A stretch of 33,154 bases of DNA from a virus: positions 1-33,154 of IMG/VR virus record IMGVR_UViG_3300020203_000057. One strand, 5' to 3'. The translations under genes and the position numbers were made by a program. The notes beneath the pieces were generated by a model. That model did no database searches. It was not told the DNA's origin and was given only the letters and a program-made list of their open reading frames with translations. Shown one piece after another: positions 1 through 33,154 of this stretch; positions within the stretch are counted from its first letter, which is position 1, and each line of letters opens with the position of its first letter.

Positions 1-501
1 GACTTGTTCGAGTCTGCGGATGAGCGCGGACACTTCCGCTTCCACGTCGGCGCCTGCATTCCGTCGCCACTCGATGTCGGCGATGTCTTCGAGGATGGCC
101 GGTGTGTTGCTTGGCGCTGCGCCGCCCATCGGCTTTTCGGTGAACCACGCATCGACGGCAGCCTGGTACGCCGCCCAGTCCCCATTGCTGACGATGACGC
201 GACCGGAAGGGAGTTCGGTGACGGTCAGACAGCCAGCGTCACCACGACATCCCCATACGGTCACGTTCGGGAGGTTGGCCAACGCGATCAGTAGTCGGTG
301 CTGCGCCGGTGAAACCTTCTCGCCTTCGGCCTTCTCCTCGATGAACAGGACTCGCTTGCCGTCGTCGTCGATGGCGCGGTCGATGTCGGCGGCGCGTATC
401 TTCCTTGGGCCGTACAGGGGTTTCGCTGCGAGGAAGTCGTGGGTTCCCCAGTGCGAGTAGTGGGCTCGGCATTCCTTGCAGTGTCGGAGCCCGTCAGTCA
501 C
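1..501 (-). CDS. PD-(D/E)XK-like nuclease, partial (3' end beyond window)
   Basis: The frame opens with GTG at 501, whose GTGA overlaps the stop of the methyltransferase upstream, and runs 167 codons without a stop to the window edge. An N-terminal knuckle (C8, C11, H14, H17) is followed by an acidic strand with D39 and D41 (AADID) and a hydrophobic strand ending in I-E-E-K at 54-57. This D...ExK arrangement is typical of the PD-(D/E)XK fold in small phage nucleases and Holliday-junction-type enzymes. The conserved glutamine of such folds could be Q67. The family is inferred from this pattern only, so it could be a non-catalytic relative. It is translationally coupled to the DNA methyltransferase, which suggests a DNA-processing or modification role. 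The true length is unknown. Confidence 0.6.
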   Translation of the reverse strand, partial: MTDGLRHCKECRAHYSHWGTHDFLAAKPLYGPRKIRAADIDRAIDDDGKRVLFIEEKAEGEKVSPAQHRLLIALANLPNVTVWGCRGDAGCLTVTELPSGRVIVSNGDWAAYQAAVDAWFTEKPMGGAAPSNTPAILEDIADIEWRRNAGADVEAEVSALIRRLEQV

Positions 502-1466
502 AGCGTCGCCCCAAACCGGTCGAAGGTGGAACGAAACCCGGCGTGGTCTGGTCCGAGGTAGAGGAACACCTGGCCTTGCAGCGGTGACAGTGAGGGTCGA
601 TCCGGATACCAGAACCGGATACGGCCAGCAGGGAAGCACAGGGCGGTCGAGCACTTGGCGAGCTTCTGGAACCATGCGGTCTCGGTTCCGTTGTTGACGA
701 GCACGACCGCCTGAGTGGTGCGACCGGCCTCGTGTTCCTCCACGAGCTTGTCGACGAACTTGCCGATGAGTGCCCCACCGTAGGGTGGGTTCATCCACAC
801 GCGCCCATCCCATGGTTGTTCGAGGCCGTCGTTGTCGATGCTGTAGAACCGGTCTGCTTTCACGACGTCGTTCGCCGTCTCGGTCGATGCCGGGTCAAGG
901 TCAATTCCACCCATGACGGTGCGAGCTGCCTCAATGAACTGCGTTGGCGTGTACCACTCGTTCTCGCCGGAGTTGTGCCCGACGTGCGTCCCGTTGGCCT
1001 TTTTGAGCAGTTCGCTTCGGCTGATCTCGCGACCTTCGACGGTCGCTGCGGCAGTCATTTCGGTGATGGCGTTGTCGTCGTATGTGGCTGCGAGTTTGCG
1101 CGACTCGGCGATGCGGCGACTATCAAGACCCAACTCCTCGAGCGTTGCTGGCGCGTTGGGCGTGACCGTCGGAGTAATGCCCGTCGGACGGGCATTACTT
1201 TGGCGAGGGCAGCCCTTACCGGCGATGCTGCCCTGGGCTTGGCCGTCATCCACGATCTTCGACAGACGCAACTCGGCGCGCAGCCTGATCGACGTCGCAT
1301 GGTTCACGGCCGAGGTCCCGAGCTTCATCTGACGGGCGTAGACGCGTGCCGCCTCCGCCATATCGATGAGGCCCTTGGCGTCGTCGGTGGTCGAAACCCT
1401 CGCCAAGATGCTGTCGGCTTCAGTCAGCAGTTCGATGACTGATCCTGTGCGTTCGAGTTCGGTCAC
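498..1466 (-). CDS. Phage DNA N6-adenine methyltransferase (Dam-like) with N-terminal extension
   Basis: A 322-residue protein. Residues about 165-322 match the phage DNA N-6-adenine methyltransferase family (PF05869 type): EWYTP at 170-174, IDLDPAS at 188-194, and the catalytic N-P-P-Y-G at 226-230. Such enzymes transfer methyl from S-adenosylmethionine to adenine in phage DNA. Residues 1-80 form a separate helical domain (a run of A/E/R-rich helices), and a Pro/Thr-rich linker (about 82-108) joins the two. I chose the GTG at 1466 because GGAG lies five bases upstream. A TTG at 1547 would add 27 Pro/Arg-rich residues with no ribosome site. The linker is encoded by a perfect palindrome (separate entry). 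Likely role: protection of phage DNA from host restriction. Confidence 0.85.
   Translation of the reverse strand: MTELERTGSVIELLTEADSILARVSTTDDAKGLIDMAEAARVYARQMKLGTSAVNHATSIRLRAELRLSKIVDDGQAQGSIAGKGCPRQSNARPTGITPTVTPNAPATLEELGLDSRRIAESRKLAATYDDNAITEMTAAATVEGREISRSELLKKANGTHVGHNSGENEWYTPTQFIEAARTVMGGIDLDPASTETANDVVKADRFYSIDNDGLEQPWDGRVWMNPPYGGALIGKFVDKLVEEHEAGRTTQAVVLVNNGTETAWFQKLAKCSTALCFPAGRIRFWYPDRPSLSPLQGQVFLYLGPDHAGFRSTFDRFGATL
1173..1199. repeat. 27-bp perfect palindrome inside the methyltransferase linker
   Basis: Arms 1173-1185 and 1187-1199 are exact 13-base reverse complements around a single central base (1186). The palindrome encodes the S-N-A-R-P-T-G-I-T part of the linker between the N-terminal domain and the methyltransferase domain. 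An exact palindrome this long is unexpected in coding sequence. It could be an operator, a hairpin in the mRNA, or the scar of a mobile palindromic repeat. Confidence 0.85.
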
Positions 1467-1530
1467 GTGGTCTCCATACGGTGGTCCCTGGTACGGTTGG
1501 AAACGCTCCGGGGCCGGTACGGGACGCAAT

Positions 1531-1544
1531 CCCCGGCTCCGGGG
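1531..1544. repeat. GC-rich palindrome between dpdA-like gene and methyltransferase
   Basis: CCCCGGCTCCGGGG is a perfect dyad five bases beyond the dpdA-like stop codon. It is the only sizeable non-coding gap (1467-1548) in the left-end operon. It may fold as a short stem with a four-base loop, but no T run follows, so a terminator role is weak. An operator is equally possible. Confidence 0.45.
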
Positions 1545-1548
1545 CAAC

Positions 1549-2355
1549 TCACGCTAGCACGTTGCGTTGAATGAGCAGCCCGGTGTCGTAGCTGCGTGTC
1601 GGGTGTGCGAACCGAAGCGTCATCGGTACCGGTCGGTCGTCGTGGTCGAGCGCACGCTCACGCCATTGCAGTGCGTGGGTCCAGCAGTTAGCGCACGTCT
1701 TGACGCCCGTGTGTGGGCATGGGGCGACGCGGCGACCTCTCGCGGACCAACTCATCGAGTCTGCTGAGGTGAGCATCCATCCGTAGCGTCGCAGCCCTTC
1801 GGACTTCACTCCGAAGCCGTGGAGTCGCAGACCGTGGAGCGAGGCGACGAGTTCGGCGATCTCGTCGGTTGCTTGTCGGCGGCACACCGAGCCGAGCCCG
1901 ACGAGGTCGCAGGCTTCGAGGTCGACGCCGGCAGTCGCGTACATCCCGATGTGTGAGTGGTAGTCGCTGATCGTCCATCCTTGCAGCACCGGGATGGTCT
2001 TGGGTTGCGTGGCGTGCAGCGTGAGGTATGACTCGATCGTGAGCGCCTGGTGCTGCTCGACGGTCTTGCCGGTCTTGGCGAGCATGAACGGTTCGCACAT
2101 CCAGTCTTGTGGCGCGCACCAGTCCAGCATCCCTATCTCGGTGTCGTAGCGCTCGATCGCCTCGGTGTACTCGGCCGGCGTCGTCTGCCATCTACCGAAC
2201 ATCGACAGCTCGGTGAACCCTCCCGAGTCGAGCGCCCATGATGTCGCCGCCTTCGGCATGGTCTTGCGCTTCGTCAGTCGACGGTGCGACACGAACAGCG
2301 GCACGGCTGGCCGTGTCAGCCAGTGCGGCATGTGCGTGCCGAGGTAGAACCTCAT
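1549..2355 (-). CDS. dpdA: DpdA-like queuine-tRNA-transglycosylase-family protein (7-deazaguanine DNA modification)
   Basis: 268 residues with TGT/DpdA-type signatures: LDSGGF at 42-47, APQDW at 81-85, VLQGW at 123-127, GLGSVCRRQ at 153-161, LHGFG at 178-182 and SADSMSWS at 197-204. A zinc-site candidate is C213, C221, C224 and H227. The family is known for exchanging guanine for 7-deazaguanine derivatives; DpdA acts on DNA rather than tRNA, which shields phage DNA from restriction. ATG at 2355 overlaps the HNH stop (ATGA). The last ~20 residues (A-H-P-T-R-S-Y-D then G-L-L) copy the end of the neighbouring HNH protein and are encoded by a 37-bp direct repeat, so the C-terminus is chimeric. 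No preQ0 synthesis genes are visible here, so the base would have to come from the host or from genes outside the window. Confidence 0.83.
   Translation of the reverse strand: MRFYLGTHMPHWLTRPAVPLFVSHRRLTKRKTMPKAATSWALDSGGFTELSMFGRWQTTPAEYTEAIERYDTEIGMLDWCAPQDWMCEPFMLAKTGKTVEQHQALTIESYLTLHATQPKTIPVLQGWTISDYHSHIGMYATAGVDLEACDLVGLGSVCRRQATDEIAELVASLHGLRLHGFGVKSEGLRRYGWMLTSADSMSWSARGRRVAPCPHTGVKTCANCWTHALQWRERALDHDDRPVPMTLRFAHPTRSYDTGLLIQRNVLA
1573..1609. repeat. 37-bp direct repeat, copy 1 (3' end of dpdA-like gene)
   Basis: Matches 2364-2400 at 36 of 37 positions. On the minus strand both copies are read in the same frame and give A-H-P-T-R-S-Y-D-(T/N)-G-L-L. The spacing between copies is 791 bp, so everything between them, essentially the whole dpdA-like gene, is bracketed by the repeat. 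Confidence 0.95.
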
Positions 2356-2627
2356 CGTCGGACGAGCAGCCCGTTGTCGTAGCTGCGTGTCGGGTGTGCG
2401 TGTACGTGTGCGTGGTGGTGCTCACACAGCGTGATCAGCCGGTCGGGGTCGTGGATGGCCGGGTCCCTGTCACCGCCCATCTGACGGGGCTTGCGGTGAT
2501 GTACGACGAGTCGGCCGGCGCAGTCGTCAGCCCGATACTCGGGGTCGTGGTCAGGTGCCTGGCAGCGCCAGTTGTCTCGGGTGAGGATCTGGTCGTGTCG
2601 TCCTGCGGGCATCGGGTTGCGGGCCAT
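2352..2627 (-). CDS. HNH endonuclease
   Basis: 91 residues. C22 and C36 form a zinc-type pair, VVHHRKP at 41-47 carries the catalytic histidines, and LCEHHH at 67-72 supplies the closing part of the beta-beta-alpha metal fold. This is the compact HNH type common in actinobacterial phages, where it nicks or cuts DNA (homing, packaging or host DNA). ATG at 2627 has GGAG five bases upstream. Its start lies 77 bases inside the 3' end of the upstream zinc-knuckle gene, and its stop overlaps the dpdA-like start. Its C-terminus is the natural HNH ending that the dpdA-like protein also carries. Confidence 0.85.
   Translation of the reverse strand: MARNPMPAGRHDQILTRDNWRCQAPDHDPEYRADDCAGRLVVHHRKPRQMGGDRDPAIHDPDRLITLCEHHHAHVHAHPTRSYDNGLLVRR
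2364..2400. repeat. 37-bp direct repeat, copy 2 (3' end of HNH gene)
   Basis: Partner of 1573-1609 (36 of 37 identical). It encodes the last residues of the HNH protein before L-V-R-R and the stop. HNH proteins of this class usually end in a similar H-P...Y...G-L-L sequence, so this copy is probably the original and the other the derived one. Confidence 0.95.
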
Positions 2628-2793
2628 CGGTACTCCATGGTCGTTGATGTGTGCCGAGCCGGTCAGCGTTGATCGTGAGGGTGCAGTCGTTGCAGCGCCG
2701 CCAGCGTTTCGGTCCGATGTGTGTGCTCCCGGTGTTCGGGCACCATTCGCAGCCCTGTGCGAGGTCGTGACCGGCGTCGCCTGGCAATGTCAT
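2551..2793 (-). CDS. Small zinc-knuckle protein, unknown function
   Basis: 80 residues with two CxxC pairs (C-E-W-C near 15-18 and C-N-D-C near 34-37) that could bind one zinc, followed by an Arg/Pro-rich tail. ATG at 2793 overlaps the upstream stop (ATGA). The last ~25 codons overlap the HNH gene in another frame. They look like HNH sequence read out of frame, so the original 3' end may have been replaced when the HNH gene arrived. I do not recognise the family. Confidence 0.5.
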   Translation of the reverse strand: MTLPGDAGHDLAQGCEWCPNTGSTHIGPKRWRRCNDCTLTINADRLGTHQRPWSTDGPQPDARRTTRPDPHPRQLALPGT

Positions 2794-2981
2794 GGTTTGA
2801 CGACTACTTGCCGCTCTCGTTGATAGGCGCGCTCGACTTCGGCGCAACCGTCGCACACCGTCTCACCGTTGCGGCGATGACGGGCAGCAGCAGCACGAGA
2901 CGGGCACGGCTGCGGGATACGTGCAGGGCCGCCGCGCACCTTGTCGCGATGGCGGCGGGCGTACTCGGGTGAACCCGTCAT
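2790..2981 (-). CDS. Small basic zinc-knuckle protein
   Basis: 63 residues, strongly basic (many Arg/Lys), with C26 and, near 43-46, C-D-G-C, plus intervening His/Arg residues. The ending of the type 'GE-x-V-C-D-G-C...Y' recalls small zinc-finger proteins common in actinophages. ATG at 2981 overlaps the upstream stop. DNA or RNA binding is a reasonable guess, not shown. Confidence 0.6.
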   Translation of the reverse strand: MTGSPEYARRHRDKVRGGPARIPQPCPSRAAAARHRRNGETVCDGCAEVERAYQRERQVVVKP

Positions 2982-3208
2982 GACGTTTCCGTCCCCGATG
3001 CTTTCTTGGCGTTACGTGCGATGCACTTCTCGCAGGTCACTTCGGACAAATCTGCGTCAACCTCAATCACGCCGCCCCTGGCTGGTGTCCCGCACTGCGG
3101 GAGGAACACCTCGCCCCACGGCTTCGTGATGGCGACACCGTCGTGCACCTCCGTGCCGTTTCCGATCATCACGTTGGTGAATCGCATGTCGCTTGCGGTG
3201 GTGGTCAT
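2978..3208 (-). CDS. Hypothetical protein with C-terminal CxxC
   Basis: 76 residues. The middle is beta-rich (VAITKPWGEVFLPQCG), with one Cys near 39 and a C-E-K-C pair near 59-62, so it is a plausible three- or four-ligand zinc site. ATG at 3208 overlaps the stop of the upstream gene (ATGA). Family not recognised. Confidence 0.6.
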   Translation of the reverse strand: MTTTASDMRFTNVMIGNGTEVHDGVAITKPWGEVFLPQCGTPARGGVIEVDADLSEVTCEKCIARNAKKASGTETS

Positions 3209-3546
3209 CGTGTGATGTCGCTGTACTTGACGGCGGTCGCGCCGTTGACGCCGGGGAGTTGAACCAGGATCCGGCCGATGCTCTTGTGGAAGCCGACGAC
3301 GACACCCCGGCCGCCGGGGGTTGTGACATGGTCGTTGTAGCCGACTATGCGGCCGTTCAGTGTCGGGGCGTAGTACCCGTCACCGCCGGGCGTGTTGCCG
3401 GTCAGTCGGAACTTCGTGCCGTTCATTCCTGGTTGGGGTGTCCCCATCACTTGCTCCACCGTGCCGGTGCGGTCAAACATTACGAAGTCGCCGTGGCTCA
3501 GGGTGCGGGTTGGGAGGACGTGGTCGGTGGTTGCTGTGTTGCTCAT
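3205..3546 (-). CDS. Hypothetical protein, first gene after a leaderless-type promoter
   Basis: 113 residues rich in Gly, Val and Thr with short beta-like segments (GDFVMF, GRGVVVGF, GRILVQL), suggesting a small beta-barrel. There is no known motif. I chose ATG at 3546 over an in-frame start at 3564 because a -10 box (TATAGT) ends seven bases upstream of 3546, which would place the transcription start at or next to this ATG. It heads the left-end operon (3546 to 1), in which genes are coupled by short overlaps down to the dpdA-like gene. Confidence 0.65.
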   Translation of the reverse strand: MSNTATTDHVLPTRTLSHGDFVMFDRTGTVEQVMGTPQPGMNGTKFRLTGNTPGGDGYYAPTLNGRIVGYNDHVTTPGGRGVVVGFHKSIGRILVQLPGVNGATAVKYSDITR

Positions 3547-3553
3547 GTCAATC

Positions 3554-3582
3554 ACTATACACAAGTCGTTAGCGTTTGTCTA
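3554..3582 (-). promoter_or_regulatory. Sigma-70-type promoter, probably leaderless
   Basis: On the minus strand: -35 TAGACA (3582-3577), 17-bp spacer, -10 TATAGT (3559-3554) with an upstream TGTG that adds an extended -10. Only seven bases separate the -10 from the ATG at 3546, so transcription should begin at or beside the start codon and no Shine-Dalgarno sequence is available. Leaderless mRNAs are common in Actinobacteria. Confidence 0.65.
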
Positions 3583-3605
3583 CACATTCCGTAAGATTCT
3601 TTCCA

Positions 3606-3631
3606 GGCTCATCGGCTCATCGGCTCGTCGG
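3606..3631. repeat. Short tandem repeat, 3 x 8 bp
   Basis: GGCTCATC, GGCTCATC, GGCTCGTC followed by GG, straddling the stop codon (3617) of the 48-residue gene. It is probably a slippage product; no function is evident. Confidence 0.7.
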
Positions 3632-3763
3632 TTTCTTGCACACGGCGCGCCCACACGTCCCGGTCAGCAGCTTCCACACATCCTCGATCGGTACCCACAC
3701 GATCTCTGTGCGACACCAGCATTCGACCTGCACGTCATCACCTGAGCGAGGGTTGCGTGTCAT
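3617..3763 (-). CDS. 48-residue Cys-rich protein
   Basis: The sequence has C-W-C at 15-17 and T-C-G-R-A-V-C near the C-terminus, giving four cysteines for a possible zinc ribbon in a very short protein. ATG at 3763 overlaps the upstream stop (ATGA). It is the last gene of the operon that starts at 6841; the promoter for the next operon lies just past its stop. Confidence 0.6.
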   Translation of the reverse strand: MTRNPRSGDDVQVECWCRTEIVWVPIEDVWKLLTGTCGRAVCKKPTSR

Positions 3764-3882
3764 CGAATCACCAACGCGACGAACAGCGCCAGGATGACCA
3801 GCCACGGCCCGAGCGTGATCGCGAGCAGCAGCAGGCAGCCGATCACGAACCGTCGCCACTCGGCGCTGTCGTTGTCGCTCAC
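3760..3882 (-). CDS. 40-residue membrane protein
   Basis: GTG at 3882 overlaps the HNH stop (GTGA). A short polar N-terminus (about 12 residues) is followed by a continuous hydrophobic stretch from about residue 13 to 38 (F-V-I-G-C-L-L-L-L-A-I then L-V-I-L-A-L-F-V-A-L). This is enough for one long or two short membrane helices. Function unknown. Confidence 0.6.
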   Translation of the reverse strand: MSDNDSAEWRRFVIGCLLLLAITLGPWLVILALFVALVIR

Positions 3883-4187
3883 GTGAACCACCTTCGGCTT
3901 GTCGGGTTGCCGTTGCGTCGTTTCGCTCGTTCGTGCTTCAACTTGCCGCCGAACGTGAAGTTGCATGTCGACGCCTCGGGTGCGAGCGGCGAGTTCGGGT
4001 CGGAGTCGATGACGTGACCGGCAGTCCAGAACGCCGCACGGCCATCCTTGTGTGGTCGGTGCTCGGCCAGGGTCTTGCCGCAGCGCCAGCATGTCGTCAG
4101 CGGATCTCGTCGAGCGTGAGCGACGAGGGTGCGTGCGTTGCGTGCGTAGCTGCCCTTGTAGTGCGCCGGCTTCGGACGGTAGCTCAT
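3879..4187 (-). CDS. HNH endonuclease-like protein
   Basis: 102 residues. C-W-R-C at 33-36 forms a zinc knuckle, AGHVID at 56-61 is the central His-containing HNH strand, and C75-N76 closes the motif (SPLAPE-x-S-x-C-N). This pattern matches small phage HNH proteins of the 'HVID...SPLAPEH..CN' type. The C-terminus is basic, as expected for DNA contact. ATG at 4187 overlaps the upstream stop. It is the second of three HNH genes in the window. Confidence 0.75.
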   Translation of the reverse strand: MSYRPKPAHYKGSYARNARTLVAHARRDPLTTCWRCGKTLAEHRPHKDGRAAFWTAGHVIDSDPNSPLAPEASTCNFTFGGKLKHERAKRRNGNPTSRRWFT

Positions 4188-4384
4188 GCGTCGACCGGTG
4201 CCCGACGCAGGTCGCTGATCGGGATCTGCTGGCCGCAGGTGCCGCACACAGCGATCGTGCCGTGCTGCGGTGTCGTGCCGTCGAGCAGGATCACGTTTGA
4301 CGCTCGGATTGGGTGGCCAGATCGAACCGGGCCGTAATGGCGTAGAGCCACGTGCAGGTCGCGGTGCCACAGGTCGACGATCAT
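4184..4384 (-). CDS. 66-residue protein with CxxC
   Basis: ATG at 4384, coupled to its neighbours by four-base overlaps on both sides. It has a His-rich N-terminal half (H7, H11, H16) and C-G-T-C near 47-50, followed by a short helix. A zinc site is possible. Not recognised. Confidence 0.55.
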   Translation of the reverse strand: MIVDLWHRDLHVALRHYGPVRSGHPIRASNVILLDGTTPQHGTIAVCGTCGQQIPISDLRRAPVDA

Positions 4385-4566
4385 CGCCGCGACCCCGATC
4401 GTCGCCACTGCAAGCCGAGCACTCGCTCGCCTCGAAGTCGAAGGTACGCACCTCGCGACAGATCCGACTGCCACAGCCGCGCCCGAGCGGACGAGCCTGT
4501 GTGGCCTGCGTAGGCGCGCAACCACCACCCGAAGCGCTCGACCACGATCTCTCCCTCCCCGCCCAT
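4381..4566 (-). CDS. 61-residue basic protein, unknown
   Basis: ATG at 4566 sits in TGATG with the upstream stop; a GTG one codon earlier is an equal alternative. The protein is Arg/Trp/Gly-rich, with no cysteine and no membrane helix. The case for a real gene rests mainly on the exact coupling at both ends and the lack of any other gene here. Confidence 0.5.
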   Translation of the reverse strand: MGGEGEIVVERFGWWLRAYAGHTGSSARARLWQSDLSRGAYLRLRGERVLGLQWRRSGSRR

Positions 4567-4832
4567 CACAGCACGATCCCTTGCCGTTCGAGCAGATCGG
4601 CACGGATGTGGTCGCGTTGGTCGTACCAGCCGGTGAACTCACCGGGTGGCGGTGGGATCGTCGTCGCGGCACGCAGCGCGATCATGCAGGCCGGACAAGA
4701 TACGACGAACTCGGTGAGTGCGGTCGGTGGTCGCTCGGGGTCCTGACAGGCATCTCGACGACGCACGCGATCGCGCGGTCCGACAACCAACTCAGGAACG
4801 ATCACGTTCACGGCCCGTTCCGAGTCGTTCAT
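4566..4832 (-). CDS. 88-residue protein with CxxC
   Basis: ATG at 4832 overlaps the stop of the tiny membrane gene (ATGA). The middle contains SCPAC near 45-49, a cysteine also occurs near 29, and the C-terminal half is Trp/Arg/Asp-rich (GWYDQRDHIRADLLERQ). The family is not known to me; a zinc knuckle is plausible. Confidence 0.6.
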   Translation of the reverse strand: MNDSERAVNVIVPELVVGPRDRVRRRDACQDPERPPTALTEFVVSCPACMIALRAATTIPPPPGEFTGWYDQRDHIRADLLERQGIVL

Positions 4833-4912
4833 CGTCGGGTCAGCTTTCCGTCGAGCCACACGATCGCTGCGACCAGCACCACCAACGCGATGATTGCCTG
4901 CAGATCAGTCAC
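4829..4912 (-). CDS. 27-residue single-helix membrane protein
   Basis: Too short for usual gene callers. GTG at 4912 has GGAG eight bases upstream, and the frame runs T-D-L-Q then about 16 hydrophobic residues (A-I-I-A-L-V-V-L-V-A-A-I-V-W-L) and a basic tail K-L-T-R-R. It overlaps the upstream gene by 8 bases, and its stop overlaps the next start (ATGA). The coupling on both sides and the clean helix support it. Confidence 0.6.
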   Translation of the reverse strand: MTDLQAIIALVVLVAAIVWLDGKLTRR

Positions 4913-5168
4913 GCTTTGTGCTCCGATGATCGGCGGCGTTCGGACACGTCACGCTGTGGCTGAGATAGCGGTACTCGGTGAGCGTGCGTGTCGGGTTCAC
5001 TGCGACGACCGGGGTCGGCATCGCAGGTGGCCCGCCACGCCACTCGACGACCCCGAGGTTGCCGAGCGTGATCGCTTCGGCGTCGAGCGGTACCCGTTTG
5101 CCTGTCGTCGCCGAGATCGCCCAACGCATCTTCGCCCCACACGACGAACAGGTGCCATCAGACCTCAT
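4905..5168 (-). CDS. Zinc-finger-like protein, unknown
   Basis: 87 residues with C-S-S-C at 7-10 followed by M-R-W and G-K-R-V-P-L-D. This pattern recurs in small phage proteins with an N-terminal zinc ribbon ('CxxCG...W..t..Gk..PlD'). A second set of ligands lies near the C-terminus (H-S-V-T-C then a His). ATG at 5168 lies 11 bases inside the upstream gene. Function unknown. Confidence 0.6.
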   Translation of the reverse strand: MRSDGTCSSCGAKMRWAISATTGKRVPLDAEAITLGNLGVVEWRGGPPAMPTPVVAVNPTRTLTEYRYLSHSVTCPNAADHRSTKRD

Positions 5169-5349
5169 CGGGCCACTCCTGACGCATCGGACGGAACATG
5201 AACGACGCACCGCTCAGGTCGCCGCTGACGCGATGCGCCTCGACAGCGTGCCACCATGCGTTCCACCGCAGATCGGCAGCTCGACGTCGACGCCAGCGCA
5301 GTGCAGTCTTCGGATGGCGCAGCGAGTAGCGCCACAGCGGCCAGTTCAT
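5158..5349 (-). CDS. 63-residue Arg/Trp-rich protein
   Basis: ATG at 5349 overlaps the upstream stop (ATGA). The protein is very rich in Arg and Trp in its first 40 residues (R-W-R-R-R-R-A-A-D-L-R-W-N-A-W-W), which suggests nucleic acid or membrane-surface binding. No known motif. Confidence 0.55.
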   Translation of the reverse strand: MNWPLWRYSLRHPKTALRWRRRRAADLRWNAWWHAVEAHRVSGDLSGASFMFRPMRQEWPDEV

Positions 5350-5579
5350 GTCACGATCCCGATGATGTCGGCGACAGCGACCGGGCGGATCGTGTCGCGA
5401 TGCTCGTTCGGGAACCGCACCCCGCACATCGTCGGGTCGCCGTGACGACACCTGACCGTCTTGCGTGGGTTCGGGTTGGCTGGCGGTGCGTACACGATCA
5501 CTCCGGTGCGACCGTCGAGCAGCGTCACCGTGGCTCGCGCCTTCGCAGCAGCGACGAGCGCCTTGTTGGCTGCGCTCAC
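5346..5579 (-). CDS. 77-residue hypothetical protein
   Basis: GTG at 5579 is in GTGA with the upstream stop. An N-terminal helix (ANKALVAAAKA) is followed by a beta-type segment (TVTLLDGRTGVIVYAP) and two cysteines about 10 residues apart (C-R-H-G-D, M-C-G-V-R), then a hydrophobic C-terminus. Family not recognised. Confidence 0.55.
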   Translation of the reverse strand: MSAANKALVAAAKARATVTLLDGRTGVIVYAPPANPNPRKTVRCRHGDPTMCGVRFPNEHRDTIRPVAVADIIGIVT

Positions 5580-5671
5580 GAGGTAGCCGCCAGCACTACG
5601 GCGGCCGCAGAGAACAGGATCGCCAGAACGGCAAGCATCCGTGCAGTGTTGGCGTGATGGTCGGTGTTCAT
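5576..5671 (-). CDS. 31-residue single-helix membrane protein
   Basis: ATG at 5671 follows the conserved leader that ends AAGGAGCATCCACCC, as at three operon heads. An ATG at 5704, coupled to the upstream stop, would lengthen it by 11 residues. A polar N-terminus with three His is followed by one hydrophobic helix (M-L-A-V-L-A-I-L-F-S-A-A-A-V-V-L-A). Role unknown. Confidence 0.6.
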   Translation of the reverse strand: MNTDHHANTARMLAVLAILFSAAAVVLAATS

Positions 5672-5703
5672 GGGTGGATGCTCCTTGTGTTGGTGGTTGG
5701 TCA
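5672..5703 (-). promoter_or_regulatory. Conserved translation leader
   Basis: The minus-strand segment carries CCAACCACCAACACAAGGAG then CATCCACCC before the ATG, nearly the leader found at 6842, 9813 and 15451. No -10/-35 pair is seen upstream, so here it appears to act only as a strong ribosome site. Confidence 0.6.
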
Positions 5704-5985
5704 TCGCAGCCACGGTCGTGGCAGGTCGAGTTCGTCGAGAAACAGCATGCGGTCCCCGGTCGCAGCGAACCGGGCCGGCTCCGGGCGAGGCTCCCAGATC
5801 GCCACGCCGGCGCGTGCTGCAGCGAACGCCTTGCGGATCGAGAACAGGTTCCCGGCGACATCGATGTGGACACGCCGATCCTCCGGTGACATCTCGGTGT
5901 GGATCTGGTGCGGTTGGATGCCGCACGTCGTGCAGGCCACCTCGTCGCCCGGGTACTCGCGCCACGAATGCACGTGAGCGTTCAT
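5701..5985 (-). CDS. 94-residue protein with N-terminal zinc knuckle
   Basis: H4, H6 and C18-T-T-C21 near the N-terminus form a likely zinc site (H-V-H-S-W...C-T-T-C-G). This resembles the 'H.W......C..CG' entry motif of many small phage proteins. The remainder is helical with a conserved-looking F-S-I-R-K-A-F. ATG at 5985 overlaps the upstream stop. Function unknown. Confidence 0.6.
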   Translation of the reverse strand: MNAHVHSWREYPGDEVACTTCGIQPHQIHTEMSPEDRRVHIDVAGNLFSIRKAFAAARAGVAIWEPRPEPARFAATGDRMLFLDELDLPRPWLR

Positions 5986-6227
5986 GCCGGAGTCTCGAAG
6001 TCGAGCGTCAGAGCGTCGGTCGGCGTCGGGTCGCTCTCCATGTCGGCGAGCAGTGCGTGAAGCTCCACCGAGCACGCACGGTATCGGGGCAGGGATGCGC
6101 GTGGTGTCGGGTCGTTGGCTTCCCATCGGGCGATCGTGGAGTCGACGCGAGCGATGTGGTACCGGACCTCGTCGGCGGTGAGCGTCTGGTCGGTGCTGTC
6201 GGATGCCATGTGGTCGGTGGTGTTCAT
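5982..6227 (-). CDS. 81-residue acidic helical protein
   Basis: ATG at 6227 overlaps the upstream stop. The composition is acidic with two predicted helices (EVRYHIARVDSTIARWE and SVELHALLADME) separated by a Pro/Thr loop, possibly a helical hairpin. Not recognised. Confidence 0.55.
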   Translation of the reverse strand: MNTTDHMASDSTDQTLTADEVRYHIARVDSTIARWEANDPTPRASLPRYRACSVELHALLADMESDPTPTDALTLDFETPA

Positions 6228-6841
6228 GAATCGAAGTCGAACACGATGCGCGTGAGCCGTTCGCCGGCCTCCGCTGCGAGCATCTTCATGCGCTCGACGA
6301 ACTCCGATGTGCGGTCGGTCGCTGCAGTCACGCTGCCGTCGCGTTCGATCGGTTGCGCCCAGTCGTAGTCGAGCAGCTCGTCGAGCATCAGCCAACTCGC
6401 TGAGTGTTCGTCGCTCAGGATGGCGATGGTTTCAGCCGTGACGTCATCCGGAACGCCACGCAGGTCCGAAACCGGCACGATGGGCGAGTGCGTGGGCGTC
6501 CCGGCGAAGCCGGTGCCATTGCGAACTCCCGCCAGCATCGCGAAGACCATGTAGTTGCGATCCGAGTACCAGTGATCGCGCGTCTTGCCGGGTTCGACGT
6601 AGCGCGATGCGAAGTAGTTGCGATCCCACTCGTCTTCGCAATCGGCGCCAGTGGTGGTGCATGATCGGCATGCGACTTCGCAGCCAACGTCGACGCCGCC
6701 TCGGACGATGAGGAACCCCGGGCGATGATCCTTGCATGACCAGCACTGGACGACTGGGCCGGGCAAGTGATCCCAGCCGATCTGGTTTCCGTTGCCGTCG
6801 TATCGTGCGACTTCGGCTGAGAGGTGAATGTCTGTGCCCAT
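6224..6841 (-). CDS. Conserved phage protein of the 'MGTDIH' type
   Basis: 205 residues. It begins M-G-T-D-I-H and later carries D-R-N-Y-M-V-F-A-M-L-A-G-V-R-N and H-S-A-S-W-L-x-L-D-E-L. I recognise this combination from conserved proteins of unknown function in phages and bacteria. Two CxxC pairs (C-W-S-C near 33-36, C-R-S-C near 58-61) are inserted near the N-terminus and may form a zinc ribbon. It is the first gene after the promoter at 6876-6904 and has the AAGGAGCATCCACC leader. Confidence 0.7.
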   Translation of the reverse strand: MGTDIHLSAEVARYDGNGNQIGWDHLPGPVVQCWSCKDHRPGFLIVRGGVDVGCEVACRSCTTTGADCEDEWDRNYFASRYVEPGKTRDHWYSDRNYMVFAMLAGVRNGTGFAGTPTHSPIVPVSDLRGVPDDVTAETIAILSDEHSASWLMLDELLDYDWAQPIERDGSVTAATDRTSEFVERMKMLAAEAGERLTRIVFDFDS

Positions 6842-6875
6842 GGTGGATGCTCCTTCGTTGGTTGGTGGATGACTA

Positions 6876-6904
6876 ACAGTAGCAGGTGTTTACGGTGGTG
6901 TCGA
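6876..6904 (-). promoter_or_regulatory. Promoter C with partial operator dyad and leader
   Basis: Minus strand: -35 TCGACA (6904-6899), 17-bp spacer, -10 TACTGT (6881-6876) preceded by TGC (extended -10). The dyad seen at sister promoters is degenerate here (AAACA-N8-TGTTA, 6874-6891). Downstream comes the shared leader CCACCAACCAACGAAGGAG and CATCCACC just before the ATG at 6841. The -35 lies inside the last codons of the upstream gene. Confidence 0.65.
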
Positions 6905-7096
6905 GAGTCGACGCCGTTTGTGCGACGTGTGCATGTTCGCCATCCCACACACCCGGTTGATCGTCGGCCACGAACACCCCGCGGCACGCAGCTTCCCGAT
7001 CAGGTCGTCCTGCTCGGTCAGCAGCACCGCGCGTTCGGTGTCGCCCTGTCGTAGGTGGCCGGTCACGACCGCCAGAGCTTCGAGCATCTCATCCAT
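6890..7096 (-). CDS. 68-residue protein with helix-turn-helix-like segment
   Basis: ATG at 7096 lies in TGATG with the upstream stop. Residues about 30-60 (DLIGKLRAAGCSWPTINRVCGM) resemble a resolvase-type helix-turn-helix, and a basic C-terminus (H-K-R-R-R) follows. It is the last gene before promoter C, so a regulatory role is possible but unproven. Confidence 0.55.
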   Translation of the reverse strand: MDEMLEALAVVTGHLRQGDTERAVLLTEQDDLIGKLRAAGCSWPTINRVCGMANMHTSHKRRRLSTPP

Positions 7097-7602
7097 CAGA
7101 ACACCTCGTTGTTGATTGTCGGGATAGGTCTCGTCGTGGTGCTCTCGGCAACGAATCGTTGCGGGCATCGCTCACGGTTGTATTCGGCCTCGAACGTCTT
7201 ACGGTCCGGCCAGTCGAGGATCTTGTGCAGGGCGACACCGTCACGGAACCGGCGCAGCAGAGCGGGATCGGCGTACACCAGCCGCAACGCCGGGGAGCAC
7301 ACCGCGCACGGGTCGCCGTCGATCCAGCCCCACCCGTCGCATCGTTCCTCGGCAGCCTGAGCTTCGCGTGTCGCGTTCAAGGCGATGGCCTGCTCATGGT
7401 GGTAGGCGTCGACGATGACACCGAGCGGTACCCGACCCTGCGACGTCCAGGTGCGAGCGATCTTGGCCGTCGCGAGCTCCAACGCCGCAGGGTCGTCAAG
7501 CTTCTCGAACTCGTACACGAGCATTTCGGTGGCGTCGTCGTTCCAACCGGAGGTCATGGACGTCAGATACGCCACGCACGCCGCAGCGTCTTCGACTTTC
7601 AC
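7096..7602 (-). CDS. Helicase loader/inhibitor-like replication protein
   Basis: 168 residues, GTG at 7602 overlapping the upstream stop. The first ~70 residues (start K-V-E-D-A-A, then AYLTSM, helical repeats and R-V-P-L-G-V-I-V-D-A) match the layout of phage helicase-loader proteins of the G40P-loader type, in which an N-terminal helical domain precedes a variable helicase-binding tail. A zinc-like pair, C-D-G-W-G-W...C-A-V-C near 88-101, follows. It is in the same operon as the replication-initiator-like gene (9204-9812), which supports a role in loading the replicative helicase. Confidence is moderate. Confidence 0.5.
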   Translation of the reverse strand: MKVEDAAACVAYLTSMTSGWNDDATEMLVYEFEKLDDPAALELATAKIARTWTSQGRVPLGVIVDAYHHEQAIALNATREAQAAEERCDGWGWIDGDPCAVCSPALRLVYADPALLRRFRDGVALHKILDWPDRKTFEAEYNRERCPQRFVAESTTTRPIPTINNEVF

Positions 7603-7886
7603 GGTTCGGCCCGATGGTTGACGCTGGCACCGACGACGAACGATTGCAGTTCGCCGTCTTCGGCCCAGTAGCTGTCGTGCTCTGCGTGGTGGTCACGCAT
7701 CTGACGGGCCGAGTACTTGAACAGCAGGTGGCGATCGAAGTTCGTCCCGGGCGGGAGTTCGTCGTAGCAGCCGGCCACGTTCCACGACGCCAACACGTCG
7801 ACATCGAGCCAGTCGGGGCCGATGCACAAGATGGCGTGATCGCCTGAATCGAGCAACGTCCCGAGCATCTCTCGCGCCAACCTCAT
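7599..7886 (-). CDS. 95-residue hypothetical protein
   Basis: ATG at 7886 overlaps the upstream stop (ATGA). It contains H-A-I-L-C-I-G-P-D-W-L-D-V and a His/Asp cluster (R-D-H-H-A-E-H-D) in the second half that could bind metal. Not assigned to a family. Confidence 0.6.
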   Translation of the reverse strand: MRLAREMLGTLLDSGDHAILCIGPDWLDVDVLASWNVAGCYDELPPGTNFDRHLLFKYSARQMRDHHAEHDSYWAEDGELQSFVVGASVNHRAEP

Positions 7887-8254
7887 CGGTCGACCACGGC
7901 GTACGGGTGTGCGTTGTGACGTTCGAGCCATCGAGTGGGAGGCCAGGGCAGCGCAAGGCAGTCGATCAGCCATTCGTCGTAGGTCGTCGGCAGTTCGGGA
8001 AATGCCAACTTCCACGCCCGGAACACGACCGGTGGCGGCACGTCCTCTCGCAGCAGTTCGGCCCGAGGGCCCAACACGTCGGAGAACCCGATTTCTGCGA
8101 GGGCCATGTTGATCCGCTCGGCGCGCAGTCGGCGCTCGGCGCCGAACAGCGCGACGAGTTGCCGTGCCTCGCCTATTTCGATCGGTGTGGCATGGACGTA
8201 CAGACCGGGCGGCTCGTTGCGATTGAACGGATCTTCAACGTATCGGTCCGTCAT
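7883..8254 (-). CDS. 123-residue hypothetical protein
   Basis: ATG at 8254 overlaps the upstream stop. The protein is mostly helical in the middle (EARQLVALFGAERRLRAERI), with a Trp/Pro-rich C-terminal part (W-P-P-T-R-W-L-E-R). No cysteine knuckle, no membrane helix, no family recognised. Confidence 0.6.
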   Translation of the reverse strand: MTDRYVEDPFNRNEPPGLYVHATPIEIGEARQLVALFGAERRLRAERINMALAEIGFSDVLGPRAELLREDVPPPVVFRAWKLAFPELPTTYDEWLIDCLALPWPPTRWLERHNAHPYAVVDR

Positions 8255-8412
8255 GGCCGGTTCCGTTTCCGTGACGCCCTGGCGATCTTGGCCTTGGCTT
8301 TCCTGCGTGATCCCATCGGCCTCGGTGCGCGCCACACGTGCGAGATGTTCATGTCGTGAACCCGGTCGGTGATTTCGATGGGCGTCGGGTCGCCGAATCG
8401 GTGATCTCTCAT
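8251..8412 (-). CDS. 53-residue basic protein
   Basis: ATG at 8412 overlaps the upstream stop. The C-terminal 20 residues are almost all Arg, Lys and Ala (S-R-R-K-A-K-A-K-I-A-R-A-S-R-K-R), so nucleic-acid binding is likely. Confidence 0.55.
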   Translation of the reverse strand: MRDHRFGDPTPIEITDRVHDMNISHVWRAPRPMGSRRKAKAKIARASRKRNRP

Positions 8413-8522
8413 GCCCCACCCCTTCCGGTCTGGTCGTCGCCGAACCCCGAGTACCACAGGTACGCGAACAGCACCGCAGCGCTACACGTCGCGAGAAACC
8501 CGCCGAGAGCCACGAACACCAT
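8409..8522 (-). CDS. 37-residue single-helix membrane protein
   Basis: ATG at 8522 lies in TGATG with the upstream stop. A single hydrophobic helix from about residue 2 to 24 (F-V-A-L-G-G-F-L-A-T...F-A-Y-L-W-Y) is followed by a short acidic, Gly-rich tail. Function unknown. Confidence 0.6.
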   Translation of the reverse strand: MVFVALGGFLATCSAAVLFAYLWYSGFGDDQTGRGGA

Positions 8523-9010
8523 CAGAACGCCTCTTCGTCGGTCGCCGGACGGGACGCCAGTGGTGTGCGCAGCAACGTCTGGCCTCGCAGCTTCGACGCT
8601 CGCACGTACCCGGGCTCGACGATGCCCGCAGTCGCGAGCGCGTCGAGCAGGTTGCAGTAGTCGACCCACGTGAGCGCCAGCTTCGGGAACTCGATGTGGC
8701 AATGGCCGGGAGTCTTCGACGGTCGCCACACCATCTCGATGTCGATGTCGAGCGCCGGCCGATGGAACCCGTCGTCGTGCAGTGACGACAGCAGGTTCGC
8801 GGGGTGATCGTCATCAGGTGCGTACAGCGGCCCGCCGAGGCCGATGTACTCGCCCGAGTCGACCGCAGCGAGCATCTTCTCGGTCATCTTGTGGCGGTTG
8901 CGTGGGTCGAGGATCGGGTTGTAGTACTCGCATTGCTCGGCGACGTAGTTCGATGTCGCTGGCGACAAGTCGACGGGCATCGGGCTGCTGTCTTTCAGGA
9001 CGCCGCTCAT
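8522..9010 (-). CDS. Conserved phage hypothetical protein
   Basis: 162 residues. The segment from about 98 to 150 (S-K-T-P-G-H-C-H-I then W-V-D-Y-C-N-L-L-D-A-L, then G-I-V-E-P-G-Y-V-R-A-S) recalls a conserved phage protein family of unknown function with 'TPGH-x-H...L..AL..AGi.e.GY..AS...G.T'. ATG at 9010 overlaps the upstream stop. Its position between replication genes suggests an early role. Confidence 0.65.
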   Translation of the reverse strand: MSGVLKDSSPMPVDLSPATSNYVAEQCEYYNPILDPRNRHKMTEKMLAAVDSGEYIGLGGPLYAPDDDHPANLLSSLHDDGFHRPALDIDIEMVWRPSKTPGHCHIEFPKLALTWVDYCNLLDALATAGIVEPGYVRASKLRGQTLLRTPLASRPATDEEAF

Positions 9011-9207
9011 GCGCCGGCCTCGACTGCGGCGACGATGCCAGCAGCGAACGCCAGCAACTGCTCGCGCTCACCGAACAGCACGATCCGCGCCGAACGCCCG
9101 GAATCCTGTCCGATGTCGACCCACGTCAGGCCCTCGCGCTCACGCATCTGCATCGCCATCGGCTCGTCGTCGAGGTACACCGTTGCGAGCGAACCGATGC
9201 CGCTCAT
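9007..9207 (-). CDS. 66-residue hypothetical protein
   Basis: ATG at 9207 overlaps the upstream stop (ATGA). It has an alternating beta pattern (ATVYLDDEP, ARIVLFGEREQ) with a C-terminal hydrophobic helix (LLAFAAGIVAAVEAG). Family not recognised. Confidence 0.6.
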   Translation of the reverse strand: MSGIGSLATVYLDDEPMAMQMREREGLTWVDIGQDSGRSARIVLFGEREQLLAFAAGIVAAVEAGA

Positions 9208-9812
9208 GATCCGCTCCCGATGCCACGCTGCGAACGAGCTGCGAGCGCCGCCTCGATCCCGCCACGACCCGGCATCGCCTTGCGCGACGTCTCGACTCTC
9301 ACCGCTGGCGGCTCGTCGAGGTAGTACTCCTGGTTGAGGAACCCTTGCGGCCACTTCCTCGCCGCCGATCCCGGCTGCGCCCAGTAGACCACCCACGCCC
9401 GAAGGCCTTCGATGATCTGCTCGAACGTGTGGCCGCGACGCACCGCCGCGGCGAAGCACTCGTGCGCCTTCTTGCGTGGCCCGGTCCGGTCGTACAGATC
9501 CCAGAACACGACGAACGCTGCGTCGACTTCGTTCTTCGTCCGAACGCTGGCTAGCTCGACCGATGTGCTTGGGGAGCCGACGAGCACATAGCCCATGTGC
9601 GAGTCAGGAACGTCCCGCTCGGCGCACACCTCCCGGAGCCAGGCCTTCGTGCCGGCGTCGAGCAGTATCGATGACGGCTGCGTCGGCTGGCCCCATCCGT
9701 CGTCGATGTCGTCGGGACCGTCGAGCAGTTCGACCGGTTCGCCGTTCAACGACCCGGCGCTGATCACGATCAGCTCGCCCAGACTGTTGCGGTGAGAGTG
9801 AATGATTGACAT
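9204..9812 (-). CDS. Replication initiation (replisome organiser)-like protein
   Basis: 202 residues, ATG at 9812 with AAGGAG nine bases upstream in the shared leader. The C-terminal half carries F-W-D-L-Y-D-R-T-G-P-R-K-K-A near 110-123, a helical middle, and K-W-P-Q-G-F-L-N-Q-E-Y-Y near 168-179. This 'FW..Y....kk.A...F' to 'P..fLnq..y' layout is typical of the C-terminal domain of phage replication initiators (DnaT/DnaD-like or O-like). The N-terminal ~100 residues are not recognised. First gene of the operon from promoter A, upstream of the putative helicase loader. Confidence 0.6.
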   Translation of the reverse strand: MSIIHSHRNSLGELIVISAGSLNGEPVELLDGPDDIDDGWGQPTQPSSILLDAGTKAWLREVCAERDVPDSHMGYVLVGSPSTSVELASVRTKNEVDAAFVVFWDLYDRTGPRKKAHECFAAAVRRGHTFEQIIEGLRAWVVYWAQPGSAARKWPQGFLNQEYYLDEPPAVRVETSRKAMPGRGGIEAALAARSQRGIGSGS

Positions 9813-9847
9813 GGGTGGATGCTCCTTCGTTGGTTGGTGGAACACGA

Positions 9848-9877
9848 ACAGTAGCACGTGTTCCTAGCGTGTGTCCA
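9848..9877 (-). promoter_or_regulatory. Promoter A with GAACA-N8-TGTTC dyad
   Basis: Minus strand: -35 TGGACA (9877-9872), 18-bp spacer, -10 TACTGT (9853-9848) with upstream TGC (extended -10). A perfect-arm dyad GAACA-N8-TGTTC (9846-9863) covers the -10, so a bound repressor would block polymerase. The leader that follows contains CCACCAACCAACGAAGGAG and CATCCACCC before the ATG at 9812. Confidence 0.7.
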
Positions 9878-9911
9878 GATTCCTCGGTGTTCGTATTCGG
9901 GCATGACGCAA

Positions 9912-10343
9912 TCAGCACCTCGCGTGCCGCGCCGTGACGATCTTGTGTCCTCGCCGTCGACCCTCAACGAAATCATCATGAGCCTGCACGTTCCGGCCGC
10001 AGACCGAACAACGACACAGGGTTCGATTCCGGCCAGACTTCGCATCATCCCAGCGCCTCGACTCGACCTCGACAGTCCGAGCGAACACACCGCGCACGAT
10101 CACCAGTTGCGCTTCGTCGAACCGAAACCACTCGCCCCGAATGCGATGCTGCTGGAACATACGGTGCATGCGACCTTCCAACTTCGCAGCGCCGAACGTC
10201 GACGCAACGAGCGTCAACAAGTCCGGCGAACCGCACTGAAGTTCCGAAATTCGTTGCGCAACATTTCGCGCGTAACCAATCTTGAAGGCGTCACTCTCAC
10301 CTGACCGGATGAGGTACACCACCATGTCTGCTCGTTCGCTCAT
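9912..10343 (-). CDS. T5orf172/Mug113-type GIY-YIG-like nuclease with zinc tail
   Basis: 143 residues. YLI at 10-12, K-I-G-Y-A at 21-25, R31, E56, H60 and GEWF at 70-73 match the T5orf172/MUG113 branch of the GIY-YIG superfamily. A C-terminal C110, C112, C115 cluster may be a zinc finger. Such proteins are found in phages as stand-alone DNA-binding or cutting proteins. ATG at 10343 has GGAG eight bases upstream. The gene before it is across the orphan stretch; promoter A lies after it. Confidence 0.75.
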   Translation of the reverse strand: MSERADMVVYLIRSGESDAFKIGYARNVAQRISELQCGSPDLLTLVASTFGAAKLEGRMHRMFQQHRIRGEWFRFDEAQLVIVRGVFARTVEVESRRWDDAKSGRNRTLCRCSVCGRNVQAHDDFVEGRRRGHKIVTARHARC

Positions 10344-10749
10344 TCGCTGACTCCATTTCCGTGAGTGTTGGATCGTGTTGCGGGGCAGAGTTCTCCCTAG
10401 CTCTCAGCCAGGAAGGACCATTTCCGCTCATGCAAGAACGCGCAGGAGGCGTCATAGTCCGGCGCCACTTCTTCGGCACCCACGATCGGGATGTGTTCAT
10501 GCGCCCCGGCTGAATACCGGTCTGGCACCTCGGATCGCGCTGTCAGGTGCGGCTCATGAACTCGCTGCGTCGAAACTCGAAAAGGACGGATCACGCAGGA
10601 TGGATCTGCTGACTGCGCCCATCGGCTCCCCGGCGTCGGCGAGTCGACCGGTCAGCTTCCGGTGGTCGGTACTTTCGCCCCGTGCTCGGCCCCGCTCCAG
10701 GAGTCGTACTCGTGGTACGCTTCCATCGTTCAGTTGATTGGTGTTGACG
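10344..10749 (-). other. Orphan stretch without a confident gene
   Basis: About 400 bases between the GIY-YIG-like gene and a promoter-like sequence. Minus-strand frames are short: a GTG-initiated 65-codon frame at 10594-10397 (contains H-E-H-I-P-I-V-G-A-E-E-V-A and a Trp/Phe-rich end) and a 24-codon frame starting ATG near 10727. Neither has a good ribosome site or is coupled to neighbours, unlike nearly all other genes here. It may hold a small RNA, a decayed gene, or one real small protein. Confidence 0.45.
10397..10594 (-). CDS. Possible 65-residue protein (low confidence)
   Basis: GTG-initiated frame with a protein-like composition in its second half (balanced charge, aromatic residues near the end). 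It has no Shine-Dalgarno sequence of the type used by neighbours, no coupling and no recognised motif. Listed so the region is not left blank; it may be a chance frame. Confidence 0.25.
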   Translation of the reverse strand: MIRPFRVSTQRVHEPHLTARSEVPDRYSAGAHEHIPIVGAEEVAPDYDASCAFLHERKWSFLAES

Positions 10750-10780
10750 AACATAGCACGACCCCGACCGCCTGCGTCAA
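10750..10780 (-). promoter_or_regulatory. Promoter-like sequence D overlapping the hairpin
   Basis: Minus strand: TTGACG (10780-10775), 19-bp spacer, TATGTT (10755-10750) in the context GTGCTATGTTCGTC, which resembles promoter A's GTGCTACTGTTCGTG. A leader-like CACCAATCAAC follows. The spacer is formed by the arm of the 10756-10803 hairpin, so initiation and termination signals are interleaved. Confidence 0.4.
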
Positions 10781-10803
10781 GCAGATGCCGGTCGGGGTCG
10801 TGC
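10756..10803 (-). terminator. Very strong hairpin, probable terminator
   Basis: Arms 10756-10770 and 10789-10803 are perfect 15-bp complements, with an inner CTGC/GCAG stem. It lies six bases after the stop of the 10810-11169 gene, as a terminator of that operon would. A run of four T lies on the plus-strand side (10807-10810) but only UAUGUU follows on the minus-strand side, so Rho-independent termination of leftward transcripts is not textbook. A bidirectional terminator, an RNA structure or an operator are alternatives. Confidence 0.6.
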
Positions 10804-10809
10804 CAGTTT

Positions 10810-11169
10810 TCAGGCTGCTGTGTGGGCGTCTACGGGTGTTCGTAGTGCGACAGACTCGGCGAGCGCTTCCTCACGCAGCAAACGCCACAGGGGTACCTCT
10901 ACGTCGATCGCGGCCCACTCGGGCCACAGCGATGCAGCGTGTAAGCCGAGCGTCGTCGCGATCGTGTCGCAATCGAAGTACAGGGCGCCGTGCACGCGCC
11001 ACGCCAGGATCTTGCGGCGATCGACTTGCAGCACGTCGGCGAGCCACACGGCAGCGTTGATGCCGCCACCGGTTTCGGCTTGGGCTTGTCGGTTGCCGTT
11101 CGGGTCGGGGTGGCGGATGCGGATGTACTGCTCGACCGGGTCGAACGGGAAACGAACCGGGCGTGTCAC
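10810..11169 (-). CDS. Putative DNA-binding protein (HTH-like)
   Basis: 119 residues, GTG at 11169 overlapping the upstream stop (GTGA). Residues about 42-66 (WLADVLQVDRRKILAWRVHG) read like a helix-turn-helix: a helix, a turn at V-D, then a basic recognition helix. Short beta and helical elements follow (GALYFDCDTIATTLGL). A regulatory role is plausible because promoters A, B and C carry operator-like dyads, but there is no direct link. Confidence 0.5.
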   Translation of the reverse strand: MTRPVRFPFDPVEQYIRIRHPDPNGNRQAQAETGGGINAAVWLADVLQVDRRKILAWRVHGALYFDCDTIATTLGLHAASLWPEWAAIDVEVPLWRLLREEALAESVALRTPVDAHTAA

Positions 11170-11552
11170 TCGGCCTGTTCCTTCGCTGCCTGCTCGGCGA
11201 TCTCGGCGTCGGTGAAGTCGAACTCCTCGACACCCTTCGCTGACTGGATCGCCTTGCGTTGCTTCTCGATCAGCTCGACAGCGAACTCCGGGTCGACGAG
11301 CGTCGCGGTGCCGGCCTTCAACGTGTGGACCCGCTTCAACACGTCGGTGTCTTTCAGCTCGTCGTACTGCACTCGCGTCACTTCGGCCTCGATCAGCAGG
11401 TACCGGGTCTCGCCGTGACGCATCTCGATCGGCTCGATCGACATCGCCTCCGACAGACCGTCGCCAGCGTTTGTGACCTTGATCGTCGCCTGTACGACGT
11501 CGCGGCCCTCGTAGCTCGACAGGCCCTTCGTCGGGGTGGTCTTCTTCGTCAT
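11166..11552 (-). CDS. 128-residue hypothetical protein
   Basis: ATG at 11552 preceded by AAGGAGCAACCATC. The N-terminus is Lys/Thr-rich; the middle is beta-rich (DVVQATIKVTNAGDG, TRYLLIEAEVTRVQY), followed by V-L-K-R-V-H-T-L-K-A-G-T-A and an acidic helical C-terminus. It may be a small nucleic-acid-associated protein near the recombination genes. The family is not recognised. Confidence 0.65.
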   Translation of the reverse strand: MTKKTTPTKGLSSYEGRDVVQATIKVTNAGDGLSEAMSIEPIEMRHGETRYLLIEAEVTRVQYDELKDTDVLKRVHTLKAGTATLVDPEFAVELIEKQRKAIQSAKGVEEFDFTDAEIAEQAAKEQAE

Positions 11553-11869
11553 GATGGTTGCTCCTTGGTGTTTGAGTGTTCAGAATTGGTTGGCTCGGTG
11601 CTCCGGGCCTTCGACATCAGTGCTTCAAGCGTTCTGCGTGTCAGCCACTGGGGTGCAGGTATCGCGTTGACCATCATGCGTTCCACCTGCGGCCCGCCGT
11701 TGTCGATGTCGTAGCTGCCGTCGAGCATTGACGCCGCCCACGCCCGGGTCTGACGGTGCGTGTTCAGCATCAGCACGATCTCGTCGGCGATTGCATCAGG
11801 GTCGTCCTCGCCCGGGAGCACATCATCGGTGATCGTGATTGCAAGAAACAGGTTGCGTTCCCTGGTCAT
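11549..11869 (-). CDS. 106-residue hypothetical protein
   Basis: ATG at 11869 preceded by AAGGAGCAACC. It starts R-N-L-F-L-A-I-T-I-T-D-D with an acidic loop, then a helix (DAIADEIVLMLNTHRQTRAW). Its last ~10 residues (E-H-S-N-T-K-E-Q-P-S) are the in-frame translation of the next gene's leader rather than part of a fold. Not recognised. Confidence 0.6.
   Translation of the reverse strand: MTRERNLFLAITITDDVLPGEDDPDAIADEIVLMLNTHRQTRAWAASMLDGSYDIDNGGPQVERMMVNAIPAPQWLTRRTLEALMSKARSTEPTNSEHSNTKEQPS
11553..11580 (-). promoter_or_regulatory. Leader variant before the 11552 gene
   Basis: Minus strand CTGAACACTCAAACACCAAGG then AGCAACCATC precedes the ATG. It resembles the CACCAACCAAC...AAGGAGCATCC leader but lies within the 3' coding end of the upstream gene. 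Confidence 0.5.
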
Positions 11870-12648
11870 GGTTGCTCCTTGTTGGTTGGGTGTTCAGAAA
11901 TGGTCGGGCCGAAGTCGAGGATGCCCTGATCAAGTCGGTTGGCGGCGATCTCGCAATAGCGTTCGCTGATCTCAATTCCGATCGCTGCTCGCCCGGTCTG
12001 GCGGGCAGCGTCCAGAACGGAGCCCGAACCCATGAACGGGTCAACGACTACATCGCCTGGTGTAGTCGAGTAGCCGATGAGGGGCTGGATGATCCCGAGA
12101 GGCTTTTCTGTCGGGTGAATAGCGTGACCGTGGCATGATCGGACTCGCAGAACCGAGCGTTGGAGACGCGGCCCACCATCTTCGGAACGGTACGCAGACT
12201 GTTCGATGTGCCCCGTGTGTGTCGGTCTCGTCTTTCTGCGGACTGCTCGCTTGGTTGCGTCGTGCGTGTATTGCGGGGTGACATTGATGTCCGACCATCT
12301 GCCCCGATACCAGTGCGTAGCAAACTCATGCACTCGCTTGAAACGGTCGTTTGCGAAGCCGGAGCCGTTGTGTTTCTCCCATACGATCTCCTGCCCGTAG
12401 GACCATGCGTGGAAGTCGGCTGAGCGCTCGAGAAACATCCTCATCGACCCGAAGCACCAAAGCTGCCGCACGCTTGATGGGAGCGCATCAATCCATCCGG
12501 TCGGCCAGCGGTCCCATTCAAGGGACGTTTCGCCATACGGCGGGTCAGTGATGACGACAGAACCAACGTCGTTAGCGATGGCGGGCATGATGTCCCTGGC
12601 GTCGCCGTGGTAAATGGTGCAGTGATCGTCCTGGTAGTACGGCTTCAC
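11866..12648 (-). CDS. Site-specific DNA methyltransferase (N6-adenine/N4-cytosine, beta-type)
   Basis: 260 residues, GTG at 12648 overlapping the nuclease stop (GTGA). Catalytic D-P-P-Y at 35-38 precedes the AdoMet-binding D-P-F-M-G-S-G at 203-209. This order is that of the beta class (PF01555 N6/N4 methylases). The variable middle (about 70-170) would contain the target-recognition part. It lies beside a VRR-NUC nuclease; together they could look like a modification/cleavage pair, but phages commonly carry orphan methylases for protection. The end E-H-P-T-N-K-E-Q-P is the translated leader of the next gene. Confidence 0.85.
   Translation of the reverse strand: MKPYYQDDHCTIYHGDARDIMPAIANDVGSVVITDPPYGETSLEWDRWPTGWIDALPSSVRQLWCFGSMRMFLERSADFHAWSYGQEIVWEKHNGSGFANDRFKRVHEFATHWYRGRWSDINVTPQYTHDATKRAVRRKTRPTHTGHIEQSAYRSEDGGPRLQRSVLRVRSCHGHAIHPTEKPLGIIQPLIGYSTTPGDVVVDPFMGSGSVLDAARQTGRAAIGIEISERYCEIAANRLDQGILDFGPTISEHPTNKEQP
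11870..11893 (-). promoter_or_regulatory. Leader variant before the 11869 gene
   Basis: Minus strand GAACACCCAACCAACAAGGAG then CAACC before the ATG, close to the shared operon-head leader and embedded in the 3' coding end of the methyltransferase. Confidence 0.55.
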
Positions 12649-12995
12649 GGCCGCGCCCCGGTGCTTGCGGTCGCGCGTCCACCCGAGAGGGTGACCGCTA
12701 TCTCATTGATCTGCGATGGCTTCCACATCGCCCAGTCGCAGCCGGCGACGGTCAGCCACCGGCCCCACGCGACTTGCTTCGGGTCGAGTCGACCCTTCTC
12801 GGCCTTCAACTCGCGGAACAGGATCTGTCCGCTCAGCGGGTGGATCAGGACGAGGTCGGGCCAGCCGGCACCGTCAGCGCCGACCGGTGTCATGTAGACC
12901 CCGCGAGCGTTCATCGCCGTTCGGAAGTGGGCGACCTTCCAATTAAATGTCTTGGCGAGATCGAGAACGACGCGCTGAAACTCCCGCTCTGACAT
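12645..12995 (-). CDS. VRR-NUC domain nuclease (complete copy)
   Basis: 116 residues. E-F-Q-R at 5-8, G-W-P-D-L at 44-48, E-L-K-A-E-K-G at 62-68 and Q74 fit the VRR-NUC branch of the PD-(D/E)XK superfamily (a PD strand, ExK strand, then Gln). Stand-alone VRR-NUC proteins in phages are structure-specific nucleases or Holliday-junction resolvases. ATG at 12995 is inside the 3' end of the HNH gene (53-base overlap). Its first codons are noticeably less GC-rich than the surroundings (ACA TTT AAT). A truncated, diverged copy of its N-terminus lies on the other side of the HNH gene (13561-13487). Confidence 0.8.
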   Translation of the reverse strand: MSEREFQRVVLDLAKTFNWKVAHFRTAMNARGVYMTPVGADGAGWPDLVLIHPLSGQILFRELKAEKGRLDPKQVAWGRWLTVAGCDWAMWKPSQINEIAVTLSGGRATASTGARP

Positions 12996-13476
12996 TGCGG
13001 GCTTCCCTGCATGCCGCTGAGCAGTACTTGCGCTGTTCGGTTCCTTCGTACTCATCGCCGCACCAGTTGCACTGTTTCGAGAAACGTTTGACACGCATGC
13101 ACGCACGACAACCGACGACACCACGACCGGCGACAACGACGCGATCCGAGCGGGGATGATCGCAACCGGTCAGACGCACGGCGTGACCGCGGCGCACGTT
13201 CTCGCCGTGCGTCACTAAGTCCAGATGCGCCGGGTTGACACATCTGCGCACGCGACACATGTGATCCAGTTCCCGATCGGACGGAATCGCTGCGTCGTTC
13301 CAGATCACCCACATCACTCGGTGCGCTGCCTCGATACGGCCGTCGATGTTGAGTCGCCCGTACCCGGCCGGCGTGACGGACGCAGTCCACAGCCAACATC
13401 CGGTGTCGTCGATGTCGATGTAACTCATCAATCGGTCGATGAGAGGTCGCCTGGTCCCGCTGTGCTTGTTGCCCAT
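12943..13476 (-). CDS. HNH homing-type endonuclease with C-terminal zinc fingers
   Basis: 177 residues. C-W-L-W at 27-30, A-H-R at 51-53, L-D-H-M-C at 70-74, C-V-N-P-A-H-L at 79-85 and a later E-N (92-93) define the HNH_3-type homing nuclease layout. Two further cysteine sets (C105/C123/C126 and C136/C139 with C152/C156) add zinc fingers. The ATG at 13476 lies directly after the interrupted VRR-NUC start. The last ~17 residues are translated out of frame from the start of the intact VRR-NUC gene, which supplies the stop codon. It appears to be an invader of the nuclease gene. Confidence 0.85.
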   Translation of the reverse strand: MGNKHSGTRRPLIDRLMSYIDIDDTGCWLWTASVTPAGYGRLNIDGRIEAAHRVMWVIWNDAAIPSDRELDHMCRVRRCVNPAHLDLVTHGENVRRGHAVRLTGCDHPRSDRVVVAGRGVVGCRACMRVKRFSKQCNWCGDEYEGTEQRKYCSAACREARNVRAGVSARRSRSRQDI

Positions 13477-13486
13477 CCTGAGAAAT

Positions 13487-13561
13487 GTACCACCAGTGGA
13501 AGGTGTGCGCCAGCTCGATCACCTGGCGTTGGAAGTCCCGCTCCAACATGGTCGCTCCCAT
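13487..13561 (-). pseudogene. Truncated N-terminus of a VRR-NUC gene
   Basis: From 13549 the frame reads M-L-E-R-D-F-Q-R then Q-V-I-E-L-A-H-T-F-H-W, aligning residue by residue with M-S-E-R-E-F-Q-R then V-V-L-D-L-A-K-T-F-N-W of the intact copy at 12995: 12 of 21 identical by my count. The ribosome site GGGAGCGACC precedes it, and an ATG at 13561 is coupled to the upstream stop. After about 21 codons the similarity ends where the HNH gene begins, although the frame stays open by chance. Confidence 0.7.
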
Positions 13562-13836
13562 CAGTAGTAGCTCGGTCCGTACCACACGACATCGCACCGT
13601 TGGCACTTCCATCGGCCGGGACCGTCCCACGTCGACCTCGGGTGCTCGCCGTGCCCGCACTTCACGTCGAGCATCGCCTCCACACGTTCCTCGAACGTCG
13701 GGATATTGACGGTTAGCAGCGCCAGGTCGCAGTCGAGCCTCACCCACCACTCGACCCGCTGCGAGATCGTCAGGTACGGGAACAGGATCGCTACCTGCTC
13801 GATCGCGATCTCTCTCGACGTTCGCGCTGCGCTCAT
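13561..13836 (-). CDS. 91-residue protein with C-terminal zinc ribbon
   Basis: ATG at 13836 overlaps the ERF-gene stop (ATGA); a second ATG two codons earlier is less well coupled. A helical N-terminal half (REIAIEQVAILFPYLTISQRVEWW) is followed by C-G-H-G-E-H and C-Q-R-C near the C-terminus, a likely zinc ribbon. Function unknown; its position in the recombination module suggests a DNA-related role. Confidence 0.65.
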   Translation of the reverse strand: MSAARTSREIAIEQVAILFPYLTISQRVEWWVRLDCDLALLTVNIPTFEERVEAMLDVKCGHGEHPRSTWDGPGRWKCQRCDVVWYGPSYY

Positions 13837-14714
13837 GCCCATTCCGTTTCTTCGACATCGATCGCCTCGAGGGGCGACGCGTCGCTAGCGGCCACGTGCG
13901 ACGGATGCGTGACCTCGTCGACGAGCGACACATCCACCACGCCATCAGCGGGAACGTCAGCGCGTTCCTCGTCGAGTTCGTCGAGCATGCTGATCACCTC
14001 GGCCCGCCAGTCGTCGTCGCCGGCAAGGGACGACGACCGCAGTTCCTTGCCCTGGCCGTGCGCCCACTCCTTCACGACAGCCGCCTCGTCGGGTCGGGCA
14101 GCACCGAGCGTCCCCAGCCGACCGAGCAGTACACGCGTCTCGTCGACAGCGTCCTGATCCTCCACGGCGCGACGGTCGGCGTCCTCGTCGCGAGCCGAAG
14201 ATGTGTAGTCGGAGCTGTCGCCGTCATCCTTCGGGTCCGACACGCAGAACAGATGCATGATCAGGTACTTGTACGCCTGCGTCTGTCCTTTGTTCGATCC
14301 TTTGTCAGTGTGATCTCGACCGATGCCGTAGGTCGACGCGGTGACGTGCGATCCGTCCGGGCCCATGATCAGCCAGTCGAACTTGACCATCACATCCTGC
14401 CACGCCTCCTTCTGCCCCGGTGACGGATCGATCACGATCGTCTGAGCTTGCGGCACGATGACCAACCCGTGGCGGGCCATCAACGGCTGCAACGCGACGG
14501 TCATCGCTTCGATGCCCCGGAACTTGTACGGCACCCCTTTGGCTTCCTCGGTCTTGCCGATCGCCGGGAGGTCGCGCATCACCGCAGAGATCGCTGCTTG
14601 CACCGAGATGAGTTCACCGGTCGGGATTGCTGCGACCTGCGCGGCGACAGCGGCGAGCGCTTTCTCGGCTGCTCCGGTGTTCGTGTCGAACGGCTCAGCC
14701 TTCCGAGCGGTCAT
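13833..14714 (-). CDS. erf: ERF-family single-strand annealing recombinase
   Basis: 293 residues. Residues about 35-165 carry the ERF hallmarks: Y-K-F-R-G-I-E at 63-69, L-M-A-R-H-G-L near 78-84, and G-R-D-H-T-D-K-G-S-N-K-G-Q-T-Q-A-Y-K-Y at 132-150. ERF proteins bind single-stranded DNA and promote annealing in phage recombination and genome circularisation. The C-terminal ~110 residues are acidic and low-complexity, as is common for the tail that contacts SSB. ATG at 14714 overlaps the upstream stop. The adjacent Gam-like gene completes a recombination module. Confidence 0.85.
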   Translation of the reverse strand: MTARKAEPFDTNTGAAEKALAAVAAQVAAIPTGELISVQAAISAVMRDLPAIGKTEEAKGVPYKFRGIEAMTVALQPLMARHGLVIVPQAQTIVIDPSPGQKEAWQDVMVKFDWLIMGPDGSHVTASTYGIGRDHTDKGSNKGQTQAYKYLIMHLFCVSDPKDDGDSSDYTSSARDEDADRRAVEDQDAVDETRVLLGRLGTLGAARPDEAAVVKEWAHGQGKELRSSSLAGDDDWRAEVISMLDELDEERADVPADGVVDVSLVDEVTHPSHVAASDASPLEAIDVEETEWA

Positions 14715-14866
14715 GACTGCACCTCGGGGTCAAACTCGAACACGACCGACGCGTTGCCCGGGACGACGGCGAACCGAACGCCCGGAAACAGATCCTCCAG
14801 AATGCCCCGAATCGTGCGTGCCGTCTCTGAGTCGACTGAACCGATTCCGACGATCACGCCGGTCAT
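14711..14866 (-). CDS. 51-residue hypothetical protein
   Basis: ATG at 14866 overlaps the Gam-like stop (ATGA). The pattern is a short beta strand (GVIVGIGS), a helix (ETARTIRGILEDLF), then two strands (VRFAVVPG, ASVVFEFD). No known family; its place between Gam-like and ERF genes suggests an accessory to them. Confidence 0.6.
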   Translation of the reverse strand: MTGVIVGIGSVDSETARTIRGILEDLFPGVRFAVVPGNASVVFEFDPEVQS

Positions 14867-15450
14867 GACGGCACCTCGGATTCGTAGCTCAGCGCGCCCG
14901 ACTCGTAGCTGACCGACCACGACGGATCGGGCAGCGAAGCGTCGACACCCGGCACTCTCTCGCCGTTCGAGTCGATCACGTTCGCCCCGGCGACCATCGC
15001 GGTGATCGACTTGACGCCCGACACGTTGATTGTGCGGCCGAGGATCTCGGGGTGGTTTGCTTCGGCCCACACCAGCAGCGCCGGCCGGTCGACGATCTCG
15101 ACGTGCGGGGTCTTCGACACTCGGATGCGCGACGTGCCGTGCGGCAGGTTCAGCGTCTTCGACGACTTCGGGTCACGTGCGAGGCGTGCCATGTGGAACG
15201 CTCGGACAGGTTCCTCGTGCCATGCGATGCGTGCGTCGAGGGTGCGTTGCCGTTCAGCGAGCCGAAGCTGCAACCGTTCGATCTCGGCACGGAACACAGC
15301 GGTGAGCTGATCGCGTTCGTGCTGATACCGGGCCGACATCGACAGGTGCCAGCTCGCCCGTTCGAGCGCTTCGGCGTCACCGGCCGGCATGCATGCGGCC
15401 TCGTCGTAGTCGACGTCGGATACGTCATCGGGGTACAGGTCAGTGTTCAT
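14863..15450 (-). CDS. Gam-like host-nuclease inhibitor
   Basis: 195 residues, ATG at 15450 after the AAGGAGCATCCACCC leader. A long helical region (about 30-80, heptad-like, Q-L-R-L-A-E-R-Q-R) is followed by T-L-N-L-P-H-G-T-S-R-I-R-V near 103-115 and V-W-A-E-A-N-H near 130. This matches Mu-type Gam proteins, which bind DNA ends and block RecBCD/AdnAB-type nucleases. First gene of the recombination operon from promoter B. Confidence 0.7.
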   Translation of the reverse strand: MNTDLYPDDVSDVDYDEAACMPAGDAEALERASWHLSMSARYQHERDQLTAVFRAEIERLQLRLAERQRTLDARIAWHEEPVRAFHMARLARDPKSSKTLNLPHGTSRIRVSKTPHVEIVDRPALLVWAEANHPEILGRTINVSGVKSITAMVAGANVIDSNGERVPGVDASLPDPSWSVSYESGALSYESEVPS

Positions 15451-15488
15451 GGGTGGATGCTCCTTCGGTGGATGGATGTACGACACGA

Positions 15489-15517
15489 ACACTAGCGCAT
15501 GTTCGGAGGGTGTGCGA
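15489..15517 (-). promoter_or_regulatory. Promoter B with GAACA-N8-TGTTC dyad
   Basis: Minus strand: -10 TAGTGT (15494-15489) with a weak -35 TCGCAC (15517-15512), 17-bp spacer. The dyad GAACA-N8-TGTTC (15487-15504) covers the -10 exactly as in promoter A. The leader AAGGAG plus CATCCACCC precedes the ATG at 15450. Confidence 0.55.
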
Positions 15518-15518
15518 A

Positions 15519-15546
15519 TGTTCGGGCAGGAGCACCCGCCCGAACA
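15519..15546. terminator. GC-rich hairpin, possible terminator or operator
   Basis: Arms 15519-15527 and 15538-15546 (TGTTCGGGC / GCCCGAACA) are perfect complements with a 10-base loop. No T run follows on either side. The arm ends, TGTTC and GAACA, are the same half-sites as in the promoter dyads but in the reverse order, so a repressor-binding role is as likely as termination. Confidence 0.4.
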
Positions 15547-15670
15547 CTCAGCACGACGGGACCGGCGCATCCACCAAGAAGCACGGCCCGACAGGGAGCA
15601 TCCTACAGCGGGCGTGTGCGCCGCTCAGTCCGTGCGGGCATCTTGGAAGTAACGGGCGGGGGTGTCGGGT

Positions 15671-17488
15671 CTACGAGGGGACCCGCCACGACCACGTCGA
15701 GCCGACCAGCGACCACACCCGGCCAGCCGAATCGGTGAGCCTGGACGACCAGGGGGCGGTGAACGTCGGTGAAGCAACGACAGTCCCGCCAACACCCGAA
15801 CGGACCTGTGCGCTCGACACGAAACCGGTGAGTGGTTCCGTGGCGACAGCTTCAATCGCCCCGATACGCAGCTCGCTCGTTCCGGCGAAGATCGACGTAG
15901 CTGCACCGGTTCTCGTGACGCCGAGCTGCGTCCACGTCACCCCGTCATCCGACAAGAAAAACCTGAGCTCGTAGCTACCGGCAACGTTGACCTGCAATGT
16001 CGCGCGTACCCACTTGAATGCACCGTCTGCGACGCCGGTCGCCACTGACGATTCAGGGAATGCAGCGGCGTCGGTGCCGTTAGCGGACCAATAGAATCCG
16101 AGCACCCCCGACGTGCCCACGTAGAAGTTGAACGCACGGGCGCCACCCCCTCCCCATCTGGACATGATCGTGCTCTGAGCTGCGGGGGTCCAATCGTCCA
16201 GAGCGATCCGGGCTCGCACGTCGATGTCGCCGACGATGTCGAGTACGGCAGTGTCGGGCGTGGATGCGTAGTTGCCGGTGGTCCCGTCGAGACGCAGCGA
16301 CGCATTCAGTGGCGACACGAGCGTCGCATACTGCGAGGGAAGCGCGGCGCGTGACGCACCGAGTTCGGCCAGCGCAGCCTCGACGTTTGCGCCTGTGTAG
16401 TAGTCGGCGGCATCAGCGATCGACACGGCCGTCGCGCTCGTGCCCGACACGGTCACCGCCCACTTGAGACCGGTACCGGTCGCCGAATCGGCGGTCAACA
16501 CGTGGTTGTCCGTGCCAACCGGCAACCGTGCAACCGTGTTGTCGGCGGTGGCAACCAACAGGTCACCCTTCGCATCGACCAGCGTCACAGCAACAGCACC
16601 GATGTTCGCGCGGGCCGTCACGACGTTGGTCAGGCCGGCAAGGTTCTCCGACGAACGCAACACGCCACCATCGAACGTCCACCGATCCACACCGTTCGAG
16701 AACAACCGGCGAGCACCATACGGGGCGGCGATCACGACGGATGTGGCATCGTCGATCAGGTCAGCACCCGAGCGGGCAATCGTCAACGTGTTCGTTCCCG
16801 ACACGGTGCCCGACCCGTCGCCGATGTAAATCTCGATCCCGGCCGCCACCGACGAAGCAGCAGGCAACGTCACTGTGCGAGCCGCTGTCATGGTGCCGAC
16901 CTGGAACACGGCCACATCGGTGGCGGCCACCGTGTAGTTGGCGTTGCTGAACGTGGTGTGCCCGACCCGTTGGAACCCGGCCGACGACACACCGTCGAGC
17001 AGGTCAGCGTCCAGACCCGAACCTGCACCGTCGACCGTGAGCAGCTTGGCGAGGATCTGTGCAGCAGAGTCGGAACCGCCGCCGACCACGGTCACCGCTG
17101 CGACCAGACCGTTCGAGGTCGCCACGGTGAACGCCGAAGTGGTCGAGCTGGATCGAGGCGACCCCTCGTCGTGAACGGTGACGATCCCAGCAAGCCACGG
17201 CACCGTGTCGACCGTGAGCTGCCACGGCAACAGACCGCTACGTGCGGCGAGCGTCGTTGCGTTCGCACCCGACAACGAGATCGTCAGCACGTTCGACGAC
17301 GCACCTGTCACGGCGGCCGTGAACGACATCACCGGCACACCGTCCGACAGGACCCGCGCGACGATCGCCGCAGCGGACAGGTTCACCGGCACCATCGCCG
17401 CGGTCGTGACCGTCAACTGGACCGACACCGGCGACGCAGCAACCAGATCGATCGGCAGTCCTTCGCCCCGACCGTCGATGCCTTGCAC
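15671..17488 (-). CDS. Tail fibre / receptor-binding protein with lectin-like C-terminal domain
   Basis: 605 residues. GTG at 17488 starts three bases after the holin-like stop; an in-frame TTG farther up would overlap it and adds Arg-rich shadow sequence. Fibre signatures are seen in order: a beta-rich N-terminus, G-S-G-L-D-A-D-L-L-D-G, L-A-G-L-T-N-V-V-T-A-R, and K-G-D-L-L-V-A-T followed by A-R-L-P-V-G-T. The last ~200 residues form a concanavalin-A/LamG-type beta sandwich (L-R-L-D-G...Y-A-S-T-P to W-S-W-R), likely binding a surface glycan. It comes after the lysis genes rather than with the other tail genes. Confidence 0.8.
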   Translation of the reverse strand: MQGIDGRGEGLPIDLVAASPVSVQLTVTTAAMVPVNLSAAAIVARVLSDGVPVMSFTAAVTGASSNVLTISLSGANATTLAARSGLLPWQLTVDTVPWLAGIVTVHDEGSPRSSSTTSAFTVATSNGLVAAVTVVGGGSDSAAQILAKLLTVDGAGSGLDADLLDGVSSAGFQRVGHTTFSNANYTVAATDVAVFQVGTMTAARTVTLPAASSVAAGIEIYIGDGSGTVSGTNTLTIARSGADLIDDATSVVIAAPYGARRLFSNGVDRWTFDGGVLRSSENLAGLTNVVTARANIGAVAVTLVDAKGDLLVATADNTVARLPVGTDNHVLTADSATGTGLKWAVTVSGTSATAVSIADAADYYTGANVEAALAELGASRAALPSQYATLVSPLNASLRLDGTTGNYASTPDTAVLDIVGDIDVRARIALDDWTPAAQSTIMSRWGGGGARAFNFYVGTSGVLGFYWSANGTDAAAFPESSVATGVADGAFKWVRATLQVNVAGSYELRFFLSDDGVTWTQLGVTRTGAATSIFAGTSELRIGAIEAVATEPLTGFVSSAQVRSGVGGTVVASPTFTAPWSSRLTDSAGRVWSLVGSTWSWRVPS

Positions 17489-17490
17489 GC

Positions 17491-17796
17491 TCAGACCCCG
17501 GCCATCCGCAACAGCACGACGCCGAGCACGAAGATCACGACGAGAGCAGCGACCGGCAGCAACGCCTGCCAAATGGCCTCGCCACGATCTGCGTGAGGCT
17601 CGCCGTCGCCGGCCGGCACGAGGTCGGTGTTCAGCGCGGCGAGAGCGAACCCGAGTGCGCCGAGCGTGGCGGTGACACGACCGTCGTACGCGTCAGGTGT
17701 CAGGTTCCAGATCAGATCGAGCGCCATGTACGAGCCGATCAGGGAGTAGATCACGCCCCGGAACTTCGACGGGATGAACTCGGCAATGGTCTTCAT
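17491..17796 (-). CDS. Holin-like membrane protein
   Basis: 101 residues, ATG at 17796 overlapping the upstream stop (ATGA). There are hydrophobic segments near residues 14-30 (G-V-I-Y-S-L-I-G-S-Y), 42-56 (A-T-L-G-A-L-G-F-A-L-A-A-L) and 78-98 (A-L-L-P-V-A-A-L-V-V-I-F-V-L-G-V-V). A short acidic loop lies between the second and third. Two or three membrane passes in a protein this size beside an amidase fit a holin, which would let the endolysin reach peptidoglycan. Confidence 0.7.
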   Translation of the reverse strand: MKTIAEFIPSKFRGVIYSLIGSYMALDLIWNLTPDAYDGRVTATLGALGFALAALNTDLVPAGDGEPHADRGEAIWQALLPVAALVVIFVLGVVLLRMAGV

Positions 17797-18110
17797 GATG
17801 CCCTCTTCTCGGGTGTGCCGTCAGCTTCTCTCGGGTTTGGTGGCAGGACACACCCGACCTCCTTCGCAAGCGCACGGAACGCCTTGTGTTCCCACTCCCG
17901 ATTCACGCCGGTCTCCGTCTTGAAATCAACCAGCTCCGTTTCGATCGCACCGACACGCTGCACCAGAGTGGCCGACCCGTCCGGTTGATGATTCACTGCC
18001 CGGTTCACCTGCGACACCTCGGCCGCTGTCCGACGTTGCTGCACGAATATGCCAGCAAGCACGACGCCTTGTGTGACCATCACGCCGAGGAACGCCCACG
18101 CTGCATCCAT
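17793..18110 (-). CDS. Small membrane protein with coiled-coil tail (lysis cassette)
   Basis: 105 residues; ATG at 18110 is in TGATG with the endolysin stop. One N-terminal helix (about 4-24, A-F-L-G-V-M-V-T-Q-G-V-V-L-A-G-I-F-V) is followed by a polar coiled-coil-like stretch (about 25-80). This architecture is common in second holin/holin-accessory proteins of actinophages (DUF2746-like). Function inferred from its place. Confidence 0.65.
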   Translation of the reverse strand: MDAAWAFLGVMVTQGVVLAGIFVQQRRTAAEVSQVNRAVNHQPDGSATLVQRVGAIETELVDFKTETGVNREWEHKAFRALAKEVGCVLPPNPREADGTPEKRAS

Positions 18111-18865
18111 CAGCCCAACCCAGCCGACTTGCGCGCCCAGGGATACTGTTCCAGATTGAGCGGCTCGGTCGGGATCCCGGCTGCGTGGAGAATGCCGTAA
18201 TCGGGAGACGTGAGATAGGACCACGTCCCGTCCCAACGCAACAGCCACGGCGAGTTCGGTCCGGCCCCGGTCGGTGGTGAGGCGATGTATCGAAGCAGCA
18301 TTGGGAACCCTTCCGGTTCAGTCGGTGTCGGCGGGATCATGAGCGCCGGGATCAGGTTACCGAGCCGTCCCTGACCGGTCGGTGATTGCCACGCCTTGCC
18401 GGGCGGCTCAGCACGAATCCCCGGGCACGCGGTGGTTCGGTACCGGTAGTGCGGTGCGGCGACGTGACCGGCCGTCAGGGTGCCGACGTCGACCATGTGC
18501 TCGCGCACCTCCCACCATGCTGCGATCTGGTCGGCGTTGACCTGCACGTCGTTCGCATTGAGGAACGCCACAGCAGCAGAACGGTCGTTGAAGTCGAGCA
18601 CGTGCGCCGCCATCACCTCGCCGGCCTGCTCGAAGATCGATCCGTCCAACCCGATCAGGAAGCTGTACTCCCATGGCCGGCGCGACGAGATCCCGAACGC
18701 TGCGACAGCGCGAGCGTCCGACAGCACCCGGGCCGGGTCGGTCGAGCGGTAGCGGGCACCGACCTCGACGCCGACATGATGAGCGAGCAGCACGCCGACA
18801 CCCCGCAACCGGCGACGATCGGCCGGTGGCTCGGGTGTGCCGATGTGCGAGCGTGGATGGATCAT
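18110..18865 (-). CDS. Endolysin, N-acetylmuramoyl-L-alanine amidase (Amidase_2/PGRP-type)
   Basis: 251 residues. Zinc ligands are H29 or H30 (L-A-H-H-V-G), H139 (P-H-Y-R-Y) and C147 (T-A-C-P-G). The PGRP core also shows F-L-I-G-L-D-G-S-I-F near 69-78. The enzyme would cleave the bond between MurNAc and L-Ala. Residues ~185-251 form a separate domain rich in Trp and Pro (W-L-L-R-W-D-G-T-W-S-Y-L) of unknown family, perhaps for wall binding. The ATG at 18865 gives TGATG with the upstream stop; a GTG one codon earlier is possible. Confidence 0.82.
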   Translation of the reverse strand: MIHPRSHIGTPEPPADRRRLRGVGVLLAHHVGVEVGARYRSTDPARVLSDARAVAAFGISSRRPWEYSFLIGLDGSIFEQAGEVMAAHVLDFNDRSAAVAFLNANDVQVNADQIAAWWEVREHMVDVGTLTAGHVAAPHYRYRTTACPGIRAEPPGKAWQSPTGQGRLGNLIPALMIPPTPTEPEGFPMLLRYIASPPTGAGPNSPWLLRWDGTWSYLTSPDYGILHAAGIPTEPLNLEQYPWARKSAGLG

Positions 18866-19452
18866 CACGCCGCCTCGTACGTGCCCGAAATGTTGATCAC
18901 GTCCCCCACTGCAAGGGCGGCGGTGAATCCGCCGCTGGTGTCACCGAAGTAGATGCCTGACGTGAGGTTGACGATGCCCATGGTGGTGTTACCGACAGAG
19001 AGGTACGTCGCGCCGATCCATGTGGCCGCTGCGGACGTGTCAACGATGCGGCCGTGACCCACCATCACGTCACTTGTGGCACTATTCACGGGCAACGAGA
19101 TGAACACACTGTTGGCGGCGGTCCCGGCTCCGGTCACAGTCAACGACGTGGTGAAGTGGATTGTTCGGCCGTAACGGGCGAAACGGCTGCGTGTGTTCGT
19201 CACCGTCACGTTGACAGACTGCGTCACTACTGGCGTCCACGAGGCCCATGCGCCCCACATCGACACCTGAACCCACGCTGATCCGCTCCACACAAGAGTC
19301 AGGTCGGTGTCGGTTTCGTAGATGTGTTGGCCTTCGACCGGTGTCGCCGGACGGGTCGCAGCGGTGCAGGTCGTGATGACCTGGTTGCGGACGTTCAGGT
19401 TGTACGTCGCGGCCGGGAGCGCTGCACCGGGTACTGCTGAGAATTCGGGCAT
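18865..19452 (-). CDS. Minor tail protein / receptor-contact protein
   Basis: 195 residues, ATG at 19452 with AAGGAG seven bases upstream. It contains G-Q-H-I-Y-E-T-D-T-D-L-T-L-V-W-S-G, then a beta-rich half with Y-G-R-T-I-H-F-T-T-S-L and G-A-G-T-A-A-N-S-V-F-I-S-L-P. Both are usual in small minor tail proteins of actinophages. It probably sits at the tail tip. Confidence 0.65.
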   Translation of the reverse strand: MPEFSAVPGAALPAATYNLNVRNQVITTCTAATRPATPVEGQHIYETDTDLTLVWSGSAWVQVSMWGAWASWTPVVTQSVNVTVTNTRSRFARYGRTIHFTTSLTVTGAGTAANSVFISLPVNSATSDVMVGHGRIVDTSAAATWIGATYLSVGNTTMGIVNLTSGIYFGDTSGGFTAALAVGDVINISGTYEAA

Positions 19453-19461
19453 CGGGTCTCC

Positions 19462-20700
19462 TTAGAAGATGAACAGGCCGGGACCGTCGAACGTGCCGAA
19501 TGTTACGTCATCGAACACGAACGGGGTGGAGTTGTCGACGACGGACACCCCGAGCGTCAACGACTGAGCGAACACCGAGATGGTGTGCGTCAACGACTCG
19601 ACCGCCAACGTGACTGTGACCGCAGCGCCGACACTGTTCGGTGTGAAGATCATTGTCACCCGGTCGCCGAGCTCGATACCGAGCAGCGCCTGCGTCAAAG
19701 CAAGCGGCAACGGTGCAAGATTCACGACGACGTCGCTGACCCGGTTGCGTGATTCGCTGTAGATCGCGAGCAACCAGTCGGCCATTGCCAGTGAGGCTGC
19801 ATCGTCGATCAGCAGCAGCCCGCTACGCGACAACGTGCGCACACCGCCCTGCGCCAGGATCACCGCTGTCGCCAGCGCAGCCGACTGAGCGATCCCGCCG
19901 ACCCGGTCGACGGTCACACGGTTGTACTGATCACGGATCGTGTTCGACCGGGCCACTCGCGCCGGTTCGACATCCAACGCCAACGTCGGAGCGTCCATGA
20001 TCCGCACCGTGATCGGAGTCAGCGCAGCCGACACACGATCCTGGAACACCAACACATCGACACGCGAAGCGAACAGCCGACCCATGTCCGACGCTGCTAC
20101 CAACTGCAGATAGTTGACCGTCGACGAGCCGTGGCTCACGTTGTCGCCCTGCAACACCGACACCCCTGCACCAATGCTGCGTTGCGCTGCCGGCAGGTCC
20201 ACCTCGGCCCGGTTCAGCACGGCGTTGATGCGCGCGCCTGGTAGCTGCGACGTTGTCGTCCACGCGTTCATCGGTCGACGCCCGAGTGGGCCGAGCAGAT
20301 CCTCCAACGTCACCACCACATCGGTGTACGCGAACGACGTCTCATCCGACATCTGATACCCGGTCGTCGACCCGGTGAAGATCGTCACCCCATGCGACTG
20401 GATGATGAACTGCCTCCCCGGGCCCAGCTCGCCGGCGTACGGCGACGACACGTTCGACGCATCGAAACGCCGGTCGGGGTCTTCGAGTGTGATCGTGGCC
20501 TGCCCCGCCGAGAAGTCGTCGAGAGCGTTCGAGCGGCCGCGCCGGATCGACAGGGTCCCCTTCGTGAACGTCGACAGGTCCGTGGTCGCTGAGCCGGCGA
20601 ACAGGCCACCGTCGAAGATCCCGGTCGGCCCGTCGAAGATGAAGTCGGCCGACAGCGGGTTCGTGAACTGTGCGAGGACGGTGACGTCGGGCAGCGCCAT
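19462..20700 (-). CDS. Minor tail protein (baseplate-type)
   Basis: 412 residues, ATG at 20700 in TGATG with the tape-measure stop. The N-terminal part has R-R-G-R-S-N-A-L-D-D-F then D-R-R-F-D-A-S-N and S-P-Y-A-G-E-L-G-P-G-R. This is the 'GR...LD.F.aG...L.d.DRRFD..N..SPY...l.PG' pattern of actinophage minor tail proteins that follow the tape measure. It probably caps the tail tube and joins the fibres. Confidence 0.75.
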   Translation of the reverse strand: MALPDVTVLAQFTNPLSADFIFDGPTGIFDGGLFAGSATTDLSTFTKGTLSIRRGRSNALDDFSAGQATITLEDPDRRFDASNVSSPYAGELGPGRQFIIQSHGVTIFTGSTTGYQMSDETSFAYTDVVVTLEDLLGPLGRRPMNAWTTTSQLPGARINAVLNRAEVDLPAAQRSIGAGVSVLQGDNVSHGSSTVNYLQLVAASDMGRLFASRVDVLVFQDRVSAALTPITVRIMDAPTLALDVEPARVARSNTIRDQYNRVTVDRVGGIAQSAALATAVILAQGGVRTLSRSGLLLIDDAASLAMADWLLAIYSESRNRVSDVVVNLAPLPLALTQALLGIELGDRVTMIFTPNSVGAAVTVTLAVESLTHTISVFAQSLTLGVSVVDNSTPFVFDDVTFGTFDGPGLFIF

Positions 20701-22583
20701 CAGCTCGGGACCAGGCTGCTGCGCCAGTTCGTGCCGTTCGAGCGTTCCGATTCGCGGATCAGTTCGATCAGCTCACGACCGAGCTCCACCCGGTTCGTGC
20801 CCGGTGTCGCCATCACGTTGATGTTGTACGTGTTCCCACCCGAGCCGGCGAGCGCGCTGGTCTGGCCTGCGGTCAGCACGTTCTCGCCTTTCTGCAGGAC
20901 CGCCGCGACCTCGTCGTTGCCCATCCCAGCGAACGACATCCCACCGACCTGACCACCCGAGTGAAACCGCACCGGGGCGATGTCCGGGACACCGATCGTG
21001 AACCCGCCGATCGTCTGACCGAACGCCGACACACCCGGCACCTTGAACTCCAACCGGTTCCACACACCGATGACCGAGTTGATGACCGAGCCGAACGCCG
21101 ACTTGATGCCGTCCCACATCCCCGAGAAGATCCCCGACATGCGACCCTTCAACCCGGTAGCGAACCCGACGACATCATCAATCTTCTCCGACACCCAATC
21201 CTTCGCCGCCGTGATGCCGGTCTCGATTCCCCTGAACAGGCCCGACACCGTCGCCGAGATCCGACCAGGGATGCCGGTCACGAACCCGACGATCTCGCTG
21301 ATCTTGCCGCCGACGTCCGACGCCACCTCTGCGATGGTCCCAGCGATCGACACGAGCACCGGGATCACGCGGTCCCGGACGAACGACCACACAGCCTGCA
21401 TCGCCGGGATGACCACATCCATCAGCGTCGCGCGGAGTATCCCGAACCACCTCACCAACAGCGCCAGGTAGACCTCGGCCACCTGCTGCAGTATCGGCAC
21501 GATGTTGTTCGAGATGAACTGCCACAACTGCTGGAACGCCGGCACGAGGCTGCCGGTGATGAAGTCGCGCACCTTGTTCACAGCGTTACGGAACACGTCG
21601 AAGTTCTGGTACGCGTAGATCACACCGGCGACGAGTGCAGCCACGGCAACACCGATAGCGATGAACGGTGCCGCCGCCGCCAGCGTTGCCACCGCAGCAG
21701 CACCAGCCGCGACGGTCCACGCCACGAACGCCGGCACCAACGTGACACCGATCGCGAGCGCAACAGCGGCAAGCCCGACGCCGAGCGCGATGAAGTACTC
21801 ACGGTTTTCTGAAATGAACTCGCCGGCCGTCCTCAACGCTGACGGCAGTCGCGTGCCGAGGAAGTCGGCGACCTGCTGCACCACCGGGATCACCGCCTGC
21901 ATCGCCGGGATCAGGAACCCGCCGATCGTCTCGGTCAGCTCGCCGAGCGATTCCTTCATGCGGGCGGTCTTGCCTTCGGAGGTGTTCGCGAACTCGTCGG
22001 CCAGCCCTGCGGTCTTGCCTCGGACGATCTCCAACGCCTCAGCCGACGAACCGGCCCCGTCGATCAGCGACCCGTACTCGGGCAGCAGCTTCTTCAACGC
22101 TGTCGCCTGACCCTCGTTGGCTTTCGTGACAGCCTTCATCGCCGTCTCCAACGGGACACCCGCCTTGCGTGCGATGTCCATCGCGAGGGCGACGTCCTCG
22201 TTGGCTTTCACCATGTCGCCCGATGAGTTGAACGCCGTCACGTAGCTGTTGCGCAGCTCGTTGTCGTTGAAGCCCTTCAAGCGTTGCCCGGCCGAGATCT
22301 GTTCGTTCATCGACTCGACGACCTGATCGGATGCGCCAGCCATCTTCAACTGTGACTCGAACAGGATCTGCGCCGAGTCGTCAGCAGCAGCCGCAGCAGT
22401 CCAGTCACCGATTGCCCGCACTGCCATCCCGGCGCCGACTGCGATACCGGCACCCAACGCCAGGCCGGCGCCGGACACGACCGACGACATCTTGCCCGAC
22501 GACGTCTCGACCTCACCGAACGCACGCGACACACCTCTCGTGTCGCCGACGACTTCGATGCTCAGCTTGCGGGTTCCGGTCAT
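20700..22583 (-). CDS. Tape measure protein
   Basis: 627 residues. The N-terminal ~250 residues are helical and Ala/Ser/Gly-rich, with E-V-V-G-D-T-R-G-V-S-R-A-F near the start. A long hydrophobic stretch near 262-330 (A-L-G-V-G-L-A-A-V-A-L-A then A-F-V-A-W-T) could enter the host membrane, and further amphipathic repeats follow. The position right after the frameshifted chaperone genes is diagnostic. ATG at 22583 overlaps the chaperone frame's stop (ATGA). At about 0.15 nm per residue, the tail would be roughly 95 nm. Confidence 0.85.
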   Translation of the reverse strand: MTGTRKLSIEVVGDTRGVSRAFGEVETSSGKMSSVVSGAGLALGAGIAVGAGMAVRAIGDWTAAAAADDSAQILFESQLKMAGASDQVVESMNEQISAGQRLKGFNDNELRNSYVTAFNSSGDMVKANEDVALAMDIARKAGVPLETAMKAVTKANEGQATALKKLLPEYGSLIDGAGSSAEALEIVRGKTAGLADEFANTSEGKTARMKESLGELTETIGGFLIPAMQAVIPVVQQVADFLGTRLPSALRTAGEFISENREYFIALGVGLAAVALAIGVTLVPAFVAWTVAAGAAAVATLAAAAPFIAIGVAVAALVAGVIYAYQNFDVFRNAVNKVRDFITGSLVPAFQQLWQFISNNIVPILQQVAEVYLALLVRWFGILRATLMDVVIPAMQAVWSFVRDRVIPVLVSIAGTIAEVASDVGGKISEIVGFVTGIPGRISATVSGLFRGIETGITAAKDWVSEKIDDVVGFATGLKGRMSGIFSGMWDGIKSAFGSVINSVIGVWNRLEFKVPGVSAFGQTIGGFTIGVPDIAPVRFHSGGQVGGMSFAGMGNDEVAAVLQKGENVLTAGQTSALAGSGGNTYNINVMATPGTNRVELGRELIELIRESERSNGTNWRSSLVPS

Positions 22584-23058
22584 CGCTTCTCCTGCGCTGC
22601 GTTGTAAGCGTCGAGCTGTCGCAGATATTGGTTCAGCTCGTCGAGCGTGAGGTTAGCGCAGTCCCATGGTCGCAGACCGTAGAAACGGGTCAGCGACGGC
22701 CACGAACGCAGCAGCCGTCGCCGGATCAGTTTGGGTCTGATTCGTCCCGGTCGCCAGGCTCGACGACGGTGGGGTCCTGCATGTCACCGAACGTGATCGA
22801 CTCGCACACCTCGTCGTAAGTGAGCGCCAGGTCGTCTCGCTGCATGACGACCCAGATCGAACCGGCCAGCATGTCGGTCTGGTCGGGTTCGTAACCGAGC
22901 TTCGCCATCTCGATCTTGATGCGTCGGCGTTCCATCAGTGTCAGCGTCGACGGGTCCACGACCACATCGATCGGTGTGTTCCCGCCGATCGACACACGGA
23001 TCACCAGCGTGTCACCGGTCTGCGATTGAATCCCTGAGCGTTCTCTCCCCGTTGACAT
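22580..23058 (-). CDS. Tail assembly chaperone, long form made by -1 frameshift
   Basis: The ribosome would read 110 codons from 23058, slip back one base on C-CCA-AAC (22735-22729) and continue for 49 codons to the stop at 22582-22580. The added part includes R-S-W-P-S-L-T-R-F-Y-G-L and P-W-D-C-A-N-L-T-L-D-E-L, typical of the second (gpT-like) chaperone segment that bridges to the tail tube. The total is 159 residues. The stop overlaps the tape-measure ATG. Phages of this type need a fixed ratio of short to long form to build the tail. Confidence 0.8.
22726..23058 (-). CDS. Tail assembly chaperone, short form
   Basis: 110 residues, ATG at 23058. It is acidic toward the C-terminus (E-P-G-D-R-D-E-S-D-P-N) with a beta-type N-terminus (G-D-T-L-V-I-R-V-S-I-G-G) and a helix (MERRRIKIEMAKLG). 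It corresponds to lambda gpG and is thought to coat the tape measure during assembly. It terminates one codon after the slippery site when no shift occurs. Confidence 0.8.
   Translation of the reverse strand: MSTGRERSGIQSQTGDTLVIRVSIGGNTPIDVVVDPSTLTLMERRRIKIEMAKLGYEPDQTDMLAGSIWVVMQRDDLALTYDEVCESITFGDMQDPTVVEPGDRDESDPN
22729..22735 (-). promoter_or_regulatory. Programmed -1 frameshift slippery site
   Basis: The minus strand reads C-CCA-AAC-TGA: the heptamer CCCAAAC has the X-XXY-YYZ form with the in-frame codons CCA and AAC, which re-pair as CCC and AAA after a -1 slip. The zero-frame stop TGA follows immediately. The -1 frame is open from 22783 to 22580. Confidence 0.85.
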
Positions 23059-23068
23059 GAAACCGATG

Positions 23069-23497
23069 CTAGTCAGGGAACGCGCGACGGGTGATCTTCT
23101 CGATCTCCTCGCCGTACATCTCAACGATCTCGTCTTCCATCGAACGGATCGCCGGGAACAGGAAGTAGCCGGCGCTGCGGCCGTTGCCCTGCCACGCCGG
23201 GAACTGCGGGAACTGTATTGAACCGAACTCGGCGCCACCGAAGAACGGGACCTTCGCGCCGCCACCGGACACCACCGACTTCGCAGCCTGCCGACCGGCC
23301 TTCAACGACTGCGCCGCCGCGGACTGCTGCCGGGTCGACGCACGACGCTGAGCGTGCTGGACGACCTTCGAAGCGATCTTGAAGTTGAGGTCCTTCAACG
23401 CGTCGATCAGGCCGGCGTCGTCGAGCTTCTTCAATTCCTTACGCAGATCGTCCAGCCCGTCGATGCGGACAGCACCCGACTTCAGAGTTGAAGCCAT
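23069..23497 (-). CDS. HK97 gp10-like neck/tail completion protein
   Basis: 142 residues, ATG at 23497. G-L-D-D-L-R-K-E-L-K-K-L near 14-25 and a basic middle (R-R-A-S-T-R) lead to an aromatic, Gly-rich half (G-S-I-Q-F-P-Q-F-P-A-W, G-Y-F-L-F-P-A-I) and a C-terminal helix. This profile and its position between tail tube and chaperone fit the HK97-gp10/putative tail-completion family. Confidence 0.75.
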   Translation of the reverse strand: MASTLKSGAVRIDGLDDLRKELKKLDDAGLIDALKDLNFKIASKVVQHAQRRASTRQQSAAAQSLKAGRQAAKSVVSGGGAKVPFFGGAEFGSIQFPQFPAWQGNGRSAGYFLFPAIRSMEDEIVEMYGEEIEKITRRAFPD

Positions 23498-23500
23498 CGC

Positions 23501-24478
23501 TCAGATCGCGCTGTCGGTGGTCCTGTAGGTGATCGTGATCGGGCTACCGGTGTCCGACAGAGCGACACCCGACATTGCGTCCATCAGACCTGCGGGGCCT
23601 TCGATGTCGAACTTGCACGCATCGAACCGAGCCAGAGGCAACGTCACAGTGACCTGCGGGAGCGTGGTGCCACCGTGCGCCACTGGACCGTTGAACGTCG
23701 CCACGATCGCAGCGAGAGCACCGACACGGGTCGCTGAGCGGTACCGGTCGAAGTTCGTCAGCGCCGTGTGTTCGGCAACGGCCGACCACGAGTACGTCCG
23801 CATCGCGTTCTCGGTCGGTTCCTTCTTCAACGCGGAGCCACGCAGGAACCGACGCTCGACGTCGAGACCCAGATCGGCGCCCACCTTGAAGTTCTTCAAC
23901 TCGACCGCACCAGCAGCGAACGTCATCGACGCACCAGCGAACGAGAACACCCGATAGTCGGACGGGTACGACGCCGACGCGAGACCGGTCGAAGTGTCCT
24001 CGTCCTCGGCGTCGATGTCACCGGAGAACACGAGCACACCGTCGACGTCGCAGGCCAGTTCCCACTTGGTCAGCTTGCACCCGTGATAGGTGTGCGCCTG
24101 GGCGGTGCCGGCCGGGTGGAACGGCTTGTTCACCTGAGCGGTGAAGAAGTCGCCGAGCAACGTGCCTTCGGTGCCGGTGTGCGTGTAGTTCGAGTCGACG
24201 ACGGTGCCGGAGGCGACGGTGCCGAGCATGTGCTTCAACCAGAACCCGAAGCCCTTCGTCGGGACGTCCAGCTCGAACGAGCCGCCCGCGCCTTTCGTGT
24301 ACGGCTCGAACCGGTCAGCGCGCGCCGTGCGCGTACCCGACCGCATACCGACAGACTCGACGCGTGCCTGGTCGAGAGCGACCGACCACTTGTTGAACTC
24401 GAAGAACCGGGTGACCGTCACCGGGGTGCCGTACGTGACCTCGTCCACGACACCGAGCTGTGTGTTCATCGTCGTCAT
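23501..24478 (-). CDS. Major tail (tube) protein
   Basis: 325 residues, ATG at 24478 overlapping the upstream stop (ATGA); an alternative ATG lies three codons on. It begins T-T-M-N-T-Q-L-G-V-V-D-E-V-T-Y-G-T-P, typical of actinophage tail-tube proteins, and is beta-rich throughout, with a terminal Ser/Ile-rich end (S-P-I-T-I-T-Y-R-T-T-D). It would form the tube through which DNA passes. Position upstream of the chaperones supports it. Confidence 0.85.
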   Translation of the reverse strand: MTTMNTQLGVVDEVTYGTPVTVTRFFEFNKWSVALDQARVESVGMRSGTRTARADRFEPYTKGAGGSFELDVPTKGFGFWLKHMLGTVASGTVVDSNYTHTGTEGTLLGDFFTAQVNKPFHPAGTAQAHTYHGCKLTKWELACDVDGVLVFSGDIDAEDEDTSTGLASASYPSDYRVFSFAGASMTFAAGAVELKNFKVGADLGLDVERRFLRGSALKKEPTENAMRTYSWSAVAEHTALTNFDRYRSATRVGALAAIVATFNGPVAHGGTTLPQVTVTLPLARFDACKFDIEGPAGLMDAMSGVALSDTGSPITITYRTTDSAI

Positions 24479-24762
24479 GACTCGTCACCCTTCTTGGTCT
24501 TTTCGGCGGGTACCAGTTCCCAGCAGTCTTGTGCGAGCAGACCGTCACCGGTGTCGAGTCCGATGATCTCGTCGCGCAACGCAACAGCCAGGTTGTGGTC
24601 GAGCGCACCGATCGCATCGCGTAGCTCGGTGTGAGCGACAGCGACTCGAGGGTCAGGTACTCGGCCGGCGAGTTCGGACGGCACCGAAACCGTCACGCCC
24701 CGAGTGAACACTTGGGCGCCGACTTCGACGGCATCGGATGGGCCGATGTAACGAACGTTCAT
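24475..24762 (-). CDS. Small tail-region protein, unknown
   Basis: 95 residues, ATG at 24762 with GGGAGCGACC upstream. It has M-N-V-R-Y-I-G-P-S-D-A-V-E-V and, after a helical middle, an acidic/Lys C-terminus. Small proteins of this form often precede the tail tube in actinophages; a role at the head-tail junction is inferred. Confidence 0.6.
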   Translation of the reverse strand: MNVRYIGPSDAVEVGAQVFTRGVTVSVPSELAGRVPDPRVAVAHTELRDAIGALDHNLAVALRDEIIGLDTGDGLLAQDCWELVPAEKTKKGDES

Positions 24763-24772
24763 GGTCGCTCCC

Positions 24773-25273
24773 TCATGTGATGAACCTGGTCTCGAACTCT
24801 ATCCGTAGCGTTCGCCGGCAGCCGACACCCTGATCGGTCACACCACGCTCGACGTCGCCGCCACGCACGAACGCATGATCCACGATCGCCGGCTGCTGCA
24901 ACGCTGACGGATGCGTCGCGATGTCGAGGTCGATGATCTGCTCGATGTCGTGCACGAACTGATCGGCCTGCTGCTGCAACGGTGACGTCACCTCGTCGGT
25001 CTTGCCGACAAGCACGCACGAAATGACGATCTCGAACAGTGACGTCACCTGACGGCGGCGCACGTTCGCACGCAGCGAATGCGTCTGATAGCTGTCGGTG
25101 ATGTTCCCGAACCACACGACCGCCGACCCTGCGAACCTGTCGGACGGTTCACCGTAGAACACCGGGACCGCGACAGCGATCTGGCCGGCGACCGGTTGCG
25201 GCTGCACCGGCATCAACGGACGCAGCCACGCCGCGTAGGTCGCCATCACTTCGAACGTCGGGTTGCCTGCCAT
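24773..25273 (-). CDS. Tail terminator-like protein
   Basis: 166 residues, ATG at 25273 in TGATG with the connector stop. Beta strands alternate with helices (A-V-A-V-P-V-F-Y-G-E-P, L-F-E-I-V-I-S-C-V-L-V-G), ending C-R-R-T-L-R-I-E-F-E-T-R, as in tail-terminator/neck proteins. It lies between the connector and the tail tube, the usual place for the protein that stops tube growth and joins the head. Confidence 0.6.
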   Translation of the reverse strand: MAGNPTFEVMATYAAWLRPLMPVQPQPVAGQIAVAVPVFYGEPSDRFAGSAVVWFGNITDSYQTHSLRANVRRRQVTSLFEIVISCVLVGKTDEVTSPLQQQADQFVHDIEQIIDLDIATHPSALQQPAIVDHAFVRGGDVERGVTDQGVGCRRTLRIEFETRFIT

Positions 25274-26130
25274 CAGCCGACCTCGCCGATGCGGTGATCA
25301 TGCGCACGAATCGCCGAGTCGACGAAGTCGAGACCGGTCGGATGATCAAGACCCGGGAACGAGAACTGTTGCACGACACCGAGATCGTTCGTCGCTGACC
25401 GTGTGCGCTCCGACAGACCCGACGCCCCACGCAGCAGCACATCGGCAGCAGCGAGCAGCGCAGCACGACGCAGCGTCTCGGGTGGCTGGTCGTAGCCGTG
25501 CGTGTAGCCGATCTCGCACTGGCCGTACCAGCCGACGTCATGCACGACACCTGCGACCCGATCGAGTCGCGTGTTCGAGATGTCGACGACCGAGCCGGCG
25601 TTGACCGTCGCGTACCGCAGAGCGATCACCGGGCGACAGGTGAGCACGTGCGTCATCGACAGGTTCGTGCGGTACCAGGCGTCGACGTCGTAGCGAGGGT
25701 TCCATGCTGCACCGGTCTGGTGCTCGATCATGTTCGTCGCCCACTCGCGCGCCTGCAACCGGACCGGTGTCGTGAACGCTGCGACGCCGGCCATCTCAGC
25801 GAGTTCGTCGGTGGAGAACATGAACCCGCCAACGATGCGTGCGTAGCTCGACGCTCTGAACACGCCCGCATCAAACCAGTCGACACGCCACACGTTCAAC
25901 GTCGCGCATTCTGCAGTCGTCAACGCCAGCGTGTACGCACCGGCACCCGACGAGGCCGCGGCTCGGTTCGCTGCACCCGAGAGCACGCCGGCCGCATCGA
26001 ACAGCGACGCCGTGACCGAGCCGGCAGCGTTGGCTGCGACGCCGTCCTGGTCGCGCAGCGTGCCGCGAGCGACAGCACCAACAGATCCGAGTAGGACCCG
26101 CTGAGCGTTCGCTCGCGGCAACGTCGTCAC
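25273..26130 (-). CDS. Head-tail connector/adaptor protein
   Basis: 285 residues, ATG at 26130. The N-terminal ~100 residues form a beta-type domain (V-T-A-S-L-F-D-A-A-G, A-Y-T-L-A-L-T-T). The C-terminal part is helical (F-S-T-D-E-L-A-E-M-A, R-R-A-A-L-L-A-A-A-D-V-L), like gp6/gp15-type connectors. The order after the capsid genes supports a head-completion role. Confidence 0.65.
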   Translation of the reverse strand: MTTLPRANAQRVLLGSVGAVARGTLRDQDGVAANAAGSVTASLFDAAGVLSGAANRAAASSGAGAYTLALTTAECATLNVWRVDWFDAGVFRASSYARIVGGFMFSTDELAEMAGVAAFTTPVRLQAREWATNMIEHQTGAAWNPRYDVDAWYRTNLSMTHVLTCRPVIALRYATVNAGSVVDISNTRLDRVAGVVHDVGWYGQCEIGYTHGYDQPPETLRRAALLAAADVLLRGASGLSERTRSATNDLGVVQQFSFPGLDHPTGLDFVDSAIRAHDHRIGEVG

Positions 26131-26136
26131 GGCTGC

Positions 26137-26589
26137 TTACTTCTTCGCCGGGGGACGCGAAGCCGTGCGCTTCGCCGGACGACTCGCCGGGGAGGTCTTC
26201 ACGGTGGCCGTCTCGACTCCGGTGAGATCCTGCGCGGTGTTCTCGACGTCGTCGATCACGATGCCATCCTTCCCGAGTTGCGCTTCCCAGTACTCCAACT
26301 GGTCGTCGACTTCGCCGACCCGATCATCCTTACCGGTCGACGCGTACCCTGCCCGCTCATCTCGGAGCGAACCGATGATGGCCACGATCTTGCGAACATG
26401 ATCCGGCTGAGCCAACGACTGGCCACCAGCAGCAGCCAAATTGACTGCTGCACCCTGCTCGGCGTCGAGTCGTGCCCGCCACACACCGATCTGCTTGTCG
26501 ACCTCGGCGACCCGGTCAGCCCGATCATGGGTGACGTAGCCGGCACGCTCCGATTCGAGCGCCTCGATCATCACTGCCGCGCTGGTCAT
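26137..26589 (-). CDS. Capsid-associated protein with internal duplication
   Basis: 150 residues, ATG at 26589 overlapping the upstream stop. Two repeats are visible: E-S-E-R-A-G-Y-V-T-H-D-R-A-D-R-V-A-E-V-D (about 12-31) and R-D-E-R-A-G-Y-A-S-T-G-K-D-D-R-V-G-E-V-D (about 76-95), each followed by a helix ending W-x-A-R/Q-L. Each unit reads like a helical hairpin. The C-terminus is Lys/Arg/Pro-rich. Such proteins are frequent just after the major capsid in actinophages; function unknown. Confidence 0.65.
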   Translation of the reverse strand: MTSAAVMIEALESERAGYVTHDRADRVAEVDKQIGVWRARLDAEQGAAVNLAAAGGQSLAQPDHVRKIVAIIGSLRDERAGYASTGKDDRVGEVDDQLEYWEAQLGKDGIVIDDVENTAQDLTGVETATVKTSPASRPAKRTASRPPAKK

Positions 26590-27176
26590 GACCCGGTCAA
26601 CGCGTAGTAGGGGACCGTGGCAACCGTTGTCGGCGTCGCGATGGTCGCCGGTGCGGTGGCAGCCACCGCTGAGCCGTGGGTCTGGGCCAAGATCCGAGGT
26701 GCCGATGGTGCCGTCAACCCGAGAGCGCCAGAGACCACAGCGTTACCGACCGTCGCCCCTCGCAGTGTCGGCACCGTGCCGGCAGTGAACGAGATCGCGA
26801 CGAACACGCCGGACAGACTTGACGCCTGACCGCTGATCACGATCGGTGTGGTCAACGCAACAGTGAACGCCGTGTTCGCTGCCCGTGCCGTCGTCGCGAA
26901 GTCTGCGGTCTGGCCGAGCAGTGCGCCTGCCGAGGAGTAGATCGCAGCGAACCCTGCGGTCGGAGTCGCAGCAGCGGTGGCACCGGTCACGAACGTGATG
27001 TTCGAGATGACGTCACTCGGCTGCACTGGGACGAACGTCGAGTGAACCTTACCCGTCGTCGCGATCGCAGTGTCGGCGGCCGCTGCGTAGCGGGGTATCG
27101 ACTCGGCGAACGTGGCGTTCGTTGGCCCACCCTGACGGATGTGGTCCTCGTTGAATGTGGTGAATTGTCGGGTCAT
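26586..27176 (-). CDS. Structural protein, probable capsid decoration type
   Basis: 196 residues, ATG at 27176 with GAAAGGA upstream. The first ~25 residues are variable; the rest is Ala/Thr/Val-rich beta sequence (A-G-F-A-A-I-Y-S-S-A-G-A-L-L-G-Q-T-A-D-F) resembling surface-exposed structural proteins of phages. Encoded directly after the major capsid protein, it may decorate the head. Function inferred. Confidence 0.55.
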   Translation of the reverse strand: MTRQFTTFNEDHIRQGGPTNATFAESIPRYAAAADTAIATTGKVHSTFVPVQPSDVISNITFVTGATAAATPTAGFAAIYSSAGALLGQTADFATTARAANTAFTVALTTPIVISGQASSLSGVFVAISFTAGTVPTLRGATVGNAVVSGALGLTAPSAPRILAQTHGSAVAATAPATIATPTTVATVPYYALTGS

Positions 27177-27214
27177 GATGATTCCTTTCGAAGATGCTCA
27201 GGCTGGATTGATGC

Positions 27215-28711
27215 TCAGAACGACGGTGGAGTACAGCCGGTGCCGCCGATGGTGGCGATCGAGGTCGGGTAGCGGCCGGGAACGAACAGTTGGAACTGTC
27301 CGACAGCGAGCCGGACCTGGCCCGGTGCGGTTGCCGTTGTCTGCTCGAACGTGAACGACATCACTGGGGCACGCCAGTACTTGATGTCGTTCATGCGTGC
27401 CATGAATATGATGTCCTCGTTCGTGCCGGCCCCGAGGTTCGTTGGGATCGATGCGTCGGTGATGACCGGGATCGACTGCAACGTGCCGACGATCTGACCG
27501 TAGGCGGCTGCGTCGCCGAGACCGAACACCGTGTTCGGGACCGTCTTCGAGAAGTCGAACAACGGGCGGCCGGTGGTGTCGGTCGCGGAGGTGATGAAAC
27601 CCCAGCGGCGCGGGTGCATGTAGATCGCTGTGACCGGCATGAACCGCAGCGAGTTGACCTGCTGGATCGCGTCGGAGATCTTCGGCCACAGCTCGGGCAC
27701 GGTGGGCGAGCCGTCGGTGTACGTGACTGCCGCGATGCCTGTGACCTGCAGGATGCCTCGGTGCTGCGGTGGGGTGCCGTTGCCGTTGATGGCCGACACG
27801 TTCCCGGCGAGCGCGAGCGCTTCCATCAGGTCGGGGAAGATGATCGAGTCGACGACCGAACCGCCACGCATGAACACCGTGCGTGAGATGTCCTGCTGTG
27901 CGGTGACCAGGTTGACCGTCGACGTCAGGTCGGTGACGGCCAGGTCGATCTCGTTGAAGCCTGCACCCTCAGAGGTCATCGCAGCGGTGGTGCCGGTGGT
28001 GCCACGCGGGATGATGAACGACACACCGTCATCGGGCAGATCCATCGCCGTGAGCGAGTTCAAGAACGGCGAACCGGCACGTGCGAGCGGTGCCCACTCG
28101 TCGAGCAGGTACACCGGTGGGATCGCGCCGGCCATCGCGGCAATGCCGATGTCACGCTTGTCGACAGCCCATTCGTCGGTGTTGCGCTGCAACCGCTCAG
28201 CGACGTCGTAGCCACCGGTGCGGTGATGCTGCGCGAACAGGTCAGCGAAGAACGAATGCTCGCCGCCCTTGCGGTAGGTGTGCTCGTCGGACTTGACCTG
28301 GATGCGGGCCTCGGTCTGACGGACCGCTTCGTGACGCACTTCGAGTGCGTCCATCTCGGCGACACGTGCCCGCATCGATGCGATCGAGTCGGCGAACCCG
28401 GCGTCGGTGGCGTCGGTGATGTCGAACGCTGCGATCGATGCGCGCAGCTCAGCGAACTGTGTGGTCTCGGTGGCGTTCAGGTCGCGAGCCTCGGCGGTCG
28501 GTGCTTCGAGCAGGGCGGTCAGTTCGGCGTGCGCGGCCTGGCGGGCGGCGATGCGCTCGTTGAGCTTGTCGACGAGCTGCGAACGGAACGACACCGGAGT
28601 GGTGGCGGTCTCGTCGCCACCAGCGACGACGGGCAGGGTCTTGCCATCGGCGAACAGCCAGACCTCGCGGCCCTCGATGTTCGAGCGGACAGGGTTGCGG
28701 GACTTGCGCAT
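27215..28711 (-). CDS. Major capsid protein (HK97 fold) with N-terminal scaffold domain
   Basis: 498 residues, ATG at 28711 with AAAGG ten bases upstream. The first ~130 residues are charged and helical (delta-domain type), serving as internal scaffold and probably removed by the protease. The following shell domain contains E-H-S-F-F-A-D-L-F, the P-P-V-Y-L segment, G-V-S-F-I-I-P-R-G and later F-M-P-V-T-A-I-Y-M-H-P-R-R-W. These are features of HK97-family capsids in actinophages. Likely the most abundant virion protein. Confidence 0.88.
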   Translation of the reverse strand: MRKSRNPVRSNIEGREVWLFADGKTLPVVAGGDETATTPVSFRSQLVDKLNERIAARQAAHAELTALLEAPTAEARDLNATETTQFAELRASIAAFDITDATDAGFADSIASMRARVAEMDALEVRHEAVRQTEARIQVKSDEHTYRKGGEHSFFADLFAQHHRTGGYDVAERLQRNTDEWAVDKRDIGIAAMAGAIPPVYLLDEWAPLARAGSPFLNSLTAMDLPDDGVSFIIPRGTTGTTAAMTSEGAGFNEIDLAVTDLTSTVNLVTAQQDISRTVFMRGGSVVDSIIFPDLMEALALAGNVSAINGNGTPPQHRGILQVTGIAAVTYTDGSPTVPELWPKISDAIQQVNSLRFMPVTAIYMHPRRWGFITSATDTTGRPLFDFSKTVPNTVFGLGDAAAYGQIVGTLQSIPVITDASIPTNLGAGTNEDIIFMARMNDIKYWRAPVMSFTFEQTTATAPGQVRLAVGQFQLFVPGRYPTSIATIGGTGCTPPSF

Positions 28712-28857
28712 CGTGGTGAACCTTTCACGGGAGAGAACGTGGGATTGCGTCTCGGTGGTGAAGGCCAGGAGATGCCCGGATGGTGCCCTGACGGGACCGG
28801 TGCGGGCTTCGTCGTGTCAGACGGCGACTGATTGAGCGATGACTGTAGCGGTGATCG
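28712..28857 (-). other. 146-bp gap between protease and capsid genes
   Basis: It holds only a 14-codon GTG frame coupled (GTGA) to the protease stop and the capsid gene's ribosome site. There is no convincing promoter, terminator or hairpin. Confidence 0.5.
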
Positions 28858-29553
28858 TCACGCCGACGCAAGCATCTGAGCTTGCGCGAGCGCCAGCCCG
28901 AGCGGCAACCCGACGATCACCGGGATGTCGTCGACCGATCGTGCGGCGTTGCGCATGCCGATGATCGTCGCCGAGTTCGCCGGGTACGTCACAGCGGACA
29001 CGTCGAAGAGTTGCATCTCCAACACCCGACGCTCGGTGTACTCGGCGTTCCATTCCTGGCGGATCGCACGGAACGCGAACGACATCTCGTCGACGTCGCC
29101 ACGCTCGATCGCCGACGCCACCGCAGCAGCGAACACGTTGCGCTGAACGTCCGGCTCTGGCACGTCGACGTGCAGGCCGGTCGAGTCCGCTGTCAGCGTC
29201 ATCGTGCCCGACGTGTTGCGTGCCAGCGGGATGCCTTCATGGTCGAACAGGAACGCGATCTTGTCGTCACGCATCTGCAACGACTTGTCAGCCGAGCCGG
29301 CTTCGATCATCTCACGGAACCCGTACGGCGGTCCCCCGGCCACGTTGTACCAGGTGCCCCACGTCGTCGCGTACCCGACGAACGCTGCGTTGCCGTCCTC
29401 GTCGACTCGCCGTTCGATCGGTGCACGACGCTGCTCACCGAGCACGGTGCTCCGGCGCGCGATCACGTCGAGTTCCAGCAGGTCGTCATCTGAGTCGGCC
29501 CAGCGGGCACGCACCTCGTCGGGCAGCGAGTACTTCGTGATCAGAGCAGACAT
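28858..29553 (-). CDS. HK97-family prohead protease
   Basis: 231 residues. Start ATG at 29553 is fixed by AGGAGGT six bases upstream; a longer open frame runs into the portal gene. H105 in F-D-H-E-G-I-P-L-A-R and S158 in E-M-S-F-A-F are the likely catalytic His and Ser of the U35 protease family, with D184 near V-T-Y-P-A. The enzyme would cleave the scaffold part of the capsid protein during maturation. Confidence 0.85.
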   Translation of the reverse strand: MSALITKYSLPDEVRARWADSDDDLLELDVIARRSTVLGEQRRAPIERRVDEDGNAAFVGYATTWGTWYNVAGGPPYGFREMIEAGSADKSLQMRDDKIAFLFDHEGIPLARNTSGTMTLTADSTGLHVDVPEPDVQRNVFAAAVASAIERGDVDEMSFAFRAIRQEWNAEYTERRVLEMQLFDVSAVTYPANSATIIGMRNAARSVDDIPVIVGLPLGLALAQAQMLASA

Positions 29554-29608
29554 GACACCTCCTGTTGGTGACGACGATGTTATCGCACGCCGTTTCGCTG
29601 AGCAGCGA

Positions 29609-30937
29609 TCAGATGGTCTGCACGACCGGCACATCTGGTGCGGTCGACGTGCCGAAGTCGTAGTCGTCGGGCAGGTCGATGCCAGCAGCGCGTGCGATGT
29701 CGCGAGCCTCGTCGGTCGTGACCACCTTGTTGACGGCGAGGTACAGCTTCTGCAGGATCGTCGCCTGCTCGGCCTCGGTCGAAGCGCCGGCACGCACGAA
29801 CACGTCGCCGCCCTCGATCGCTGCGCGGCCCTCGTTGGCGCGCATCTCGTTCGTCGTCCACAGCGGCGTCCCCGACAGGGCCCCGATCTCGGCCGACGCC
29901 TTGTACGCCTTCATCCGCTCGTCGAGCGCAGCACGCAGGAACGCGTCGAAGTTGAAGCGCAACACCCGACGCTGACCGTCCGGCACCAACCGCGACAGCG
30001 CCGCTTCGAACATCGACGTGTAGCGCAACAGGCCCGACATGCGCCAGTCCTCGTTTGCCTGGTTGACGTTGGCGTACGTGACGTTCGAGCCGGACGTCGA
30101 GTAGCCGATCTTGCCGGGGTTCACGCCGAAGATCCGAGCGATCTCCTCACCCGAGTAGCGCATCGTTTCGAGGAACTGCGACTCGTCGGGGTTGATCTGC
30201 CACTTATCGAACTCCATCCCAGCGGGCAGCATGATCGGCTCACGCGACCCGGCGAGCACTTCCATGATCTTCGCCTTGAACGCTGCAGCGCCACCCGGCC
30301 CCGGGTCTTTCACTGGCCGAAAAATCCCGGTCGGGTGCGCACCGTCACCGAAGAACTGGGCCCCGAACTTCTGTGCGGCGAGACCGACGCCGATCGCTTC
30401 TGCGTGATGAGCGATCGGGTTCATCCCCTCGGGTCGACCCGGCCGCGTGTAGAGACCGACGTGCCACAGCGGGCCACGCGGCCACAGCAGCACCTCCTGC
30501 CGATCCAGGTACACCTTCCATTCGCCCTGACCGCGCTCACGTTTCCACTCGACACGCTCATCAGCGACCGGTGTCATCGTCGTCGGATACCCCAAATTGT
30601 CCACGGTCGCGATGAACGCGTAGCACCGGCCGAGCTGCGCAAGCGACCACGACTGCTGCCAGATCCATGTCTCCCACGACATCCCCGGCGACGGTTCCCA
30701 CATCCAATCGGGTGGGTCTCGACGCACGACGTCGTCGCCCATCCTGACGACTTCCTGCAATGGCAACGCCAGGTGAGCTTCGGAGATCGCAGCGAGCGAC
30801 GACCACACAGCGCTGTGCCGTTGCGCCCGGTCAGCGTCGACCGGCACACCCGACGACGTGCCGCTACCGCGACGGGTCATCTGATCGAGCGCCGGCGTGG
30901 CGTTGCGTCGCTCACCGGGCAGCCGAAACACGCTCAT
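29609..30937 (-). CDS. Portal protein (HK97 family)
   Basis: 442 residues, ATG at 30937 overlapping the upstream stop (ATGA). It shows P-A-G-M-E-F-D-K-W, then E-E-I-A-R-I-F-G-V-N-P-G-K-I-G and T-Y-A-N-V-N-Q-A-N, all typical of phage portal proteins of the PF04860 type. The portal forms the dodecameric DNA gate at one capsid vertex and binds the terminase. Confidence 0.88.
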   Translation of the reverse strand: MSVFRLPGERRNATPALDQMTRRGSGTSSGVPVDADRAQRHSAVWSSLAAISEAHLALPLQEVVRMGDDVVRRDPPDWMWEPSPGMSWETWIWQQSWSLAQLGRCYAFIATVDNLGYPTTMTPVADERVEWKRERGQGEWKVYLDRQEVLLWPRGPLWHVGLYTRPGRPEGMNPIAHHAEAIGVGLAAQKFGAQFFGDGAHPTGIFRPVKDPGPGGAAAFKAKIMEVLAGSREPIMLPAGMEFDKWQINPDESQFLETMRYSGEEIARIFGVNPGKIGYSTSGSNVTYANVNQANEDWRMSGLLRYTSMFEAALSRLVPDGQRRVLRFNFDAFLRAALDERMKAYKASAEIGALSGTPLWTTNEMRANEGRAAIEGGDVFVRAGASTEAEQATILQKLYLAVNKVVTTDEARDIARAAGIDLPDDYDFGTSTAPDVPVVQTI

Positions 30938-31131
30938 CGCTTCGACCAGCCGGCCCAGAACAGGAACAACCCGACCGTCACGACCGCTGCGACCGTCGAC
31001 TCCAGAGCAACACCGGCCACCACGATCACCGCACCGCCGACCTCGAGCAGGTTCGACAGGATCCGGTTGCGGCGTGCGAGTCGTCGCAGCTCCCGGTTCG
31101 AGGCAGAGAGCTGGTTGGCGTCAGTAGACAT
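30934..31131 (-). CDS. 65-residue membrane protein between terminase and portal
   Basis: ATG at 31131 lies 11 bases inside the terminase 3' end; the stop overlaps the portal start (ATGA). A polar, Arg-rich N-terminal half (N-R-E-L-R-R-L-A-R-R-N-R) precedes about 30 hydrophobic residues (L-L-E-V-G-G-A-V-I-V-V-A then A-A-V-V-T-V-G-L-F-L-F-W), one or two membrane helices. Function unknown. Confidence 0.65.
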   Translation of the reverse strand: MSTDANQLSASNRELRRLARRNRILSNLLEVGGAVIVVAGVALESTVAAVVTVGLFLFWAGWSKR

Positions 31132-32647
31132 AGAACTCCTCGTTCTCATCGACCGGTGGCTTGTACGACTCGATCGCCCGATGCGCCGCCGTCGCACCAC
31201 ACAACGGTGCTATGTCGGCCTCGGCGGTGAGCCTATCCCACACCCACCCCTCGCCCCGATGCTTCTTGTCAGCACCCTCGACAGCGAACGTCAGCCAATC
31301 CTGGTTGAGATGGCACAACCGGTTCTCCTTGAACGCTGCGAAGAACGAGCCGCACGCAGCCGACCATTCGCCGCCCGAGTAGCGCACCAGCTCGCATCGA
31401 CCGTCGACAGCACGCTCGATCGACGGTCCGATCTGCCGGGTCGGGCCCCCGTTGTCCCACGCGACCGCCACCGGCGAGTAGCGCTCGACCGCCTGATCGA
31501 TGAACGTCTCGATACCCGACGAACCGGTCTGCTCATGCACGACCTCGACGAGCACCCGACCGTCCGCTGCAGGCCCGGCGATCGTCAGGTACACCGTGCG
31601 ATGAACCGGCGACATATCGACCGACAGCGCCAGCTCGCCGACGTGCTTCGCGTTCTTCGCTGTCCGGAGCTGCCACTCGTCGGCGTCGATCACCCTCGGT
31701 TTGTCGCCGTCGCTCATGATTGGAGTCCTCACCCACTGGTTGCACATCGTGCGCCGGAACACATCCTCGCCGTCCTCGTCGGTGGTGCGTCGAGCCTTCT
31801 CCAACTTGCGGCGGATGGTCTCGACGTCGATCGTGCGACCGAGCGCCGGCATGAACTCCCACCATGCTTCCTCGTCACCGATGTCAGCCTCGGGAGGCAG
31901 CGACCACTCGAAGTAGCAGATGTTCGACGCCTCACCCGACTCGACGAGCTTGCGTCCGTCGCGCACCTTCGGCCACAAGTAGAACGACTTCTCGTCGCCA
32001 GCGGTCGACACGATCCATAGCTGCGAGTTCGTTCGGGTCACCGTTGCACCCTCGACCGACTGCTCGACCGCGTCGGACTGGTGAGCGAATGCCTCGTCGA
32101 TCGTGGCGTCGTCGATCGTGTCGCCGTGGCCGGCCTCGCGGTTCGGTGCGTCGATCTGCAAGTAGCTCGCCGGCCCGAACAGGATGTGCTCCTGGCCGTT
32201 GTTCATCGACGGCTTGAACTCGGTCGGTGTCATCGGTCGAGCCTTCGGATTCTTGATCTCGGTGAACGAGCCGTGAGCAGCAGCACGCCGGAGGCCGGGA
32301 GTGAAGTCCCGTTCCAGCTTGCGTCGCGACGCACCGCGAGTCTGCGCCAGGTAGAGCGAGATCTGCTGATCACCGAACCGGGTCTGCCCGGTCGTGCATC
32401 GCCAGATCGACTTCGCTCGCACACCGGTCGTCTTGCCCGACTGGCGCATGATCGTCCAACGGATCTCGTCGTACTTCAACCGGCCGTCGTCGTTCAACTC
32501 GTACGCGACGTCCATGACGTGCTGCTGGTGCGGCATGAACGGGGTCCCGAGCCGTGCGGAAACGTCACCGATCTGCGGCCCGAGCGTGCGTGCATCGGTG
32601 CGAGGTGTCCCGATCCTCGGCGGCACGAACTCGCGAGCGCTTCTCAT
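31121..32647 (-). CDS. terL: Terminase large subunit
   Basis: 508 residues, ATG at 32647 overlapping the small-subunit stop (ATGA). The ATPase half has R-Q-S-G-K-T-T at 69-75 (Walker-A-like), T-I-D-E-A at 182-186 (Walker B) and I-V-S-T-A-G at 212-217 (motif III). The nuclease half has D344 (L-S-V-D-M-S), D398 (V-A-W-D-N-G-G) and a third acidic site near D478. The protein pumps DNA into the prohead and cuts it. Confidence 0.9.
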   Translation of the reverse strand: MRSAREFVPPRIGTPRTDARTLGPQIGDVSARLGTPFMPHQQHVMDVAYELNDDGRLKYDEIRWTIMRQSGKTTGVRAKSIWRCTTGQTRFGDQQISLYLAQTRGASRRKLERDFTPGLRRAAAHGSFTEIKNPKARPMTPTEFKPSMNNGQEHILFGPASYLQIDAPNREAGHGDTIDDATIDEAFAHQSDAVEQSVEGATVTRTNSQLWIVSTAGDEKSFYLWPKVRDGRKLVESGEASNICYFEWSLPPEADIGDEEAWWEFMPALGRTIDVETIRRKLEKARRTTDEDGEDVFRRTMCNQWVRTPIMSDGDKPRVIDADEWQLRTAKNAKHVGELALSVDMSPVHRTVYLTIAGPAADGRVLVEVVHEQTGSSGIETFIDQAVERYSPVAVAWDNGGPTRQIGPSIERAVDGRCELVRYSGGEWSAACGSFFAAFKENRLCHLNQDWLTFAVEGADKKHRGEGWVWDRLTAEADIAPLCGATAAHRAIESYKPPVDENEEFYVY

Positions 32648-33051
32648 CCCTCGACGAGCGCCAGCTTCGCCGTCCAGTCGTCGGCTTTCTGCTCGGCCAA
32701 CGACGGCAGGATCGTGCGAATCCCGAGCCGTTCGAGGCCGGCGTCGATCTGATCGTCGAGAGCGAGCAGCGCCGACACGTCATCCTTCAACATCGACAGC
32801 ACGACACGCTCACGCAGCAGCGCCCGAACATCGAAGCGCTCACACAGCAACAGCAACGGCTCAGACGACCCGCGCACTTCGCCGGCAGCGTGCAGGTCGT
32901 CCCACAGTTTCAGACCGGCCTCGCCGAGCGGTCGGGCAGGCGCCGGTCGCGCCGACACCACCACCGGAACCGGGACCGCACGCTTCACCCGAGCCGGCTT
33001 CACCACCGGCTTCGCCACCGAACGTTTCGCTGCCATCCACCGATCGTACAT
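32644..33051 (-). CDS. terS: Terminase small subunit
   Basis: 135 residues. ATG at 33051 follows GGGGTGA; a second ATG five codons in is possible. The sequence is Lys/Arg/Pro/Val-rich for 40 residues, then G-E-A-G-L-K-L-W-D-D-L-H-A-A-G-E, as in small terminases of actinophages, with a helical remainder. It would recognise the packaging site next to the terminase genes. Confidence 0.75.
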   Translation of the reverse strand: MYDRWMAAKRSVAKPVVKPARVKRAVPVPVVVSARPAPARPLGEAGLKLWDDLHAAGEVRGSSEPLLLLCERFDVRALLRERVVLSMLKDDVSALLALDDQIDAGLERLGIRTILPSLAEQKADDWTAKLALVEG

Positions 33052-33154
33052 TCACCCCGCCGACAGCGACCGCACACACCCGCCAGACCACCACAACGCC
33101 CGCCACGCCACACAAACCGACCGGCCGAGCACCTGACCCTCGGGGACGATAGAG
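33052..33154 (-). other. Region upstream of the terminase genes
   Basis: About 100 bases to the right window edge without a gene, rich in G/T on the minus strand. In phages of this type the packaging (cos or pac) site often lies here, but I see no clear signature. Confidence 0.3.

What the first reader, a model, noticed from the sequence alone, without database searches (positions are those of the whole stretch)
12645..13561. HNH gene lodged between a truncated and a complete VRR-NUC start
The first 21 codons from 13549 align (12 of 21 residues) with the first 21 of the intact gene at 12995. HNH lies exactly between, beginning just after the remnant and taking its stop codon from the intact gene. 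The two copies have diverged strongly, so this is not a fresh duplication: the HNH and a foreign nuclease allele may have arrived together, replacing the resident gene except for its start. It looks like intronless homing with a resistant target carried along.
Basis: partly seen in the sequence, partly recalled or inferred. Interest (0 to 1): 0.75.

Follow-up and report, generated by a model that had tools for sequence, protein, structure and literature searches.

The report
HNH element regenerating its target's start
A phage cutting-enzyme gene sits inside the start of a DNA-repair nuclease gene, leaving the old start stranded upstream and a diverged replacement start downstream, and the same arrangement recurs next to other phage HNH genes, as if these elements carry a spare part for the gene they break into.

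Summary
Codons 1-19 from ATG 13549 are a VRR-NUC N-terminus: 44.5 bits on a 36-sequence family profile, next best place in the window 6.8, shuffles at most 13.6. Homology stops at Trp19. An intact HNH_3 gene follows, then a complete VRR-NUC whose start is 12/19 identical in protein but differs mostly at third codon positions (13/19, against 6/38 at positions 1+2). So the two starts diverged in separate working genes; this is not a local duplication. In a survey of 124 related HNH sites, 6 (8 with a looser filter) have a stranded gene end on one side and a diverged replacement end on the other, against 3/940 control ORFs. Targets include VRR-NUC, SSB, Gp157 and tape measure. In Salmonella phage S103, the HNH plus about 40 lysozyme codons match another phage while both flanks are Jerseyvirus: HNH and gene end moved as one block and made a hybrid gene. 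Whether the rest of VRR-NUC is resident (hybrid gene) or also foreign is unresolved; codon usage leans weakly to hybrid. It works like fungal mitochondrial mORFs, which carry replacement C-termini. Cleavage is untested.

The parts
13561..13842 (-). 93-aa gene with a C-terminal zinc-ribbon-like pattern immediately upstream; no database family. Context that fixes the native position of the resident VRR-NUC gene
   Evidence: ORF; no Pfam or PHROG hit
13550..13559 (-). native ribosome-binding region (GGGAGCGACC) of the stranded start, directly after the stop of the upstream gene
   Evidence: sequence
13493..13549 (-). stranded native start of VRR-NUC, codons 1-19 (MLERDFQRQVIELAHTFHW), homology ending after Trp19
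   Evidence: 44.5 bits, next best in window 6.8; sharp end
13477..13492 (-). left junction / HNH leader (TGGTACATTTCTCAGG, 44% G+C), no longer VRR-NUC-like
12943..13476 (-). HNH_3 endonuclease gene, 177 aa, with C-terminal zinc-finger-like cysteines; HNH motif residues intact
   Evidence: PF13392 34.1 bits, PHROG endonuclease 1e-29; alignment A4
12943..12995 (-). 53-bp overlap: the HNH 3' tail is read from the replacement VRR-NUC start; HNH stop TAA (12945-12943) is made of VRR-NUC codons 17-18 (TTT AAT)
12939..12995 (-). replacement (diverged) VRR-NUC codons 1-19; codon usage poorer than 99.3% of 19-codon windows of the phage's own genes
   Evidence: with the caveat
12645..12995 (-). complete VRR-NUC gene, 116 aa; conserved E3, D47 and E62-x-K64 present
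   Evidence: PF08774 23.3 bits (cut-off 23.8), PHROG Holliday junction resolvase 2e-10; alignment A2; residues
13002..13008 (-). ribosome-binding site (AGGGAAG) of the replacement start, lying inside the HNH gene
   Evidence: sequence
11866..12648 (-). DNA methyltransferase gene directly downstream of VRR-NUC (context; part of the cassette absent from the nearest kin phage)
   Evidence: PF01555; kin comparison

Best explanation
A mobile HNH endonuclease gene inserted after codon 19 of the phage's VRR-NUC gene (a Holliday-junction-resolvase-like nuclease) together with a diverged copy of that gene's 5' end. The native first 19 codons were left upstream. The downstream gene is whole again because the incoming DNA supplied a new start codon, ribosome site and at least codons 1-19. 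Inferred mechanism: HNH cuts the native start; the break is repaired from a donor carrying HNH plus the changed start; the changed start, with most third codon positions different, is no longer cut while the protein is kept, so the element spreads without an intron or intein and without disabling the target. Shown here: the anatomy, allelic-type divergence, recurrence at other genes, and block transfer of an HNH with a gene end in a related system. Inferred: cleavage, resistance, and how far into VRR-NUC the donor DNA reaches.
For: The remnant is unmistakably a VRR-NUC start and ends abruptly at Trp19. Third-position differences 13/19 against 6/38 at positions 1+2, so both starts evolved in working genes. 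The remnant keeps the native ribosome site 11 nt after the upstream gene. HNH is not a normal neighbour of VRR-NUC: among 184 relative loci (141 distinct proteins) only 2 have a related HNH within the flanks, neither adjacent, and none has a second VRR-NUC start. Recurrence: 124 HNH sites tested, 6 clear cases after inspection, against 3 of 940 control ORFs (Fisher p 1.4e-4), plus 2 more with a looser filter. L318: 29/29 residues identical but only 5 of 27 synonymous codons shared; new end AT-rich like its HNH, stranded end GC-rich like the tape-measure body. S103: HNH from about nt 650 and lysozyme to about nt 1195 match phage DUEC01, both flanks match Jerseyviruses. No structured-RNA or intron match in 12300-14000.
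Against: No HNH-free allele of this very VRR-NUC gene was found; the nearest kin phage (terminase 98%) carries RusA instead. The extent of the donor DNA is undetermined: the codon-usage break is not significant once HNH's stop codons are left out, and over 8 cases the composition contrast is only a trend (p 0.098; L218, L245 and L246 do not fit). In Salmonella phage pink the lysozyme behind HNH looks like a normal HNH-free allele throughout (23/24 nt at the start), so protection by recoding is not general. HNH has only a weak ribosome site and lies out of frame with the stranded start, so its expression is uncertain. No cleavage data.
Confidence: 0.7

Rival explanations
1. Whole-allele replacement: HNH and a complete foreign VRR-NUC gene, perhaps with the methyltransferase, arrived as one block by intronless homing or cassette exchange, and only the first 19 codons of the resident gene survive. 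(A version of the same linked transfer; it differs from the best explanation only in how much of the gene is foreign.)
For: The region from within ERF to about 11575 is a cassette absent from the nearest kin, which has RusA there. The methyltransferase has off-type codon usage. In L218 (SSB) the new end resembles the body in composition and the remnant does not; in phage pink the whole lysozyme is allele-like.
Against: Codon usage of VRR-NUC codons 20-116 and of the remnant is phage-typical while codons 1-19 are the outlier. S103 shows that the donor tract can end early in the gene.
Confidence: 0.3
2. Two ancient tandem VRR-NUC paralogues, one of which was mostly destroyed when HNH inserted; no linked transfer of HNH and gene end.
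For: The two starts are each other's near-closest relatives in the family sample.
Against: No tandem VRR-NUC in 184 relative loci; the same one-sided arrangement recurs at unrelated genes and at both gene ends, which paralogy would have to explain separately each time.
Confidence: 0.07
3. Ordinary illegitimate recombination during phage mosaic evolution joined a module ending just inside a VRR-NUC start to a module beginning with HNH and VRR-NUC; HNH activity played no part.
For: Phages are mosaic; gene-end duplications also flank non-HNH ORFs at a low rate (3/940; inspected).
Against: About 16-fold enrichment beside HNH genes (odds ratio); the junction lies at the HNH gene in each case; block transfer of HNH plus gene end seen in S103.
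Confidence: 0.15

Closest known systems
Fungal mitochondrial mobile ORFs (mORFs) in atp6, atp9, cox2, nad3 (Allomyces, Glomus; PMC3630166)
   Same: Endonuclease gene inserted in a protein gene without an intron, with a diverged duplicate gene end that keeps the gene whole and the native end stranded on the far side; divergence largely synonymous; hybrid genes.
   Different: Mitochondrial, LAGLIDADG or GIY-YIG, and the C-terminus in the cases described there. Here: phage, HNH_3, N-terminus (both ends occur in my wider survey).
Free-standing phage homing endonucleases with intronless homing or marker exclusion (T4 SegF, SegG, MobE, PMC2988022; Skunavirus HNHs, PMC12724721)
   Same: Endonuclease gene next to or in an important gene, co-conversion of flanking DNA, expected protection by sequence difference of the neighbouring target.
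   Different: Described as intergenic or gene-splitting insertions; a stranded native end plus a regenerated end is not described in the papers read here.
Split-gene insertions (Aeh1 mobE in nrdA, T4 mobA in gene 60; PMC2988022)
   Same: HNH gene inserted within a coding sequence.
   Different: There the two halves work as separate polypeptides; here the downstream gene is complete and the upstream piece is a 19-codon leftover.
Engineered home-and-rescue gene drives (HomeR, PMC7968924)
   Same: Same logic: a nuclease cassette that targets a gene and carries a changed copy of part of it.
   Different: Engineered, CRISPR-based, in insects; an analogy of working principle only.

Membership tests
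HNH_3 endonuclease family | match to PF13392 above the curated cut-off with HNH motif residues present | tested here: met
   34.1 bits against cut-off 24.8; D71, H72, N81, H84 conserved in alignment A4
VRR-NUC nuclease family | match to PF08774 above the curated cut-off | tested here: inconclusive
   23.3 bits against cut-off 23.8; PHROG Holliday junction resolvase 2e-10 and tblastn matches to phage genes annotated VRR-NUC support membership
VRR-NUC nuclease family | PD-(D/E)xK-type conserved residues | tested here: met
   E3, D47, E62, K64 invariant in alignment A2 and present here
free-standing homing endonuclease element (intronless homing) | endonuclease gene not in an intron or intein | tested here: met
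   no Rfam match in 12300-14000 at E up to 1; separate ORFs with their own starts
free-standing homing endonuclease element (intronless homing) | present in some, absent from other otherwise similar alleles of the target gene | tested here: inconclusive
   HNH absent from the flanks of 182 of 184 relative VRR-NUC genes, but these are distant; nearest kin lacks VRR-NUC altogether. Met for the Jerseyvirus lysozyme case
free-standing homing endonuclease element (intronless homing) | protein cuts the empty allele and not the occupied one; HNH inherited preferentially in mixed infection | not testable with these tools
   needs an enzyme assay and a phage cross
mORF-like element carrying a replacement gene end | native end stranded on one side, diverged replacement end completing the gene on the other, endonuclease gene between | tested here: met
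   window, plus L218, L257, L206, L224, L245, L246, L318
mORF-like element carrying a replacement gene end | native end belongs to the host lineage, replacement end foreign (hybrid gene) | tested here: inconclusive
   window: codon usage suggests it but not robustly; clear for S103 lysozyme by sequence and for L318 by composition
group I or II intron with HNH ORF | intron RNA structure and exons that join in frame | tested here: not met
   no RNA family match; the downstream gene has its own complete start, so no splicing is needed

The most novel reading that the evidence does not exclude
Phage HNH genes of this family commonly act as natural 'home-and-rescue' elements: each carries a synonymously changed copy of the N- or C-terminal end of the gene it targets, so it can invade working genes without an intron or intein, and repeated rounds leave hybrid genes with stranded ends.
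Probability: 0.5. Interest if true: 0.8.

Novelty: new variant of a known kind. Interest (0 to 1): 0.64.

Why it matters
Selfish endonuclease genes in phages face the problem of inserting into conserved genes without ruining them; introns, inteins and split proteins are the known answers. A further answer, carrying a replacement gene end, is documented here for unrelated phage genes and at both gene ends. It would help explain why phage HNH genes often overlap the start or end of replication, packaging and lysis genes, gives a route to hybrid gene ends, and provides a natural counterpart of engineered home-and-rescue drives that can be tested with ordinary enzyme assays and phage crosses.

Tried and rejected
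Intron with HNH ORF: rejected (no RNA family match; downstream gene complete). Chance similarity: rejected. Tandem paralogy: no support. Asking which half of VRR-NUC is native by similarity: 90 non-redundant relatives give no usable correlation of start with body (cognate mean 0.21, noncognate 0.10, window about 0), so trees of the two halves have no power. Codon usage looked decisive (break after codon 18, p 0.04) but is not once the two codons that form HNH's stop are removed (p 0.34). No similar DNA in the phage collection; HNH and zinc-ribbon single-protein scans of viral contigs found nothing; the ERF scan found only the one kin phage. The 26-aa remnant alone is too short to find relatives. 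GageAP, Mcklovin, Footloose, Nappy, Superphikiman: HNH genes overlapping neighbouring gene starts or ends but no significant stranded end; Pound scored high only on a low-complexity frame. The first control for the survey was faulty (ORF trimming made the flanks overlap) and was redone. Of the 10 HNH sites scoring 56 or more, 4 were discarded by eye as tandem HNH pieces or non-coding repeats; the control was not filtered this way, which is conservative. No near relative of the Gp157 or tape-measure cases was found among named phages. The second HEG-like gene of the window (9912-10343) shows no convincing flanking duplication.

Full report
WHAT IS THERE. The window is a 33,154-bp virus record that encodes siphovirus-type structural genes (terminase, portal, protease, capsid, tape measure). 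On the minus strand the recombination genes run Mu Gam-like, 119 aa, ERF, a 93-aa zinc-ribbon-like protein, then the region of the finding, then an N6/N4 DNA methyltransferase. Between the zinc-ribbon gene and the methyltransferase lie, in order: a start codon with a good ribosome site (ATG 13549) and 19 codons of a VRR-NUC protein; 16 nt of unrelated DNA; an intact HNH_3 gene (12943-13476); and a complete VRR-NUC gene (12645-12995) overlapping HNH by 53 bp. HNH's stop TAA is made of codons 17-18 (TTT AAT) of that VRR-NUC gene.

IS IT MORE THAN CHANCE. I collected 88, later 184, loci encoding VRR-NUC relatives and built a position profile of their N-termini. In all six frames of the window only two places score: the remnant (44.5 bits) and the intact start (44.0). 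Third best is 6.8; shuffled windows reach at most 13.6. A larger profile gives the remnant 50.2 bits, above the family mean of 39.6, and shows the similarity breaking off after Trp19: columns 20-25 contribute -19 bits for the remnant and +22 for the intact gene. So the remnant is a well-preserved, recently truncated VRR-NUC start.

AGE AND ORIGIN OF THE TWO STARTS. The copies share 12/19 residues, differ at 13/19 third codon positions but at only 6/38 first and second positions, and share only 3 of 10 synonymous codons. Such a pattern arises when both sequences have been under selection as parts of working genes, so they are diverged alleles (or very old paralogues) brought together, not a local duplication. 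No tandem VRR-NUC pair and no second VRR-NUC-like start was found in 195 loci. A related HNH lies within the flanks of only 2 of 184 relatives and is adjacent in none. The remnant occupies the native position, 11 nt after the upstream stop codon with its own ribosome site, whereas the start of the modern gene lies inside HNH.

NEAREST KIN. One close kin was found (terminase 98% identical, L186/L188). Its Gam region and the genes downstream of the cassette are about 90-96% identical in DNA, but from within ERF to about window position 11575 it differs: ERF is about half identical in protein and is followed by an unrelated 112-aa protein and a RusA resolvase in place of zinc-ribbon, VRR-NUC, HNH and methyltransferase. 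VRR-NUC thus sits in an exchangeable cassette where kin use another resolvase, and this kin cannot serve as an empty-site control.

A RECURRENT ARRANGEMENT. I asked whether HNH genes elsewhere are flanked by a duplicated gene end. Loci were chosen only for encoding a relative of this HNH (80 viral contigs; named phages; genomes of two bacterial phyla). Translated flanks were compared, with mismatched pairs as the null. Clear cases besides the window: L218, HNH between a stranded SSB start and a complete SSB; L257, stranded start and complete unknown gene; and, in mirror image with the C-terminus, L206 (Siphovirus Gp157), L224 (unknown), L245 (unknown), L246 (another HNH gene) and L318 (lambda-type tape measure); families. 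In 124 tested HNH sites, 10 scored at least 56, of which 6 are of this kind after inspection; L245 and L257 were dropped by a low-complexity filter. In 940 control ORFs of similar size 3 scored that high (Fisher p 1.4e-4 for 6/124 against 3/940). In L318 the duplicated end is 29/29 identical in protein while only 5 of 27 synonymous codons are shared; the end next to HNH is AT-rich (GC3 0.33) like its HNH (0.41), and the stranded end is GC-rich (0.78) like the tape-measure body (0.64).

A TRANSFER CAUGHT IN THE ACT. In Jersey-type phages an HNH gene lies between holin and lysozyme. In Salmonella phage pink the HNH reading frame begins with the lysozyme's first eleven codons (MPNRNISDNGL) and the lysozyme restarts downstream (MRNISNNGIKFTAA); HNH-free relatives such as horsemountain and Ent1 have a continuous MSNRNISNNG(I/L)KFTAA. 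The short repeat was not significant in the blind test and is accepted only because the HNH-free relatives show the uninterrupted gene. In phage S103 the DNA up to about position 650 (holin and first HNH codons) is Jerseyvirus-like, from about 650 to 1195 (the rest of HNH plus about 40 codons of lysozyme) it matches phage DUEC01 at 26-30 of 30 bases per window, and thereafter lysozyme is again Jerseyvirus-like. HNH and the adjoining gene start therefore moved as one block of about 545 bp and made a hybrid lysozyme.

HOW FAR DOES THE FOREIGN DNA REACH IN THE WINDOW. VRR-NUC codons 1-19 have poorer codon usage than 99.3% of 19-codon windows of the phage's own genes, while codons 20-116 and the remnant are typical. 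The best break in codon usage inside VRR-NUC is after codon 18, one codon from where the remnant ends (permutation p 0.04). However, codons 17 and 18 are rare partly because they spell HNH's stop; without them the break is not significant (p 0.34). Across the eight cases stranded ends look like the gene body (+15.4 nats in sum) and new ends like HNH (-10.2), but the paired test gives only p 0.098 and L218, L245 and L246 do not follow. I regard a hybrid VRR-NUC as somewhat more likely than a completely foreign one.

MECHANISM. Most likely HNH cleaves the native VRR-NUC start near codons 19-20, and repair from a donor copies HNH with the donor's diverged start. Resistance by sequence difference would protect the element's own copy while the protein is kept. 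Cleavage, resistance and drive are inferred from knowledge of free-standing phage homing endonucleases (co-conversion and marker exclusion, PMC2988022; Skunavirus HNHs, PMC12724721), not shown. HNH is out of frame with the stranded start and has a poor ribosome site, so its expression is uncertain.

COMPARISON WITH WHAT IS KNOWN. The closest described system is the mobile ORF of fungal mitochondria: an endonuclease gene that brings a foreign, synonymously diverged C-terminus for atp6, atp9, cox2 or nad3 and strands the native one (PMC3630166). The phage papers read here describe intergenic insertion, gene splitting and introns, but not stranded and replaced gene ends; full-text searches for this pattern in phages found none, with the limit that most subscription papers and preprints are not in the library. 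I therefore call it a new variant of a known kind: it works like a phage counterpart of the mORF, here with the N-terminus.

Noticed in passing
window 5659-5699, 6842-6890, 9800-9862, 15438-15478 and 11554-11593, 11868-11907: Nearly identical leader sequences (AAGGAGCATCCACCCATG type, and a second type AAGGAGCAACCAT) precede several genes; some of these repeats also match the kin phage at several places. Resembles the start-associated sequences I recall from cluster K mycobacteriophages (own knowledge, not tested).
   Followed up: partly
window 9912-10343: Second homing-endonuclease-like gene, T5orf172/MUG113 (GIY-YIG superfamily), 143 aa. Its flanks show no convincing duplicated gene end.
   Followed up: partly
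L188 14420-15294 versus window 11575-13842: In the nearest kin phage, RusA replaces VRR-NUC at the same place: non-homologous resolvases exchanged as a cassette. ERF of the two phages is nearly identical at its N-terminus and near its C-terminus but diverged in the middle.
   Followed up: partly
window 1549-2355: Queuine tRNA-ribosyltransferase-like gene (PHROG 1279, E 6e-92) next to a second DNA methyltransferase at 498-1547; possibly a DNA-modification gene set.
   Followed up: no
L153 1206-2232; L138 757-2299; L200 minus strand 165-993: The 3 of 940 control ORFs that are also flanked by a duplicated gene end; in L153 the ORF in between is itself a VRR-NUC gene.
   Followed up: partly
L318 minus strand 1262-1992: Cleanest example of a replaced gene end: HNH (with AP2-like domain) after a tape-measure gene, 29/29 amino acids identical, 5/27 synonymous codons shared.
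   Followed up: yes
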